From assembly GCF_030068475.1 (NCBI RefSeq), contig NZ_JAQOSP010000006.1:124001-188000 (forward strand): a DNA stretch of 64,000 nucleotides, read 5' to 3'. The DNA comes from Roseofilum acuticapitatum BLCC-M154 (lineage in GTDB: Bacteria > Cyanobacteriota > Cyanobacteriia > Cyanobacteriales > Desertifilaceae). The position numbers were made by a program, and so were the translations under genes. Shown piece after piece: positions 1 through 64,000 of the stretch (position 1 is its first letter; every line of letters starts with the position of its first letter). Below the pieces are notes generated by a model. That model was not told where the DNA came from, made no database searches, and was given only the letters and a program-made list of their open reading frames with translations.

Positions 1-102
1 TGTTGAATGCCACTAATTCCTAGTTTAGATATCTTATGGACTAAATTGGGTATGATAAAAGTATAGGAAAACACCCATTCACCGCATCAGGGAGGCAAAA
101 CC

Positions 103-195
103 ATGGTTACCTTAATTTTAGCGATCGCCATTCTCTACTTAGCCCTCATCTATGGCGGCTTAAGTTGGATCTCCAACCATTCCCAAACCTCCTAA
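103..195 (+). CDS. Small single-helix membrane protein, 30 aa
   Basis: A 30-codon frame runs from ATG to TAA and is preceded by a good ribosome binding site (GGGAGG, 7 bases before the ATG). The product is almost entirely one hydrophobic helix (MVTLILAIAILYLALIYGG, residues 1-19) followed by a short polar tail SWISNHSQTS. The size and form resemble the small subunits of cyanobacterial photosynthetic complexes (PetL, PetN, Psb30, NdhP class). The sequence does not match any of these that I can recall, so no function is assigned. It lies alone, convergent with the gene at 259-816. Confidence 0.5.
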   Translation: MVTLILAIAILYLALIYGGLSWISNHSQTS

Positions 196-258
196 ACCTC
201 TTAGGTCTTCCCTTTATGCAAGGGGTTTGACCAGAGACAAACCCCTCAATAGAGACCT

Positions 259-816
259 TTAAGAACCCGCTAGGACTAGATCCACTTCATCTGAGCCATT
301 AGTAGATCCTTGACCAGACGTAATTTGTTCGCCGTTGACTTCGACGGCTAAAGGGGTATTGTCAAGGGTAATATTATAGTCAGTCGCGTCAGCCGTATAG
401 CCCACACTGGCGATCATCTTCCGCCCTTCATCGGTATAGACAAACGCCAACATTTGATTCTTTTCTTGTTGGTTATCGTAAGCCCAAATCACCATATATT
501 GGGTCTCTTGATATTCAAACAGTTTGGGGGGACGGGTGGGCACATAGCGCCCTGGAGAACCAAAACTGGCATCTAAAAAGCCTTGTACCGAACTGGGTTC
601 GACGCTGACATATTTAATCACTGCCTCTGATGCAGAAAATGTAGCCATCTGAGCCGCAGCCGCTTCTTCTGCTGCCTCTGCTGCTGCATCATCATTGAGG
701 TCTCCTTCTGCGGGTTCCTCTTGGTCTCGGTTGCGTAAGTAATCAACGGCCATTTTTGTGCCAATTCCGCCGATGGCAGCAACACCAGCACCAATGAGTA
801 CGTTGCGAAGTTTCAT
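259..816 (-). CDS. Conserved hypothetical protein with N-terminal membrane anchor
   Basis: A 185-residue protein. Residues 1-25 (start MKLRNVLIGAGVAAIGGIG) form a basic N-terminus plus a short glycine/alanine-rich hydrophobic helix, probably a membrane anchor. Residues 30-57 are an acidic, alanine-rich linker (E/A/D repeats). The rest is a globular domain with aromatic-rich beta-strand-like segments (YQETQYMVIWAYDN, MLAFVYTDEGRKMIASVGY). I do not recognise the family. It is a lone gene facing away from the kinase-helicase gene; the roughly 230 bases between them must hold two divergent promoters. Function unknown. Confidence 0.7.
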   Translation of the reverse strand: MKLRNVLIGAGVAAIGGIGTKMAVDYLRNRDQEEPAEGDLNDDAAAEAAEEAAAAQMATFSASEAVIKYVSVEPSSVQGFLDASFGSPGRYVPTRPPKLFEYQETQYMVIWAYDNQQEKNQMLAFVYTDEGRKMIASVGYTADATDYNITLDNTPLAVEVNGEQITSGQGSTNGSDEVDLVLAGS

Positions 817-1047
817 CTTTTTTCCTGATGGTTAGAGAGCATGGGTTTAATCTACCATGTCCCCATTACCCATGGGTTAAGTTGCTTTTGAATCTTGCTG
901 TAGATGCTGGCGGCGATCGCCGTAAAATCCCCCAGTGCTGCTCTCCCTTAAAATTGAACTAACCTCTTCACAGGAAAATCTCCCCAGTAATACAGGGTTG
1001 GGCTAAGGTAGAGGGAATACTTAGCTTAACCAGTTAAACACGCAACC

Positions 1048-4000
1048 ATGCCTCGCATTATTAACGATCGCTACGTCCTCCTGCCTAACCCCCGTTCAGG
1101 TGGAATGGCAGACGTATATAAGGCCATTGACTCCCAAAAAGAAGGTCAGCAAGTAGCAGTCAAAGTCTTTAAACATGGGCAAATTGAGCCAGGAATTCAA
1201 TCAGAATCCTTCAGACGTGAAAAGCAAATTCTTGCACAACTCAAACACCCTAGCATTATTGAGCTTCTTGACTCAGGGAAAGATAAAGAAACCAAAGAAC
1301 AATTCCTTGTTTTGGCATGGATGGAGAAGAATTTAGAAGAGCTTCTTAAGGAATCACCCTTAGACGGATGGGACTCTTACTGGGAAAGGCTTGCTCTGCC
1401 AATACTAAAAGCCCTTGCCTTTGCACATGAGCGTCAATGTGTCCATCGAGATATCAAACCCAGCAACATTCTAGTCGGGCAAGATGGCAGAATCAAGTTA
1501 GCTGATTTTGGCATCTCAAAACTTAGAAGTTATTTTCACCCAACTGTCACATTACGAGAATTTGTTTCCCGTCCCTTCACGCCACCAGAAGAAGATGATG
1601 GATCGTACCCATATACCCGTGATGTATTTAGTTTTGGGGTAGTGACACTAAAATGCCTGACAAATGTTGATCTGGTTGACTACGCTAGTATTCAAACGGC
1701 GATCGCTAATCTTGACGCACCACCCGAAATTATCGAGATTATTGAACATTCAGTTGCAACCGATCCTTCTAAACGGCAACTCAATGCAGAAGTCTTGTTA
1801 GCAGAAATAGATGCTATTCAGCAGAAGCGACTTAGAACTCAGACAACTCTGGTTAAATCTTGCTACTTAAAATTGACTCCAAAGTGTTTAAATAGTCTTC
1901 GAGATACACTAGGCATCTCATCTGAAAATGAAATCCAGCAGGTCATTCTTGATGACCTAAATGGTGAAGTAAATTGTGGAATTCGACCTTATAAATTCAA
2001 AAATAATGATAGTTACTCTGAGCGAGATCACTACGAAATTTACGGTAGCTCTTATCGATATCATGTAACAGTAGACGATAGGCGGAAGGATCATCTTGTT
2101 ATCTTTACTGCTTGGAATACACCCCATTCTCAACTGGAACAGAGACGAGATCTAGCATGGAGTTTGCCCTATCAATTTAAGTTTGGCACTCCCACCTATT
2201 CATACGAAGCTGTAGAGATTATTCAGGAGTTACAAGATGCAGTTGTTGAGCATGAAGCAACTGTCAAAGAGCAGGTTATCGAAAAAGAAAAACAGAAGGT
2301 ATTTCAAGTTTGGTGGGATATCCTGAGAGCTAAGACTGACTGGGAACAGCAGCGAGAGAAAGCGCTTAAGTATCTTACCTTCAAAACCGATCGTAATCGA
2401 GTCATTTTTCAATTAGCAGAATTGCCTGAAGATGACATCATTGGGCAATCTCGTCATGTCAAAAATTCTAAGGGTTTCAGCCTATTAGGTGGAGATGTTA
2501 TAGAGGTAGAAAGTGATGAATTACATCTATATGTTAGATACGGACAAACAGATCGACTACCTCAACAGGGTGAACTTTCTTTCGATACTCGATTAGCTGA
2601 AATTGCGATTAATCGACAGAAAAGAGCTTTAGATGCCATTCGATACGATCGCGCTGTTCGTTCTGATTTGCGAAATCTATTAATCAACCCCGATCAAATT
2701 AAAAGTCCTACTTTAGAGTCTGAAGTTCAGTTTATCCAGGATTTGAATGCATCACAGCAGGAAGTTGTTAGATCTGCCCTCTCAATGCAAGACTTTTTGT
2801 TGGTACAGGGACCACCAGGTACGGGAAAAACCACTTTTATCACGGAAGTTATACTACAAACACTTCAACAAAATCCTGAAGCACGAATTTTACTTAGCTC
2901 TCAAACTCATGTTGCGCTAGATAATGTATTAGAACGGATTCAAGCTAAGAATGCACACTTGAAACTCATCCGAATTGGCAGTTCCGAAAGAGTTTCAGAA
3001 GGTGTTCACTCTTTACTTTTAGAGGAGCAAATGGAGAAATGGCGCGAGGATGCACTAGCCAAAAGTCAAGATTTTCTAGCTGCTTGGTCGGTGAATCATG
3101 GAATATCTAAAAAACAGTTGGAGAAAGCAATTTTATTCCAAGAACTCAAAAATATTGTGCTAGAGATGGAAAATGTGAGGGTGGAACTAGAGCGTGCCAA
3201 GCAAGAAAAAGAAGAGAATCACCCTAATTCAGAAAGTTTTCAAGGGAAACAAAAACGAAGGATTTTAGCGGCACAAGAAGAAGAGTTTAGCCAATTAAAA
3301 GAAGAAATCGAAGAATTACAGAAAAAGGCAAAATTTTTACGAGATAAACAAAAGCAAAAAGTCAAGCGTCTTCAGCAAATAACTAAACTCAAAGCTAATG
3401 AGTTATTAAAATCGACCAGTGTAGAGCTAGAGCATGAGAGCAATAATTTGATTGACCCAAATGCACCCAACGCTAAATTACTTCAGAAACTTATAAACCT
3501 GCAAACAGAATGGTTCGATCAGTTTGGTCGTAATGAACGTTTTAACGATCCATTAATTAAGCGATCGCAACTTGTTGCTGGAACTTGTATCGGCATTTCA
3601 AGGGCAATTAACGATTCTGAATTCGACCTTTGCATTGTAGATGAGGCTTCAAAAGCAACTGCGACAGAAGTCTTAGTACCAATGTCGCGTTCCAAAAAGT
3701 GGCTGTTGGTAGGAGATCCAAAACAACTTCCACCCTTTCAAGATGAAGCCAGTCGAAATACTGGTTTTCTTGAGCAATACGAATTAACTCTAGAGGATGT
3801 TCGGGAAACTTTGTTCGATCGCCTTTTAAGAATATTACCGGATGAATGCCAGCAACTGCTGGCTACTCAACATCGAATGGTAGAACCAATTGGTAAACTC
3901 ATTAGTAGCTGTTTTTATGATGAAAAATTAGAAAGTAGCGGCCCTGAAATCAATAAGGTTTTAAGTAGAGTTTTACCCAAACCTGTTACGTGGCTTACGA

Positions 4001-4497
4001 CATCAAAGATTCCTAACAGTCGCGAGCAAAGTGCTAATTCTAGCTTTGATAATTCCTGTGAAGTGACTGTCATCTTTCAATGGTTGAAGCAACTCAACCA
4101 AGCAGCAACGGAAGCTCAGAGGAACTATAAAGTAGCAGTTTTAAGTGGTTATGCGGCACAGTTGAAATTGCTGAAGCGTAGGTTAGATGCAAAACAACGT
4201 AGCTTGCAGGCATTAGCAATTGAGTGCAATACCGTTGATGCTTTTCAGGGACGTGAAGCTGATATCCTAATTTATTCAGTTACTCGCTCCAACAAAGATG
4301 GAAAAATCGGCTTTTTACGTGATGAAGCTAGGTTGAATGTTGCCTTATCTAGAGGGCGAGTTGGTCTTTTAATTGTAGGCGATCATCAGTTTTGCCGATC
4401 GCTGAATCATAGCCCTTTGAGTAACGTTTTACACTACATTGAACAACACCCAAAAGAGTGCGTTTGTAAGGAGGTAAGCGATGAATGTCTCTTATGA
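1048..4497 (+). CDS. mkoA: Ser/Thr protein kinase fused to SF1 (COG1112-type) helicase; Mokosh type I MkoA-like
   Basis: A 1149-residue fusion. Residues 8-260 form a Hanks-type kinase: Lys39 in VAVK, catalytic loop VHRDIKPSN (131-140), DFG at 153-155. The glycine-rich loop is degenerate (NPRSGGMADV). Residues 265-560 are an uncharacterised linker. From about 565 to the end lies a superfamily 1 helicase of the Upf1/DNA2 (COG1112) type: Walker A GPPGTGKTT (588-596), Walker B DEAS (865-868), GDPKQLPP (889-896), QHRM (941-944), DAFQGREADILIYSVTRS (1064-1081) and VALSRGR. A charged coiled coil (about 690-790) is inserted between Walker A and B. All catalytic motifs look intact. The gene overlaps the PLD nuclease gene by 17 bases. 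Kinase-helicase plus PLD is the published composition of type I Mokosh phage defence; the defence role here is inferred from that architecture. Confidence 0.88.
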   Translation: MPRIINDRYVLLPNPRSGGMADVYKAIDSQKEGQQVAVKVFKHGQIEPGIQSESFRREKQILAQLKHPSIIELLDSGKDKETKEQFLVLAWMEKNLEELLKESPLDGWDSYWERLALPILKALAFAHERQCVHRDIKPSNILVGQDGRIKLADFGISKLRSYFHPTVTLREFVSRPFTPPEEDDGSYPYTRDVFSFGVVTLKCLTNVDLVDYASIQTAIANLDAPPEIIEIIEHSVATDPSKRQLNAEVLLAEIDAIQQKRLRTQTTLVKSCYLKLTPKCLNSLRDTLGISSENEIQQVILDDLNGEVNCGIRPYKFKNNDSYSERDHYEIYGSSYRYHVTVDDRRKDHLVIFTAWNTPHSQLEQRRDLAWSLPYQFKFGTPTYSYEAVEIIQELQDAVVEHEATVKEQVIEKEKQKVFQVWWDILRAKTDWEQQREKALKYLTFKTDRNRVIFQLAELPEDDIIGQSRHVKNSKGFSLLGGDVIEVESDELHLYVRYGQTDRLPQQGELSFDTRLAEIAINRQKRALDAIRYDRAVRSDLRNLLINPDQIKSPTLESEVQFIQDLNASQQEVVRSALSMQDFLLVQGPPGTGKTTFITEVILQTLQQNPEARILLSSQTHVALDNVLERIQAKNAHLKLIRIGSSERVSEGVHSLLLEEQMEKWREDALAKSQDFLAAWSVNHGISKKQLEKAILFQELKNIVLEMENVRVELERAKQEKEENHPNSESFQGKQKRRILAAQEEEFSQLKEEIEELQKKAKFLRDKQKQKVKRLQQITKLKANELLKSTSVELEHESNNLIDPNAPNAKLLQKLINLQTEWFDQFGRNERFNDPLIKRSQLVAGTCIGISRAINDSEFDLCIVDEASKATATEVLVPMSRSKKWLLVGDPKQLPPFQDEASRNTGFLEQYELTLEDVRETLFDRLLRILPDECQQLLATQHRMVEPIGKLISSCFYDEKLESSGPEINKVLSRVLPKPVTWLTTSKIPNSREQSANSSFDNSCEVTVIFQWLKQLNQAATEAQRNYKVAVLSGYAAQLKLLKRRLDAKQRSLQALAIECNTVDAFQGREADILIYSVTRSNKDGKIGFLRDEARLNVALSRGRVGLLIVGDHQFCRSLNHSPLSNVLHYIEQHPKECVCKEVSDECLL

Positions 4498-6004
4498 AGA
4501 TCTACGCTGTTATGATAACCGTCCTGGCTTTGACTTAGTGAGTTGCCAAGAAGTTGGTTTGCCTGTTTATAAAATTACCGTTGATGTTCTGACTCAGATT
4601 CGCAAGTCGATTCCGCCAATTGAGGAGTTTGTTCTAAGATCGATTGATGCTGGGTTATCTTCTGAAGAGGAAATCGCAGGATTTTTAGGTTTAGAACTCT
4701 CGACAACGAGCGAGGCAATGGTGAATCTTCGACTGAGTGAAGATATTGATTTAATTGCTCCTGATCCTTCACAGATTCCAACATGGAAACTAACTAAGAA
4801 GGGTGAGAGGACTTTAAAAGAAGCTAAAATCATTGTTCCAGAAGAACGGACTTTTGATATTAATTTTGATGGACTGCTACGAATCCCACGTTGGTATGGT
4901 CGATTTGAGAAGGCTTTACTAAAGCCAAAAGATTTACGAGATAAAGGAATTTTAGAAATTGAACCTTCACCTAAGAATCCTCCAGAATTATCTGACTTGA
5001 GTATTAAGGATATTGATAAAGTCATTCGTGAAGTTCTTGGGAATGGCAAAGGACTGAAGTCTAAGAATGACAATGAGTTAGATATATTAGCATTAAAGGA
5101 AATTGAACGTAGGCAAAGATTTTTTCAGCCATCTACTGCCCTTGTGTATAAGGCAAAAGATAGTGATGAAATTCAGGTTGCGTTTATTGTTGATGGTCTT
5201 CTGTCAAGTGACCATGAGGCAGCCTTCGCTCGTTCAAATGGAGCCAAGAAAATTACCAGCCAGATTCTTAATGCTTTACAGGAAAATGAGCCTCTTAAAC
5301 TTGCAACAGAGATTTTAGGAAACGACTTTGTAGCCAATAACTTAATTGATTTAGATCCTATAGTCGAACAAGTCTCTGAAGCGACATCGAAAATAGAATC
5401 TGAAATAGAATTAACCCAAAAACAATTAGAGCAGACAGATGACCCAAGTGAACAAAATGATTTTAGGAAAAAACTCAAGGAGCAAGAAAACGAGATAGCA
5501 GGACTTAAAGATCAACTACAGTCTGTAATTTCTTCTTGTCCTATGCGATGGTTAGAGATGTACGATCATCGTCCTCTTTTGGAACAAGCCTTGAAAGATA
5601 CACAAGAACGTTTGATGATCGTTTCTCCCTGGATTCGAGCTAATTCTGTCAACTCATGGTTTCTCCAGCAACTTCAGAATCTACTGAAACGAGGAGTCCA
5701 AGTTTTTATCGGATATGGCTTGGGGGAGAAAGACGAAAATCGTTATTCGAGAGATATTAAGGCTGAAAAAACTCTACAAAAGTTGGCAGATCAATATCCT
5801 AAATCATTTATCCTTAAACGTTTAGGAGATACTCATGCTAAGATCCTGATTTCAGATACTAAGTTTGCGGTAACTACCAGTTTTAATTGGCTATCATTCA
5901 AGGGCGAACGAGATCGGACATTTCGTGATGAACGCGGGACATTAGTTTCTGATCCTGAGAAAATCGACGAGTTATTCGACTGTTATGAAGCGAAAATGAG
6001 ATAG
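4481..6004 (+). CDS. mkoB: Phospholipase D-like nuclease; Mokosh type I MkoB-like
   Basis: A 507-residue protein translated from an ATG with a near-perfect Shine-Dalgarno (AAGGAGGT) that lies inside the end of the kinase-helicase gene, so the two are translationally coupled. Residues about 45-115 look like a winged-helix segment (ending WKLTKKGERTL). Residues 295-350 form a coiled coil. The C-terminus (355-505) is a PLD-type domain with a single HxK signature, THAKILISD (His452, Lys454), followed by TTSFNWLSF. PLD nucleases with one half-site usually dimerise to build the active site. The partner kinase-helicase and the tight coupling support a two-component defence system. Whether the target is RNA or DNA cannot be told from sequence. 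Confidence 0.83.
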   Translation: MNVSYEDLRCYDNRPGFDLVSCQEVGLPVYKITVDVLTQIRKSIPPIEEFVLRSIDAGLSSEEEIAGFLGLELSTTSEAMVNLRLSEDIDLIAPDPSQIPTWKLTKKGERTLKEAKIIVPEERTFDINFDGLLRIPRWYGRFEKALLKPKDLRDKGILEIEPSPKNPPELSDLSIKDIDKVIREVLGNGKGLKSKNDNELDILALKEIERRQRFFQPSTALVYKAKDSDEIQVAFIVDGLLSSDHEAAFARSNGAKKITSQILNALQENEPLKLATEILGNDFVANNLIDLDPIVEQVSEATSKIESEIELTQKQLEQTDDPSEQNDFRKKLKEQENEIAGLKDQLQSVISSCPMRWLEMYDHRPLLEQALKDTQERLMIVSPWIRANSVNSWFLQQLQNLLKRGVQVFIGYGLGEKDENRYSRDIKAEKTLQKLADQYPKSFILKRLGDTHAKILISDTKFAVTTSFNWLSFKGERDRTFRDERGTLVSDPEKIDELFDCYEAKMR

Positions 6005-6130
6005 AAGCTTCCAGTTATATTGAGGAAATTTAGAACCCATTATATATAATAGCAGGTAGGGTAGCTGAGAAACTCGGTTTCTGGGTTGACAATCATGCAA
6101 TCATCATGTTCAAAAAATCAGGAGGAAAAC

Positions 6131-6937
6131 ATGAATTCATATGGTATAGAGCGGGAATGGTGGACGCAGCAATGGTTAGATTTGCTCAATTCTTATCGGT
6201 TTAAAAAACGACTGGAGCGGGGGCGAAACTATGCGCGGGAAGGGAATGTGTTATCCATTCAGTTTCGAGAGCAAAAAGTGGTGGCAGAAGTGCAAGGTAG
6301 TGATACTGAACCCTATCATCTTTCCATTTGGTTAGATGCGTTTACCTCGGAAGATTGGGATCATGTAATTGAGACTTTATCGGAAAAAGCGATTTATGTC
6401 GCCAAATTGTTAGCGGGAGAAATGCCGGATAATATTGAATCGGTATTTGCGGCTAATGGGTTAAGTTTATTTCCATTTACTCTAGGTGAAGTTCATTCTC
6501 GCTGTAGTTGTCCCGATAAGGCCAATCCTTGTAAGCATATTGCGGCTGTGTATTATTTATTGGGCGATCGCTTCGGAGCCGATCCCTTTGTTCTGTTTCA
6601 ATTGCGCGGCAAAAGCAAGGATGACATCATCTCTGCCCTGCGGGAAAAGCGGGGGATTTCGGCAGAAAACGCCAGCAATGAACCCCCACCCTTGACCTAT
6701 CCCCAGGTTGCTCTAGACCAGTTCTGGCACTACGATCGCCAGTTAGAGTCGTCCCTAGTCGTCATTGCTCCCCTAGGAACTTCAGAAACCGTGTTAGATC
6801 TCCTAGGGCCAATTATCAGTGAGCGCACCAAAATCAGCGAATCTAAACAGTTAATGACTTACTTGAACAGCCTATATCAGGAAGTGAGTCAAAGGGCCAC
6901 ACAAGCTGCTTTGCGGGGAGATGATTTGTCAGCCTAA
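6131..6937 (+). CDS. SWIM zinc-finger protein
   Basis: A 268-residue protein. I chose the ATG at 6131 because AGGAGGAAAAC precedes it; an upstream TTG at 6086 lacks such a site. The central motif CSCPDKANPCKH fits the SWIM zinc-finger pattern CxCx6CxH, a DNA- or protein-binding module. The N-terminus (EREWWTQQWLDLLNSYRFKKRLERGRNY region) matches the common form of bacterial SWIM proteins that often sit beside SNF2-type helicases, but no SNF2 gene is visible here. It begins about 125 bases after the PLD nuclease gene, so it probably has its own promoter. A link to the defence operon is possible but unsupported. Confidence 0.78.
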   Translation: MNSYGIEREWWTQQWLDLLNSYRFKKRLERGRNYAREGNVLSIQFREQKVVAEVQGSDTEPYHLSIWLDAFTSEDWDHVIETLSEKAIYVAKLLAGEMPDNIESVFAANGLSLFPFTLGEVHSRCSCPDKANPCKHIAAVYYLLGDRFGADPFVLFQLRGKSKDDIISALREKRGISAENASNEPPPLTYPQVALDQFWHYDRQLESSLVVIAPLGTSETVLDLLGPIISERTKISESKQLMTYLNSLYQEVSQRATQAALRGDDLSA

Positions 6938-6973
6938 GCTTAAAAACAATATCAGTAGGGACGCAAGTGCTGT

Positions 6974-8215
6974 TTAACCCAAACGAGTTTTTGAGGCAAT
7001 ACGAGTTTTTTTGCGCTCTTGCTCGGAGAGTTCATCCCCAGCTTGGAGACGGGTGGCACTTTCTTGGAGGATAGTAGCAGCATTACGATCGCCCATTTGC
7101 AAGGCCGTTTTTGCGGCCGTTTGTAACAATGTTGCTGCTCCTTGGCGATCGCCTGCTTTTAATTTCGTTTCCGCAATTTGGGTTTGCCGATATTTAGCTA
7201 GGGTGAGCATATGGGACTGCACTTGAGGATCGGTTCGCGGTTGATATTCCTCGGTCACGGTAGCGGTGACTTCCACGGGGGAAGACTCTAGCCCCTCTGC
7301 ACCTAATGATGGGTTATCATAAATCACTTGCACGGTGGCGATCGCCTGTTCCCCAATCGACACCTGACCGATATATAAATTTGCCAACACTACCCTAGGC
7401 TGATCCTTCATCAAATCCCCTAACCTGACCCTCACCCCATCCGCCTCCGTTTGTACGGACAACTCTATAGTATCAGGAGAGACTTGGGCAACAGGTTTCA
7501 GTTCCGCCAAACGCACGGCCGGATTAAAAGATAACTTCAGGAAAGCGTTGGTTAAGCCCACAGACTGCACCCGGTCAAACAGTCGAGAAAAGGCACTAAT
7601 CGCCTCTTCTGGGTGTTCGATATAGGACAGAGTTCCGCCCCCAGCATCCGCTAATTTTTCCAAGATATCCTGATTCCAATGGGCCCCAAATCCCAGAGTA
7701 TTAATCGTTAATTTATACTCTGTCGCTAAGTTAGCCAATTTCAAACAGCGATCGTTATCCCCATGTTCATTTTCCCCATCCGTCAGCAAGAAAACCTGAG
7801 ACACCGCATCCTGTTTCCCTTTCGCAATTTCTTCAATCCCTAAACGCATCCCTTCATCAATAGAGGTTCCTCCATCAGCTTCGAGGCGCTCAATGAGCTT
7901 CGTCAATGGCTTGCGATCGTCGATCTCTTGATTAGCAATTAAGACTTCTGCATGATGATTAAAAGCAATGACCGACAGGTGATCGCCCTCCTGCAAACGT
8001 TCAATCACCTTAATGGCGGCCTGTTTCACCGTTTTCAACGGTTGACCCGCCATCGAGCCACTGCGATCGAGAATTAAGCATAAATTTAACCGTAGATTCT
8101 GCACTCCCGTTTCTGGTGCGATCGCCGATATCGACATCGATAACTGCCGTTGCTGACTCGTTTGTGTTGCTTCTAAGTGGCGATCGCTTAACAGAGCCTC
8201 TAAACCAACTTCCAT
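6974..8215 (-). CDS. von Willebrand factor type A domain protein
   Basis: A 413-residue protein. The VWA domain occupies about residues 40-220 with an intact metal-ion-dependent adhesion site: DRSGS (50-54), GGTS with Thr117, and TDGE with Asp146. These residues bind Mg2+ or Ca2+ and mediate protein contacts. A beta-rich middle region (225-320) follows, then a helical C-terminus (about 330-413) rich in Ala, Gln and charged residues. There is no signal peptide, so it is probably cytoplasmic. It is convergent with the SWIM gene, and 63 bases separate its start from the end of pyrR on the same strand, so cotranscription with pyrR is possible. The cellular role is not known. Confidence 0.85.
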   Translation of the reverse strand: MEVGLEALLSDRHLEATQTSQQRQLSMSISAIAPETGVQNLRLNLCLILDRSGSMAGQPLKTVKQAAIKVIERLQEGDHLSVIAFNHHAEVLIANQEIDDRKPLTKLIERLEADGGTSIDEGMRLGIEEIAKGKQDAVSQVFLLTDGENEHGDNDRCLKLANLATEYKLTINTLGFGAHWNQDILEKLADAGGGTLSYIEHPEEAISAFSRLFDRVQSVGLTNAFLKLSFNPAVRLAELKPVAQVSPDTIELSVQTEADGVRVRLGDLMKDQPRVVLANLYIGQVSIGEQAIATVQVIYDNPSLGAEGLESSPVEVTATVTEEYQPRTDPQVQSHMLTLAKYRQTQIAETKLKAGDRQGAATLLQTAAKTALQMGDRNAATILQESATRLQAGDELSEQERKKTRIASKTRLG

Positions 8216-8278
8216 AACCCTTTACCATAGACTACCTACCATTTATTTTAGTGGAGTCAACTATTTTTCGCCCCTGGT

Positions 8279-8821
8279 TTACAGAACAAAGCGCTGTAAC
8301 TCCACAGCATCCCGGCCATCCACCTCTTTTAAATAAACCTTCACCTGTTCCTCCCTAGAAGTCGGCAACTGTTTCCCCGTAAAATCCGGGTGAATCGGTA
8401 ACTCTCGATGGCCCCTATCCACCAACACCACCAACCAAATTTCTGCTGGTCTCCCATAATCACTCACCGCATTCAGGGCTGCTCGAATCGTTCGCCCTTT
8501 GTAGATCACATCATCCACTAAAACCACCGTTTTCCCCGATAAATCCAGGGGAATTTCTGTCTTTGCTGGCGTTCTCACCCCAATTTGATCCAAGTCATCT
8601 CGATAAAACGTCACATCCAATGCACCCACCGCAATAGGGGTTTGTTCAAGCAAGGTAATTTGTTCAGCAATTAAATAGGCTAAGGGCACTCCACGGGTGT
8701 GGATACCCAGGAGTACAATTTGAGATAATTCCCCGGATTTTTCAATAATTTGGCAAGCTAACCGGGTTAAAGTGCGACGAATTTCGTCAGCATCCAGAAT
8801 TTCAACAATTTGAGCCGTCAT
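8279..8821 (-). CDS. pyrR: PyrR bifunctional regulator/uracil phosphoribosyltransferase
   Basis: A 180-residue protein of the type I phosphoribosyltransferase fold. The PRPP-binding loop [18 protein letters not shown] is clear, and the N-terminus ([20 protein letters not shown]) and length fit PyrR. PyrR converts uracil and PRPP to UMP, and in many bacteria binds pyr mRNA to cause attenuation. I chose the internal ATG at 8821 because it gives the usual family length; an in-frame ATG at 8914 would add 31 non-conserved residues. No pyr biosynthesis genes lie nearby, so regulation in cis is not expected; the enzymatic role is more certain than the regulatory one. Confidence 0.88.
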
Positions 8822-8924
8822 GATTGCACCGAGAGACGAAAGAATGGGAGTAAGTTGAGTCAGAGGGATGTTTTGATTATCAAGGATCTGCCTGAAAAAA
8901 GCCAGGAGCATCAACGGCCTAATC

Positions 8925-9902
8925 CTAGAATTGGGATAAGAGTAATCCTAAAGCAATCCCTACTGCTAACCAGACTAAAAAACAAGAGCGGGTTAGGGTT
9001 AGGGCTTGGTGAATCGAACTGGGGGTAATGGGGTAGATCGGATCGCCTAAAGGAGGTTTGATTTTGATCCTTCCTCGATAAGTATTGACTCCCCCTAATT
9101 GAACCCCTAGAATGGCGGCATAGACACATTCACTCCATCCAGAATTGGGACTAGGGTCATGGATTGCATCCCGTTGACATAGGGCCCAAACTTTTTTAAA
9201 TTGACCGGATAATAGGCCCAGAGCGATCGCCGTTAAGCGACAGGGTAACCAGGTGAGCAAGTCTTCCAATTTGGCACTAAACCAACCCATATATAAGTAG
9301 GGGAGTTCTCGATAGCCAATCATAGAATCTAAGGTACTGGCGGCTTTATAGCCCATGGCCAGAGGGAGTGGCCCTAAACCAGGAATTAGACTGCCTAAAA
9401 TAGCATAAAATAGGGGCGCTGTCACACCATCAATGGCATTTTCAGCGATCGTTTCCAAGAGGGCCCGGAGGATTTCTGCTTCATCTAGGTTGTCCGTATC
9501 TCGACCCACATACAAACTCAGCTTTTGACGAGCGGTGTCGAGATCTCCGGCTTGTAGAGGCTTGAGGACATCTAGGGCAGCATTGTGTAAGCTTCTTCCG
9601 GCAAAACAACTGGCTAAAAGGATGCTTTCGATCCCTATTCCTAGGAGCGGATGGAGAGCCATAGCCAACCGGATGATTCTATCACTAACTAGGGCAGTCA
9701 GGCCTATCACGGTAAGACCTAAGATAACTCCTGCCCACCGTTGGCTTTGGGGAGAGTGGCAGAATTTGAAGATAAACTCTGTTCCCTGATGGATCAATTT
9801 TCCCATGAGTTGAACGGGATGGGGCCAATCCCAAGGATCGCCGATGATAAAATCCAGAATTGAGGCGATCGCTAAACTCATCTGGGGCCAGAAGAAGAGC
9901 AT
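8925..9902 (-). CDS. cobD: Adenosylcobinamide-phosphate synthase CobD/CbiB
   Basis: A 325-residue integral membrane protein. The N-terminal motif [18 protein letters not shown] and the later segments [14 protein letters not shown] and [15 protein letters not shown] are hallmarks of CbiB/CobD. The enzyme attaches the aminopropanol arm (or its phosphate) to adenosylcobyric acid in cobalamin synthesis. Several hydrophobic helices agree with inner-membrane location. It lies 11 bases after the Rrf2 regulator gene on the same strand, so the two are probably cotranscribed. An alternative start MSLAIAS at 9881 is possible. Confidence 0.9.
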
Positions 9903-9913
9903 AACTTTTTCAA

Positions 9914-10357
9914 CTAAACCACAAAATTACTGGCTTCTCCTTGGCTCGCTTGCCAACTGCGAGCATCAAAATACAGATCTTGTAGAGAAATAGTATACAG
10001 GGATTCTTTAAGTTTTTGATGCAGGCGATTCCATAAACTATAGGTTACCCAGTCTTCCACTTGATTGCTATCGGGAGGAGAATCAGCCAGAGAGGGCAAG
10101 CTTTCACCAACCGCTTCGAGAATTTGCCCCAAAGAAATATAGGCGGGTTTATGGGCTAAACCATAGCCTCCTTGGGCCCCTCGAACCGAATAAACTAGAC
10201 CGGCTTCTCGCAGTTGGATCAGCAGTTTTTCTAAATAGGCAGCCGAGATATCTTGACGAGTGGCGATCGCCTGTACAGATGATGGGCCATAGCCCGGTTG
10301 TAAGGTTAAATCTAAGAGCGCCTTAACACTATAATGGCCACGGGTTGTCAACTTCAT
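9914..10357 (-). CDS. Rrf2-family transcriptional regulator without Fe-S cysteines
   Basis: A 147-residue protein. The winged helix-turn-helix of the Rrf2 family spans about residues 1-80: MKLTTRGHYSVKALLDL at the N-terminus, then ISAAYLEKLLIQLREAGLV and the wing VRGAQGGYGLA. IscR and NsrR carry three cysteines that hold a 2Fe-2S or 4Fe-4S cluster; this protein has no cysteine at all, so it is unlikely to sense through such a cluster. Cyanobacteria often carry this Rrf2 type. It is divergent from the cyAbrB gene, with about 230 bases between them that may contain its operator. Confidence 0.88.
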   Translation of the reverse strand: MKLTTRGHYSVKALLDLTLQPGYGPSSVQAIATRQDISAAYLEKLLIQLREAGLVYSVRGAQGGYGLAHKPAYISLGQILEAVGESLPSLADSPPDSNQVEDWVTYSLWNRLHQKLKESLYTISLQDLYFDARSWQASQGEASNFVV

Positions 10358-10469
10358 CGTCAGGGCAATCTATCAAGGGTATTCGGTCGGTTATGACCTG
10401 GATCGAATCACTAACCATACCTCAGTTAGGAGGGGCTGGCTAAAGGTCACGATTGTATTGTGACATGGG

Positions 10470-10497
10470 TGAACTTTTGTTCAAGGTGTTGTAATAT
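10470..10497 (+). promoter_or_regulatory. Candidate promoter/operator upstream of the cyAbrB gene
   Basis: In the gap between the divergent Rrf2 and cyAbrB genes lies an inverted repeat TGAAC-TTTT-GTTCA (10470-10483), followed nine bases later by TAATAT (10492-10497), which resembles a sigma-70 -10 box. No good -35 box is seen. The inverted repeat could be an operator for either neighbour. This is pattern reading only. Confidence 0.3.
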
Positions 10498-10586
10498 ATT
10501 GTTACTAGCCGGTAGAAAGAAAACCCGTTTTTTTTTCGGCAAATATCAGTTAAACTGAAAACAGTTCTAAATTGAGTCGTTAAGTG

Positions 10587-10979
10587 ATGAGTAAAAAAGA
10601 AAAAATGAAGCCTCTAGTCGGTCAAGAGTTAGTCAGCAAGGTTAAAGAGCTAGAACACCTGAGCAAAGAGGAGAAAGCAAAAGAATGTGGCTACTGTACC
10701 TTCACCAAGAGTGGGGTAGAGCGGGTGAATATGATGAAATTCCTCAATGCATTGATCGATGCAGAAGGAATTGAGCTGGATGGGAAAAACTCATCCAATG
10801 GTCGGGGTGGACGCAGTGCCAGCTATCGAATTAGTGTGCAATCCAATGGGAACTTACTCATTGGTGCAGCCTATACCAAGCAGATGTCCCTGAAACCCGG
10901 TGATGAGTTTGAAATTTCTTTGGGTCGCAAACATATTCATCTGAAGCAAATTGGAGGGGAAGATAACGCCCCAGAATAG
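10587..10979 (+). CDS. cyAbrB-family transcriptional regulator
   Basis: A 130-residue protein of the cyanobacterial AbrB family. The N-terminal half contains the family signature MKPLVGQELVSKVKEL and CGYCTFTKSGVERVNMMKF; the C-terminal half holds the AbrB-like DNA-binding segment (YRISVQSNGNLLIGAAYT, LKPGDEFEISLGRKHIHL). Most cyanobacteria have two such paralogues that control carbon/nitrogen balance, hydrogenase and cell-division genes; I cannot say which one this is. A GTG at 10584 directly before the ATG is an alternative start. The acidic tail GGEDNAPE is not conserved in type. Confidence 0.9.
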   Translation: MSKKEKMKPLVGQELVSKVKELEHLSKEEKAKECGYCTFTKSGVERVNMMKFLNALIDAEGIELDGKNSSNGRGGRSASYRISVQSNGNLLIGAAYTKQMSLKPGDEFEISLGRKHIHLKQIGGEDNAPE

Positions 10980-11184
10980 ACCTTTGCACCTCGTTCCGGA
11001 TCGACCAATGGGCAATCACACATCCTGAATCCACGCCCGTGAATTGGGGTTCAAGGGAGAAATACAGGAAAAAGACTCCAGAACACAGCTAATCTGGAGA
11101 CCGCTTCAAAAGAGTAAGGATTCTTAACCTGATTTCTCCCTAAGTCTGGGGTAGAATAAAAAGGGTTTTCAACGCATAAGTGCA

Positions 11185-11595
11185 ATGAATGCAGATACAT
11201 TTAATTTTGAGAGTCATTCCCCGACTTGCCCCATCTGTCATCGAGTCCAGGTCTTACCGTTAGGACAGTTTAAGAGTGGATTGTATATCTGTCCCCATTG
11301 TCATCAGCGATTAGTGGTGAGTAAGAGCGGCCATTATGTGCGCGATCCATTCATATTGAAACCCTTTATTTCCAGTCAGTTATTGCGCCGCCAAAGTCAT
11401 CCCTTAGCTAGGGTAATGAGAGATTTTGGCAGTGCGGCTCCTCCGTATTGGATTACAGTAATGGTTAGTATTGTTCTGTTTAGTTTTGCTCTAGCTGCTA
11501 TGGAACGGCTGAAACCGGCAGAGAATACCATACCCCATTGGATGGAAGAGGGCAGTGAGATGATGCGATCGCTACATCGGGAATTAGAACTTTAA
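11185..11595 (+). CDS. Zinc-ribbon protein with one membrane helix
   Basis: A 136-residue protein. Residues 14-45 form a zinc ribbon with two CxxC pairs (CPICH, CPHCH) separated by about 20 residues. A hydrophobic helix at about 91-110 (WITVMVSIVLFSFALAAM) anchors it in the membrane, and a short polar tail follows. I do not recognise the family beyond the ribbon. It ends two bases before the convergent GT39 gene, leaving no room for separate terminators. Confidence 0.7.
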   Translation: MNADTFNFESHSPTCPICHRVQVLPLGQFKSGLYICPHCHQRLVVSKSGHYVRDPFILKPFISSQLLRRQSHPLARVMRDFGSAAPPYWITVMVSIVLFSFALAAMERLKPAENTIPHWMEEGSEMMRSLHRELEL

Positions 11596-11597
11596 TT

Positions 11598-13244
11598 TTA
11601 AAGAGAAACGCCTGAAAGTTTGGTCACTAATGTCCAGCCTTCTGCCTCTCCTAACCGTTGGACTTGTTGGGGAAAGCGAGCTTCGAGTGCTTCTAATCCC
11701 TGTCGATCTAAAAGGAGATAGGGTTGGGGATATTGAGACCAAGTTTGTAAAATTTGGTCGAAGTTAGCGGGAATTAGGCGGCGATCGCTATAAAAATCTA
11801 GAGAAGGACGGCCATACGGATAGTTTGTCATAATGGGTTGTTGAAGGGGAGTATGGGCAATCAGGACTTCAGCCACAGGTTTAACTGCAAATCCTTCCTG
11901 AAGCTCCCAAACCCAAACCGGGGAAGCCATCAAGAGCAGCAAAGAGACATAAGATCCCCATGCCAAAATGCCAATAAACTGATAATCTCTTTGTTGAAAT
12001 AAAAGGCTAACGACGGTCAAGGTAACAGCAATTGAGGCAAAAAGTGCGGGAATCATCCAACTGGAAACCCGTTGAGCAGCCATAACATATAGAGTAGCGC
12101 CCCAAGCCACGAGAGCTAAAGTGTAAAAACTCCAGGTTAAGGCTTTAATCCACTGCCCTTTTAATCGGGGAATGCCTTGGGAATAGGCCTGCCAAAATTG
12201 ACTCAGTTGCGCTCCACCGGCTAAAGCTAAGGCGGGATATAAAGGGAGAACATACCAAGGTAACTTGGTACTCATCATAGAAATGGCGGTAAAATAAAGT
12301 CCTCCCCAGACTAAAACCAATTTTCCCCAACTCAAGCTTTGATGTTGCCAGGCTAATCTTAGACCGGGAATAAACATCAATAGCCAGGGAAGGGATAGTT
12401 TGAGAATTTCTAGTAGATAATACCATGGGGGGCCCGAACGGTTTTCTACGGATTGCCAAATACGACTTAAGGATTGATGAACTAATCCGGTTTCTAAAAA
12501 GGGATTGCCATAATGGAGTAGTTGTAGGCTATACCAAAGGGTTACTGGAATGAGACCGAAGATGATGCCTAGCCACAAATAGCTAGACTTGAGTAAACGG
12601 GGAGTATCCCAGGCTAAAAAAAGGAGGGCGATCGCGCCCAACAACAGAGCTAAAATACTTTTAGTCAAAGCAATTAAACCTAACCCTAAGCCCACACCCA
12701 GACTATAGCGGACATTGCGCCTTGCTTTGAGAGTAAAGAGGATCGTGAGCAGTAAAAAACATAGAACCGGCCCATCTAACATGGCTAACCGGCCATGGCG
12801 AACTACGGGTAGTAAGGTTAAATAAATCAGGGTGGAAAAAAGGGCGGGGAGTCGTTGGCGAAATAATTCTAAACTGAGACTATAAAAGAGGGGAACGGCG
12901 ATCGCACTCAGCAGCGCCGAAGGTAAACGAGTCGCCCATTCACTGACTCCTACGGATTGATACATTAGGGCAATCAACCAATGGACTAGGGGCGGTTTAT
13001 TAAAATAGGGTAATCCGGATAAGGTGGGAAATAACCAACCTTCCCAACTGGGAGAGCGGCTGATATTGCGGGCAACTTGGGCAATGGTTCCTTCATCCCA
13101 ATCTCTTAAGGGGACTCCTCCTAAATTAATCATAAATAGTATGAGAGCAGCGACCAGGAACCCTAGAGCTACGAAGCGATCGATCCGGCGCTCGACTGTC
13201 AGTAAACGGTTGGGGGAGCGAAGAGAGGGAAAATCACGGGTCAT
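11598..13244 (-). CDS. GT39 family (ArnT/PMT-like) membrane glycosyltransferase
   Basis: About 548 residues from the chosen ATG at 13244 (MTRDFPSLRSPN); a longer version would start at 13328. The first periplasmic loop carries DWDEGTIAQVARNI, the acidic motif of the ArnT/protein mannosyltransferase superfamily, and FNKPPLVHWLIALMYQ follows in the usual place. About eleven hydrophobic helices follow, then a C-terminal soluble segment (from about 480). Such enzymes move a sugar from a polyprenyl-phosphate carrier to lipid or protein at the outer face of the inner membrane. Donor and acceptor are unknown. Confidence 0.85.
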   Translation of the reverse strand: MTRDFPSLRSPNRLLTVERRIDRFVALGFLVAALILFMINLGGVPLRDWDEGTIAQVARNISRSPSWEGWLFPTLSGLPYFNKPPLVHWLIALMYQSVGVSEWATRLPSALLSAIAVPLFYSLSLELFRQRLPALFSTLIYLTLLPVVRHGRLAMLDGPVLCFLLLTILFTLKARRNVRYSLGVGLGLGLIALTKSILALLLGAIALLFLAWDTPRLLKSSYLWLGIIFGLIPVTLWYSLQLLHYGNPFLETGLVHQSLSRIWQSVENRSGPPWYYLLEILKLSLPWLLMFIPGLRLAWQHQSLSWGKLVLVWGGLYFTAISMMSTKLPWYVLPLYPALALAGGAQLSQFWQAYSQGIPRLKGQWIKALTWSFYTLALVAWGATLYVMAAQRVSSWMIPALFASIAVTLTVVSLLFQQRDYQFIGILAWGSYVSLLLLMASPVWVWELQEGFAVKPVAEVLIAHTPLQQPIMTNYPYGRPSLDFYSDRRLIPANFDQILQTWSQYPQPYLLLDRQGLEALEARFPQQVQRLGEAEGWTLVTKLSGVSL

Positions 13245-13364
13245 GGAAGATGAAGTAGGGGGATCTCTTCGAGAGGAAACTGCTATAGTATACCCTTTGA
13301 GTAGAGCGATTTTCTGTTGAGCAAGCAAGTCGTTTATCTATTCCCTTAATTGGAGATTCAGTCC

Positions 13365-13739
13365 ATGGTTAAGCAAGTTCATCGAGTGGAACGCCATTCA
13401 GGAGGTCGAGGGGCAAAAATTGCTGCTACTGCGATCATTTGGCCCTGTGCGGTGGCGATGTTAGCGATTTGTATTCCGATTGTAAAAGTGGTCAAAAGTG
13501 AGTTTGTTCCCTTAGCGGTTATTTTAGGGGCTAGTGGGAGTACGGCTTTGGTTTGGTTTAGTCCGGCGATCGCCTCTGGAAAGCAAGAAAATGAATGGGA
13601 TGGTTCCTCTGAAATTATTGATCCTGAACAGATGACTTTGGTCAAAACCCTTGATTCTGAAGATGTGAGTTCTGAAAATTGGAGTAAGGTATCGTCATCT
13701 AATCAGGAAAGTATTACCCCCATTTTGCCCCTTTGGTAA
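13365..13739 (+). CDS. Conserved hypothetical membrane protein
   Basis: A 124-residue protein from the ATG at 13365 (MVKQVHRVERHSGGRG). A basic N-terminus precedes two adjacent hydrophobic helices at about 18-40 and 47-67 (TAIIWPCAVAMLAICIPIV, VPLAVILGASGSTALVWF), and the C-terminal half is acidic and serine-rich. It is divergent from the GT39 gene. No family recognised. Confidence 0.6.
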   Translation: MVKQVHRVERHSGGRGAKIAATAIIWPCAVAMLAICIPIVKVVKSEFVPLAVILGASGSTALVWFSPAIASGKQENEWDGSSEIIDPEQMTLVKTLDSEDVSSENWSKVSSSNQESITPILPLW

Positions 13740-13787
13740 TCGATCTCTGCTCTTTCTTCCCTTGTCTGCGCTTGTTTTCCTACTTGC

Positions 13788-14306
13788 CTACCCCACACAC
13801 AACGATCGCACAAATTCACTGGCTGTCATCTTTTGCCACAAGGTTTGACCGTAGATTTGACCGTAACCGATCGCCCGATCCGGCGATCGCCATAATTCCC
13901 AGTGATCGACCCCTGGATCGGCATAAAATCCCCCATTTCCTGTTCCCAATAGGCTAGAACTGCAATGGGTAAAATAATCATGACTGACGCGATAAATGGG
14001 AAAGGGCCCCGTTAACACCACTCCCCAAGCATCCAGAGCAATCAAGGCTTGAATTTCGCCCCCGGCTTGATGCCAAAGCCAACAAGCGGCGATCGCCCCC
14101 ACGCCTCCCGCACTATAGCTAATGACCGTAATTTTACGATCCAGACCTCCGGGATTTCCCCAGGCTTCCACCCAATTCTCAAACAAACTTCTACTATCTA
14201 CGGGTTTTCCCGTAGATATAACCGGAGGAAGCGGTAGATCGACTGCTTTCAGAAACTCATCCGTTAAAGAAGATGGATGAAATCCCGGACAAATGGCGAT
14301 CGCCAT
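13788..14306 (-). CDS. Putative alpha/beta-hydrolase-like protein
   Basis: A 172-residue protein starting MAIAICPGFHPSSL. The segment ITVISYSAGGVGAIAACWLW looks like the nucleophile elbow (GxSxG-like SYSAGG) of an alpha/beta hydrolase, and a conserved-looking aspartate follows in ALIALDAWGV. GVDHWELWRSPDRA could supply the catalytic histidine. The protein is short for the fold, with no visible lid. It starts four bases after the end of the gene at 14311-15078, so the two are likely an operon. Substrate unknown. Confidence 0.68.
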   Translation of the reverse strand: MAIAICPGFHPSSLTDEFLKAVDLPLPPVISTGKPVDSRSLFENWVEAWGNPGGLDRKITVISYSAGGVGAIAACWLWHQAGGEIQALIALDAWGVVLTGPFPIYRVSHDYFTHCSSSLLGTGNGGFYADPGVDHWELWRSPDRAIGYGQIYGQTLWQKMTASEFVRSLCVG

Positions 14307-14310
14307 CCCC

Positions 14311-15078
14311 TTAACCTTCTGGGGTCGGTTTGCGGTGAATATTTTTCTGAATCTGGGGACGCGGCGATCCAGAACTCGACAAAATCGGTTTAGGAGTGCC
14401 CACACTCCGGGGCTTAAAATGACCCGATCTTCGCGGACGACTCATAGACCGAGGCGATCGCGATCTGGGGTCTCTAGGCACGGGTGCAATACATAGAGCC
14501 TCCTGAATCACCAAATCCGATCCCTCTCTCACCACATGAAATTCCCAAAAATGGTGTAGGGCTTTACCCATTAAAGTCCCTTTCAGCGTCAGCTTAAACG
14601 ATCGCGGTTTTTCCCCTTTCTTGCGCGGGGCTTGATTAATTTTCACTTTCACTACGCCTGTTTCTGAAGAATGAAATATCACTTCTCCACGAATAGAAAA
14701 GTAATTATCCCCCATTAGCGGGTGCAAACTCTGGTCAGCCAATTGTGGTGAATCCAGGGTTTCCGGTTCCCAAACGCCCACAATCTGCATATGTAAATTT
14801 TCCTCTTTTTCCCGCGTGCGAGGATAAACCACCCAAAGATGTTCCACATCCAAATCTAAATGTTTTTTCAGTAAACTCATCATCCGACCCAGTAAAACCG
14901 CATCAATTTCCGTGCCATCTGAGGCCACAAGCGTCCCCTGAGTTAAATGATCTCCGGCATAATACCGGCCTCGAATTAAACCAATCGCTCGATATTGTAA
15001 GGGTTCAGAGGGAGCAGGAATCGGTTGAAATGACTGCTCTGAGTATAAGGAAGAAGATGCAGAGATAGAAGAATACAT
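14311..15078 (-). CDS. Conserved cyanobacterial hypothetical protein
   Basis: A 255-residue protein. Residues 1-25 are a Ser/Gln/Pro-rich disordered start. Residues 26-200 form a beta-rich domain (YRAIGLIRGRYY, EHLWVVYPRTREKEENLHMQ, FKLTLKGTLMGKALHHFWEF). The last 45 residues are basic, Ser/Arg/Pro-rich and probably disordered, which suggests nucleic-acid or ribosome contact. I know similar proteins as conserved hypotheticals in cyanobacteria but no function. It is the first gene of a two-gene operon with 13788-14306. Confidence 0.7.
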   Translation of the reverse strand: MYSSISASSSLYSEQSFQPIPAPSEPLQYRAIGLIRGRYYAGDHLTQGTLVASDGTEIDAVLLGRMMSLLKKHLDLDVEHLWVVYPRTREKEENLHMQIVGVWEPETLDSPQLADQSLHPLMGDNYFSIRGEVIFHSSETGVVKVKINQAPRKKGEKPRSFKLTLKGTLMGKALHHFWEFHVVREGSDLVIQEALCIAPVPRDPRSRSPRSMSRPRRSGHFKPRSVGTPKPILSSSGSPRPQIQKNIHRKPTPEG

Positions 15079-15243
15079 GCTCGATCAAGGGGTGAGGGCT
15101 GGATAGGAGATAGATCTTTTCACTCAAGAAGCCCAGCATAAAGCTGAGGGAGATCTTTTACGAAAAGCCTATTATAACAAGGGTTGGATTTCCCATTCCT
15201 CTATGCAAGCCCCGACCGACTAAATCCGCACTATTTCCATATT

Positions 15244-15277
15244 TCCCCATCTCCCCATCTCCCCATCTCCCCATCTC
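15244..15277. repeat. Tandem octamer CCCCATCT
   Basis: Four consecutive copies of the octamer CCCCATCT lie in the 257-base gap between 15078 and 15336, close before the TPR gene. The same unit in reverse (GGGGAGAT) recurs at about 16158-16175 and 32601-32650. Nothing else is seen in this gap. Confidence 0.8.
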
Positions 15278-15335
15278 CTTACACCCCCATCCCCCATTCC
15301 CCTACAATAATTTAGAAGAGTTTGAGGGATCTGGA

Positions 15336-16139
15336 GTGACGATTAAGCGTAGTAGTTGGGTAATCAATGCCATTTTGATTTTAGCGGTGGTCGCTCTGTT
15401 AGGGGTTTCCACCATTCCTCCCTTAACTGAAGCTTTCCGCGCTTCTACTTCCGTGGGTTCTAACCCTGCTCCCACTCCAGCAGTTGAATCGCGACAGGCA
15501 AAGTTAGAAGCTCAGGAACGGGGATATCAGCTCGTCTTAGAGCGAGAACCGGAAAATCAAAGTGTGTTGCGAGGATTGTTGGATGTGCGCTTAGAATTAC
15601 GGGATATTGCTGGCGCGATCGCCCCCTTAGAAAAATTAGTCCAACTTAACCCCCAAGATCTCCAATATCGTATTCTCTTAGCCGAAGCCAAGAATTACAC
15701 CGGAGACCCCGACAGCGCTGCACAAATCTATCGCCAAATCTTAACGGAAAAACCCGGAGAAATGACCGTTTTACAAGGCTTAGTAGATCTACAACTGCAA
15801 CAAAAGAATCCCCAAGCGGCGATCGGGGTATTAGAAGAAACCCTCAAAAAAGCCACCGCAGCCAATGAAATTAAAGCCGGAACCATCGATACCGCCTCCG
15901 TTAAACTCCTGTTAGGGCGCGTGTATGCCGACTTAGAACGGTATGAAGAGGCGATCGCCGTCTACGACCAAGCCATCGAAGACAATGATACCGACTTTCG
16001 TCCCCTTTTAGGAAAGGCGATCGTTCTCCAACGCCAAGGCAAACCCGACCAAGCCAAACCCCTCTTCGCCAGCGCCACCACCCTCGCCCCCCCCGAATAC
16101 CAAGACGAAATCGATCGCCTCATGAACCAGGAGGAATAG
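15336..16139 (+). CDS. Membrane-anchored TPR protein
   Basis: A 267-residue protein starting at GTG (GTGACGATTAAG). Residues 9-30 (WVINAILILAVVALLGV) are a signal anchor. A Pro/Ser-rich linker is followed from about residue 52 by five or six tetratricopeptide repeats, for example NPQDLQYRILLAEAKNYTGD and YEEAIAVYDQAIEDNDTDF. TPR proteins of this form act as assembly scaffolds in cyanobacterial membranes. No specific partner can be named. A GGATCTGGAGTG context gives a weak ribosome binding site. Confidence 0.8.
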   Translation: MTIKRSSWVINAILILAVVALLGVSTIPPLTEAFRASTSVGSNPAPTPAVESRQAKLEAQERGYQLVLEREPENQSVLRGLLDVRLELRDIAGAIAPLEKLVQLNPQDLQYRILLAEAKNYTGDPDSAAQIYRQILTEKPGEMTVLQGLVDLQLQQKNPQAAIGVLEETLKKATAANEIKAGTIDTASVKLLLGRVYADLERYEEAIAVYDQAIEDNDTDFRPLLGKAIVLQRQGKPDQAKPLFASATTLAPPEYQDEIDRLMNQEE

Positions 16140-16172
16140 GAGAATGGGGAGGTGGGGGGATGGGGAGATGGG

Positions 16173-16197
16173 GAGGAGTGCGAGCATCTTGCTCGCT
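16173..16197. repeat. Repeated hairpin element, copy 1
   Basis: The 25-base sequence from GAGGAGT to TGCTCGCT contains the perfect hairpin GCGAGCA-TCT-TGCTCGC. An identical 25-base copy lies at 17142-17166. It is probably a small dispersed palindromic repeat; on this strand it is not followed by a T-run. Confidence 0.75.
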
Positions 16198-16200
16198 TAT

Positions 16201-16475
16201 TTACTCACCACTCATTACTCATAACTCACCACTCACCACTCATTACTCATAACTCACCACTCACCACTCATAACTCACCACTCATTACTCATAACTCACC
16301 ACTCACCACTCATTACTCACCACTCATTACTCACCACTCATTACTCATAACTCACCACTCACCACTCATTACTCACCACTCATTACTCACCACTCATTAC
16401 TCACCACTCATAACTTACCACTGACCACTCATAACCCATAACTCACCACTCACCACTCACCACTCATTACTCATT
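16201..16475. repeat. Heptameric tandem repeat tract (TCAnnAC)n
   Basis: About 38 tandem copies of a degenerate heptamer, mainly TCACCAC, TCATTAC and TCATAAC, fill the gap between the TPR gene and rpmB. Heptameric short tandemly repeated sequences (STRR) are known in filamentous cyanobacteria. An open frame across the tract encodes only a His/Ser/Thr/Leu low-complexity repeat and is not a gene. Confidence 0.9.
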
Positions 16476-16528
16476 CCCCAGCCCATCGCGGTACAATAGG
16501 AGATTGCAGCAAAAAAAAGAGGTAACCC

Positions 16529-16765
16529 ATGTCCCGTACCTGTCAACTCACCAAGAAAAAAGCCAACAACGGCTTCGCCATCTCCCACTCCCACAGACGC
16601 ACCAAAAAACGCCAAGAAGTCAACCTTCAGAGCAAGCGCGTCTGGTGGCCCGAAGGCAACCGGTGGGTCAAACTCAAACTCTCCACCAAAGCCATCAAAA
16701 CCCTAGAAACCAAAGGCATCCAAGCCATGGCCAAAGAAGCCGGAATCAACCTCAACCACTATTAA
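16529..16765 (+). CDS. rpmB: 50S ribosomal protein L28
   Basis: A 78-residue protein that matches bacterial L28 over its full length: [40 protein letters not shown] and the C-terminal [14 protein letters not shown]. It is a structural protein of the large ribosomal subunit. An AAGAGGTAACCC ribosome binding site precedes the ATG. It stands alone, directly after the heptameric repeat tract. Confidence 0.97.
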
Positions 16766-16781
16766 TTCAGTCGAACCCATA

Positions 16782-16802
16782 GGGGTTTGGTCTCCAAACC
16801 CC
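16782..16802 (+). terminator. Terminator-like hairpin after rpmB
   Basis: Sixteen bases after the rpmB stop codon lies the stem GGGGTTTGG-TCT-CCAAACCCC, followed by CTAAAATAATT rather than a clear T-run. It is a plausible rho-independent or stabilising 3' hairpin. Confidence 0.5.
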
Positions 16803-16842
16803 CTAAAATAATTAACCTTAGCAACAGACCTAACATCCTGTA

Positions 16843-16915
16843 GGGGCGGGTTTTACCCAAATATAGGACACCCAACATTAACTCTGTATTCATGTCGCGT
16901 AGCGAAACCCGCCCC
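16843..16915. repeat. Inverted repeat GGGGCGGGTTT...AAACCCGCCCC
   Basis: Two 11-base arms (16843-16853 and 16905-16915) enclose 51 bases between rpmB and hpsA. The arms resemble those of the palindromes at 23657-23684 and 50949-50987. A second short palindrome, GGTGGGCA-G-TGCCCACC, follows at 16990-17006. The rest of the 506-base gap before hpsA holds only the hairpin at 17142-17166. Confidence 0.6.
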
Positions 16916-17141
16916 CCCAACGCTTTTAATTTCTAGCTATTAATTTCTCCTTCCCCCCTGGGTAACCTAAACTTAGGGTAGTAGGGGTAGGGTGGGCAGT
17001 GCCCACCTTGCTGCTAACTAACCATTCCAGCAGCAAACCCCACATCAACAGTAAATTCACAGTTGATAGTCAACCGAAAAATTTGTTAAGACAGAAAAGA
17101 GAATCCCTAAATACCGATTCTTCATCCTTCTTAACCCAACC

Positions 17142-17166
17142 GAGGAGTGCGAGCATCTTGCTCGCT
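17142..17166. repeat. Repeated hairpin element, copy 2
   Basis: This is a second identical copy of the 25-base element with GCGAGCA-TCT-TGCTCGC, about 105 bases before the hpsA start. It could lie in the hpsA leader. Confidence 0.75.
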
Positions 17167-17271
17167 ATCACCTCGCAAGAATCTCCCCTTCTTCTCAACT
17201 TCAACCCACCCTAGTGGTCACCCCAATCAGGGCTTGTATCGCATCTATCTTCCACATCTAGGACAGTTTCT

Positions 17272-20200
17272 ATGTCTATCCAACGCCTACTCAGACATCT
17301 CCGGAATAGTTTCCTCAACCTAGGGCGAACCCTAATTGGATCGCTCTCCCGTTTCCTCAAACGAGGATTAGGTGGCCTCTTCCGTGTCGGTCGGGGGCAA
17401 CAAGCAGGCTTCGTCCTCCCCACCGTCACCATGGTGATGCTCGTCGTCTCCCTGCTCACCCTAGCCATGTTGCTGCGCTCCACCGACCGCGCCAAAAACG
17501 CCCAAAACTTCCGGGTGAATGAAGCCACCTTAAATGCCACAGCGCCAGCCTTGGATAGAGCCAAAGCCAAGATAGTTGCTGTTTTTGAAGGTGACACGCT
17601 ACCTAGGGGAACTCCATCAGATAGCGCCTTTACAACTGAATTTGGAGATCTAGGCAGTCGCATTGAAAACTATACCTTTGGGGATGAAGTGCCTCTGAAG
17701 TTAGCCTATAACATCAAGAGTGATAGCGATTCTTGCCCAAATGATGACAGTAAAACAGGAGAAGAAGATGAACAGGCAAAAACAGCACGGGATTATAAAT
17801 GTCGAGAAACCGTAAACACTGCCTGGAAATTCCCAGTTGATACAGACAATAACGGGAAATTCGACAGTTACACCCTCTATACCATTCTCTTCCGCAACCC
17901 CACCACTTCAGGGGGAGGATTTACCCGCGCTCGCAACCCCCTAGAAGCGCGGAATCTGCCCATGGAAGGGGCGAGTAGCTCTGCATGTGCCAATAACACA
18001 GGAGGGGGAGCCAGCTTAGTTGGTGACTCGGACTGGTTTAAGTTACCCAACGAGCAAAAAATCAAAAAAGCCTTCTTTGTGTATGCAGCCACCGTACCCA
18101 TTGGCCCAGATGCAAATGGCGGACTACCCACCGGTCTAAATGCTAATAATGCCAATGACTATGAACTCTTTCCTGGGGGAACTAAAGGATTTTCTGCTCT
18201 GGAATATCAACAAGACTGGAGCCGAATTCCTTTAGCGAACAATGCCGTAGTCTACCAAGATGACTTATTACTATTGTCAGGGACGGAACAACGCTTCAAT
18301 GGACGAATGATTACTAATAGTAATTTAATGGTAGGTAAGCAAAACAACAAGGGTAATACCTACTTCTATTTGGTTAGTGGTAAAAATTCTTGCTTTTACG
18401 ATGAAGAAAGTAGCAAAATCAATGTCGGAGGGAATGTCGGAGCAGCTCAGTATAATGAGACATCAGATAAACCGCCAGTAGACGAGATCCACCTGTTTAA
18501 TGGAGAAGGAAATGACCCAAATAAGGTGAAAAACCAATTTGGGAAAAACACTAAAACAACAACATCCTCTGGGGGACAAGATGTCACCTATAACAACAAT
18601 GCCTATAACCAGCGCATTGCTTATCTGGTGAATGCAGCCATGCAACTGCAATCAAACGATCTTTCAGACGACCTGAAAGAAGAGATAGATGGCCTCACCA
18701 CTAATGAAAAAAAACAATTCTTTAGAAACTACTTCAGGGAACGGACTCGCTACGTGCCCTTTTTGGAAGTCCAACCAGGAGATAATGCCAAATTCATTCC
18801 AGATGCCACCGTCACCATTCCTGTACAACTAGATGATAATCCTCAAGATGGGTATTTGGATTCGATTGGAAATAACACGGATGCTAAAACCTTTTTTGCT
18901 CTTTCCCATGATTCAGAGACAGCAGATAAAACCGGACTTAAACCCTTGCGTCCCCCCCACCAATGGATGTTTCCGGTTGACCCATCGAACAATGCAACAA
19001 CTTATGTCAAGAATAAAGATGGTAGTAGAACACTCACTTTAGATCTCGATCAAATTCCTGCAACGAATCCACGAGAGCGAGAGGGGAAAGAGTTGCAAAT
19101 TGGCGATCGCGTTAACGTCGGCAATAACTTACCCTTAACCATCTACAGGGATGGGACTGAAGGTGTCTTTATCTCCGGTGAATTAATCGATCAAGAAGTG
19201 ACCGGTAAAAAGTGGTCAACAGCATCTCAACCCATCAATGAGACTCCTGGAAATTCAACGGTTCAACGCACCAGAGATTCACAAGTAGTCAGCTTACCCG
19301 ATTTAGGAGACACTGCCCGCGATGGACAGTGGGAAATTGATGCAGCCACTACTCCCAATGATAAATTTGATAACGTGGGTGGCTTAAGAGTCATTACCGG
19401 TGCGGGGATTTATTTGCCGGGAGCCAATAGCAATACAACTGCACCTACTGCAGACGACGAAGAGCCAGGTAAAAATATCATTATCTGGCCCGATTATTTC
19501 CCAGTGGCTAAGAACCATCCGGAGGTTGTGTTTGACCATGATAATGACCCCACAACCGCTTCTGTTTCCGTAGATTCAGCAAATAATACCACTCGCCCTT
19601 ATCTAAGGATGCGAGCATCAGTCGTTTATCACCACAGTAATAGCGCTTTCGCAGATAACGACTACCCAGAAGATGACAGTGGGAACCCAACAAATCAAAC
19701 CCCCCTTGCTTGCGTAGCCAACTATTACGATCCAACCGATACAGCCAACTCAAACAACGGCACAGTTTACAGTTGGAATGATAATGCGTTTAATATAAGT
19801 CTCTTACAATATCAAGCGGCACTGCGCTATCCCGGAGTTGTGTATCAGGATGGGAGTAAGGTATTAGGCGATCGCCTCGTCAATCCCTTACTTGCTTCTG
19901 CTTTAGACAAAAGCACCTCCGCATCTTCAACGGATCGCACCCTTGCCGAACAAACTGCCGTTGATGCTGCCATTTGTGCGACCCTGATTATGAATAATGG
20001 TGGCTCAGTCAGTAGCGATATCCCAGAGGATGCTATCAAAGAAGTCACCTTCCTCGATGCCCGGCAGATTAAAGCCAATGATGTTCATAGCTTAGAAATT
20101 GAAAGTAGCACTGGAACAAATCCAGTAACTTATACCCTGAAACAGGCTATGGATGAACCTTACTTCAAGAAGGATGATATTGTCACCATAGAAGCCTATG

Positions 20201-22845
20201 ATCAGACGACAGGGAAAAATGTCCCCAAAATTGTGCGGGGAATTGTAACCGAGGATGCCACCTCGACACAAATTAAAGTTTCGACAGACGCTAGTCAATC
20301 TGTTTATGTAAACTCAGGTGGTGCTGGTATTGAGACAACAGAAACAGGATGGATTACAGAATCATTAAGTGGTCGCTACGATCTTCCCATCGAAGAACGG
20401 TATCCCTTAGAAATTCGTGCCACTCAAATCGATCTCGATCTATTGAGGCAAAAAAGAAGAGGAACCTTTAACGATCCTCAAGAGTATCTCCTTCCCAATA
20501 GTGGACTCATCTATGCCACACGCGAAGATGCCCTTCCCGATCAAACCACTTGGGTCAAAGATGGGACTGCCACATTCGATCATAACGTGGATAACGGTTC
20601 GGAACCCGACTTAGATCAAAGTGGCACAGACTACAAGCTCGACCCCACCCGCCGTCCCAATGGTATTGTTCTGATCAACGGTAGTCAACTGAACCGGGGA
20701 ACAACAAACGACTACCGACCTGAAGAAAAAGGGTTTATCCTCGCCACCAACTTGCCCGTCTACATCAAAGGAGACTTCAACTTACATAGTGCTGGGGAAG
20801 AGTTTACAGATGATTTGACAGCAAACTATAGTAACTTCTATAGCCGTACCGGTTTGAATGGCAGCTTTGCTTGTCGCAAAGATCAACCAGGTTGTACTGG
20901 TGATGGAGATACTTGGCGCAGCGCCACTGTTTTTTCCGATTCCTTAACGCTGCTCTCCGACAACTTTGAGTTTGGAAATCGCAGTGATGCAGACTATGAC
21001 CTCAATAACAACCAAGGAGATGGTCGTTCCATCGCTAAACGTCGCAAAAATGGCTTCTTTACCAATGGCTTCGTCACCAACCGTGACTATCCCAGTGATG
21101 GAGATTACACCAGCTCTACTGGGACTAAACCCTTTAGCTCCTACTTCAACAATTTTGTCACTCCCATCCAGCGCCGAGCCACATTCCCAGAGTATGTGAT
21201 GGAAATTTGCGAAAAACTTCCCGTCTCTGAGTGCGAACCGCAGGATTGGCATATTCCTATCGATAGACCAGCCGGAGATCAGTATGACCTGAATGGCGAT
21301 GGTGATACTGATGATACTTTTACTTTCGGAATAGACTTAAATGGTAATGGTGACACCAATGATACTGACATCAGTGAATCAGCGATCGTACTAGACTGGA
21401 ATGGTGATGGTGACACAGATGATACTGACATCAGTGAATCAGGGATAGACTTAAATGGTGATGGTGACACCAATGATACTGACATCAGTGAATCAGCGAT
21501 CGTACTAGACTTAAATGATGATGGTGACACCAATGATAATGACATCAGTGAATCAGATTTAATCATATCCGATCCTAATTCTATCGAGGAATCTTCCCTT
21601 AGCAAGCTGCATAGCTATATGAACTTACAAGGTAAGACTCCGTTATCAACATCCGCTCAATTGGATAAAACTACGTTAAGTACTCTACTAGGAAAAACAG
21701 AAGCTGAGATACAGCGCTACCCTCGCCGTATTGCCTTTTTGAGAAATGACAAAAATGAGCTAATTTTAGATGAAACCACTCAAACCCCTATTGCTTTAGG
21801 TGTTGACAGCAATGGTTTCATTAAATACTTTTCCTATACAAATACTTCTGCCAGTGCTATCCAAGATGATGATGGTGAAATTGAACTTTTTCTTTCTACA
21901 GGACTCGCCAATACAATTCTTACCGCTTTCATAGACCAAGGAATTGTAACTGGATCAAACATCACCCCAGTAACTGGACTGCCAACGGCTGCAAGTGATG
22001 CTCTGTGGTTCCGAACCACAGACAACTCAAGTGACCCAACAGGATCTTGGGAATATGAGAGCAATAAGCCCTTAGCCTACTTAAACTCACTCACAGCCAC
22101 TGATGAGCAACCCTTGCTCATTCCTGTCGTGCAACTTCGTTGGACTGACAGAAATCCTGGAAGTTTTAACCCCACTAATGATGACATAATGTCCAATACA
22201 ACCAGTTGGGTACAACATGCACAAGAGACTCAATTCAACTTGGTGTTTGTAGCAGGAGACTCTCCAGGAAGACCGGGTGAAGTAAATGGGGCTTTGGCAA
22301 ACTTCCCCCGATTTCTAGAAAGTTGGAAAGAGGTGAATGCCAAGATCAGTGGTTCATTTATTCAAAATGGACGCAGCACTTATGGAACAGCTCCTTTTTG
22401 GGTATTGTTGAAGGACGATCCTCTAGAGTTCACGTACGACGAACGAACTGGCCCATTTGATGAAGTTCAAGCCTACCGAGCTGACAACAACAGTGGATTA
22501 CTTCCCTACTATGATCCACCTAACCGTTCTTGGGGGTTTGATGTGGCTCTGTTAACCCAAGCACCTGACTTGTTTGCCCAACGGTTTGCCATCAAGGATG
22601 ATACTCCTCCCAATGAATTCTATCGGGAAGTGAAACGGGATGATAAATGGGTACAAACCCTCCTCTGTGCTGCTCAACCCGACAAGCGCGTTGACCCCAC
22701 AGATGCAACTAAAACAGTCACTCAAGGCGGTGGGTACGAGGATGCTCCTGATGCCTATGATAAGGACGTGACGATCGCTAATAATGCTGCCGTCTCTTAT
22801 AAATATGCCATCTCTGAAGATCAACGGCCTCCTGCCTGCCAATAA
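17272..22845 (+). CDS. hpsA: HpsA-like hormogonium polysaccharide biosynthesis/secretion protein
   Basis: A very large protein (1857 residues). Residues 46-67 carry a prepilin-like hydrophobic segment (AGFVLPTVTMVMLVV) after a basic leader, so it is probably inserted like a type IV pseudopilin or anchored with its bulk outside. The rest is Asn/Asp/Thr-rich with many beta-strand-like stretches. Residues about 1339-1430 contain five near-identical Asp-rich repeats with DxNGDGDT cores that look like Ca2+-binding loops. The gene starts an operon with three pseudopilin genes, the arrangement of the hps locus of filamentous cyanobacteria, where HpsA-D are needed for hormogonium polysaccharide and gliding. 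The identification rests on this context, the size and the N-terminus. Confidence 0.85.
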   Translation: MSIQRLLRHLRNSFLNLGRTLIGSLSRFLKRGLGGLFRVGRGQQAGFVLPTVTMVMLVVSLLTLAMLLRSTDRAKNAQNFRVNEATLNATAPALDRAKAKIVAVFEGDTLPRGTPSDSAFTTEFGDLGSRIENYTFGDEVPLKLAYNIKSDSDSCPNDDSKTGEEDEQAKTARDYKCRETVNTAWKFPVDTDNNGKFDSYTLYTILFRNPTTSGGGFTRARNPLEARNLPMEGASSSACANNTGGGASLVGDSDWFKLPNEQKIKKAFFVYAATVPIGPDANGGLPTGLNANNANDYELFPGGTKGFSALEYQQDWSRIPLANNAVVYQDDLLLLSGTEQRFNGRMITNSNLMVGKQNNKGNTYFYLVSGKNSCFYDEESSKINVGGNVGAAQYNETSDKPPVDEIHLFNGEGNDPNKVKNQFGKNTKTTTSSGGQDVTYNNNAYNQRIAYLVNAAMQLQSNDLSDDLKEEIDGLTTNEKKQFFRNYFRERTRYVPFLEVQPGDNAKFIPDATVTIPVQLDDNPQDGYLDSIGNNTDAKTFFALSHDSETADKTGLKPLRPPHQWMFPVDPSNNATTYVKNKDGSRTLTLDLDQIPATNPREREGKELQIGDRVNVGNNLPLTIYRDGTEGVFISGELIDQEVTGKKWSTASQPINETPGNSTVQRTRDSQVVSLPDLGDTARDGQWEIDAATTPNDKFDNVGGLRVITGAGIYLPGANSNTTAPTADDEEPGKNIIIWPDYFPVAKNHPEVVFDHDNDPTTASVSVDSANNTTRPYLRMRASVVYHHSNSAFADNDYPEDDSGNPTNQTPLACVANYYDPTDTANSNNGTVYSWNDNAFNISLLQYQAALRYPGVVYQDGSKVLGDRLVNPLLASALDKSTSASSTDRTLAEQTAVDAAICATLIMNNGGSVSSDIPEDAIKEVTFLDARQIKANDVHSLEIESSTGTNPVTYTLKQAMDEPYFKKDDIVTIEAYDQTTGKNVPKIVRGIVTEDATSTQIKVSTDASQSVYVNSGGAGIETTETGWITESLSGRYDLPIEERYPLEIRATQIDLDLLRQKRRGTFNDPQEYLLPNSGLIYATREDALPDQTTWVKDGTATFDHNVDNGSEPDLDQSGTDYKLDPTRRPNGIVLINGSQLNRGTTNDYRPEEKGFILATNLPVYIKGDFNLHSAGEEFTDDLTANYSNFYSRTGLNGSFACRKDQPGCTGDGDTWRSATVFSDSLTLLSDNFEFGNRSDADYDLNNNQGDGRSIAKRRKNGFFTNGFVTNRDYPSDGDYTSSTGTKPFSSYFNNFVTPIQRRATFPEYVMEICEKLPVSECEPQDWHIPIDRPAGDQYDLNGDGDTDDTFTFGIDLNGNGDTNDTDISESAIVLDWNGDGDTDDTDISESGIDLNGDGDTNDTDISESAIVLDLNDDGDTNDNDISESDLIISDPNSIEESSLSKLHSYMNLQGKTPLSTSAQLDKTTLSTLLGKTEAEIQRYPRRIAFLRNDKNELILDETTQTPIALGVDSNGFIKYFSYTNTSASAIQDDDGEIELFLSTGLANTILTAFIDQGIVTGSNITPVTGLPTAASDALWFRTTDNSSDPTGSWEYESNKPLAYLNSLTATDEQPLLIPVVQLRWTDRNPGSFNPTNDDIMSNTTSWVQHAQETQFNLVFVAGDSPGRPGEVNGALANFPRFLESWKEVNAKISGSFIQNGRSTYGTAPFWVLLKDDPLEFTYDERTGPFDEVQAYRADNNSGLLPYYDPPNRSWGFDVALLTQAPDLFAQRFAIKDDTPPNEFYREVKRDDKWVQTLLCAAQPDKRVDPTDATKTVTQGGGYEDAPDAYDKDVTIANNAAVSYKYAISEDQRPPACQ
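21286..21560 (+). repeat. Near-identical tandem DNA repeats inside hpsA (DxDxDG-type)
   Basis: Five in-frame copies of a unit built on AATGGTGATGGTGACACC and GACATCAGTGAATCAG are almost identical at the DNA level and encode LNGDGDTNDTDISES-type Asp-rich loops. The low divergence suggests recent expansion or gene conversion. Confidence 0.85.
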
Positions 22846-22885
22846 GCCCATAATTAATGAACCCTAACCCTTACGAGGTGAACCG

Positions 22886-23647
22886 ATGAAACCTATACTC
22901 CGAAAACCCCACCCCCATTCCTCCCCGCCCAAGGGTGAGTCTGGCTTTACACTGATTGAATCCTTGGTTGCCGTCGTCATCCTGACGATTATGTTAGTGG
23001 GAATCGCCCCGGTGATTGTCCTGGCAACGGCTACCCGGATTCAAGCACGGCGGGTAGAGCTGGCAACACAAGCGGCTCGCTTCTATATTGATGGTGTGCG
23101 AGCGGGCAGCATTGACCCCCCCCATACCTTTGTAGATTTGCAAGAAAATAACGGAGGACAATTTCAGTCGCGACGAGCAGCTTTTTCCCAAGCTGCTGCT
23201 CCAGCTATTACTTTACCGGCCTGTGATACCCCAACAGGGGGATACTGTAAAAATGAAGCACTTGGTAGTGCTAAAGCCGTGTCTACTACTAATGTCAGTT
23301 TGTACTGCTTCAATGGTGATGAAACAGCAGGATGTCAAGCCAGCAGTCCCAATGATTTCATTGTCCAAGCCTATCGTAGTGTCAAAATAAAAACAGATGC
23401 TCCGGCAGTTCTAGCAACTGATTCAAAACAATTGGAGCAAGGTTATCTCTTAGGAATTCGGGTATACCGAGCAGATGCCTTAAAGGATAATGGTCAACTC
23501 TTAACTATGGCTACAGATGGAGTTCAACAGCGTGCTTCTGGAACAAGCTTGAATGTGAAAGCACCGTTGTTGGAAATGACCACAGAAATTCAAGGCGATA
23601 GCGATAGTATCGATAGCTTTACTACTCGCTATGGAGGAGGGGGTTAA
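22886..23647 (+). CDS. hpsB: Pseudopilin HpsB-like
   Basis: A 253-residue protein. A basic leader is followed by the type III signal peptide motif G|FTLIESLVAVVILTIM at about residues 18-34, with the conserved Glu5 of mature pilins. A polar domain with six cysteines follows, including CDTPTGGYC and CFNGDETAGC, probably forming disulfides. It is processed by the prepilin peptidase PilD and inserted in the inner membrane. It lies 40 bases after hpsA with ribosome binding site GAGGTGAACCG, so it is in the same operon. Confidence 0.83.
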   Translation: MKPILRKPHPHSSPPKGESGFTLIESLVAVVILTIMLVGIAPVIVLATATRIQARRVELATQAARFYIDGVRAGSIDPPHTFVDLQENNGGQFQSRRAAFSQAAAPAITLPACDTPTGGYCKNEALGSAKAVSTTNVSLYCFNGDETAGCQASSPNDFIVQAYRSVKIKTDAPAVLATDSKQLEQGYLLGIRVYRADALKDNGQLLTMATDGVQQRASGTSLNVKAPLLEMTTEIQGDSDSIDSFTTRYGGGG

Positions 23648-23656
23648 TCATATCAA

Positions 23657-23684
23657 GTAGGGGCGAAAAATTTTTCGCCCCTAC
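23657..23684. repeat. Perfect 28-base palindrome
   Basis: The half-site GTAGGGGCGAAAAA (23657-23670) is directly followed by its exact reverse complement (23671-23684). It sits ten bases after the hpsB stop codon and 43 before hpsC. It could act as a partial terminator or mRNA-stabilising hairpin within the operon; related palindromes occur at 16843-16915 and 50949-50987. Confidence 0.85.
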
Positions 23685-23727
23685 CCAATGCAATGGCAAG
23701 GGTTCAATAGGTTTAGGGGCAATACTG

Positions 23728-24882
23728 ATGTTTATGTTACTGAATGCTTTATTAAAAAGCCGTCGTAAGGGGCGCAGAAATCAAGGGTTTACCTTGATTG
23801 AGCTGTTGGTGGCTTTGGTGGTTGCCTCGATTATGATTAGTAGCTTGCTGGGGTTTATGGTGGATATCCTCACCAAAGACCGCAATGAGCAAGCGCAGTC
23901 AGCAACTCAGCAAGATATTCAAGGGGCGGCCGATTATATCCGCCGAGATTTAGAGACGGCAGTTTATATCTATGATGGCGAGGGATTAAGGGCGATTTCG
24001 GGTAATTATAGTACAACCGAGTGTAGTAGTCCTGTGTCACCAGGTTCTTATACACCTCCAGCTAGTTGTAGCCAAATTCCCGTCATCGATAATGGGGAAG
24101 GACTGCCGATACTAGCCTTTTGGAAACGCAAGTTTTTAGATAAAGATTTGAATGTTACGGTTACAGCAAACCCAACGAGTAGAAGAGTTGGACAATTAGT
24201 CAATTTACCTAATGGCAATCCGAATGAGCAAGATTATCAAGTCTATGCTCTAGTGGTCTATTATCTGAGTAAGGCTAATCCTAGTAATACTTGGTCGAAT
24301 GCAATGCGGATTAGTCGGGTTGAGCTTCGGGATGGGATTGTGGATACCGGTGGAAATCCTCAAGATGGGACAATTAATGGCGTGGCTTATGATCTTAATC
24401 CTAGTCCTGGATATGCCAATTTCGACCTCTCGATATCTGGGGATAGCATACATGAGAAGATGAATAAATGGCAGAAAACAGCTACAGCATTTGACTTGAG
24501 TAAAACGCCGATACAAGTTTTAGTCGATCATATTGACCATACAACATTAGCTGATATTACTCCTGAGACTTTTCCGAATGCTGTGAATTGTCAGGATGCT
24601 TTTCCAAACAAAAAAGAGCCTACTCCTGCTCCTACAGGTACTGATGAACCTTGGCAAAGTCCGAATTACGGTGCGGCGGGTTTTCCGGCTGCGTTTAAGA
24701 CGGATAGCTTTTTTGCCTGTGTAGATTCCGAGGCAGGAGTGGCTCAGATTTATATTCGAGGAAATGCTTTAGCTAGAATTAGTCCGACTGATCCAGATAA
24801 GTATGTTCCTAACAACGATCGCATTTCCTTCTTTTTCCCGACGACAAGTATTCAAACCAAAATCAGGGGAAGAGTAAACTAA
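23728..24882 (+). CDS. hpsC: Pseudopilin HpsC-like
   Basis: A 384-residue protein, long for a pseudopilin. The leader RKGRRNQG is followed by FTLIELLVALVVASIMIS, the class III signal and N-terminal helix with Glu5. The mature part contains DYIRRDLETAVYIYDGEGL, a feature of PilW/PulJ-type minor pseudopilins, and three Cys-containing loops. It lies within the hpsA-D operon, separated from hpsB by 80 bases that hold the palindrome. It is expected to work with HpsB and HpsD in a pseudopilus linked to polysaccharide or HpsA secretion. Confidence 0.82.
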   Translation: MFMLLNALLKSRRKGRRNQGFTLIELLVALVVASIMISSLLGFMVDILTKDRNEQAQSATQQDIQGAADYIRRDLETAVYIYDGEGLRAISGNYSTTECSSPVSPGSYTPPASCSQIPVIDNGEGLPILAFWKRKFLDKDLNVTVTANPTSRRVGQLVNLPNGNPNEQDYQVYALVVYYLSKANPSNTWSNAMRISRVELRDGIVDTGGNPQDGTINGVAYDLNPSPGYANFDLSISGDSIHEKMNKWQKTATAFDLSKTPIQVLVDHIDHTTLADITPETFPNAVNCQDAFPNKKEPTPAPTGTDEPWQSPNYGAAGFPAAFKTDSFFACVDSEAGVAQIYIRGNALARISPTDPDKYVPNNDRISFFFPTTSIQTKIRGRVN

Positions 24883-24922
24883 CCATTATAACAATGATAG
24901 AGGTATTTTAGGGGAAGTGGAT

Positions 24923-25648
24923 ATGAATCGGAAAGTTGGACAACATCAAAAGCAATGGGGTAGAACTTGGCTCTATCGGCTCCAGGCTGGACAAAATGAT
25001 TGTAAAGGTGAACAGGGGTTCACGCTACTGGAGTTAATTGTTGTTGTGGCCATGATTGCCATTTTAAGTGCGATCGCCACTCCCAGTTGGTTGGGTTTTG
25101 TGCGCCAACAACGGGTCGCTGCGGTCAACGATGGTGTATCTTTGGCGCTACGGGAGGCACAACAAAAGGCCAGGAGTACAAAACTGGCCCAGAGCGTGAG
25201 TGTGCGAGTGACTGATGAAGGGATTCCCCAAGTAGCGGTTCATAAAAAGGATCGTAGGGCGGATGATTTAACGGATCAAGAGTGGGAAAATTTGGGGTCA
25301 GATCAGGGAGTTTCTGGAGACCAGATCTTGTTATTTACGAATCTGTTAGTTAATGAGCCAAGTAGTGCAGACGACAATGATGGTTCTAAGAATAAACTAG
25401 ATGAAAACATTACCCAAGATACTTACCCTCAACCCAAGGGCGATCAAGGGCCGGTAACGATTGTGTTTGATCAAGATGGAAATTTAGATCCTTTAACCGA
25501 TCCTGACACCAATTTAATTATTGGTGCGGCTGTACCTCTTGGGAATGACCCGACGAAACCGGTGGCGAATACGCAGCGTTGTGTGATTGTGAGGACGTTG
25601 TTGGGGTCGATGGAGTTGGAGTCTGAGGATAATTGTAATCCTTGGTAG
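24923..25648 (+). CDS. hpsD: Pseudopilin HpsD-like (GspH/FimT type)
   Basis: A 241-residue protein from the ATG at 24923 (AGGGGA upstream; a GTG at 24917 is an alternative). The leader is unusually long (about 31 residues) before G|FTLLELIVVVAMIAILSA. The mature domain continues TPSWLGFVRQQRVAAVNDGVSLALREAQQKA, typical of GspH/FimT minor pilins. Two cysteines near the C-terminus (QRCVIV, DNCNPW) probably form a disulfide. It is the last gene of the hps cluster visible here; the glycosyltransferase genes (hpsE-G) found in some species are not adjacent. Confidence 0.82.
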   Translation: MNRKVGQHQKQWGRTWLYRLQAGQNDCKGEQGFTLLELIVVVAMIAILSAIATPSWLGFVRQQRVAAVNDGVSLALREAQQKARSTKLAQSVSVRVTDEGIPQVAVHKKDRRADDLTDQEWENLGSDQGVSGDQILLFTNLLVNEPSSADDNDGSKNKLDENITQDTYPQPKGDQGPVTIVFDQDGNLDPLTDPDTNLIIGAAVPLGNDPTKPVANTQRCVIVRTLLGSMELESEDNCNPW

Positions 25649-25746
25649 GGTTGGGTTTGGGTGCGTTACGCTGGCGCTAACACACCCTACGGGGTTTTGG
25701 GGGTTGGGTTTGGGGTGCGTTACGCTGGCGCTAACACACCCTACGG
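25649..25746. repeat. Direct repeat of about 45 bases, two copies
   Basis: Two nearly identical copies (25649-25692 and 25702-25746) share GGTTGGGTTTGGGTGCGTTA, then CGCTGGCGCTAACACACC, then CTACGG. They lie between hpsD and the convergent mdh gene. TGCGTTACGC...TAACACACCCTAC is a dispersed repeat type that I have seen in many cyanobacterial intergenic regions. Confidence 0.85.
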
Positions 25747-25760
25747 TACGGGGTTTTGGA

Positions 25761-26723
25761 TTAATCAAAGCCAACTAAGCTTTCTGCCATTTCTAAGCCC
25801 TTACGGACAGCTTTGGCGGACTCATGGAGGGCGGTGATTTCGGCTTCTTCTAGGGGCAATTCTAAGATACGCTGGATTCCTTGGTATCCTAATTGACAGG
25901 GAACGCCCATATAAATATCATTTAAGCCATATTGCCCTTGGAGATATCCGGCAACGGGCATAAAGCGGGATTGATTGTGTAGCATGGCTTCGACCATCAG
26001 ACAGACGGAGGAGGCAGGAGCATAATAAGCGCCACCGGTTTTCATTAGTTGTACGATTTCTGCTCCTCCTTTGCGGGTACGATCTACGAGGCGATCGATG
26101 GTTTCTGTGTCCATGAGTTCGGTAATGGGAATGCCGCGAACGGTGGAAAAGCGGGGTAAGGGAACCATCAAATCTCCATGGCCTCCGAGTACGAGGGTCT
26201 GAATATCGGCGATGGAGCATCCTAACTCAAAGGCGATAAAGGTCTGGAATCTAGCAGAATCGAGGACTCCTGCCATTCCCATCACCCGACTGGGATCGAG
26301 TCCACTGGCTTTCCAAGCCAAGTAGGTCATCACATCTAGGGGATTGGTGACTAGGATAAAGATGGCTTGGGGACAGTGGGCGATCGCCGATTTCACAGCA
26401 GATTTGACTATTTTGGCATTAACTTGTACTAAATCTTCGCGAGTCATGCCGGGGGTGCGCGGTCTCCCGGCAGTAATCACCACGATATCGCAATCGACCA
26501 AATCAGCATAATCATTGCTGCCGATCAATTGGCGATCGTGGCGTTCTACTCCCCGTGCTTCCATCAGATCTAAGGCGATCGCCTGGGGCATTCCTTCGAT
26601 CACATCTAATAGAACCACGTCAGCTAAGTCTTTCTCTGCTATTCGTTGCGCCAGAGTGCTGCCAACTTTTCCGGCCCCAATAATACCGACACGGGGAGCG
26701 ATCGATTGATGTAGCTCTAACAT
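25761..26723 (-). CDS. mdh: Malate dehydrogenase
   Basis: A 320-residue NAD-dependent enzyme of the lactate/malate dehydrogenase family. The Rossmann motif VGIIGAGKVGSTLA lies at the N-terminus; substrate-binding arginines occur in GRPRTPGMTREDL and RVMGMAGVLDSARF; the active-site histidine is in LGGHGDLMVP. The Arg at the specificity loop (GRPRTPGM) indicates malate/oxaloacetate rather than lactate. It is the LDH-like MDH type, cytosolic. I chose the ATG at 26723; an upstream in-frame extension would overlap ndhO. Confidence 0.92.
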   Translation of the reverse strand: MLELHQSIAPRVGIIGAGKVGSTLAQRIAEKDLADVVLLDVIEGMPQAIALDLMEARGVERHDRQLIGSNDYADLVDCDIVVITAGRPRTPGMTREDLVQVNAKIVKSAVKSAIAHCPQAIFILVTNPLDVMTYLAWKASGLDPSRVMGMAGVLDSARFQTFIAFELGCSIADIQTLVLGGHGDLMVPLPRFSTVRGIPITELMDTETIDRLVDRTRKGGAEIVQLMKTGGAYYAPASSVCLMVEAMLHNQSRFMPVAGYLQGQYGLNDIYMGVPCQLGYQGIQRILELPLEEAEITALHESAKAVRKGLEMAESLVGFD

Positions 26724-26742
26724 GGGCAATTCTCTTTTTTTG

Positions 26743-26964
26743 CTAGTTGAACAACTCAAGTTGATCCAAACGCAGCCAAATGTTGGGGGTGGGAACCTGG
26801 CCAAATTTGACTAAAGCGTAGTCACCTTTGATGTCCATGATTTCGCCTTGGGTTTCAAAAATGTAGGGAGGAAACCGGGTATCGCTTGCACAAGCTTCTA
26901 GGGAATTGTCCAACTGTTCTTGGATAGCCCGTACCATTGAACCTTTTTTAATTGCTGCTGCCAT
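26743..26964 (-). CDS. ndhO: NAD(P)H-quinone oxidoreductase subunit O
   Basis: A 73-residue protein with the features of cyanobacterial Ndh[33 protein letters not shown] and the C-terminus [11 protein letters not shown]. NdhO is a small peripheral subunit of photosynthetic NDH-1, which carries out cyclic electron flow and respiration on the thylakoid membrane. It lies 19 bases upstream of mdh on the same strand, so the two may be cotranscribed. Confidence 0.93.
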
Positions 26965-27079
26965 AATTCAGGAATTCCGTTTCAAAACTTCCCTCATGAT
27001 ACCAAGGAGCGATCTGGATTTATGGGTTAATTTTACCGGTTATTCCCTTGAAGCGATTTAATTTTAGATTTAAATCAGA

Positions 27080-27120
27080 AAGGACACCGACGACTGGCCG
27101 TGTTTCGTCTCGGTGTCCTT
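27080..27120 (-). terminator. Long hairpin, possible terminator of the DALR gene
   Basis: A perfect 11-base stem AAGGACACCGA / TCGGTGTCCTT (27080-27090 and 27110-27120) encloses a 19-base loop that can extend the stem by GAC/GTC. On the minus strand it is followed by TCTGATTTAAATC, a weak T-rich run, 108 bases after the DALR-domain gene. It may be a terminator or part of a small RNA; no other gene is in 26965-27227. Confidence 0.5.
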
Positions 27121-27227
27121 ACTGGTTCGCTCCTCACACGATAGCCAATATAACCTACTCCCTTGGGTTTGTCATCCCTTGAAGAATTTTTTTTGATCGG
27201 ATGAATAGGGACAGGCTCTCAAATGGA

Positions 27228-28004
27228 TTACAATTCTGGGGGTGCAGTCAGGCTTAATCCTTGTTCTAGTAAGGATTTTAGGGTTTTTTGGCTCAGGGAT
27301 ACTAAGGCTAAACGACTCAAAGCTAGGGAGGGATTTTCCTTTAAAGTCGATCCCCAAATGCGGCAATTTTGGTCAAATCTCAGGATCTCTTGACTCAAGG
27401 TTCGGGTTAAGGAGAGGAAGCGGGAGGGAGTCGGATCGTCATTGAGGCTATCCCAAATGTATAAGAGGGAGCGGATTAGGGTATGTTCGCTGGGGTGAGA
27501 AAGGCAAAAGTGGCGATCGCCCCCTAACCAAGGAATCGGATCGGGTTCTAGGATCTCGAATGTAGACGACTCCAGACGAATTAATCCCTGATTTTGTCCT
27601 AGACGTAAGAGGGCACAACAGCGAGCGTGGGTAGCTTGCCAGGTGAACACTTCTGGGGAATGGCGATCGAGGGAGCAGGGATGATGAGGGAGTTTTAAGG
27701 GACTTGCCAGCAGAGTTTGCAGTTGCTCGGTTAAACTCAGATCGCGGTAATGAAATTGAATCCAACCGGGAGAGCGCAGGGATAGGGAAAACCCAGATAA
27801 GTTTTCTTGCAGCGAGAGCAGATCCAGCCATTGCTGTGCCCGATCTAGAGGGGGGCGATCGCTATAGGTGGATAATTTAAGGGCGATCGGCGATTGATAG
27901 CCCAAAGGCTGATTTTCGGGCAACAACTCCACCGGGATCTGATCGACACTCAAACTGCCTAATGCGATCGCCCGATGGATTGCTTCTTGCAAACTCTTTT
28001 TCAT
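27228..28004 (-). CDS. ArgRS-like DALR anticodon-binding domain protein without catalytic core
   Basis: A 258-residue protein. The C-terminus (LSRLALVSLSQKTLKSLLEQGL then PPEL) matches the end of the DALR anticodon-binding domain of arginyl-tRNA synthetase. The N-terminal part (KLSTYSDRPPLDRAQQWLDL, then SLRSPGWIQFHYRD) recalls the ArgRS N-terminal additional domain. The HIGH and KMSKS motifs and the Rossmann core are absent, so it cannot aminoacylate. It may bind tRNA or act in trans. Such proteins are known as DALR-domain hypotheticals in cyanobacteria. Function unknown. Confidence 0.75.
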   Translation of the reverse strand: MKKSLQEAIHRAIALGSLSVDQIPVELLPENQPLGYQSPIALKLSTYSDRPPLDRAQQWLDLLSLQENLSGFSLSLRSPGWIQFHYRDLSLTEQLQTLLASPLKLPHHPCSLDRHSPEVFTWQATHARCCALLRLGQNQGLIRLESSTFEILEPDPIPWLGGDRHFCLSHPSEHTLIRSLLYIWDSLNDDPTPSRFLSLTRTLSQEILRFDQNCRIWGSTLKENPSLALSRLALVSLSQKTLKSLLEQGLSLTAPPEL

Positions 28005-28147
28005 TCCCCAGACCTATTGATGATAACCAATGGTTTTCCTTAGCGATCCTTTAAGAGACTAATGGTTTTCAACCGCCCGAAATTGTGTATTCTTTTAAAA
28101 AGCTTTCCAGAGCATAATCCATCCCCATGACCCCCTAAACCCTGTCG

Positions 28148-28483
28148 ATGTTAGAAGCCTGTATCCTAATCACCCTAATCCTGGGATTTTTCGGCATTAT
28201 CCTGAAAAAGAACCTAGTCATGAAGATCATCTCCATGGACGTGATGAGTACCGGAGTGATCGCCTACTACATCTTAATCGCCTCACGAGAAGGGCTGTTT
28301 ACCCCCATTCTCGATCCAACCCAAACCGTTGATTATGCCGATCCAGTTCCCCAAGCCGTGATTTTAACCGCCATTGTTATTGGCTTCTCCATTCAGGCAC
28401 TGATGCTCGTGGGAGTGATGAAACTGGCGCGAGATAACCCCACATTAGAAACGAAGGCGATAGAAAAGAACTATACACCATGA
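28148..28483 (+). CDS. mrpC: Mrp antiporter subunit C (NuoK-like)
   Basis: A 111-residue membrane protein with three helices (1-18, 26-46, 74-95). The third has the MrpC/NuoK pattern DPVPQAVILTAIVIGFSIQAL, where DP-QALVLTAIVI is the family signature. It opens a seven-gene operon of overlapping genes; its stop codon overlaps the start of mrpD (ATGA-type overlap). The Mrp complex exchanges Na+ (or K+) for protons across the membrane. Confidence 0.88.
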   Translation: MLEACILITLILGFFGIILKKNLVMKIISMDVMSTGVIAYYILIASREGLFTPILDPTQTVDYADPVPQAVILTAIVIGFSIQALMLVGVMKLARDNPTLETKAIEKNYTP

Positions 28484-29919
28484 CCATTCTCACGATCGCC
28501 TGGCTTGCTCTTTTCTTTATCGTCGGACTAGGGATTTACCTCCTACCGAGGCTTGATTGGTTTTTAGCCTTTGGGGTAACCCTAGTCTCATTAGCCTATG
28601 TTACATTTTTATTTCGGCAACCCGAACCCATCAACCTAGAACTATTAGATAGTTTTGGCATTACCCTGATGGCCGATCGGCAAAGTGGGTTCTTTATTTT
28701 AACCAATGCCCTGGTTTGTGCGGCCGTGTTGCTCTACTGTTGGCGCAGTAATAAAAGTCCCTTCTTTTATACCCAGCTTACCCTTCTCCAAGGCAGTGTA
28801 AACTCAGTCTTTATCTGTGCCGACTTTATGAGTGTGTATGTGGCATTAGAAGTGATTAGCATTGCCTCATTTCTGCTGATTGCTTATCCAAGAAGCGATC
28901 GCGTCATCTGGGTAGGATTACGCTATCTCTTTGTCAGCAATGTAGCCATGCTCTTCTACTTAGTAGGAGCAATACTCGTCTATAAAGCTAACAACTCCTT
29001 TTCCTTTGCCGGCCTAACCAATGCTCCCACAGAGGCGATCGCCCTGATCTTCCTCGGACTGCTCGCCAAAGGCGGCATCTTCGTCTCCGGACTCTGGTTA
29101 CCCCTCACCCACTCCGAATCCGAAACCCCCGTTTCCGCCCTCCTCTCCGGAGTCGTAGTCAAAACCGGAGTCTTTCCCCTAGTACGCTGCGCCCTCATGT
29201 TAGAAGACATTGACCCCATTGTGCGCTTCTTTGGCGTGGGCACTGCCCTGCTCGGTGTGGGCTATGCCGTCTTTGAAAAAGACATCAAACGCATGTTAGC
29301 CTTTCATACCATTTCCCAATTGGGCTTTGTCCTCGCAGCCCCTGAAGTGGGAGGCTTCTACGCCCTCACCCACGGACTGGTAAAATCAGCCCTCTTCCTG
29401 ATTGGCGGAAACTTGCCAAGTCGAAATCTCAAAGAATTGCACCATAAACCCATTCCTAATTCCCTGTGGATTGCCCTAGCTCTAGCGAGCTTCTCCATCT
29501 CCGGTTTTCCCCTACTCTCCGGGTTTGGCGCAAAAGTCCTAACCATGAAAAACCTCGTGCCCTGGCAAGTGATTGGCATGAATATTGCGGCTTTGGGAAC
29601 TGCCGTTTCCTTTGCCAAACTGATCTTTTTGCCCCATGAACCCGCAAAAGAGGGGGATAAAAAACAATCGATGGGCTTCTGGTTAGCCATAGTGGTGTTA
29701 ATTGGGGGACTCGTAGGCGCAAACGTCGTTTACTATGAAGCCTATACCCTAGGGAATATTGTCAAACCTCTGGCCACCATCGCCCTCGGTTGGCTCGCCT
29801 ACTTCCTGATCTTCCGCAACTCAACGGTCAAACTCCCTCGAATGCTAGAACAGTTTGACCATCTCATGGGGATGATGAGCTTAATGTTGCTGTTACTCTT
29901 CTGGATGGTGTGGGCATGA
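28480..29919 (+). CDS. mrpD: Mrp antiporter subunit D (NuoN/NuoM-like)
   Basis: A 479-residue membrane protein with about 13-14 helices, of the proton-translocating quinone oxidoreductase/antiporter family. The conserved Glu of TM5 lies in YVALEVISIASF, the Lys of TM7 in LLAKGGIFVSGLWLPLTHSE, and TM8 has VVKTGVFPLVR; FEKDIKRMLAFHTISQLGFV is typical. It is the only large antiporter-like subunit in this operon; canonical Mrp has two (MrpA and MrpD). Confidence 0.9.
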   Translation: MTILTIAWLALFFIVGLGIYLLPRLDWFLAFGVTLVSLAYVTFLFRQPEPINLELLDSFGITLMADRQSGFFILTNALVCAAVLLYCWRSNKSPFFYTQLTLLQGSVNSVFICADFMSVYVALEVISIASFLLIAYPRSDRVIWVGLRYLFVSNVAMLFYLVGAILVYKANNSFSFAGLTNAPTEAIALIFLGLLAKGGIFVSGLWLPLTHSESETPVSALLSGVVVKTGVFPLVRCALMLEDIDPIVRFFGVGTALLGVGYAVFEKDIKRMLAFHTISQLGFVLAAPEVGGFYALTHGLVKSALFLIGGNLPSRNLKELHHKPIPNSLWIALALASFSISGFPLLSGFGAKVLTMKNLVPWQVIGMNIAALGTAVSFAKLIFLPHEPAKEGDKKQSMGFWLAIVVLIGGLVGANVVYYEAYTLGNIVKPLATIALGWLAYFLIFRNSTVKLPRMLEQFDHLMGMMSLMLLLLFWMVWA

Positions 29920-30305
29920 TTGGATATCTCGATCTGATACTACGACTGACCATCTGGTTTTTGCTCACCTCCGATTTGAGCCTGCCCAACATCATTATTG
30001 GTATAGCGGTGGCGTTGATCTTACCGCGATCGGCCACTGCACCAGCCGTGTTAAAAGACTGGTTACATGCGCTCTGGGAGATTCTGGTGGCTATTCCTAT
30101 CGCTTACAAAGAGGCGATCGAATTAATGGTGAGTCCCCATAATGAAGAAGAGACCACCCTAGAGCAAGTCAAACCCAACCGGACTCCGGGACTAATCTTT
30201 TTAGATATTTTCTTAATTACCTTTACCCCTAAAACCATTGTGGTTAAATATCACGCTAGGGGATGGTATGAAGTTCACTGGGTAAGACGGAGGAAAAGTA
30301 GATGA
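29916..30305 (+). CDS. mrpE: Mrp antiporter subunit E
   Basis: A 129-residue protein from the ATG at 29916, which overlaps the mrpD stop (ATGA). Two N-terminal hydrophobic helices (LILRLTIWFLLTSDLS, IIIGIAVALILPRS) precede the MrpE soluble domain with LHALWEILVAIPIAYKEAIE, ending with TPKTIVVKYHARGWYEVHWV. MrpE is required for assembly of the antiporter. Confidence 0.85.
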   Translation: MIGYLDLILRLTIWFLLTSDLSLPNIIIGIAVALILPRSATAPAVLKDWLHALWEILVAIPIAYKEAIELMVSPHNEEETTLEQVKPNRTPGLIFLDIFLITFTPKTIVVKYHARGWYEVHWVRRRKSR

Positions 30306-30553
30306 CTATAATTTTGATTTTGATGATTTTTGCCCTATTAATCCCCTTATATGAAGCTTGCCAAGATGAGGATATTTGGCAGAAAATGTTAGCCTTTGCC
30401 AGTATCGCCACCAAAACGTCGATGATGATCTTAATTGTCTCTGTATTACGGGATGATTGGATGATTGGCGTAGTCGGCGTGCTGATTTTAAGTGTAGGGA
30501 ATGCGGCCTTAATGTTATTAGCGCATGTGATTAAACGAGTGGGGGAAGCATGA
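30302..30553 (+). CDS. mrpF: Mrp antiporter subunit F
   Basis: An 83-residue protein with three helices, matching the size and topology of MrpF/MnhF. It overlaps mrpE by four bases and mrpG by four bases. The family consensus is only weakly visible (DIWQKMLAFASIATKTSMMI corresponds to the dRi.alnti.tk segment), so position in the operon adds to the call. Confidence 0.8.
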   Translation: MTIILILMIFALLIPLYEACQDEDIWQKMLAFASIATKTSMMILIVSVLRDDWMIGVVGVLILSVGNAALMLLAHVIKRVGEA

Positions 30554-30828
30554 TTAGCACCTTGAGCTATATCTGTATGGGCGTGGGGATTGTATTCTGG
30601 TTTTGGGGCACTTGGCCTTTACTGGGCGATCGCTCCGTTCTCTTTAAACTCCATAGTCTCTCCGTCGCTGATACCCTCGGTTCCATGAGTATGATTGTCG
30701 GTTTGCTGCTGAAAATTCCCAGAGAATGGCCCTTACTGGTATTGGGCATAATTTCTCTAGCCATTTGGAATACGGTTTTGGGATATGTCTTAGCCTATTG
30801 TTCCAGTGGGGGGAATGATGACGAGTGA
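30550..30828 (+). CDS. mrpG: Mrp antiporter subunit G
   Basis: A 92-residue protein with three helices. KLHSLSVADTLGSMSMIVGL fits the MrpG signature R.HA.t.adtlG. It overlaps mrpF by four bases and the next gene by 14 bases, which indicates a single transcript with translational coupling. Confidence 0.86.
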   Translation: MISTLSYICMGVGIVFWFWGTWPLLGDRSVLFKLHSLSVADTLGSMSMIVGLLLKIPREWPLLVLGIISLAIWNTVLGYVLAYCSSGGNDDE

Positions 30829-31357
30829 TATCTCTTTACTCTTAATTGTCGCTCTATTGCCCTTAGCCGCAGGTTTGGTTGTCCTTCAGAAAAATCCCTA
30901 TCATGCTCTGGTGATTCGGGGGATCTTGGGAGCAGTCGCAGCCCTAGTTTATGCCGTTTTGGGAGGGGCAGATGTGGCCTTAACCGAGGCTTTGGTGGGG
31001 ACAATGTTGGCGATTACCTTATATGCAGTAGCCGTGCGATCGTCTTTGGTGATGCGTTTGGGTATCCTTTCTGAAGCTGGCGATCGCGAAAATCCCCAAT
31101 TTGTAGCCTTAATGGAGGGGTTGCGCCAGACCTTAGATCAATACTATGTACGGCTAGATGTGGTTCCCTATGACGATGATGCCACTTTACATCAAGCCCT
31201 CAAGGATAAAGAAATTCACGCCACTTGTCTTCCTACTTCAGCCAATCAAGAAGCCAAGCCTTATCATACGACCATTCGCGTCGAGCGACTTTATGAGATC
31301 ATGCAGACTGAGTTACTCAGTGGGGTAACCAGTGTATCCATGCCCAAGGATGTTTAG
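30815..31357 (+). CDS. Mrp subunit with DUF4040/MbhD-like domain (detached MrpA C-terminal part)
   Basis: About 180 residues from the ATG at 30815, after the ribosome binding site GTGGGGGG. Three hydrophobic helices contain GADVALTEALVGTMLAITLYA, the MbhD/DUF4040 signature found in the C-terminal half of MrpA. The last 95 residues are soluble (NPQFVALMEGLRQTLDQYYV and onward). Its stop precedes the next gene by 19 bases. It replaces part of MrpA, whose NuoL-like N-terminal part is not encoded in this operon. Confidence 0.8.
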   Translation: MMTSDISLLLIVALLPLAAGLVVLQKNPYHALVIRGILGAVAALVYAVLGGADVALTEALVGTMLAITLYAVAVRSSLVMRLGILSEAGDRENPQFVALMEGLRQTLDQYYVRLDVVPYDDDATLHQALKDKEIHATCLPTSANQEAKPYHTTIRVERLYEIMQTELLSGVTSVSMPKDV

Positions 31358-31376
31358 TGAGAGGGGAAAAACAGGG

Positions 31377-32039
31377 ATGAAATGGCTCTATTTGATAGCT
31401 GGAATTGCCTTTTTAGTCAAAATGTTGGTGATGAAAAATCCCACACTAGAGAGTTTAGACGTTTCCATAGTGGAGTTAGTGGTTCAAGATAGTGGCGTAC
31501 CCAATGCAGTTTCGGGCATTATTTTTAGAAATCGGCTCTATGACACCATATTTGAAGTAGTCGTATTTACGATCGCCATTATGGGCGCAAAATTCCTATT
31601 AGCCAATGAGCAACCTTCCACCCTGGTTCGCCAATTTACCGATCAACCCTCCATCGTTTTAGCCCGTTTAGGCGCAACGATCTCCGCTTTAGTCTGTATC
31701 GAATTAGCCATCCGAGGACATCTGAGTCCCGGAGGAGGCTTTGCGGCTGGAGTTGCTGGAGGAACAGCGATCGGTTTGATTGCTATTACCTCCCCTTCCG
31801 AATGGATGGAACAGGTTTATGAACGTTGGAAGGCATCCACCTGGGAAAAAATTTCCGTTCTAGTCTTTATTGTCTTAGCCGCCATCACTTTAGTCGGTAT
31901 AGAGCTACCCCAGGGAGAGTTAGGGACACTGGTGAGCGGTGGCATTATTCCCTTCCTCAATCTCTTAGTCGCTCTAAAAGTCGCTTTAGGCTCATGGGCA
32001 GTTATTTTAGTGTTTATCCGCTATCGGGGTCTATTGTAG
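31377..32039 (+). CDS. mrpB: Mrp antiporter subunit B (MbhE/MnhB-like fusion)
   Basis: About 220 residues from the ATG at 31377. The N-terminal half (PNAVSGIIFRNRLYDTIFE, then VVVFTIAIMGAKFLL) is of the MbhE/MrpA C-terminal type. The second half (RGHLSPGGGFAAGVAGGTAI) is the MnhB/MrpB signature. About six helices in total. It is the last gene of the operon and is convergent with the hypothetical at 32051. Confidence 0.86.
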   Translation: MKWLYLIAGIAFLVKMLVMKNPTLESLDVSIVELVVQDSGVPNAVSGIIFRNRLYDTIFEVVVFTIAIMGAKFLLANEQPSTLVRQFTDQPSIVLARLGATISALVCIELAIRGHLSPGGGFAAGVAGGTAIGLIAITSPSEWMEQVYERWKASTWEKISVLVFIVLAAITLVGIELPQGELGTLVSGGIIPFLNLLVALKVALGSWAVILVFIRYRGLL

Positions 32040-32050
32040 GATCAATAATC

Positions 32051-32482
32051 TTAGAGTCCCCAATCACTGAGAAGGCGATCGATACTTTCTTCGATCGCAC
32101 TCGGAGATTGGTTTTGTTCCGATTCAACCGAAGCATAGAGATAGGAGAGTCCTAAGAGGGCGGGAATCAAAATTAAAATAAATGTGACACAAGCTAATAA
32201 ATTACCAATATACTGGAAATTGGTAACCCCCCATTCTCCTAAATGTAACTTTGACCGTTTAGGGTGTCGGCGCTCCCGTCCCGCCAAAATCACCAAGTAA
32301 AACCAGCGATTCAAAACCGGAAAAGAGAGCCGTAAATCAACCGGATGCACCTCCCATTGGCGATCGCCCAATTGTTTCTTAATTTCCTCCAGTTGCTCCT
32401 CACTAAAAGTGACTGCAATATGGGTCGGTATTTTAGCTAAAAAACGACTTAAAACCGGATCGATAGAGGAGAATGGCTTCAT
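32051..32482 (-). CDS. Hypothetical membrane protein
   Basis: About 143 residues from the ATG at 32482 (MKPFSSIDPVLSRFLAK). The N-terminal 85 residues are soluble (TFSEEQLEEIKKQLGDRQWE, VDLRLSFPVLNRWFYLVILA); one strong hydrophobic helix follows at about 103-125 (CVTFILILIPALLGLSYLY); the tail is acidic. No family recognised. It is convergent with mrpB, 11 bases apart. Confidence 0.6.
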   Translation of the reverse strand: MKPFSSIDPVLSRFLAKIPTHIAVTFSEEQLEEIKKQLGDRQWEVHPVDLRLSFPVLNRWFYLVILAGRERRHPKRSKLHLGEWGVTNFQYIGNLLACVTFILILIPALLGLSYLYASVESEQNQSPSAIEESIDRLLSDWGL

Positions 32483-32600
32483 AGCACTAGAGGTCAAACA
32501 ACGATTACTCTATCTATAGGTATAAGATAGATCTAAAAAATCCATCGATGTCCCTGATTCTGTGACAATTATACAGGCTTTACAGCGCTTTGCGCTGGGA

Positions 32601-32650
32601 TGGGGAGATGGGGAGATGGGGAGATGGGGAGATGAGGGGATGGGGAGATG
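32601..32650. repeat. Tandem octamer GGGGAGAT
   Basis: Five to six imperfect copies of GGGGAGAT lie between the gene ending at 32482 and the DUF4112 gene. The unit is the complement of the CCCCATCT tract at 15244-15277. No gene or other signal is seen in 32498-32759. Confidence 0.8.
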
Positions 32651-32759
32651 AGGAAAAAATAACAGGTTGGGTAGGGCTTTGAGCTATTTTAGCTATTGTT
32701 CAAATAAGAAGTATACCTTTCTTGGCTTTAGACTAAAAAAGATCAATCATCATCAGATC

Positions 32760-33266
32760 ATGGAAGACCAAAACCACGAACCCCAAAAAAAGCACGGAAG
32801 CCAACGTTATCGCCTTCAAAGACTGCGGCGTTTAAGTCAACTCCTCGATAATGCTCTAGGCATTCCTGGCTTAAACTACCGCATCGGACTCGATCCCATT
32901 ATAGGTTTAATTCCTGGGGGTGGAGATGTAGTCAGTGCTATTTTATCCGCTTATATTGTTCTAGAAGCCACCCGGTTTGGATTACCCAAAGAAACCCTAG
33001 GGCGCATGGTGATTAATATCCTCATTGATACCTTGACAGGCATTGTCCCCATTTTAGGCGATATTTTTGACCTAACCTGGAAAGCCAACGCCATGAACAT
33101 GCAATTACTAGAAGATCATTTACAAGCTCCTCAATCTAGTCAAGCAGCCGATCGCGGGTTTATCATCATCATGATTATAATTTTAGCCCTAATTGTCTTT
33201 GGCATTACTAGCTTTGGCTTATTTCTGCTCTGGGGACTGACCGCCCTCATGAATTCCTTATTTTAA
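32760..33266 (+). CDS. DUF4112 family protein
   Basis: A 168-residue protein from the ATG at 32760 (MEDQNHEPQKKHG). The core LDNALGIPGLNYRIGLDPII, then GLIPGGGDVVSAILSAYIV and LIDTLTGIVPILGDIFD, defines the DUF4112 family of small membrane proteins. The last 40 residues hold one long hydrophobic helix (FIIIMIIILALIVFGITSFG). Function unknown. Confidence 0.85.
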   Translation: MEDQNHEPQKKHGSQRYRLQRLRRLSQLLDNALGIPGLNYRIGLDPIIGLIPGGGDVVSAILSAYIVLEATRFGLPKETLGRMVINILIDTLTGIVPILGDIFDLTWKANAMNMQLLEDHLQAPQSSQAADRGFIIIMIIILALIVFGITSFGLFLLWGLTALMNSLF

Positions 33267-33308
33267 TCCTACTACTTGGCGATCGCAGAACCGTAAGAAG
33301 TACAAAAA

Positions 33309-33899
33309 ATGTCTAATACTTATCTTCTGTTTTACAAACCCTATAACGTTCTCTGTCAATTCACTGACGATAATCCCCATACCCAGGGCAAATCCCCCAG
33401 AGAAACCTTAAAAAAGTATATCCCCATTCCTAGTATTTATCCGGTGGGCAGATTAGACCGAGATAGTGAAGGACTTCTACTATTAACCAATGATGGTCTT
33501 CTCCAGCATCGCCTCTCTGACCCCCGCTATCGTCATCCTCGCACCTACTGGGTGCAAGTAGAAGGGGTTCCTAGCCCCAACGATATAACTCCCTTGCGCC
33601 AAGGAATCAAACTTAAAGACGGCAAAACCCGACCAGCTCAAGTACACATCATCCCAGAACCCGACCTTCCAGAGCGTAACCCCCCCATTCGCTACCGTAA
33701 AACCGTTCCTACTACTTGGTTAGAAATCATACTTACCGAAGGGCGTAACCGTCAAGTCCGGCGGATGACAGCAGCAGTAGGATATCCCACATTACGATTA
33801 GTGCGAGTCTCATTAGCAGGCTTAGGTTTAGGAGACTTAAAACCGGGTGAGTGGCGAGATCTCACCCCGGAAGAACTCAGTCATATTCTTACTCTTTGA
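33309..33899 (+). CDS. rluE: rRNA pseudouridine synthase, RsuA/RluE family
   Basis: A 196-residue protein. The catalytic motif [17 protein letters not shown] holds the nucleophilic Asp (LDRDSEG). [21 protein letters not shown] is the second family signature. It lacks the N-terminal S4 domain, which fits RluE (23S rRNA position 2457 in E. coli) better than RsuA or RluB. It is a lone gene 42 bases after the DUF4112 gene on the same strand. Confidence 0.88.
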
Positions 33900-34175
33900 A
33901 CATAGACGGATCGAATGAAAGCCAGTTTAGAGTATCAAAATGGAAACATTTTTTGGTAAAACTTGAAAAATATTTATAAAAATTAACAGCAAAATCCGGT
34001 TGAATACTCTTCACAAAATCCTCACATTTTCATGACACAATGATTAGCATGTATGCTTTTAACCCTCTTACGATCGAGTATCCCTAAACCAGAGGGCTTC
34101 ATCCAGTGAAGTTATAGAGCATCGTCTAAAGCATCTCTCGACTCATCCCTGAGATCAAGAACAGGAGTTATGGTT

Positions 34176-34541
34176 ATGAAACAGATCTTAATCGTTGATG
34201 ATTCCCAAACCATGCGTAAAATGGTAAAAGCCTCTTTACGGGATTTACAAGATGTGAATTTTGATGAGGCGGTTAATGGCTACGAAGCCATTGAAAAAAT
34301 GAAAGTCAGTCCGTTTGACTTAATGATTTTAGATCTCAATATGCCCGATATGCATGGCTTAGATGTTCTCAAATTTGTTTTGGACAATCATCAATATAAG
34401 TCTACCCCTATTGTCATCTTAACAACAAAAGGAGATGATGAAAGCCGCAAAGAAGCCTTAGAAGCAGGTGCAAAATGCTATCTCACTAAACCCTTCCAGC
34501 CTAAACCCTTGTCGGATCAAATTCAAGATTTATTACAATAA
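34176..34541 (+). CDS. cheY: CheY-like response regulator
   Basis: A 121-residue single receiver domain. The acidic pocket is VDD (residues 8-9), the phosphoacceptor is Asp53 in LMILDLNMPD, and TT and YLTKPF supply the switch Thr and Lys. I chose the ATG at 34176 over 34170 because AGGAG lies eight bases before it. It opens the che operon after a 276-base AT-rich gap, which must hold the promoter. No output domain is present. Confidence 0.9.
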   Translation: MKQILIVDDSQTMRKMVKASLRDLQDVNFDEAVNGYEAIEKMKVSPFDLMILDLNMPDMHGLDVLKFVLDNHQYKSTPIVILTTKGDDESRKEALEAGAKCYLTKPFQPKPLSDQIQDLLQ

Positions 34542-34632
34542 ACCCTTCCCCTCTTACTGAGTCGTTTTATCCTCTGGAAGAAAAACACTCCTAAAAAGTA
34601 GAACCCAGTGTAAACAAGGATATTCAGCGATT

Positions 34633-36765
34633 GTGTCTAATTCCCTTGATGATGACAACCTATTTAGTGAATTTCTAGAGGACTACTTTGCTGAATGTGA
34701 AGAGCATTTGACATCCGTTCGCCAAGGATTATTGTCCTTAGAATCCTATATTTCTTCAGAAAAATCTACTTCTAAAAAAGCAGTAGACATGGAACTACTG
34801 CATCAATTATTTCGGAGTTTTCATACCCTTAAAGGGTTATCCGGTATGGTGGGAGTAGAACAAGCAGAAGAATTGGCTCATCATTTGGAAAACTATTTGC
34901 GACTGCTTCGAGATCGAGAAACCCATCTAGGTGAGTCTGGGTTTGATGCTTTAATGATCGGAACGAAAACTTTAGAAGAAGTGATTAACGCCTATCGTAA
35001 AAAGCAAGAAATCCCTGATATTACTGCCCTTCTGGATCGGCTGAATGACTTGGAAGAACCATCAGACTCTGGAGTGACGAAAAAGCCAGGAGTTATCTCA
35101 CCTTCTGGAGGCAATATTATTGGTTCTACTTTAGAGATTCCGCCAGCCAAATCTCAAGAAGTCCAAAACTGGATCGGCAAAGGGTTTTCCGTGTGGCGCT
35201 TTGTTTTTTCCCCCGATGCTCATCTGGCGGCCCAAGGGATTAATGTAAATAGTATCCGTGGGCATTTAAATGACAAAGCACAAGTGATTCATTCTTCTCC
35301 CCGGATGATCGACGGACAAGATATTTGCTTTGATTTTTTGGTGGCTAGTCAAGACGATCCCCAAGCCTGGGTTGAAGAAACAGAAGGTTTAACTTGGGAG
35401 CTATATTTATCCCCCCCATCTCCCCCATCCTCCCCATCCTCTCCGGCTACCCCATATACTCCTCCATCAGTGGTGCGAGTAGAGTTATCGAAACTCGACG
35501 ATCTGATCGCTAGAGTAGGAGATTTAGTCATTACCCGCGCTCGGTTGGAAGAGCTGATCAAATCGATCGCCACTGACTCTAAAACAGAGAGGGAAAATAG
35601 CAAATCTCTGATCGCGACAGCGATGGGGAGCATTATCGCACGATCGCTCCAACACCTGAACCTCACCCTAGAGCGACAACTGCGAGATTTACGGGAAGAT
35701 GTCATGCGAGTGCGTCTTGTCCCCATCGGGGAAATCTTCGCCCGAATGCAATTTGTCGTCCGGGATTTGGCACGGGAAGGCGGTAAACTCACCACCTTAG
35801 AAATCATCGGCGCAGACACCGAAATCGACAAACTGGTAGTCGAGCGGATGATGGACCCCCTATTACATATGGTTCGCAACGCCATCAGCCATGGCATTGA
35901 ACCCGAAGCCGAACGGATTGCCCAAGGCAAACCCCCCCAAGGTACAATCACCTTACAAGCCAGAACCTCTGGAGAAATGGTCACCGTGATCATCGAAGAC
36001 GATGGGCGGGGAATAGATTGGCAACAGATCAAGGAACAGGGAAAAGCCAAAGGACTCTTCACCCTGGCTGAAGATGACCCCCTATACACCGACTCCACCC
36101 CCTCAAGTTACCGCAATCGCGTCCTGCTCGATTTATTATGCGCCCCCGGATTTTCCACCAAAGAGGAAGCCGACTTAACCAGTGGACGGGGAGTGGGGAT
36201 GGCAGTGGTCAAGAATACCCTGCAAGAATTGGGGGGAGTCCTCGAAGTCAGTAGCGAACTGGGCAAAGGAACCCGATTTATGATTCAACTGCCCCTCACC
36301 CTGGCGATCGCCAACGCCCTCATTATCCAAGTGAGCGATCAAATCTTTGCCATTCCCCAAAACGCCATCCGAGAGGCGATCGAAGTTAGCACCAGCAAAA
36401 TCGACCTTAACCATCAACTCCTCAATTACCGCAATCAAGCCATCCCCCTCCTCAATCTCCACTCAACGTTTCATTTAACCCCACCTTCAACCCCCTCAGA
36501 AACCCTCAAAGTCGTCATCGTCGGTCGGGGAGACCGAGGAGACCCCTTAAACGCCACGGGCAGCCCGATCGCCCTCAAGGTCGATCGCCTCCTCGGATTA
36601 CGAGAAATCGTCATTCGTCCCCTTACCGACCCCCTAGTGCGGGTTCATGGCATTAGTGGAGCCACCGAACTCGGCGATGGTCGCATTGTCCTCATTCTGG
36701 ATATCTTCGGATTAATTAGCGCTCTAGCTAAAGCCCTAGAAGACGACCGCAGTCACAGCCCCTGA
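34633..36765 (+). CDS. cheA: Chemotaxis histidine kinase CheA
   Basis: A 710-residue protein starting at GTG. HPt domain with phosphoacceptor His64 in FHTLKGLSG; a Pro/Ser-rich linker (260-278); dimerisation helix pair (281-345); HATPase domain with HMVRNAISHGIE (N box) and DDGRG (456-460), then GRGVGMAVV; and a C-terminal CheW-like domain (from about 560). There is no P2 CheY-binding domain of the E. coli kind; a beta-rich segment at 175-260 may take its place. It lacks the C-terminal receiver found in many cyanobacterial CheA hybrids. Confidence 0.93.
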   Translation: MSNSLDDDNLFSEFLEDYFAECEEHLTSVRQGLLSLESYISSEKSTSKKAVDMELLHQLFRSFHTLKGLSGMVGVEQAEELAHHLENYLRLLRDRETHLGESGFDALMIGTKTLEEVINAYRKKQEIPDITALLDRLNDLEEPSDSGVTKKPGVISPSGGNIIGSTLEIPPAKSQEVQNWIGKGFSVWRFVFSPDAHLAAQGINVNSIRGHLNDKAQVIHSSPRMIDGQDICFDFLVASQDDPQAWVEETEGLTWELYLSPPSPPSSPSSPATPYTPPSVVRVELSKLDDLIARVGDLVITRARLEELIKSIATDSKTERENSKSLIATAMGSIIARSLQHLNLTLERQLRDLREDVMRVRLVPIGEIFARMQFVVRDLAREGGKLTTLEIIGADTEIDKLVVERMMDPLLHMVRNAISHGIEPEAERIAQGKPPQGTITLQARTSGEMVTVIIEDDGRGIDWQQIKEQGKAKGLFTLAEDDPLYTDSTPSSYRNRVLLDLLCAPGFSTKEEADLTSGRGVGMAVVKNTLQELGGVLEVSSELGKGTRFMIQLPLTLAIANALIIQVSDQIFAIPQNAIREAIEVSTSKIDLNHQLLNYRNQAIPLLNLHSTFHLTPPSTPSETLKVVIVGRGDRGDPLNATGSPIALKVDRLLGLREIVIRPLTDPLVRVHGISGATELGDGRIVLILDIFGLISALAKALEDDRSHSP

Positions 36766-36831
36766 CGTTAAAACCATTAACCATGCAGTTAACCCGGTTG
36801 TTCTTTCAGCCATTTCTCCAGTTCCGAACCT

Positions 36832-37302
36832 ATGATTAACCCATCCCCAACCCATGGCCAAACCACCCTACCCTTTATCCTGTTTGAACTAGCGGGAACC
36901 ACCTATGGCATCCTCTCCCACCAAGTCCAACAGATCGAGATGATTGATAAAATCACTCCCGTTCCCAATGCTCTCCCCTTCGTTGAAGGAGTAGTCTTTT
37001 GTCGCTCCCAGGTGATTCCCGCCCTCAATTTGCGTACCCGCTTAGGCTTTGAGAAAAAAAACTACGATCTGCTCACACGGCTCATTGTGATCCAGATTCA
37101 AACGAACCAAACAGAAGAGAGCGATCGCCGTGTCGGTCTCATTGTAGACAGCGCCAGAGAATTTATCGCGATTCCCCAAACCTTAATCGGGCCCCCTCCA
37201 GAAGGTTTATCCAACACCCCTAGCCAATATTTATCCAGCATCATCACCTTAGAAAACCGAGTAATTCTCATATTAGATCTCGAAAAAATTATTGAAACTT
37301 AA
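36832..37302 (+). CDS. cheW: Chemotaxis coupling protein CheW
   Basis: A 156-residue CheW domain: FILFELAGTTYGILSHQVQQ, PFVEGVVFCRSQVIPALNLR and ENRVILILDLEKI are the family features. CheW couples the receptor array to CheA. It lies 66 bases after cheA in the same operon. Confidence 0.92.
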   Translation: MINPSPTHGQTTLPFILFELAGTTYGILSHQVQQIEMIDKITPVPNALPFVEGVVFCRSQVIPALNLRTRLGFEKKNYDLLTRLIVIQIQTNQTEESDRRVGLIVDSAREFIAIPQTLIGPPPEGLSNTPSQYLSSIITLENRVILILDLEKIIET

Positions 37303-37359
37303 CCCTCAATTCTGATTCCCCTTACCCTTTTGATTATTAATGACTCACCGGAGGTAAAC

Positions 37360-39351
37360 ATGGCCAAGAGCAAACCCAACCCGAAAAAGACCCCTTCCTC
37401 TATCTCCCTAGAAGCCGCCACTCAAATCCAAAGACTGGCCCAGGACATTGCCCTAGGAATGCAGCACCATAACCAGCGATTTCTAGAAAGCACTACTGCG
37501 ATCGCCCAAATGGTAAAATCCCTCGAAGAAAGTGCTGGGCAAACCAACGAGGTAGCCCAATCTACAGAAGAAGTGGTATCCGGGATTAATGAAATGGCTG
37601 CCTCCATTGAAGAAGTCACTGCCAGTAGTAGTGAAGTCGCCACGGGATTAAATCAAATTACAGCCTCGATCAAAGAAAGTAATCAATCCACCCAATCCGT
37701 AGCTGTCAATACCCAGGATATGGCCACATCTGCAACCCAGGTGAGCGCCTCCATGACCCAAGTGGTTAGCAATATCAAAGGATTAACCGCCGATACCGAA
37801 AATCTAGCCGCTTCCGTCAATCAAACCGCCGCCTCCATTGAAGAAATGGGAGGTTCCATTCAAGGGGTGGCTGAAAACTCTGACGACCTCACGGCTGCTG
37901 CCGAACAAACCACAGCCTCCATCAATGAGATGGCTGCTTCCATTGAGCAAGTGTCAGCCACCACAGAGAATGTTAGCGCCACCGTTGAAGAGGTTTCTGG
38001 AGCCATTCAAGAGATGGCTGCCTCCATTGAAGGAGTTGCCCAAAATAGCCAACGAATTACCCAAGCGGCGAATACAGCCCAGCGCAATTCTGAAGATTTG
38101 GAGCAGTCTATTCGTTCAGTGACGGACTTGAGCCAAAAAGCCGATGGTATTACCCGGCGAGTGCGTCAAGATGCCGAAGAAGGCGGAACAACGGTAGAAA
38201 AAGCGATTCAGGGGTTAACGCGGGTGCGACAGTCCATGGTCAACACGGCTAATGTGATTCGGGATATGGGCGATCGCACCACTGAAATTAGTTCTATTGT
38301 CGATACCATTAACTTAATTGCCGAGCGGACTAATCTCTTATCCCTGAATGCCTCTATTGAAGCCGCCAGAGCTGGAGAAGCGGGGCGAGGGTTCGCCGTC
38401 GTTGCTGAAGAAATCCGCAATTTAGCCGATCGCGCCGCTACCGCCACCTCAGATATTGCTGCCATTATCAAAGCTTTGCAATCTGTGGTTCAAGATGCCG
38501 TCAAAACCTCAGAAGAGGGCTTAAGGGTGACCGAAGATAGCAGCCGTTTAGCGGAAGAAGGAGTCACCGCCTTGGGTAAAATCCTCTCTGGAGTAGAAGA
38601 AACCACTCATTTAGTCAGTCAAATTGCTAACTCATCTCAAGAACAAAGCCATTTAGGGAAACAGGTGGTTGATTCCATCAATACGACCGCTTTGCAAGCC
38701 AAAGAAGTGGCGGTGGCCACCAGTGACCAGTCGAAAGCCGCGTCCGCGATCGTGCAATCGACTGAACATATGCGGCAAATTACCCAACAGGTCACTAAGG
38801 CGATGAATGAACAGGCTAAGGCAGCCAGGGATGTAATTAAAGCGGCTCAAAATACCAGCCATCTGGCCGGACAAGTGAGAAAAGCCACCTCAGAACAGGC
38901 CCGTGGAGCCTCCCAGGTGATGCAAGCCGTAGAAAGTATGCGGCGCGGGATGTCTAATACCTATAAAGTCTTGGCCGAGCAATCCCAAGGAGCCGATCAA
39001 ATTCAGAAAGAAATGGAGAGGTTATCGCGTTTAATTAATAGCATTAGTGACTCCATGGGAGGACAATCCCAAAATGTCCAACAGATTACTAATGCCATTG
39101 ACAGTATGCGATCGCAATCCGATCAGGTGGCCAAAGCCATGACCGAACAAGCCAGAGCCGTGCGGGATATGAGCCAGACCACAGAACGAATTGCCAAGCA
39201 AGTGAACTGGATTGCCAAAGCCAATCAAGAACACTCGAATGTTTCCAAACAATTAGCCCAAATTCTAGATACCATGGGAGACTCTGGCGATCGCACCTCA
39301 GATTCCCTGCAACAACTACAAACGATAACCGCCCAACAACTCGGTCGCTAG
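37360..39351 (+). CDS. Soluble methyl-accepting chemotaxis protein
   Basis: A 663-residue receptor from the ATG at 37360 (ribosome binding site CCGGAGGTAAAC). It has no hydrophobic segment long enough to cross the membrane and no PAS, GAF or HAMP domain I can see; nearly all of it is Ala/Ser/Thr/Glu-rich heptad coiled coil. The conserved signalling hairpin [19 protein letters not shown] lies near residue 320. The N-terminal repeats ([16 protein letters not shown]) look like a duplicated coiled-coil module. It probably forms a cytoplasmic array, with the sensing input supplied by another protein. Confidence 0.9.
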
Positions 39352-39373
39352 TCCTCTCCTCCCCCATTGACCT

Positions 39374-42300
39374 ATGACTATCAGTATATTCACCACCGAT
39401 ACCGAATTAAAAATTCGTTCTTGGGATAACCAATTAACGGATATGACTGGGTTAACTGCCAGTGAAGCCCTGAACCGGCCTCTGGTAGAAATTATTCCCG
39501 ACTTAGAAACCAGAGGACTAGATAAGCACTTCTTGAGGGTACTCAAACATGGAGTGATTGAAACCCTAGCCCCTGCCTTACACCATTATCTTATTCCTTG
39601 TGATTCCCCCATCCCTTCCCAGTATTTCGATCGGATGCAGCAGCGAGTCACCATTGTCCCCCTACGAGAAGGAGAGAAAATCGTGGGTACATTGGTAACC
39701 TTAGAAGATGTAACCGCTCGACTGATCGAAGAAAAACAAATGAGTGCCGAATCTTCCGAGCTGGTTAACCCCTTCTCTACCTTGCTGTCTCAGGAGCGGG
39801 GAACCTCCTCTTGGGAAGTGCTGGCCGAGCGAAGAAAGGCGATCGAGCAATGCCAAAGGTCTCCAGAAATTACCCGTCAGGTGGTGGATGTCTTGCGTCA
39901 GGAACACCGCAATCCCACCCTCTTAAATAGTGTATTATCGGTCTTGAGCAAGAGCCAGATCGATCCTTCCCCAGTGTTGTGGGAATGTCTAAAAGATCCC
40001 GATCCCGAACTGCGAATTTATGCGGCTCTGGCTCTTGGCAATCGCCATCATCCCGGTTCCGTGGCTCCCCTGATCGAGGCCTTAGATGATCCAGACAAAA
40101 ATGTGGTTTATCAAGCCATTGAGTCCTTGGGTAAACTCAAAGCCAGTGCCGCCATAGATAAATTAGTCGAAATTGCCCAGTCGGAGGATTTTTTCCTTGC
40201 CTTTGGAGCCTTTGATGCTCTAATGCAAATGGACGATCCGGAGGTCACTCCCCGATTAATTCCCCTGCTGGTTCGTACCCTCAACTGGCGAGTCAGGCGG
40301 GAAGCAGTGGATAAAATAGCTCTCCAGGGTAGCAGCGATCTGACGAATTCCTTACTGAATCTACTCCGGCAACAACACCGGAATCCGAATGTTCTTAACA
40401 GCGTGCTTCAGGTCTTAATCCTGGGTGATGTTGACCCGATTCCCCCCTTGGTGGAATGCCTACAAGATCCCCATGATGCGGATTTGCGTACCTATGCGGC
40501 CGGTGCATTGGGCGATCGCGCCGATCCTAGAGCGATCGCCCCCTTGATGGTAGCCTTGAAAGACCCCCACCCCAATGTCCAATATCATGCCATTGAAGCC
40601 TTGGGACGGCTTAAAGCCAATGAAGCGGTAGACCCGTTGCTAGAGATCGCTACCCAAGAGGACTTTTTCCTGGCCTTTCCGGCTCTGTGCAGCCTGACTC
40701 AAATTGGAGAGCGAGCGATCGCCTATCGTTTGGTTCCCCTGCTCGATGACCCCCTACTGGCTCCCCAAGCGGCGGAAACCTTGGGCGTTCTCGGAGATGT
40801 GGATGTGGTGACCCCCCTAGTACAACACCTCTGCGAACCGGGAGCGAGTGTATCGAGTTTAGCGACGGCGATCGCCAGTATTGCCCATCGCTATGACCAA
40901 ACCCATCAAATGACCACCATCAGTGATGAGATCCGACAAACCCTCAATGAAGAAGGGGCCCAGGCTCTGATGAAAGAGGCTCTACAGGCAGAGGCAGAAA
41001 GTTTGCCCGCCCTGCTCCTCTGTTTAGGGGCTGTCCCTCCCGCCTATCGCGCCCTTGTTGCGCCCGCCTTCACCTCCCTGCTCTCCAATGAACGGGTGCG
41101 CGATACCTGTATTCAAATCTTGGTGGGGTATGGTTCCCTAGGAAGTGAACTGCTTTTAGAGACATTGCCCCAACTGGATTTAGAAGGACAAAAAGCGGCG
41201 GTAGTGGCTCTGGGTCGCATTGGCGATCCCTTAGCGAGTGCTAAACTACAGCAAATGCTCGAAGAAACCGATGTAGAGCTGGTGAGGGCGGCTACGGCTG
41301 CCCTAGCCCAAATTGGCGATCGCGGGGCCACCGAATCCCTATTATCTCTATTGGGTCATGAGGATGGAGCCGTGCGCCTAGGGGCGATCGCCGCCCTCAA
41401 CTCCTGTCGGCCTCCCCATCTAGCCGAGCAGATCCAAATCCGGCTCACCGATCCCAATCCTACGGTTCGCGAATGTGCCGTGAAAATTGCCGGTTATTTT
41501 GCCTTTCCTGAAGCCATTGATGTACTCATTGAGTGCCTTAAAGACCCAGAGGAAAAGGTCAGGCGCTCGGCGATCGAACATTTGCCCTATCTGGATCATC
41601 CCCAAGCCACCGAATACTTGATCCAAGCCTTAGCCGAGGAAACCCCCGCTTGTCGTGCTGCCGCAGCTCGCGCTTTAGGAGAGGTGGACATGGCGAGCCA
41701 CTCCAATGGACATCAAGGTACAGATGCAAAAGACCCCCTAGTGGCCCTACAAAAGTCCCTGGTAGACCCAGAAGAATGGGTTCGGTATAGTGCCCTGCGA
41801 TCGATCGGCAAGTTAGCCAGGGATGGAGACCGGTTAGATCTCGACACCCTTTTGATTGATTTAGCCCGAAACGATCCCTGTATTAGTGTCCGCGCAGCAG
41901 CCACAGAATGCTTGGGTCAGGTTGCCCCATCGAGTATTGGAGCATTAACTGAGTTAGCTCAATCTGAACATACGGATGTGGCGCGAGCGGCTTTGATTGC
42001 TTTAGGGCGTTTAGACACCAGCGAGGCAATTACCCCCTTACTGAATGCTCTTAATTCTCCCGATCCCGAACGTCGCTTAGATGCCTTACAAGCTTTTCGA
42101 GAGCGAGGCGGCCAAGAAGCTGGGGTGGCCCTGCAATGGATGGCCGCCGCCGATCCGGAAGAGCGGGTGACCTTAGCAGCGATTGAGACCTTGGGACGTT
42201 TGGGGGGCCAAGAGGCGATCGCCTCCTTACTCGAACTTACCCTCGATCCGGGCAATCGCCACTTCTGTATTCAAGTCCTCAGTCGTCAGGGGACGCTCAA

Positions 42301-42577
42301 GGAAGATTATATTGACGCGATCGCTGCTGGCCTTCATCATGCCCATAGTCAAGTCCGGTGTAGTGCCGTGGAAGTCCTCAAACGTCTTCAACATCCCTAT
42401 GCCTCAGAATTTTTGATTGTGGCTTTGGGTGACTCCGATGAGTCAGTGCGTTTGGCAGCAGTCGAAGCCTTAAGCTATCTGGGTAATCAGACTTGTCAGC
42501 CTCAGCTCTTCGTGTTGGCTCGTACCGATCCCTCTGTGGCGGTTCGTCGGGCAGCTCAAAAAGCCATTCACCAGTAA
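39374..42577 (+). CDS. PAS domain protein with HEAT-repeat array (chemosensory operon)
   Basis: A 1067-residue protein. Residues about 1-125 are a PAS domain (FTTDTELKIRSWDNQLTDMT, VTIVPLREGEKIVGTLVTLE). From about 150 to the end there are some 25-30 HEAT/PBS-lyase type repeats (for example LRIYAALALGNRHHPGSVAPL, with D-P-N-V-Y-AIEALG periodicity). PAS domains bind ligands or cofactors; HEAT solenoids bind proteins. The gene lies 22 bases after the soluble receptor and before cheR, so it may be the sensor/scaffold of this system. No catalytic motif is seen. Confidence 0.85.
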   Translation: MTISIFTTDTELKIRSWDNQLTDMTGLTASEALNRPLVEIIPDLETRGLDKHFLRVLKHGVIETLAPALHHYLIPCDSPIPSQYFDRMQQRVTIVPLREGEKIVGTLVTLEDVTARLIEEKQMSAESSELVNPFSTLLSQERGTSSWEVLAERRKAIEQCQRSPEITRQVVDVLRQEHRNPTLLNSVLSVLSKSQIDPSPVLWECLKDPDPELRIYAALALGNRHHPGSVAPLIEALDDPDKNVVYQAIESLGKLKASAAIDKLVEIAQSEDFFLAFGAFDALMQMDDPEVTPRLIPLLVRTLNWRVRREAVDKIALQGSSDLTNSLLNLLRQQHRNPNVLNSVLQVLILGDVDPIPPLVECLQDPHDADLRTYAAGALGDRADPRAIAPLMVALKDPHPNVQYHAIEALGRLKANEAVDPLLEIATQEDFFLAFPALCSLTQIGERAIAYRLVPLLDDPLLAPQAAETLGVLGDVDVVTPLVQHLCEPGASVSSLATAIASIAHRYDQTHQMTTISDEIRQTLNEEGAQALMKEALQAEAESLPALLLCLGAVPPAYRALVAPAFTSLLSNERVRDTCIQILVGYGSLGSELLLETLPQLDLEGQKAAVVALGRIGDPLASAKLQQMLEETDVELVRAATAALAQIGDRGATESLLSLLGHEDGAVRLGAIAALNSCRPPHLAEQIQIRLTDPNPTVRECAVKIAGYFAFPEAIDVLIECLKDPEEKVRRSAIEHLPYLDHPQATEYLIQALAEETPACRAAAARALGEVDMASHSNGHQGTDAKDPLVALQKSLVDPEEWVRYSALRSIGKLARDGDRLDLDTLLIDLARNDPCISVRAAATECLGQVAPSSIGALTELAQSEHTDVARAALIALGRLDTSEAITPLLNALNSPDPERRLDALQAFRERGGQEAGVALQWMAAADPEERVTLAAIETLGRLGGQEAIASLLELTLDPGNRHFCIQVLSRQGTLKEDYIDAIAAGLHHAHSQVRCSAVEVLKRLQHPYASEFLIVALGDSDESVRLAAVEALSYLGNQTCQPQLFVLARTDPSVAVRRAAQKAIHQ

Positions 42578-42640
42578 AGGAGAACGCCCGATTGATAGCA
42601 TCTTATGGATGGGAAAAATTTGGCTTTGTGATTGGAAACC

Positions 42641-43522
42641 ATGATCTTTTCAACTCATGTTTTTGAAATGCCTGACAGTACCTTTGTGATTTTAAGAAAT
42701 TTAATTCACGAACGTACCGGCATTTATTACGATCAGTGCAAACAAGACTTGTTAGCTGATAAATTATCCCCTAGACTCTTAGAACAAGGGCTTCATTCAT
42801 TTCTCGATTACTATTACCTCTTGAAATATGACACAAGCGCCCGTCAAGAATGGCAAGAGTTGGTGAATACAATTACTGTACCGGAAACATTTTTTTGGCG
42901 CGAATTCGATCAAATTGAGGTGTTGCTCCAACGCCTTATCGATCGGTATTTAGAGCAACAGAAAAAGACGGGATTATCTTATAGTTATGGCTATCCCCTG
43001 AAAATCTGGAGTGCGGCCTGCTCTACAGGTGAAGAGCCATTAACAATTGCTATGGCGTTAGAGGAAGCAGGATGGTTCAATCGGCTACCCATTGAAATTT
43101 ATGCTACGGATATCTCATCACGGGCGATCGCTAAAGCGAAGAAGGGATTATATCGCGAGCATTCGTTTCGAGCTTTATCTCCAACCTTGAAACAAAAATA
43201 TTTTGTATCCGAAGAGCAACAATGGCGTATCGATCCCGATCTTCACAGTAGAATTCGCTGGAAAACTGCCAATTTATTAAATCCTGATGAATTGGTCTTA
43301 TTTAGCAACATTCCTTTTATCTTTTGCCGCAATGTGTTCATTTATTTTTCTCCAGAATCCATTCAAAAAACCGTGATGATGTTTTTTGAAAAAATGCCTG
43401 AAAATGGATATTTATTCTTGGGATCTTCAGAGTCTATCCTGAAACTCAATACTCCATTTAAAATTTGTGAAATCAATAAATCATTCATTTATGTGAAAAA
43501 TCAAAAACAAGAAAACGGTTAA
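42641..43522 (+). CDS. cheR: Chemotaxis protein methyltransferase CheR
   Basis: A 293-residue protein from the ATG at 42641. The N-terminal CheR domain (FVILRNLIHERTGIYYDQCK, LLADKLSPRL) is followed by the SAM-binding domain: KIWSAACSTGEEPLTIAMAL, IYATDISSRAIAKAKKG and IPFIFCRNVFIYFSPESI. It uses S-adenosylmethionine to methylate receptor glutamates. It lacks the TPR extension of some cyanobacterial CheR proteins. Confidence 0.93.
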   Translation: MIFSTHVFEMPDSTFVILRNLIHERTGIYYDQCKQDLLADKLSPRLLEQGLHSFLDYYYLLKYDTSARQEWQELVNTITVPETFFWREFDQIEVLLQRLIDRYLEQQKKTGLSYSYGYPLKIWSAACSTGEEPLTIAMALEEAGWFNRLPIEIYATDISSRAIAKAKKGLYREHSFRALSPTLKQKYFVSEEQQWRIDPDLHSRIRWKTANLLNPDELVLFSNIPFIFCRNVFIYFSPESIQKTVMMFFEKMPENGYLFLGSSESILKLNTPFKICEINKSFIYVKNQKQENG

Positions 43523-43537
43523 AATTTAGCGATCGCC

Positions 43538-44623
43538 ATGAAAATTATGCCAGAACAAACAACCCACTTAATTAAGGTCTTAGTAGTCGATGATTCAGCC
43601 TATGTTCGTAAGGTCATCAAAAAAATGCTATCGAGTAGCCCATTTATTGAAGTCGTTGGCATTGCCCATGATGGTGAAGATGCTTTAGAACAAGTTGCTA
43701 AACACGATCCCGATGTTGTCACCTTAGACTTAATTATGCCCGGCATCGATGGAATTGATTTTATTCGCCAACAAATGCTGCGTAAAGTGATTCCGATCGT
43801 GATTGTTAGTATTGCTGATGAAGGAGGGCAAAAGGTTTTAGATGCCTTGGATGCCGGAGCCGTGGACTTTATTCATAAACCCACCGCCTTAGCCACGGAT
43901 AAAATCTATGAAATTCAAGATGATCTGATTCAGAAGGTCAAAAAAGCGGCTAAATTACCCTTGAATCCCTATCCCCCAGCCCTGAGTCATGCGACTCCAA
44001 AGTTACCCCATTCTAGGGAACTCATTCCTTCAACAATTCCCCGATTTGATATCGTTTTAATTGGCATTTCTACTGGTGGCCCCCAAGCCCTAACCTATCT
44101 CATTCCCCAGTTTTCTGAAGATTTTCCTGTGCCGATCGCCGTTGTTTTGCATATGCCCAAAGGCTATACCAAACTCTATGCTGAACGGTTGAATAATTAT
44201 TCTTCTCTAGAGGTCATCGAAGCCCATAATGGGGATGCGGTTATACCTGGACGGGTTATGATTGCTACTGCTGGATATCATTTAGGCTTTGAGCGTAACC
44301 GGGAAGGCATAGTAGTGGCCAAACTGCAATCTAAGCCCTTTGATTTACCCCATCGTCCTTCCGTTGATGTCTTATTTCAGTCGGGTGCTGAAATTTATGG
44401 CGATCGCACTTTGGGGGTTGTGATGACGGGTATGGGATCGGATGGGAAACAAGGTGCGGCCGAAATCAAATCCCATGGGGGGATGATTATCACCGAATCT
44501 GAGTCAAGCTGTGTGGTATATGGAATGCCTCGTTCCGTAGTTGAAGCGGGTCTGAGCGATCGCAGTGTTGCTCTAAAATCTATTCCAGAGACCATCTATC
44601 AACTGCTCTTTAGTCGTCCATAA
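43538..44623 (+). CDS. cheB: Chemotaxis methylesterase/deamidase CheB
   Basis: A 361-residue protein. Receiver domain at 11-130 with Asp64 in LDLIMPGIDG; linker; methylesterase domain from 170 with the catalytic Ser in IGISTGGPQAL (Ser178), His in VVLHMPKGYT (His205) and Asp in TGMGSDGKQGA. All three catalytic residues are present. It removes methyl groups from the receptor, opposing CheR, and lies 16 bases downstream of it. Confidence 0.94.
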   Translation: MKIMPEQTTHLIKVLVVDDSAYVRKVIKKMLSSSPFIEVVGIAHDGEDALEQVAKHDPDVVTLDLIMPGIDGIDFIRQQMLRKVIPIVIVSIADEGGQKVLDALDAGAVDFIHKPTALATDKIYEIQDDLIQKVKKAAKLPLNPYPPALSHATPKLPHSRELIPSTIPRFDIVLIGISTGGPQALTYLIPQFSEDFPVPIAVVLHMPKGYTKLYAERLNNYSSLEVIEAHNGDAVIPGRVMIATAGYHLGFERNREGIVVAKLQSKPFDLPHRPSVDVLFQSGAEIYGDRTLGVVMTGMGSDGKQGAAEIKSHGGMIITESESSCVVYGMPRSVVEAGLSDRSVALKSIPETIYQLLFSRP

Positions 44624-44691
44624 AATGATAAAATTATTACCAGTTATCCGGGGACTCTCTTAGCACCAATACAGATTAACAGGGGAATCAT

Positions 44692-45318
44692 ATGCTATTA
44701 ACTGAACATCAAAAATATGCCTTAATGGAGTTTATGACTCTGGCTCTCTCAGACAAAAGTGCTTTTTTGCTGTCAGATTTGATGGATTTTCCAGTCAGTT
44801 TGGATGTTTCTGATGTTTGCCTGAATTCTTTAGTTCTTCTTTCTCAGGAGTGGTCGGAAACTTTTGAGCATCCAGTGGTCTGTGTGCATCAAAAATTTGA
44901 AAATTCTATGGCTGGAGATGCATTATTTGTTCTCGATTATGCCTCAGCGATTCAGTTGGCTGATTTAGGAAACCCTAATGGGAAATCCTTGAGTCCTAAT
45001 TTGACGGTTTCTGGCTGTGAAGTATTAACAGAAATTGGCAATGTGATGCTCAATACTTATTTGGCGATGTTAAGTCATCTGCGAGGAGGACAACTTTGTT
45101 TTTCGATTCCTTCTTTTAATATTGAAGAAGTATCGAAATTACTGAATACCTTAATTGCCAGCCGCAATGAATTGAGGTATGCATTGGTTCTTAAAGCCAA
45201 CTTTACGATTGCCCGTCAATCTGTTTTTAGTTATCTGATTTTAGTGACTGGGGTAACGTCTTTAGTCTGCCTAATTAAAGGTATTGAGGCATCCTATGAA
45301 ATGCTCATGCCTAGATAG
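44692..45318 (+). CDS. cheC: CheC-like phosphatase
   Basis: A 208-residue protein. The segment SGCEVLTEIGNVMLNTYLAM, then a proline 23 residues after the Asn (CFSIPSF), fits the CheC/CheX/FliY active-site pattern S/D-x3-E-x2-N-x22-P. Only one such site is seen, at residues about 108-140, where typical CheC has two. It is the last gene of the che operon and is expected to dephosphorylate CheY. The C-terminus (SYLILVTGVTSLVCLIKGIE) is hydrophobic, which is unusual. Confidence 0.72.
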   Translation: MLLTEHQKYALMEFMTLALSDKSAFLLSDLMDFPVSLDVSDVCLNSLVLLSQEWSETFEHPVVCVHQKFENSMAGDALFVLDYASAIQLADLGNPNGKSLSPNLTVSGCEVLTEIGNVMLNTYLAMLSHLRGGQLCFSIPSFNIEEVSKLLNTLIASRNELRYALVLKANFTIARQSVFSYLILVTGVTSLVCLIKGIEASYEMLMPR

Positions 45319-45399
45319 TGAATCATGGATCATTCACGGGTTTTAGTTAGGGCATTTATCATGATTGATCCTGTTTGTCAATAGACTAAAAGGAGAGTC

Positions 45400-45500
45400 C
45401 CCTGAATTTGGGGTAAGATATATCAATAAATATTAAGAAATTGTCAAATTGCTTATAAAATTAGGTTAGATAGACGCAAAAATACTTATTAAATTCAGGG
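45400..45500. repeat. Inverted repeat CCCTGAATTT...AAATTCAGGG
   Basis: Ten-base arms at 45400-45409 and 45491-45500 enclose 81 AT-rich bases. The right arm ends where the structured RNA candidate begins. This may be the end of a small mobile element or part of a guide/flank of the RNA; see the next feature. Confidence 0.55.
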
Positions 45501-45672
45501 AGTTCGCCAGAGGGCCAGGGGTAACACCCATCCTATGGGTTAGAACTCTGTCGATGGAGAGCGCCGGACTGTTTGGCCCTCCAGACGGGTTAAAATTGCT
45601 GAAAGCGTCCGATCCACGTTACCCTGACAGGTTGTGGGCAAAAAAGACGACCCAGACCCCATATTCTGGGGT
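45498..45672 (+). ncRNA. Structured, probably pseudoknotted RNA candidate (possible orphan HEARO/omega-RNA)
   Basis: The 500-base gap between cheC and chlH holds no gene but dense pairing potential: GAGTTC/GAACTC (45500-45505 with 45543-45548), GAGGGCCA/TGGCCCTC (45510-45517 with 45574-45581), GGGTAAC/GTTACCC (45519-45525 with 45618-45624), the hairpin ACCCAT-CCT-ATGGGT (45526-45540), CTCT/AGAG (45546-45549 with 45558-45561, an alternative to part of the first), GACG/CGTC (45584-45587 with 45606-45609) and ACCCCA-TATTC-TGGGGT (45656-45672). The first two helices cross, so a pseudoknot is implied. The size and form fit HEARO/omega-RNA of IscB elements, which occur as orphans in cyanobacteria, but I cannot verify this by alignment. 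Alternatively it is a chlH leader or another ncRNA. No iscB gene is present. Confidence 0.45.
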
Positions 45673-45819
45673 AATGAGTAGGGGTATCTTAACTATTTAT
45701 TTGCTGTTTCGAGTCTCTTATAGTGGCTCGGAAACTCCCCCCTAGTCGGAATCATATTCATGTCGGCAGCGAGCCGAAATACATACAAAGGGAATAAGGA
45801 TCATAGAGGAACCTCCAAT

Positions 45820-48800
45820 ATGTACACCCAGGTTAAATCAAACATTCGTCGGGTAACCGTACCAGAAACAGAGCCAGCTAATGGCATGGATGGGGAAACC
45901 CTAAAGGCGATCGCCGAAGAACTGATCGCCCAAGAGACTCTAGACCGCTCACCTGAGCTTGAGTCCGTACCCCCAGCCATGGATAAAGCTGCCGCCAATG
46001 GGCGCAAAATTATCAAAATTGTGTACATCGTCATGGAGGCACAATACCAAAGTGCCCTCACCCAAGCGGCTCAAACCATTAACCGCAGCGCGGCTAAACA
46101 TAAAAATCAAGTGGGCATCGAGTTAAGTGGGTACTTGATTGAAGAGCTACGCAACCCGGAAAACTATGCGGAGTTTGAGCGGGATATGGAAACGGCCAAT
46201 ATTTTTATTGGCTCCTTGATTTTCATTGAGGATCTGGCCGATCGCATTGTCGCCACAGTTGCCCCCCATCGCGATCGCCTGGATGCGGCGGTGATCTTCC
46301 CTTCTATGCCTCAAGTGATGCGCCTGAATAAGCTGGGTAGCTTTAGTATGGCTCAGTTGGGACAGTCGAAGAGTGCGATCGCCTCATTCATGAAAAAACG
46401 CAAAGAGTCGAGCGGTTCCTCCTTCCAAGACGGAATGCTCAAACTCCTGCGTACCCTGCCCAAAGTCCTGAAATACATGCCCATCGAAAAGGCTCAGGAC
46501 GCTCGCAACTTCATGCTCTCGTTCCAATATTGGCTGGGTGGCTCTCCCGAAAATCTAACCAACTTCCTGCTGATGTTGGCTGATAAATATATCCTTGAAG
46601 GCGATCGGAAATTAAGCTACGAAGACCCCGTAGTTTATCCAGACATGGGCATCTGGCATCCCATGGCTCCGAAAATGTTTGAAGACCAACAGGAATATTG
46701 GCAGTGGTACAACAGCCGGGATGATATCGATGATGACCTCAAAGACCCCCTCGCTCCCTGTGTGGGTCTGGTGTTGCAGCGCTCTCACCTGGTTACCGGT
46801 GATGATGCCCATTATGTGGCCATTGTTCAGGAACTCGAATGTCGAGGAGCCAGGGTGATCGGTACATTTGCCGGGGGCTTGGACTTCTCTAAACCCGTGG
46901 ATGCTTATTTCTGGAATCAACGCACCCAGAAACCCATCGTCGATACAGTCATTTCTTTAACTGGGTTTGCCCTGGTGGGTGGGCCCGCTCGTCAAGACCA
47001 TCCCAAAGCGATAGAAAGCCTCAAACGCCTGAACCGGCCGTACATGGTGGCTCTTCCTTTGGTCTTCCAAACGACGGAGGAATGGGAAGCTTCAGAACTG
47101 GGACTGCACCCGGTACAGGTGGCGCTGCAAATTGCAATTCCGGAATTGGATGGAGCCATTGAGCCGATCATCCTTTCGGGAAGAGATGGAGCCACTGGAA
47201 AGGCGATCGCCCTCCAAGACCGGATCGAGTCCGTTGCTGCTCGCGCCCTCAAATGGGCTAACCTGCGCCGCAAACCCAAGCTAGAGAAGAAAGTCGCCAT
47301 CACTGTCTTTAGTTTCCCCCCCGATAAAGGGAATGTGGGAACGGCAGCTTATTTAGATGTATTTGGCAGCATCTACGAGGTGGTTCGCGCCCTCCGAGAC
47401 AATGGTTACGATATTGGCGAACTGCCTGAATCTCCCAAAGACCTGATGGAAGCGGTGATCCACGATGCCAGCGCTCAGTATGCTTCCCCAGAGTTAAACA
47501 TTGCCTATCGTATGGGTGTACCGGAATACGAGAAACTGACCCCCTACTCCGAGCGCCTAGAGGAAAACTGGGGGCCGCCTCCGGGACACTTGAACAGCGA
47601 CGGTCAAAACCTGCTGGTGTATGGGAAACATTTCGGCAACCTGTTTATTGGCGTACAGCCCACGTTTGGTTATGAAGGTGACCCCATGCGGCTGCTGTTC
47701 TCCCGGTCTGCGTCTCCCCACCATGGCTTTGCCGCTTACTACACCTACCTGGAGCAAATCTGGGGCGCGGATGCGGTGCTGCACTTCGGAACCCATGGCT
47801 CCCTGGAGTTTATGCCAGGGAAACAGATGGGAATGTCGGGCGAGTGTTACCCGGATAATCTGATTGGTTCGATTCCTAACCTCTACTACTACGCAGCCAA
47901 TAATCCCTCGGAGGCGACGATCGCCAAACGCAGAGGTTATGCAGCCACCATTTCCTATCTGACTCCCCCAGCCGAAAATGCAGGCTTGTATAGAGGTTTA
48001 GCTGAACTGAGCGAGTTAATTGGCTCCTATCAACAGCTCAAGGAGACCCCCAGGGGCGAACAAATTGTACTGACAATTATCGAGAAATGCCGCCAGGTGA
48101 ATCTGGAGCAGGATATTGCTCTACCTGATGAGGGGACGACGTTATCGGCTGACGAACGGGATAATCTTGTGGGTCAGGTGTACAACAAACTGATGGAGAT
48201 TGAGTCGCGGTTGTTACCCTGTGGCTTGCATGTCGTCGGGAAACCACCGACAGCGACCGAGGCGATCGCCACCCTGGTCAATATCTCCAACATCGATCGC
48301 CCCGAAGACGGCATCGAAAGCCTGCCCCGGATTATTGCCCGCAGCATCGACCGCGACATCGACCAAATCTATGAAAGCAGCGATTTAGGCGTACTTGAAG
48401 ACGTAGAACTCTATAACAACATTGTTCAAGCCACCCGCGCCGCCGTCACTGCCCTCGTGGAAGAACAAACCAACGCCGAAGGTCGAGTATCCCTCGTCTC
48501 CAAGTTGAACTTCTTCAACATGGGTAAAAAAGCACCTTGGGTGGCTAAACTCCATGAGTTGGGCTACACCAACGTCGATGAAGACAGCCTCAAGACCCTG
48601 ATGGAATACCTAGAATTCTGTCTCGAACAGGTCTGTGCCGATAACGAACTGGGTGGTCTACTTGCTGCTCTTGAAGGTCAATATATCCTCCCCGGGCCCG
48701 GTGGTGACCCCATCCGCAACCCCGACGTATTGCCCACGGGTAAAAATATTCACGCCCTCGATCCCCAGTCCATTCCCACGGAAGCCGCCATTAAGTCCGC

Positions 48801-49929
48801 TAAACGGGTAGTAGACCAACTCCTAGAGCGCCATAAAGCCACCAACAACGGCCAACTTCCCGAAACCATTGCCACCGTTCTCTGGGGAACGGATAATATC
48901 AAGACTTTTGGTGAATCTTTAGCGCAAATTCTCTGGTTTGTGGGGGCGAAACCCGTTCCCGATGCTCTTGGACGGGTGAATAAGCTAGAGTTACTTTCCC
49001 TAGAAGAATTGGGACGGCCCCGGATTGATGTGGTGGTCAACTGCTCTGGAGTGTTCCGAGATCTGTTTGTCAATCAGATGGCACTGATGGATAAAGCAGT
49101 AAAAATGGCTGCCGAAGCAGATGAACCGGTAGAGATGAATTTTGTCCGCAAACATGCCATGCAGCAAGCGGAAGAGTTAGGCATTAACCTACGGCAAGCG
49201 GCGAGTCGGATTTATTCTAATGCCAGTGGTTCCTATTCCTCTAATGTGAATTTGGCGGTAGAAAACTCCTCTTGGGAAGAAGAGTCCGAACTTCAGGAAA
49301 TGTATCTTAACCGGAAATCCTTCGCCTTTGATGCCGATAACCCTGGCATTATGAAGGAAAGCCGTCAGGTGTTCGAGTCTTCCCTCAAGAGTGCTGAGGT
49401 CACGTTCCAGAACTTAGACTCGTCTGAAATTAGTTTGACCGATGTTTCCCACTATTTCGACAGCGACCCCACCAAAGTGGTGAGTTCCCTGCGAAAAGAT
49501 GGCAAACAACCGGCGGCCTACATTGCCGATACCACCACCGCTAAAGGTCAGGTGCGCTCCTTATCCGAAACCGTGCGCCTGGATGCGCGGACAAAACTGC
49601 TCAATCCCAAATGGTACGAGGGAATGCTCTCCCACGGCTATGAAGGGGTGCGGGAGTTGTCCAAGCGTCTGGTGAATACTTCGGGATGGAGTGCTACTGC
49701 GGGAGCCGTGGATAACTGGGTGTATGAGGAAACCAACGACACATTCATCAAGGATGAAGCTATGTGTCAACGGTTGCTCAACCTCAATCCCCATTCCTTC
49801 CGCAAAGTGGTTAGCACCCTCCTAGAGGTGAATGGTCGCGGATACTGGGAAACCAGCGAGGAAAACCTCGACCGTCTGCGCCAGTTGTATCAAGAGGCAG
49901 AAGACCGCATTGAAGGGATTGATGATTAG
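45820..49929 (+). CDS. chlH: Magnesium chelatase subunit H
   Basis: A protein of about 1369 residues from the ATG at 45820 (AGAGGAACCTCC before it; an ATG at 45760 would add 20 atypical residues). Full-length match in pattern to ChlH/BchH, for example [20 protein letters not shown] and [20 protein letters not shown]. ChlH binds protoporphyrin IX and, with ChlI and ChlD, inserts Mg2+, the first committed step of chlorophyll synthesis. chlI and chlD are not adjacent, as usual in cyanobacteria. Light- and carbon-linked control is likely, but no site is certain. Confidence 0.97.
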
Positions 49930-49934
49930 ATTTT

Positions 49935-50026
49935 GATCCCCCCTATCCCCCCTTTTTAAGGGGGGAAATCAAGAAAGTCCCCCTTGAAAAGGGGAATTTT
50001 CCGCAAGCGGACATGAAAGGGGGATC
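49935..50026. repeat. MITE-like palindromic element after chlH
   Basis: Outer arms GATCCCCC (49935-49942) and GGGGGATC (50019-50026) bracket an inner hairpin CCCCCCTT-TTT-AAGGGGGG (49947-49965). Elements of the GATCCCCC...AAGGGGGG type are common in cyanobacterial intergenic DNA. It begins six bases after the chlH stop and may also work as its terminator. Confidence 0.7.
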
Positions 50027-50042
50027 GAGCCAATCATCGTAG

Positions 50043-50099
50043 GGTGGGCAGGAGGACAGTTGTAGAATTTGAATGATATCGCTTATGCTCCTGCCCACC
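50043..50099. repeat. Inverted repeat GGTGGGCAGGAG...CTCCTGCCCACC
   Basis: Two perfect 12-base arms (50043-50054 and 50088-50099) enclose 33 bases, in the gap between chlH and the convergent PIN-like gene. It may be a bidirectional terminator or a dispersed repeat. Confidence 0.6.
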
Positions 50100-50186
50100 T
50101 TACCCTCTAGTTCGGCGATCGCTGTTGCTATTGAACAATTTAATGATTAAGATGATTTGTCCCGATAGGCTTGCCTACCCTACAAC

Positions 50187-50657
50187 TTATCCTCTATTTT
50201 TTAGCAAGGTCTGAATGATGCTTTGGGATATACGGAAATTCGTCTGTTGCAATAGAGCGATCGCCTCTGAAAGCTCGACTAAACCTTGATATGCAGCTTC
50301 ATCCAAGATTCCCAGAGTGCCGATAATAGGAATTGAGCGATCACTGGCCATGCGTCTCCCCAAGCGTTCATCGATAATCAGTAGGTCTGCTGGTAAGGCT
50401 TGGGCTATGCTAATGGCGGCCTGTTCACCGCGATCGAGAGAATTAAGGGTTTCATCAAGTCTGGAAACGACTTCAATAGTAAGCCAGGAAGGAGGATTGG
50501 CACTCCATTGACGTACAACTTCTGGTGCGCAAGAATCCTGCATTTCATCCTGAACCACATCAGGAATGATAATTTGCTCAAATAAGCTAGGGAGGAGGTC
50601 AATCTGGCCAATCAGCAGTAAATAGTGGATCGGCGAAGTATCAGAAACGACGATCAT
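50187..50657 (-). CDS. DUF3368 PIN-like toxin candidate
   Basis: A 156-residue protein from the ATG at 50657 (MIVVSDTSPIHYLLLIGQID). The N-terminal VVSDTSP, then IIPDVVQDEM, LDRGEQAAISIAQ and LLIIDERLGRRMA, place acidic residues as in PIN-fold nucleases of the DUF3368 family. The gene overlaps the UPF0175 gene by 17 bases, a typical toxin-antitoxin arrangement. RNase activity is expected for the family but not shown for this one. Confidence 0.83.
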   Translation of the reverse strand: MIVVSDTSPIHYLLLIGQIDLLPSLFEQIIIPDVVQDEMQDSCAPEVVRQWSANPPSWLTIEVVSRLDETLNSLDRGEQAAISIAQALPADLLIIDERLGRRMASDRSIPIIGTLGILDEAAYQGLVELSEAIALLQQTNFRISQSIIQTLLKNRG

Positions 50658-50913
50658 AACGGAGCTGGCGAAGAGTTTCCCGATCCTGCTGCAAATCTGC
50701 CTCGTCATAATGCAAATCAGCCTTATGCTCCTTCAAAAAAGCATCAACATCCCAACGAGAAGGTAAACCTAAAATCCGACCGACTTCTGCACTGGTAATT
50801 TTTTCGGCCTGATAAGCTTGTACGACTAAAGCTTCCAAAATCTCACGAGCCAAATGGTTTGGGTTGAAATGGTCAATGAGTTCATCAGGAATATCAAGGG
50901 TAATTTGCACCAT
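50641..50913 (-). CDS. UPF0175 family antitoxin candidate
   Basis: A 90-residue protein. The N-terminus MVQITLDIPDELID is a ribbon-helix-helix-like start, and LAREILEALVVQAYQAEKIT followed by GRILGLPSRWDVDAFLKEH is the UPF0175 signature (a helix-turn-helix motif). It is the first gene of the pair with the PIN-like gene and probably binds DNA and the toxin. Confidence 0.85.
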   Translation of the reverse strand: MVQITLDIPDELIDHFNPNHLAREILEALVVQAYQAEKITSAEVGRILGLPSRWDVDAFLKEHKADLHYDEADLQQDRETLRQLRYDRRF

Positions 50914-50948
50914 TTCAGATCCTTAGAATCTAGGGGTTATTGTATTCG

Positions 50949-50987
50949 CTCTTGTAGGGGTGGGTTTGAAACCCACCCCTACAAGAG
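50949..50987. repeat. Near-perfect 39-base palindrome
   Basis: Two 19-base arms (CTCTTGTAGGGGTGGGTTT at 50949-50967 and its complement at 50969-50987) flank a single base. It lies between the Hlip gene and the toxin-antitoxin operon, both on the minus strand, and could end the Hlip transcript. The arms contain GTAGGGGTGGGTTT, related to the palindrome at 23657-23684. Confidence 0.85.
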
Positions 50988-51019
50988 ATCATGGCATTAA
51001 CAGATGAATGCTAAGGCGA

Positions 51020-51163
51020 TTACATTAAGCCAAGCTGAGAAAGGATACCGTGGCCAGTCATGAATTCCGTAGCTAAACCGATAATAATGCCTAACATAGC
51101 GAGGCGGCCGTTCCAAGTTTCAGCGAAGGCGGTGAAACCGAATTTATTGTTTTGATTTTCCAT
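51020..51163 (-). CDS. High-light-inducible protein (Hlip/Scp)
   Basis: A 47-residue protein with an ATG preceded by GGAG. It contains the chlorophyll-binding helix of the LHC superfamily, FAETWNGRLAMLGIIIGLAT, with the ExxNGRxAM pattern that ligates chlorophyll. Hlips are single-helix thylakoid proteins that bind chlorophyll and carotenoid and protect photosystem II and chlorophyll biosynthesis enzymes under stress. Its location 1.1 kb from chlH, in opposite orientation, is suggestive but not an operon. Confidence 0.93.
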   Translation of the reverse strand: MENQNNKFGFTAFAETWNGRLAMLGIIIGLATEFMTGHGILSQLGLM

Positions 51164-51242
51164 CTTCAGAACTCCGGTTAGATTTCAAGTATCTGTAATT
51201 AAACTTAACACAATAAATTACAGTTCGCAACATTTGTTAACG

Positions 51243-52148
51243 TTAGCTGACAGAGGTGCTATATATCCAATCCCGGATTAGCTTGTTGACCTGAGTGGGT
51301 ACTTCATCATGGGGACAATGGCCCGCTTCGAGGAAATGTTCTGTCAGATTGGGATAATGTTGATGGAATTTGGGACTTCTTTCCTTAGCATTCATCCAGG
51401 GGTCGGCTTCTCCCCAGAGAACTAAGAGGGGACAGGTGAGCTGTTCTAAGAGATGATCGACTTTTGCGCCGGGAGGAGTTTTGAAGACGGCGGCAAAAAC
51501 ATCGGGGGCCCCGACATCGCAGGAAGGGCGATAAATGTCTTCTACCAGTTGGTCAGTGACGGCGGTTTTATCCAGGTAGACCTTGAGGAGGGTTTTACGG
51601 ATGGTGGCACGACGACGAGCATATTGAAAGAGCCAAAAGTTAATTCCTGGTTGCAGAAATAGCCAGCGCGTGATGTTGCCCAGAGTGACTTTGATGGGGT
51701 TGGGTGGGGTCTTGGGTTGAGTGTCGGAAAAGGGGCCAGCACTGTTAATGAGGACTAAACCGAGGGCGGACTGGGGACATTGAGCGGCGACACAGAGGGA
51801 GGCATAACCGCCGAGGGAATTTCCGGCTAAGACGGTGGGTTGACCGATGACTTGGGTGATAAAGTCATGGAGTTGGTCGCGCCAGAGGTCGCCACTGTAG
51901 GTTAATTTGGGTTTTTGCGATCGCCCAAATCCTAGCAAATCAATGGCCCATACCTGAAAGTCTTGTTGAAGTTCGGCGATATTTTTACGCCAGTGATCCG
52001 TAGATGCCCCAAATCCATGAACCAGGAGTAAGGGCGGTCGTTGGGGATGGGGTTGTCCGGCTTGGGTGTAGTAAATGGAGTAGCCGCGCCAATTCCAGTA
52101 TTGGCCAGTCGGGTTAGGTTGGGTCTGAGATAAAACGCTGACTTCCAT
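51243..52148 (-). CDS. Alpha/beta-fold hydrolase
   Basis: A 301-residue protein. Oxyanion-hole region LLLVHGFGASTDHWRKN, nucleophile elbow AGNSLGGYASL, acid in LLVLWGEADPWM and histidine in EAGHCPHDEVP: a complete catalytic triad. The form matches the epoxide hydrolase/haloalkane-like hydrolases common in cyanobacteria and plastids. Substrate unknown. It is about 80 bases upstream of the Hlip gene on the same strand. Confidence 0.88.
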   Translation of the reverse strand: MEVSVLSQTQPNPTGQYWNWRGYSIYYTQAGQPHPQRPPLLLVHGFGASTDHWRKNIAELQQDFQVWAIDLLGFGRSQKPKLTYSGDLWRDQLHDFITQVIGQPTVLAGNSLGGYASLCVAAQCPQSALGLVLINSAGPFSDTQPKTPPNPIKVTLGNITRWLFLQPGINFWLFQYARRRATIRKTLLKVYLDKTAVTDQLVEDIYRPSCDVGAPDVFAAVFKTPPGAKVDHLLEQLTCPLLVLWGEADPWMNAKERSPKFHQHYPNLTEHFLEAGHCPHDEVPTQVNKLIRDWIYSTSVS

Positions 52149-52227
52149 GGGTTGAGTGGGGAAATAATGAAGAAATATTAATTATTGTAACGTAGCGTTA
52201 TCTTCATTCCCCACTCCTCCATTCTGG

Positions 52228-53373
52228 TTAAGAGAGCAAATTTCCCAGAATCAGGCTAATGGGGTTAGCGACAATGGAGCCAACTGTGCCACAAATAATG
52301 GCGGGGATGATGAGGGTTTCCCAGCGTTGAGCAACGGCCATGGCGACTCCTAGGGTGGCGCTGCCGATACTAGAGTTGGAGGCAATGAGGATGTCAGCCC
52401 ATTCAATGTTAAGGAGTTTACCGGCAATCAGGATCACCGCTACGTGAGAGAGGAGGATAATAGCTGCGAATTTTAGCAGTAGGGGGTTGAGGGCTAGAAG
52501 TTCGGGGATGTTGGTGGTGGCTCCAAGGGTGGAGAAGAAGAGGAGGATCAGGAGTGCGCCAAATTCTTCAATTCCGGCTAGGCGATCGCTCGTCGTGGAA
52601 AAAACTTGAGTGAGAATTATGACAATGATGGTGGTGAAGAACAGTTCGCTGCCGGGTAAGCGGATGGCGCTAGCGATCGCGTAACCGAGGAGTGCCGAGA
52701 TCGCGCTAACGGCGAGGGCGAGGGCTAAATCAAAGCGGGTGGGAGCGGTTTGTTTGAGGATGGTGGGAACGGGAGCGCTCCCAAAGCGAATGCCCCAGTC
52801 TTCTTGATGGGGACTAAAGAAACTGCGGATACCGGGAAGAATGGAGATCAGGAGCCAAAAGAGGATAAAGAGACTGGTGAGGAGGCGATCAATGGCGTTA
52901 ATGGTTTCTAGGGCGATCGCTCCTTGAAAGTCGAGGGCAGAGGCAACATCGGCGGCATTAAGGGAATTACCGATATATTGAGCGACAAAAATAGCAGCCA
53001 GTTTTCCCTCTTCTGCTCCCAAGGGTAGGAGGATGAAGCCAAGAATTGCGCCTAAAACTGTGCCGCCGATGCCACAGGCTAAGAGGAGGGTGGTGGCTTT
53101 AGCATGGGTGGGCAGTTCCCGTAAGTCAATTTGGGAGAGAATCAGGGGAATGGCGAAGGTGATGCCGTAGGTGGCGATCGCTGGGTAGAGGGGGGCGCTA
53201 CTGGGAATGAGTCCCAGATGGCTAAAGAGACTGGCGAGACAAAGAACCAGGAGGGCAGCTAGGGGGGGCGTTCCTCGGCGGGTTTGTTCTGTCCAATAGC
53301 TGAAGGCACAGAGGGTGAGCAGGATAGCTCCTAGAATCAGATTGGCGTTGGGAACAATGAAGGTATCAATCAT
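52228..53373 (-). CDS. DUF819 family membrane protein
   Basis: A 381-residue protein with about ten to eleven hydrophobic helices. The motif AAIFVAQYIGNSLNAADVAS, and later ASNSSIGSATLGVAMAVAQR, are features of DUF819 (YjcL-like) proteins, which show inverted-repeat transporter topology. Substrate unknown. Twelve bases separate it from the upstream DUF1611 gene on the same strand, so it is probably in an operon with it and the dipeptide epimerase and may carry an amino-acid or peptide product. Confidence 0.85.
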   Translation of the reverse strand: MIDTFIVPNANLILGAILLTLCAFSYWTEQTRRGTPPLAALLVLCLASLFSHLGLIPSSAPLYPAIATYGITFAIPLILSQIDLRELPTHAKATTLLLACGIGGTVLGAILGFILLPLGAEEGKLAAIFVAQYIGNSLNAADVASALDFQGAIALETINAIDRLLTSLFILFWLLISILPGIRSFFSPHQEDWGIRFGSAPVPTILKQTAPTRFDLALALAVSAISALLGYAIASAIRLPGSELFFTTIIVIILTQVFSTTSDRLAGIEEFGALLILLFFSTLGATTNIPELLALNPLLLKFAAIILLSHVAVILIAGKLLNIEWADILIASNSSIGSATLGVAMAVAQRWETLIIPAIICGTVGSIVANPISLILGNLLS

Positions 53374-53385
53374 CCAGTGGTTGGT

Positions 53386-54438
53386 TTAGAGAACGGCATC
53401 TAGGAGGCGATTGGCATTATAGCGGATGGGGTCGGTGCAGGGAAGTCCGGTGAGGGTTTGGATATGGGCGATCGCGCCATCGGCTTCTTCTGGAGTACAT
53501 TCGTAGGTGTTGAGGGCGATCGCCTTCACTCGTATGGGTTCAGTAGCGCCCGCTACACTAGCCACCCGCTCATACAGCTCAATCACCTCCGGAAGTGGTG
53601 GAATAGCCACCTGGGGAGCATGACGGATATGGGTTTGTCCCCAACGATGCACCAAAATTAAAGCCGTCGGTTGAGACCCCCGAATCAAGGGTAAGGTAGC
53701 CGTAGAACCCGGATGAAGCAGCGACCCTTGGCCCTCAATATGGAGAATATCAGCCTCCGGGCCATAGGTTAACACCTGCTGTTCTATGGCTCCCGCAGCA
53801 AAATCTACCCGCACGGCATCTAGGGGGACTCCCCTACCAGAAATCATAATTCCCGCTTGTCCCGTGCCGATAAAATGGGACTTTAAGCCCCGCTTTTGGG
53901 AGGCTCGATGCAATTCTAAACTGGTGGACATCTTGCCAATAGACATATCTGTACCCACCGTTAGCACCCGGATATTGTTTAAATTTCGCGCTTGAGCTTT
54001 GCCAATGGTTAGATTGTTCGGTTCTTGGCGAATATCCCAAATGATTTGCCCCGGTTTCAGAAACGATTGAAATTGAGGCGCAAGGGGGGTATGGAGTCCA
54101 TTCACCACAGAAAGTCCCGCTTCCACTGCTTGCTGAATTTCCTTAACCCAAGGTTCGGGTAGAGCGCCACCGGATGGAGCGATACCGATCGCTAATACGT
54201 CTGGTTCATAGGTCAAGGCTTCGCTTATGTTAGCGACAATGGGGATATTACGACTGATGCCGGTTAATGCTTCGAGCGATCGTCCCCCACTCTCTTCATC
54301 AATCAAAACCACCATATCCGCTTCACTGTAGCGAATCAAAGACAGTCCCGTTTTTCCCGTCCCTCCCTGAAGTCCCCCATGGAGCAAAATCGCCACCCGA
54401 CGGTTACGAGTCAGTAAATGAGAGAAATCAACCGTCAT
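53386..54438 (-). CDS. dgcN: DUF1611 protein, D-glutamate N-acetyltransferase (DgcN)-like
   Basis: A 350-residue protein. N-terminal segment with Rossmann-like fold (RRVAILLHGGLQGGTGKTGL), then a P-loop-like VGTDMSIGKMSTSLELHRAS, and GQGSLLHPGSTATLPLIRGS. These define DUF1611, whose studied member DgcN acetylates D-glutamate. The gene overlaps the dipeptide epimerase gene by 11 bases, the usual partner (DgcA). Call rests on family and context; the symbol is by analogy. Confidence 0.8.
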   Translation of the reverse strand: MTVDFSHLLTRNRRVAILLHGGLQGGTGKTGLSLIRYSEADMVVLIDEESGGRSLEALTGISRNIPIVANISEALTYEPDVLAIGIAPSGGALPEPWVKEIQQAVEAGLSVVNGLHTPLAPQFQSFLKPGQIIWDIRQEPNNLTIGKAQARNLNNIRVLTVGTDMSIGKMSTSLELHRASQKRGLKSHFIGTGQAGIMISGRGVPLDAVRVDFAAGAIEQQVLTYGPEADILHIEGQGSLLHPGSTATLPLIRGSQPTALILVHRWGQTHIRHAPQVAIPPLPEVIELYERVASVAGATEPIRVKAIALNTYECTPEEADGAIAHIQTLTGLPCTDPIRYNANRLLDAVL

Positions 54439-55483
54439 GTCGCCTTACTCCTAAACCAGGTTGAGTATTGAGCATCAGCCGAGAGTTTTCTAGGGTAGCT
54501 CCCATAAAGGGGTCATCGATCAAATTCAGATGACTATCCAAGTCCAGATAATCGACCAAGGGGCCCAAATGAGCGGCGGCTGTATTGGCCAAACTGCTGT
54601 CAGAGTAACACCCTAACATCACTTGTAAACCACAAGCGCGAGCCGTGTGAATCATGGCCATGGCTTCACTGAGTCCCCCAGCTTTCATCAGTTTGATGTT
54701 AATTCCGTGAATGGAATTCGCCAAGAGGGGAATATCAGCGCGGGTGTAGCAGCTTTCATCTACGAAGATGGGTAATGGGGATTTGTCATACAGTTGAGCT
54801 AAATCTTTTTCTTCCCCAGGAGCTAGGGGTTGTTCGATATACTCAATCCCCCATTTTTTCAGGGTTTGAGCCATGGTGATGGCTTGATTTAAGTTCCATC
54901 CCCCATTCGCGTCCACATAGACCTTACAGCCTTCAGGAGCAACCTGTAAAAGGGCATTCAGCATGGCGCGATCGGCCTCAATCCCTTCCGGACTCCCCAG
55001 TTTCACCTTCAGGTAGTGAACCGGGGTAACCTCCAGCCAATGACGGAGCCGTTCTTGAGCCGCTTCTGGCGTACTAATGCCAATGGTAACGGAGGTTGGC
55101 GGGGTTTGCTGATGGTCTAATCCCCACAGTTGCCACAAGGGAAGATTAACCGATTTTCCCAACCAATCATAAAACGCCATATCTAGAGCCGCTTGCACCG
55201 CAGAAGGCAGTACAGTACCAGATTTAGCTAGAGTCAGTTGGATCTTCTGCCGCTCTAGGGGACTAAAGGGTTGGAGAACCGGTACAATTTGCTCCAAAGC
55301 TGCTACAATCTCTCCAGTTGTCTGGCTTTTGCCTCCCGTGGAAAAGGGTGTGGCTTCTCCCCATCCCGTGATTCCACGGTGTTCCACGCTCACCCAGAGA
55401 TTAGTGTTATGGGTATTGCTCCCGCGACTAATTTTCAGGGCAAAGCGCTTATGGACAGTAAAAGGGGTAATCCGGATCTGCAT
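54428..55483 (-). CDS. Dipeptide epimerase (enolase superfamily)
   Basis: A 351-residue enzyme from the ATG at 55483. The catalytic set of the L-Ala-D/L-Glu epimerase group is visible: KVKLG (general base Lys), VYVDANGGWN, EYIEQPLAP and FVDES for metal-binding Asp/Glu/Asp, INIKLMKAGG for the second Lys, and LDLDSHLNL near the C-terminus, the DxD motif of dipeptide epimerases. It probably acts in murein-peptide or D-glutamate metabolism together with the DUF1611 partner. Confidence 0.87.
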   Translation of the reverse strand: MQIRITPFTVHKRFALKISRGSNTHNTNLWVSVEHRGITGWGEATPFSTGGKSQTTGEIVAALEQIVPVLQPFSPLERQKIQLTLAKSGTVLPSAVQAALDMAFYDWLGKSVNLPLWQLWGLDHQQTPPTSVTIGISTPEAAQERLRHWLEVTPVHYLKVKLGSPEGIEADRAMLNALLQVAPEGCKVYVDANGGWNLNQAITMAQTLKKWGIEYIEQPLAPGEEKDLAQLYDKSPLPIFVDESCYTRADIPLLANSIHGINIKLMKAGGLSEAMAMIHTARACGLQVMLGCYSDSSLANTAAAHLGPLVDYLDLDSHLNLIDDPFMGATLENSRLMLNTQPGLGVRRHDG

Positions 55484-55659
55484 CAGTGGGTACACTCAAG
55501 TTTTTTTGAGCGTAATCTGGAAATGGAGATTTCACCACTGTATACAGGGAGGACAGGGTTAAACAGTTTGGAAAAATTTTCCAAGTTGTGCTACTGTCTA
55601 CGGTTGATTACTTCGTTTATCTTCCAAGGTTAAACTTTTCTAGAGCCATAGGCGATCGC

Positions 55660-56490
55660 ATGAGTTATTCCAGTCAAACGGAAATTGTAATAGAAGCCGG
55701 AAGGACAGAGCGGGAATATTGGAAAGACCTGTGGCGCTACCGTGAGTTATTCTACTTCTTGGCATGGCGGGATATCCTGGTTCGGTACAAGCAAACGGCG
55801 ATCGGAGTTTCTTGGGCATTAATTCGACCCTTCTTAACTATGGTTGTGTTTACCATCGTCTTTGGTAAATTAGCCGGACTCCCTTCAGATGGAGCGCCTT
55901 ACCCCATACTCGTCTTTTCAGCCATGCTCCCCTGGCAATTCTTCGCCAGCGCCCTGTCTGAATGCAGTAACAGCCTTATTGGGAATGCTAATTTGATCTC
56001 CAAAATTTATTTTCCCCGCCTCATTGTTCCCACCAGTGCAGTGATTGTCAGCTTCGTGGATTTCTTGATTTCTGGAATGATTTTGCTAGGACTCATGGCA
56101 TGGTACAACTTCATTCCTACCTGGAAAATTTTATTATTACCCTTCTTCATATTTATTGCCTTTGCTGCGGCGATGGGTACAGGTTTGTGGTTAGCCTCAT
56201 TAAACGTTCAGTACAGAGATTTTCGTTATATAGTTCCCTTCCTTGTCCAATTCGGGTTATACATTTCTCCGGTTGGTTTTAGTAGTAACGTTGTACCCGA
56301 TCAATGGCGTTTAATCTATTCATTAAATCCAATGGTGGGAGTCATTGATGGGTTTCGCTGGGCTATCTTAGGAAATGCTCAACTTTACCTGCCCGGTTTC
56401 GTATTGTCCGTAATTCTAGTAGGATATCTGTGTATAGGCGGTGTCTGGTATTTCCGCAAGATGGAACGTACTTTCGCTGATGTCATTTGA
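55660..56490 (+). CDS. wzm: ABC-2 type polysaccharide export permease (Wzm-like)
   Basis: A 276-residue protein from the ATG at 55660 (MSYSSQTEIVIEAGR). Motifs of the O-antigen/teichoic acid exporter: LFYFLAWRDILVRYKQTAIG, VSWALIRPFLTMVVFTIVFG and NPMVGVIDGFRWAILG. Six helices. With the ATPase encoded next (translationally coupled) it exports undecaprenyl-linked polysaccharide. It opens the surface-polysaccharide locus and is divergent from the epimerase gene; 176 bases between them hold the promoter region. Confidence 0.92.
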   Translation: MSYSSQTEIVIEAGRTEREYWKDLWRYRELFYFLAWRDILVRYKQTAIGVSWALIRPFLTMVVFTIVFGKLAGLPSDGAPYPILVFSAMLPWQFFASALSECSNSLIGNANLISKIYFPRLIVPTSAVIVSFVDFLISGMILLGLMAWYNFIPTWKILLLPFFIFIAFAAAMGTGLWLASLNVQYRDFRYIVPFLVQFGLYISPVGFSSNVVPDQWRLIYSLNPMVGVIDGFRWAILGNAQLYLPGFVLSVILVGYLCIGGVWYFRKMERTFADVI

Positions 56491-56510
56491 TGAGGGAGGG
56501 ATTTATAAGA

Positions 56511-57797
56511 GTGTCTGAACCAATCATCCGAGTTGAAAACTTAGGTAAAAAATACTTGATCCGCCATCAGCAACAAGAACCCTATACTGCTCTGAGAGAT
56601 GTAATTACCAACGGCGTTAAATCTTTGGGAGGTACTCTAGTAAAAGGAGGAAGAAAAAAGCTGGAAAGCCCCTCACGAGAGGAGTTCTGGGCTTTGAAAG
56701 ATGTGTCATTTGAGATCAATAGAGGCGATCGAGTTGGCATAATTGGTCGTAATGGTGCAGGAAAATCAACTTTACTAAAAATTTTAAGTCGGATCACAGA
56801 ACCCACAACAGGTAAAATTAATATTAAAGGTAGAGTTGCTAGTTTATTAGAAGTCGGTACTGGATTTCATCCAGAACTTACAGGCAGAGAAAATATCTAC
56901 CTCAATGGTGCAATCTTAGGAATGAGTAAGGTAGAAATCAAGAAAAAGTTTGATGAAATTGTAGCCTTTGCCGAGGTAGAGAAGTTTTTAGATACACCTA
57001 TTAAAAGATATTCATCTGGGATGTACGTTAGATTAGCATTTGCAGTAGCTGCACATCTGGAAACAGAAATCTTGATAGTTGATGAAGTTCTAGCTGTTGG
57101 AGACGTAGCTTTTCAAGAAAAATGCTTAAGTAAAATGGATGATATTTCAAATAATTTAGGAAAAACAGTATTGTTTGTGAGTCATAATACTAAACTTTTA
57201 GAACAGTTATGTGATTGGTCGTTGGTACTAGAAAAAGGTAAAATAGCTTTAGAAGGTGAAATTGATCAAGCAATAACTTTTTATCTTAATGCTAGACAGC
57301 AGGATCTTTTTACCTGGAAAAGAGATTTAAATCAATCCAAGCATCTTAAGAGAATTAGTGATAACAAATTTCAAATGTTGATTGAAGAGGTTGAAATAAT
57401 AACTAAAGAGAGAGAACATCAGTTTCCTATTGTTTTAATGAGAGAGACTTTTTCCATAAAAATAAAATTATATAATGTTAGTTGTTCCATTCCAATTTCT
57501 ATAGCATTTTCGATAAAAAACATAAGAGGCGATACAATATTTACTTCTCATAACCATGATACAGCTAATCTGATATCTGTACCTATAGAAAAAAGGATCA
57601 ATGCTATTTGTGAAATCAATCCTAATATTTTGTTGCCTGGAGACTATACTATAAACTTGGGAATAACTGATGCTTCTTGGAATACTATAGAATATGTAGA
57701 AGAGGTAATTGGTTTTCAAGTAAAAGCGAGTGGAGGATCTTTACAAGATAGAAGACCTGGACTAATCTCTTTACTGCTTGATTGGCATTTTTGTTAA
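56511..57797 (+). CDS. wzt: ABC polysaccharide exporter ATPase (Wzt-like) with C-terminal domain
   Basis: About 428 residues from GTG 56511 (GAGGGAGGG upstream); an ATG at 56490 overlapping the wzm stop is an alternative. Nucleotide-binding domain: Walker A GIIGRNGAGKSTLLK, signature YSSGMYVRLAF, Walker B ILIVDEVLAVGD and the H-loop FVSHN. The C-terminal part (from about 290) is a beta-rich Wzt_C domain that in some systems recognises modified glycan ends; this suggests chain-length control by a terminal group, possibly added by the nearby methyltransferase. From here DNA becomes AT-rich. Confidence 0.9.
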   Translation: MSEPIIRVENLGKKYLIRHQQQEPYTALRDVITNGVKSLGGTLVKGGRKKLESPSREEFWALKDVSFEINRGDRVGIIGRNGAGKSTLLKILSRITEPTTGKINIKGRVASLLEVGTGFHPELTGRENIYLNGAILGMSKVEIKKKFDEIVAFAEVEKFLDTPIKRYSSGMYVRLAFAVAAHLETEILIVDEVLAVGDVAFQEKCLSKMDDISNNLGKTVLFVSHNTKLLEQLCDWSLVLEKGKIALEGEIDQAITFYLNARQQDLFTWKRDLNQSKHLKRISDNKFQMLIEEVEIITKEREHQFPIVLMRETFSIKIKLYNVSCSIPISIAFSIKNIRGDTIFTSHNHDTANLISVPIEKRINAICEINPNILLPGDYTINLGITDASWNTIEYVEEVIGFQVKASGGSLQDRRPGLISLLLDWHFC

Positions 57798-57853
57798 TCA
57801 TAATAGTTTTCATAAAATTGATGAGTTAAGATTACTTTGATGAGGATTTGGAA

Positions 57854-59101
57854 ATGTTAGATTACTTAATTATAGGTGGTGGAATTACAGGCGTAACAAT
57901 AGCACGCTTATTACAACTTCAGGGTGAGAAAAGTTTTTTAGTCTTAGAAGCTGAAAGTGAACCAGGAGGGTTATGCAGAACTCATAAAGTCAAAAACCAT
58001 TATCTTGATATTGGTGGTGGTCATTTTTTATGTACCAAATACCCTCAAGTATATGATTTCATTTTTTCGCATATCGGTAAAGACCAATTTAATTATTACC
58101 CAAGAGTATCTAAGGTGAGAATTCATAAAGAAATCTTAGATTATCCTATAGAATCAAACTTATGGCAACTCTCTATAGAAAAGCAAATTGATTATGTAAT
58201 CTCAGTAATTTCTTCAGGAGAAGCTAGTGGCAACATTGAACCTCATAATTATGAAGAATGGATACATTGGAAACTAGGTGATATGATTGCGGAAAATTAT
58301 ATGCTTCCCTATAATCAAAAAATATGGGGAGTAATGCCTGAAGAGATGGATATTGATTGGCTCCATAAAATCCCTAGGATAAACACGAAAGAAATTCTTA
58401 AATCTTGCTTAATCAAAAACTCGAATAAAAGCTTTATGCCCAGTCATCAGGGGTTCTACTACCCTAAAAAAGGAGGTTTCCAAGAAATTTTTAATAGCAT
58501 TTACAAGTTCATATCAGAAAAAGTTTTATTAACCCAACCTGTTAATAAACTCGATTTCCTTGATAATTATTGGGTTATAAATAACGAATATAAAGCAAAG
58601 GTGGTTATTAATACAGCTCCTTGGCCGTTGCTTTACCAAGCCTTAGATTGTCCAAGCGAACTAATTGATGCATTTGATCGGCTTCAATATAACTCGATAG
58701 TAGTTTCTTTGTGGGAGCAAGAGTATAATCATGATTGGCATTGGTGTTATGACCCAAGTCTGGAAAAGGAATTTCACCGAGAATTTTATATTAATAATTT
58801 TGCCCCACATAGTCAAAATAATGGTATGTATACTGAAACTAATCTCAAAAGATGGCCAGGTATAGGGAAGTCCTGGAATAATGGAAAACAACCTATTTAT
58901 GAATATAACAATGAACTAGCTTACCCTATTCCTGTTCTCGGACATTCTAAAGCTATTCAGAAAATACTTTCTGTATATAAAAGTCAAAATATGTTTGGAG
59001 TAGGTCGATGGGGTCAATGGCAATACTTTAATTCTGATGTTTGTATTTGGGAAGCGATGAAGTTTGTTGATTTTCTCACTGGCTCTTCTTTCAGTGTTTA
59101 G
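57854..59101 (+). CDS. FAD/NAD(P)-binding oxidoreductase, UDP-galactopyranose mutase-like
   Basis: A 415-residue flavoprotein from the ATG at 57854. The dinucleotide-binding motif LIIGGGITGVTIARLL is followed by LVLEAESEPGGLCRTH, typical of protoporphyrinogen-oxidase/UDP-galactopyranose mutase relatives. RWGQWQYFNSDVCIWEAMKF closes the protein in the manner of that group. In a polysaccharide locus, supply of a furanose sugar nucleotide or another sugar rearrangement is plausible; the exact reaction is uncertain. Confidence 0.75.
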   Translation: MLDYLIIGGGITGVTIARLLQLQGEKSFLVLEAESEPGGLCRTHKVKNHYLDIGGGHFLCTKYPQVYDFIFSHIGKDQFNYYPRVSKVRIHKEILDYPIESNLWQLSIEKQIDYVISVISSGEASGNIEPHNYEEWIHWKLGDMIAENYMLPYNQKIWGVMPEEMDIDWLHKIPRINTKEILKSCLIKNSNKSFMPSHQGFYYPKKGGFQEIFNSIYKFISEKVLLTQPVNKLDFLDNYWVINNEYKAKVVINTAPWPLLYQALDCPSELIDAFDRLQYNSIVVSLWEQEYNHDWHWCYDPSLEKEFHREFYINNFAPHSQNNGMYTETNLKRWPGIGKSWNNGKQPIYEYNNELAYPIPVLGHSKAIQKILSVYKSQNMFGVGRWGQWQYFNSDVCIWEAMKFVDFLTGSSFSV

Positions 59102-59139
59102 TTTAATAAAAAAATACAACTATATGATATGGAGTTATA

Positions 59140-60111
59140 ATGTCTTTCTTTTTATCCAAATGGAATAAGTTGCAATCTTTTAAGGATTATTGTAAAGACT
59201 TTCTATATTGGCAAAAACTTAGTCTAAAAATCGCATTCAAGAATAATGAATGGATGGTATTATGTCCTTATGGTATAGGAGATACCTATTTTGTCTGTTC
59301 ACTAGCCGATGAATTTTTGAAACGTAATGGTGGAGATCGCTTTTCTGTGGTAGTCAAGTCTTGTCATCAAGATATCCCGAAATTGTTTGAAAAGCATATA
59401 TCAAGAGTTATTACCTTGGATTATCACAATACCCGTGCAATCAAGAGATTTAATAAATTTCAACCAGGGTCTATGATTATAGGTCATCCAGAGTTTTATA
59501 TGAATGGTCAATTGCTTAAACAAATGGGTTATAAAGGAATTACGCTTCTAGACTTATATAAAATAATTTTTGGATTGACCCTCGATACTCCAGTTTTAAG
59601 TCCACAAGTAGATGAGTGTAGCTTTGAAAAAGCAGAACAAAAAATAAAATTAATGAATTTACCAATAGGGAAAACTGTAATATTAGCTCCTCAATCAAAT
59701 GCATTAAATCCAGTAGACTTTAATTTCTGGGTTAAGTTAGCTAAAATATTAGAGATTCGTGGGTGGAAAGTATGCACGAATACTGTAAAAGCTGAAAATT
59801 GTATTCCTGGAACAGTGCCTTTAACTTTTTCTTTACTCGAAGCAATTCCTCTAGTGGAGCTAGCTGGTTGGATAATAGCATCTCGTAGTGGTTTATGTGA
59901 TTTAATTGGCTCCGCAAATGTTAAAATGACTGTGTTGTATAAAGATCAAATAAACTCTTATAATTCTTGTTCTATGCTCGATATGTATAGCTTAAAAAAA
60001 ATAGGTTTTGATAATCCGAAAATATATGAATATCAATACTCATTTAACATTTATGATGATAAAAAAAATGATAATTTTATAGAGAAAATCATAAAAGAGC
60101 AAGGTAGTTAA
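59140..60111 (+). CDS. GT-B/GT9-like glycosyltransferase-related protein
   Basis: A 323-residue protein. WMVLCPYGIGDTYFVCSLAD resembles the GxGD start of ADP-heptose:LPS heptosyltransferases (GT9), and VILAPQSNALNPVDFNFWVK and IPLVELAGWIIASRSGLCDL match the second half where GT9 enzymes bind the nucleotide sugar. Overall similarity is weak, so it could be a divergent member with another role. AT-rich gene in the polysaccharide cluster. Confidence 0.6.
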   Translation: MSFFLSKWNKLQSFKDYCKDFLYWQKLSLKIAFKNNEWMVLCPYGIGDTYFVCSLADEFLKRNGGDRFSVVVKSCHQDIPKLFEKHISRVITLDYHNTRAIKRFNKFQPGSMIIGHPEFYMNGQLLKQMGYKGITLLDLYKIIFGLTLDTPVLSPQVDECSFEKAEQKIKLMNLPIGKTVILAPQSNALNPVDFNFWVKLAKILEIRGWKVCTNTVKAENCIPGTVPLTFSLLEAIPLVELAGWIIASRSGLCDLIGSANVKMTVLYKDQINSYNSCSMLDMYSLKKIGFDNPKIYEYQYSFNIYDDKKNDNFIEKIIKEQGS

Positions 60112-60204
60112 ATAAACACTAATGTTATAATATTCAGTCAAAGTTGAAAGTAATACTCATCATAATCAATTTGCTACTAAGGTTATAGAATCACTAGAAT
60201 AACT

Positions 60205-61242
60205 ATGAGAACAATAGAAAACCTACCAACTCCTCCAAGTAATAAGTCTGGATGGCCTTGGAATAAACCTAATCCCATTTTACTAAAAACAATGGCTAAT
60301 GGATCAGATTGGCCAAAAATAAGCATTGTGACTCCTAGCTATAATCAAGGAGAATTTATAGAAGAAACTATACGTTCAGTTTTACTCCAAGGCTATCCCA
60401 ACCTAGAGTATATTATTATTGATGGTGGTAGCACAGATAATACAGTTGATATACTTAAAAAGTATGAAGACTATATAAGTTACTGGGTTAGTGAACCTGA
60501 CGGAGGTCAATCTCATGCTCTTAATAAAGGCTTTCAAAAAGCTACAGGAGATTTAATTGGTTGGCAAAATTCTGATGATTACTATGCTCCAGGGGTATTT
60601 CAATATATTGCTGAAGTTTCTCAAATATGTGATGCTGATGTTTTTTATGGTACGGTTGATGTTATAAATAATGATCGGAATGTTATGCTAACTTTGGGTG
60701 TTCAAGATTTTGAGTTAGAAAAAATGCTACCTTTGTTCAATCTTGGAAATCAATCAATGTTTTTTAGATCTAAGATATTTGAAGATGGATTGTATATTAG
60801 TGAAAAATTCGATCATTTTATGGATTTCGATTTTTTTTGGAGATTGATTATCAACGAGTATATTTTTTGCTTTGTTGCACAAAGTCATGGCTATTTAAGA
60901 ATACATGACAAAACCAAGGGTACTAATCAAATAGATAAAGCAAGTAAAGAATTGTTTGAGACTTATAAAACACCTTACCTAGATGATGAAAAGAACGTAA
61001 TTCCTATAGAGTTTAAGAAAAAATTGTTGAAAGCGATGAAAAGCGTCTGCCTAGACAATTTCGCCAAATCCAGAGATTCTATTTTCCGTAATCAAGTTCG
61101 ACAAATTATTACTATTTCTGGGTGGAAGTTCATAGATATAGATCTTTATCTTAAATATTTGGTATCTTACCTCGGTTTAGGTGCGACATTACAAAAGACA
61201 AAAAGAATCCTTAAAATTCCTCCTTCTGTGTATAATATTTGA
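60205..61242 (+). CDS. GT2 family glycosyltransferase
   Basis: A 345-residue protein. GT-A fold: ISIVTPSYNQGEFIEETIRS at the N-terminus, then EYIIIDGGSTDNTVDIL and VSEPDGGQSHALNKGF; QNSDDYYAPG carries the DxD metal-binding acids (SDD). It transfers a sugar from a nucleotide donor onto the growing glycan. Inverting mechanism is expected for the family; donor unknown. Confidence 0.88.
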   Translation: MRTIENLPTPPSNKSGWPWNKPNPILLKTMANGSDWPKISIVTPSYNQGEFIEETIRSVLLQGYPNLEYIIIDGGSTDNTVDILKKYEDYISYWVSEPDGGQSHALNKGFQKATGDLIGWQNSDDYYAPGVFQYIAEVSQICDADVFYGTVDVINNDRNVMLTLGVQDFELEKMLPLFNLGNQSMFFRSKIFEDGLYISEKFDHFMDFDFFWRLIINEYIFCFVAQSHGYLRIHDKTKGTNQIDKASKELFETYKTPYLDDEKNVIPIEFKKKLLKAMKSVCLDNFAKSRDSIFRNQVRQIITISGWKFIDIDLYLKYLVSYLGLGATLQKTKRILKIPPSVYNI

Positions 61243-61250
61243 GATATATT

Positions 61251-62150
61251 ATGAGTTTAATTAGAAGAAGTATTAATTTGCTAGAACATACTCTAACTTC
61301 ATCCCATATAGCTTGGTGGAAACTTAAGAACAAAATCTACAAATATGAAGTTGATCCTTATTCCCCTAGATATTGGTGGACAAGACAAGAAGTAGTTTTT
61401 CAACTTTGTGAATCGACTTTATTAAATCCTGAAAATTGGCACAATCTCATTTATCAGCCACATTTTCAGTTTTATGATGAGCGATTAGTTGAATATTCTT
61501 GGGCAATCAAACAGATTACTCCACTGGGTAAGAGCGATCGCTTTCTGGATGTGGGGTGTGTGATGAATACCCCATATACTTTGAGAAAATTGATAAATCA
61601 GTTCATGGACATTCATTTATTGAATTTAGTGAGCGAACCATTAGCGATGCAGGGACGAATTTCTTTTCACTCTCAAGATGTCCGGTCATGTGACTTACCT
61701 CATGGCTCATTTGACTGCATTACTTGTATTTCTACTCTAGAGCATGTGGGAGGAGACAATCAATACAACGACTTTTCAGAAAATGGATCGGCAGAACTCA
61801 CTTTAGATAGCGGTTTAGAGAATCAGCAAGGGTTGTGGAAACCGGCTTTTACCGCTTTACTCAAACTTATAAAACCTGGTGGACTACTGTTAGTTACGAT
61901 GCCTTGTGGATTTGAACAACAAGGGGTATGGCAAAAGGGAGAATATCGCTTGGGAATAGAGGAGTTAGAAGAATTTCAGACCCTTGCTGCTCAGTTTGAT
62001 CGCGAGGTTAAGATCACTTTGATGAAGAAAAGTGTTATGGGATGGAAAGAAACCAGTGTGGAAGAAATAAATACCGATCGCGATCCCCAAGAGCGACTTC
62101 GTTCTTTCGGTGCAGATGTGGTAGTTTTAGTGCAAACTATTATTCCATAG
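61251..62150 (+). CDS. Class I SAM-dependent methyltransferase
   Basis: A 299-residue protein from the ATG at 61251. The SAM-binding motif I appears as RFLDVGCVMNTPYTLRKL, which lacks the usual GxGxG and is degenerate (GCVMN). HGSFDCITCISTLEHVG is a clear motif IV region, and LLKLIKPGGLLLVTMPCG motif V/VI. It probably methylates a sugar or glycan end in the locus. The degenerate motif I could still bind SAM. Confidence 0.78.
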   Translation: MSLIRRSINLLEHTLTSSHIAWWKLKNKIYKYEVDPYSPRYWWTRQEVVFQLCESTLLNPENWHNLIYQPHFQFYDERLVEYSWAIKQITPLGKSDRFLDVGCVMNTPYTLRKLINQFMDIHLLNLVSEPLAMQGRISFHSQDVRSCDLPHGSFDCITCISTLEHVGGDNQYNDFSENGSAELTLDSGLENQQGLWKPAFTALLKLIKPGGLLLVTMPCGFEQQGVWQKGEYRLGIEELEEFQTLAAQFDREVKITLMKKSVMGWKETSVEEINTDRDPQERLRSFGADVVVLVQTIIP

Positions 62151-62169
62151 ATATGAAAAAGTTGCAGAT

Positions 62170-63282
62170 ATGAAGGTACTTTATATTACTCCTACTTATT
62201 TTAGCGATCGCTCTCTCATTGGTGGAGCAGAGCGATATGCTAGTGCCCTAGCTTCCCTGATGGCCGAGCAAGTCGATACAACCTTGGTCAGTTTCGGCCC
62301 GGAGCGCCAAAGTTATCAAGAAGATAACCTGAACATTGAAATATTTCCGGTCAAAGCGCCCATCCACGGAAATATTATGAATGCCATTAACATTCGCTAT
62401 ATCACTTGGTTACTCAGTCCAACTATTATCCATGTTCATAACATTTATACTCTAGCTTCTGACATAAGTTCTTTGATCGGGTATCTTTTTGGTAAAAGAG
62501 TTTTTGTCACTGAACATGCTGGAGGAGGTTCTCTGATTATTAATCATAAGCTACCGGTGTTCCACTGCTATACCAACCTTGTCGCGCAATCTGAGTATGC
62601 TCTTGGGTTTATTCCTGACCAACTCAGTCAAAAAGCAGTTGTAATTAAAGGTGGGGTTGATACTAACTTGTTTTATCCCACCTCTACAGTTGAGAAAGAA
62701 AAAAAGATTTTATTTGTTGGCAGAATTCTTCCCCATAAAGGAATTAACTATTTAATTGATGGGTTCAAACTCTTGGGATTTTCAGATTATAAACTGACTA
62801 TTGTTGGTCGAGTAAAGGGGGATTCTAGTCAAAGCTTTTATAATGACCTTAAAGAACTAGCGGAAGGTATGCCAGTAGAATTTATTGAGGATGCAGACGA
62901 CCAACGCTTACTTCATGAATATCAAAGTGCGATTGCAACTGTATTGCCCTCAGTGCATAAAACCTGGTATGGTGAATACGGTCGATTTCCAGAATTGATG
63001 GGATTAACACTATTGGAATCTCAAGCCTGTGGTACACCGGTTATATGCACTGATGCGGGAGCTATGCATGAATTTGTTAATAATGGTAAGACAGGATTAA
63101 TCGTAGAGCAAAATTCTGGTCAGGCAATCGCTGATGCTATACAGGAGTTTATCCAATTATCCCCCCAGTGCTATCAAGAATATCAAGACAACTGTTTAGA
63201 ATGGATTGAAAATAACTTTAGTTGGTCAATAGTTGTGAAAAAACACTTAGCACTTTACGAAGGTATTACCAATTCACTATGA
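62170..63282 (+). CDS. GT4 family glycosyltransferase
   Basis: A 370-residue GT-B protein. IGGAERYASALASLMAEQVD at the N-terminus and KKILFVGRILPHKGINYLID, then ESQACGTPVICTDAGAMHEF and NGKTGLIVE in the C-terminal domain are GT4 signatures, with the EX7E-type motif around ELMGLTLLESQACG. Retaining mechanism expected. It overlaps the next gene by four bases (ATGA). Confidence 0.9.
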   Translation: MKVLYITPTYFSDRSLIGGAERYASALASLMAEQVDTTLVSFGPERQSYQEDNLNIEIFPVKAPIHGNIMNAINIRYITWLLSPTIIHVHNIYTLASDISSLIGYLFGKRVFVTEHAGGGSLIINHKLPVFHCYTNLVAQSEYALGFIPDQLSQKAVVIKGGVDTNLFYPTSTVEKEKKILFVGRILPHKGINYLIDGFKLLGFSDYKLTIVGRVKGDSSQSFYNDLKELAEGMPVEFIEDADDQRLLHEYQSAIATVLPSVHKTWYGEYGRFPELMGLTLLESQACGTPVICTDAGAMHEFVNNGKTGLIVEQNSGQAIADAIQEFIQLSPQCYQEYQDNCLEWIENNFSWSIVVKKHLALYEGITNSL

Positions 63283-64000
63283 AGCCATCCTTGAGAATAT
63301 TAATGATACTTCATATGCCTTGGGATCGCAATTTGGGTGGATCTAGAGTCCAGTTGGAGTTGGCTGATGAGTTCCGTAAAATGGGGCATAGAGTTGAAAA
63401 ATTTGATATCGATGATGCTTTTCCTAATGATAAATCCTCGCGATTGTCTCAATTCACTCGTCCTAGTTTCTCAAGTAAAGCTAAGGGATTTGTTCTAGCT
63501 AATAGTCATCGTTTTGATATTATCGATGCACATCAAGGAAATTTACCCTTTACTAAAGAAGAATTAAACTTTAATGGATTACTGGTTGCGCGATCAGTAG
63601 GATTGTATGCCTTTTGTAAAGAATATTCTAGACTAGAACAAGAGAAGTGGCCCCAGACAAAAAAAGGAAATTTGATTGCCAATACTCTGCGCTCTTGGCG
63701 ACAAGTGAGAGAACATCCTCACTACCTTCGCAGCTTAGAAACTTGTGACTTAATCAATCTTCCCAATGAAGATGAAAAGATTTATATCCAAGAACATTGG
63801 GATCTCGGTGATAAATGTGCCGTCTTTCCCTTCGGATTATCAGAAAAACGACAACAGTTATTTAGTCAAGCTTTACAATCAACAAGCCTTCATCTAAATA
63901 ATAAACAAGTCGTGTTTATTGGGTATTGGGGAAAACGAAAAGGATCTAGAGATTGGTCGGAAATATTACACCTTACAAAAACGCAAATACCAGATGTAAA
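63279..64000 (+). CDS. Glycosyltransferase (GT4-like), 3' end beyond the window
   Basis: The reading frame starts with ATG at 63279, overlapping the stop of the preceding GT4 gene, and is still open at the window edge (240 codons). The N-terminus (MILHMPWDRNLGGSRVQLEL) fits a GT-B N-terminal domain, and late in the fragment KQVVFIGYWGKRKGSRDW corresponds to the start of the GT4 C-terminal domain. It is truncated only by the window. Confidence 0.75.
   Translation, partial: MKPSLRILMILHMPWDRNLGGSRVQLELADEFRKMGHRVEKFDIDDAFPNDKSSRLSQFTRPSFSSKAKGFVLANSHRFDIIDAHQGNLPFTKEELNFNGLLVARSVGLYAFCKEYSRLEQEKWPQTKKGNLIANTLRSWRQVREHPHYLRSLETCDLINLPNEDEKIYIQEHWDLGDKCAVFPFGLSEKRQQLFSQALQSTSLHLNNKQVVFIGYWGKRKGSRDWSEILHLTKTQIPDV

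Follow-up and report, generated by a model that had tools for sequence, protein, structure and literature searches.

An apparently mobile type I Mokosh operon with a predicted antiphage role in Roseofilum acuticapitatum

Introduction

The 64,000-nucleotide stretch of Roseofilum acuticapitatum DNA analysed here (the window) very probably carries an intact, mobile type I Mokosh operon, which, judging from its sequence, is predicted to act against phages through a helicase-kinase, MkoA, and the nuclease of its partner, MkoB. Type I Mokosh is already known as a system, and the pair in the window is a further member of it. The mechanism of Mokosh is still given as unknown in the part of a 2026 review available to us (PMC12926258).

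Results

Gene organization and assignment

Both genes lie on the forward strand. The first, mkoA (1048–4497), is an ATG-initiated ORF of 1149 residues encoding a Ser/Thr kinase fused to a UPF1-like SF1 helicase; the second, mkoB (4481–6004), also starts with ATG and encodes 507 residues arranged as a winged helix, an adaptor region, a coiled coil and a PLD domain. The ORF calls and the sequence place the mkoA stop and the mkoB start in a 17-base overlap (4481–4497), and a ribosome binding site, AAGGAGGT, lies at 4468–4475 within the 3' end of mkoA, upstream of the mkoB ATG; the ORF positions, the overlap and the presence of a ribosome binding site agree with a preliminary description of the operon. 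Overlap is also common in relatives, being found in 15 of 17 annotated mkoA–mkoB pairs and measuring 4 nt in 13 of those 15. Sites resembling promoters or terminators did not exceed shuffle level.

The preliminary description had assigned the operon to type I Mokosh, and the profile search bears this out: the best PADLOC matches are to Mokosh models, not to a non-defence family. MkoA matches PDLC03920 (Mokosh type I) with an E-value of 6.9e-269 over residues 3–1141 (profile positions 5–1108 of 1112), and MkoB matches PDLC03922 (Mokosh type I) with an E-value of 4.1e-90. Both genes are seemingly under purifying selection, since whole-gene dN/dS is 0.205–0.338 in comparisons with two Roseofilum relatives for mkoA and three for mkoB; for single domains it does not exceed 0.47 wherever dS could be computed.

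The kinase and helicase of MkoA

The kinase domain occupies approximately residues 1–260 (1048–1827; Pfam Pkinase at 17–237, 1.4e-33), and the helicase core residues 566–1113 (2743–4386; AAA_11 at 566–897, 1.8e-46; AAA_12 at 919–1113, 2.1e-45). The kinase contains VAVK with K39, HRD at 133 and DFG at 153, and the helicase contains GPPGTGKT at 588–595 with K594, DEAS at 865, QHRM at 941, QGRE at 1067 and SRGR at 1101; these motifs and the Pfam matches confirm the intact Hanks kinase and SF1 helicase described earlier. K39, K594 and, in MkoB, H452 occupy catalytic positions, going by the established roles of these motifs. Six kinase residues (K39, E58, H133, D135, N140 and D153) are invariant in all 25 aligned MkoA sequences, as are the Walker residues of the helicase, and the key helicase residues K594 of Walker A, DE at 865–866 and R1102 are invariant in the MkoA alignment. 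Kinase catalysis is not universal in type I Mokosh, because one MkoA found with the Mokosh profile (in genome G028) is a pseudokinase outlier with HRN instead of HRD and no DFG. The best PDB sequence matches of the helicase are SMUBP-2, DNA2 and NAM7/UPF1, helicases that work on both RNA and DNA.

Structure prediction yielded no reliable model of either protein: mean pLDDT is 44.1 and pTM 0.29 for MkoA, and 51.5 and 0.25 for MkoB, from shallow alignments (7 and 6 rows) built from the window and the relatives' loci only. The coiled-coil insert earlier proposed within the helicase is plausible, not proven; a probable insertion at approximately residues 688–778 (3109–3381) is suggested by helices at 688–724 and 741–778 of the otherwise poor model, and residues 661–830 are among the least conserved stretches in the alignment of relatives.

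The adaptor and effector ends of MkoB

Approximately residues 45–115 of MkoB (4613–4825) match a PDB profile of a MarR-type regulator (E 2.8e-4) as a MarR-like winged-helix region, and residues 51–110 are predicted in blocks of pLDDT 71–85 within an otherwise poor model. The PLD nuclease-like domain follows at 5582–5890 (Pfam PLDc_2 at residues 368–470; 1e-6, with a score of 29 bits where the cut-off is 27). Its HxK site (H452, K454) is single, as had been stated, and reads as one HxK(x4)D motif, HAKILISD at 452, with S-F-N at 467–469.

The C-terminus of MkoB varies among relatives, where it is a PLD domain, a PLD domain with S1, a domain of another defence system or a PLD domain lacking HxK. 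The HxK site is present in 22 of 28 aligned MkoB sequences; nuclease catalysis is not universal, because the site is missing in all six Hyphomicrobiales proteins read and is VAK in that of M. marinum. Two mycobacterial MkoB proteins carry an additional S1 RNA-binding domain (1.2e-17 and 2.8e-14). In another relative (G187) the PLD half is exchanged for a domain matching the end of the candidate system PDC-S68 (2.1e-45), so that the MkoB C-terminus behaves as an exchangeable effector. A VSR/PD-(D/E)XK-like label for this domain was dropped, Pfam TPD giving just 0.0068, below the cut-off.

In each of the six HxK-less Hyphomicrobiales systems read there is an overlapping gene for a PP2C phosphatase. 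This suggests a kinase/phosphatase switch, and on seven Hyphomicrobiales plasmids the PP2C gene adjoins mkoB. Together with the invariant kinase residues, this gene makes control by phosphorylation likely in the branch, though not specifically autophosphorylation. Judging from these relatives, we suggest that the kinase may be a reversible switch and the nuclease part exchangeable. In the window, a Pfam scan of the flanking ORFs found no phosphatase family.

Acquisition and neighbourhood

Flank homology and G+C content delimit a putative acquired block at 885–6112 between conserved Roseofilum flanks, its right end being uncertain within approximately 6005–6113. Homology to the operon-free loci of two relatives (G003 and G005) stops at 884 and 864, respectively; homology to relatives' SWIM-gene loci begins at 6113–6140, and a separate 65-base match to G003 lies at 6045–6109. 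The G+C content of the block is 38–42%, versus 44–50% outside it. The insertion mechanism is not visible, because the junctions share only short words and no long repeat, the 64-kb window has no tRNA, and Rfam gave no match at the gathering score.

The flanking ORFs in the window are housekeeping genes or lack a Pfam family, and thus the window does not itself form a defence island. Two relatives' copies do have BREX, or Druantia and restriction genes, nearby: in one (G222) the operon has DruE on one side and on the other a type IIG restriction enzyme, which a DrmD-like gene follows, and in the other (G138) it is 2 kb downstream of PglZ and BrxL.

Partnership and spread

At the MkoA loci whose flanks were inspected, MkoB adjoins it in 16 of 16 relatives' genomes (one copy being cut by a contig end), in 7 of 7 MkoA-bearing genomes of the phylum sample and on all 22 plasmids, some copies being broken. 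The expected conservation of the PLD partner is thereby upheld; the converse fails, one genome (G413) having MkoB with no adjacent MkoA. Among 18 tabulated loci, MkoA is split across two frames in five (some of them drafts or MAGs), and MkoB is split or contains a stop in two.

The type I operon occurs in 7 of the 386 genomes of the phylum sample and is missing from two of the six genomes of the genus Roseofilum. The survey outside cyanobacteria covered plasmids only. The 22 plasmid records with the operon comprise plasmids typed as conjugative (ten), mobilizable (seven) and non-mobilizable (five), and the window MkoA clusters with the copy on a conjugative Nostoc plasmid. The operon appears to be mobile between cyanobacteria, partly via plasmids, which indicates that the defence repertoire of cyanobacteria includes type I Mokosh as a component that spreads horizontally, conjugative plasmids included. 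A search of 50,697 phage records with an E-value limit of 1e-60 found no copy. A scan of IMG/VR with the MkoA alignment matched at least 16 loci, and every match listed was confined to the kinase or to the vicinity of Walker A; the MkoB scan gave no match.

The match of the window protein exceeds chance: it spans almost the entire MkoA profile, and at E ≤ 1e-120 this profile matched none of 14 control genomes. At E ≤ 0.001 the search is not specific: MkoA matched 13 and MkoB 9 of the 14 control genomes, and MkoA gave 33 matches in its own genome, of which 31 covered just the kinase part. That genome also encodes a second helicase of similar kind (C91), whose match to MkoA is partial (6e-39, residues 909–1341) and which was not counted as Mokosh.

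Discussion

In the scheme that we propose, the UPF1-like helicase of MkoA would load onto foreign nucleic acid and move along it, while the kinase domain would serve as a phosphorylation switch with MkoA itself, MkoB or a host protein as candidate substrates. Either RNA or DNA could be the target, since the closest helicases of solved structure work on both; RNA may be slightly the likelier. The winged-helix and adaptor half of MkoB would bind MkoA and bring the PLD nuclease to the sensed nucleic acid for cleavage as a dimer; dimerization would be needed because each protein has one HxK. The preliminary description proposed that the operon senses or degrades phage nucleic acid, perhaps under self-phosphorylation control, and it may do so.

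Type I Mokosh could more generally be not just a helicase with a nuclease but a phosphorylation-switched platform, in which the conserved MkoA kinase decides, MkoB serves as adaptor and bears an exchangeable effector at its C-terminus, and the Hyphomicrobiales plasmid branch has lost the PLD site and paired the kinase with its own PP2C. This proposal is tentative, possible but short of probable. If it is true, the Hyphomicrobiales system would have arisen from Mokosh as a kinase/antidote defence resembling KKP, and the window kinase would gate or supplement its nuclease. The natural effector swaps and the kinase–phosphatase pairing point to the parts to mutate first.

The kinase might instead be the effector, phosphorylating host targets on infection and halting growth as in KKP, with MkoB mainly a sensor or scaffold. 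Its residues are more constant than HxK (25 of 25 aligned MkoA versus 22 of 28 aligned MkoB), the HxK-less PLD protein of the Hyphomicrobiales is accompanied by a PP2C that could be an antidote, and KKP is an antiphage module of the kinase/phosphatase type in what we have of its description (PMC11341870). We nevertheless consider this rather unlikely for the window, where HxK is retained and the flanking ORFs scanned include no phosphatase; moreover, G028 carries a pseudokinase, and the swap of PLD for another defence system's domain in G187 agrees with an effector on the MkoB side.

It is very unlikely that the pair is mainly an anti-plasmid or plasmid-competition system on conjugative plasmids: the 22 plasmid records and the lack of copies in the phage records at the 1e-60 limit would agree with such a role, but carriage on plasmids is equally expected of a mobile antiphage system, and two other copies have BREX or restriction genes nearby. 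Patchy occurrence (7 of 386 genomes, two of six in the genus without it), plasmid copies, the defence genes near two relatives' copies and the low G+C block make it highly improbable that the pair serves RNA decay or repair as a kinase-helicase with a housekeeping or regulatory role, even though the genome is rich in Hanks kinases (the 31 kinase-only matches) and contains a second similar helicase, and those flanking genes that belong to a Pfam family have housekeeping functions. The least credence goes to a decaying, no longer functional remnant; related copies are often broken (MkoA in five of 18 loci, MkoB in two), whereas both reading frames in the window are unbroken and retain every motif, and domain dN/dS stays at or below 0.47 where dS is computable. 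A predicted antiphage type I Mokosh operon is the reading that we retain.

Comparison with known systems

DISARM has in common with the operon the PLD-like domain of DrmC, to which the window match is weak (1.4e-7; 1.3e-5, far below the cut-off); it was rejected since no DISARM partner genes adjoin, the flanking ORFs scanned being housekeeping genes or without a family. KKP also uses a Ser/Thr kinase in phage defence, and it has a phosphatase gene in common with the Hyphomicrobiales relatives. However, KKP combines two kinases with a phosphatase, whereas the window pairs a kinase-helicase with a PLD protein and shows no phosphatase among the flanking ORFs scanned; an adjacent phosphatase occurs only in the Hyphomicrobiales relatives, and KKP was rejected for the window. 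Type II Mokosh has a helicase of the same kind and a PLD domain, but its MkoC is a single fused protein according to the part of PMC11672841 available to us, whereas the window has two unfused genes plus a kinase. It was rejected because helicase and PLD are two ORFs; the PADLOC MkoC scores on the window proteins are far lower (4.6e-38 and 4.6e-19).

A NERD domain is given for type I Mokosh in what we have of PMC10952713 and does not appear in the corresponding portion of PMC11672841; it is not among the best 25 of 28 Pfam families for MkoA, nor among the four for MkoB. The helicase of type I is COG1112 in the portion of the published description at hand. In the window, PADLOC and Pfam identify MkoA as an SF1 helicase with a Ser/Thr kinase domain, MkoB is encoded by a separate PLD-family gene with HxK at 452, the two genes are adjacent (17-base overlap) in a conserved partnership, and the catalytic residues of kinase, helicase and PLD are intact. 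Like type I Mokosh, the window operon pairs a kinase-helicase with a separate, adjacent PLD gene and, the NERD domain aside, it differs from that system in nothing essential.

Operon organization and assignment to type I Mokosh

The operon comprises mkoA (1048-4497, + strand, 1149 amino acids), which encodes a Ser/Thr kinase-SF1 helicase fusion, and mkoB (4481-6004, + strand, 507 amino acids), which encodes the partner PLD protein. The end of mkoA and the start of mkoB have 17 bases in common, and AAGGAGGT stands upstream of the mkoB ATG, the second ATG. Intact motifs were found for both the kinase (K39, HRD at 133, DFG at 153) and the helicase (K594, DE at 865-866, SRGR at 1101) of MkoA, and MkoB carries a single intact HxK (H452, K454); the Pfam families detected on the two proteins are Pkinase, AAA_11, AAA_12 and PLDc_2. 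The ORFs, motifs and domains therefore bear out the preliminary description, which had claimed an intact kinase and helicase, a 17-base overlap and a single-HxK PLD protein.

Its identification of the pair as type I Mokosh, a system reportedly first described by Millman et al. in 2022, was also upheld by the profile check. The PADLOC MkoA profile (PDLC03920) matched the window protein with E = 6.9e-269 over profile positions 5-1108 of 1112, and the MkoB profile (PDLC03922) with E = 4.1e-90, the best stretch covering 3-386 of 610 and being accompanied by a second stretch. At E<=1e-120 the MkoA profile matched none of 14 control genomes; at E<=0.001 it matched 13 of them and 33 places in the window's own genome, 31 through the kinase part alone, and therefore only a full-length match counts. 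The MkoB profile is less specific, matching one of the 14 controls at 1e-15 and nine at 0.001. The genome holds a single full MkoA and a single MkoB, with a weak MkoB match elsewhere (5.4e-4). PMC11672841 describes type I Mokosh as two separate genes, one for a helicase that carries a kinase domain and one for a PLD nuclease.

Conservation of the MkoA-MkoB partnership

MkoA was found in 7/386 genomes of the phylum sample, adjoined by MkoB or its N-terminal half in all seven, and in 16/195 genomes of the relatives sample, adjoined by MkoB in 16/16 (one pair is cut by a contig end, some copies are broken, and the G461 copy was taken as locus L021). Among 72,556 plasmid records, 22 matched MkoA at E<=1e-60, and MkoB is adjacent by coordinates in 22/22. 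The genes overlap in 15 of 17 annotated pairs, by 4 nt in 13 of those 15. As MkoB stands beside MkoA in every sample, the concern that the PLD partner might not be conserved in relatives falls away. Counting against the partnership, the MkoB profile matched 31/386 genomes at 1e-15, the majority of which lack a full MkoA at 1e-120. Ten such loci were opened, and nine (L158-L163, L165-L167), all cyanobacterial, have a helicase of 1434-1728 aa near the MkoB-like PLD protein; no long helicase of such kind was among the ORFs listed for L164. Pfam detected no kinase on the four of these nine helicases searched, and the pairs are possibly a kinase-less relative of Mokosh. A further MkoB relative, 59% identical (G413, L072:10016-11413), is a possible orphan, as nothing in the 19.9 kb read at its locus matches MkoA. 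MkoA is split over two frames in 5/18 loci (L066, L067, L069, L070 and L021), reflecting either repeated loss or draft-assembly error.

Variation in the two proteins

All 25 aligned MkoA retain K39, E58, H133, D135, N140 and D153 unchanged, as they do the Walker residues. Outside this alignment, the 1591-aa MkoA found by profile in G028, another cyanobacterium, has HRN and lacks DFG, and is therefore a pseudokinase; its locus (L152:6572-13208) also encodes an MkoB of 619 aa in which the HxK motif occurs twice. Separately, the window's own genome carries a second helicase of the MkoA kind on contig C91 (38609-42739; L073:4610-8740), of 1376 aa with an unassigned N-terminal part; its MkoA match is partial, and a nearby gene presumably encodes an HTH regulator.

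HxK is retained in 22/28 aligned MkoB, the exceptions being four from Hyphomicrobiales, that of M. marinum (VAK) and that of the cyanobacterium G187 (L074:1497-2807). In the G187 protein the N-terminal part still matches MkoB (1.5e-34), and the PLD half is replaced by a part resembling the end of PDC-S68, a candidate defence system (2.1e-45). Two Mycobacterium plasmid MkoB carry a C-terminal S1 RNA-binding domain (L105:8950-10719 and L121:5950-7803).

A PP2C phosphatase gene adjoins mkoB in 7/7 Hyphomicrobiales records among the 22 plasmids, six of them opened and the seventh taken from tables of matches. In L106, L110, L111, L112, L113 and L114, mkoAB is followed by an overlapping PP2C gene, and L111, L112 and L113 also have a DUF3800 gene. 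The six aligned PP2C proteins retain the motifs DG.GGH, GDSR, SDG and GG.DN, and HxK is absent from 6/6 Hyphomicrobiales MkoB read. Among the other 15 plasmid records nine were opened, and in their incomplete gene tables 0/9 have an annotated PP2C adjoining mkoB; a Nostoc plasmid has a phosphatase gene ~5 kb away. Since the Hyphomicrobiales MkoA form one clade in the tree, PP2C pairing and HxK loss may be a single event. Among the open-access papers listed, no title or abstract opening mentions PP2C paired with Mokosh.

Genomic neighbourhood and mobility

The G+C content of the operon is 38-42%, against 44-50% in its surroundings. Left-flank homology in the genus relatives G003 and G005 ends at window positions 884 and 864, and the next gene past the break there is, judged from its first residues, presumably a transaldolase. 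In G001 and G002 the operon adjoins the same 185-aa gene with different outer neighbours; G003 has a two-frame split copy at another site, and no operon was found in G004 and G005 at the cut-offs used. In the window this 185-aa gene (259-816, - strand) has no Pfam family above cut-off; it is present in 6/6 genomes of the genus and 0/5 others searched, and gene content on its upstream side varies between species. Synonymous divergence between the window and G001 is 0.24 for mkoA, 0.52 for mkoB and 0.76 for the 185-aa gene; because the reference is one adjacent gene, the lower values suggest, rather than establish, that the operon was recently transferred. Maximum-likelihood analysis of 25 MkoA places the window protein, with 100/100 support, in a group with the G001 and Microseira proteins and the copy on a conjugative plasmid of Nostoc.

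The PADLOC scan of neighbourhoods covered two cyanobacterial ones (G138 and G222) and one gene beside a third, which gave weak DrmD matches (1.2e-10). In G138, PglZ and BrxL of BREX are followed 2 kb on by the operon, with two ORFs between, and in G222 the operon is flanked by a type IIG restriction enzyme (then a DrmD-like gene) and by DruE. Within the window, the operon's flanks hold no defence island.

Proposed mechanism and comparison with known systems

The closest solved structures to the MkoA helicase are SMUBP-2, DNA2 and UPF1, and MkoA scores 267 bits against the IGHMBP2-family model, below its cut-off of 348.9; near its N-terminus, MkoB has a MarR-like winged helix (2.8e-4). On the simplest reading, MkoA would load onto foreign nucleic acid and its kinase would set the state of the complex, while the constant half of MkoB would dock and the exchangeable half would cut. 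The evidence on the target leans towards RNA, owing to the S1 fusion and to the statement in one paper (PMC11291487) that Mokosh degrades viral transcripts. Given the pairing of PP2C with Mokosh in Hyphomicrobiales, the MkoA kinase could itself be toxic, as in the kinase-kinase-phosphatase (KKP) antiphage module (PMC11341870). The operon in the window is well preserved and represents a known system in an ordinary form, and the comparative leads outweigh the locus itself in value.
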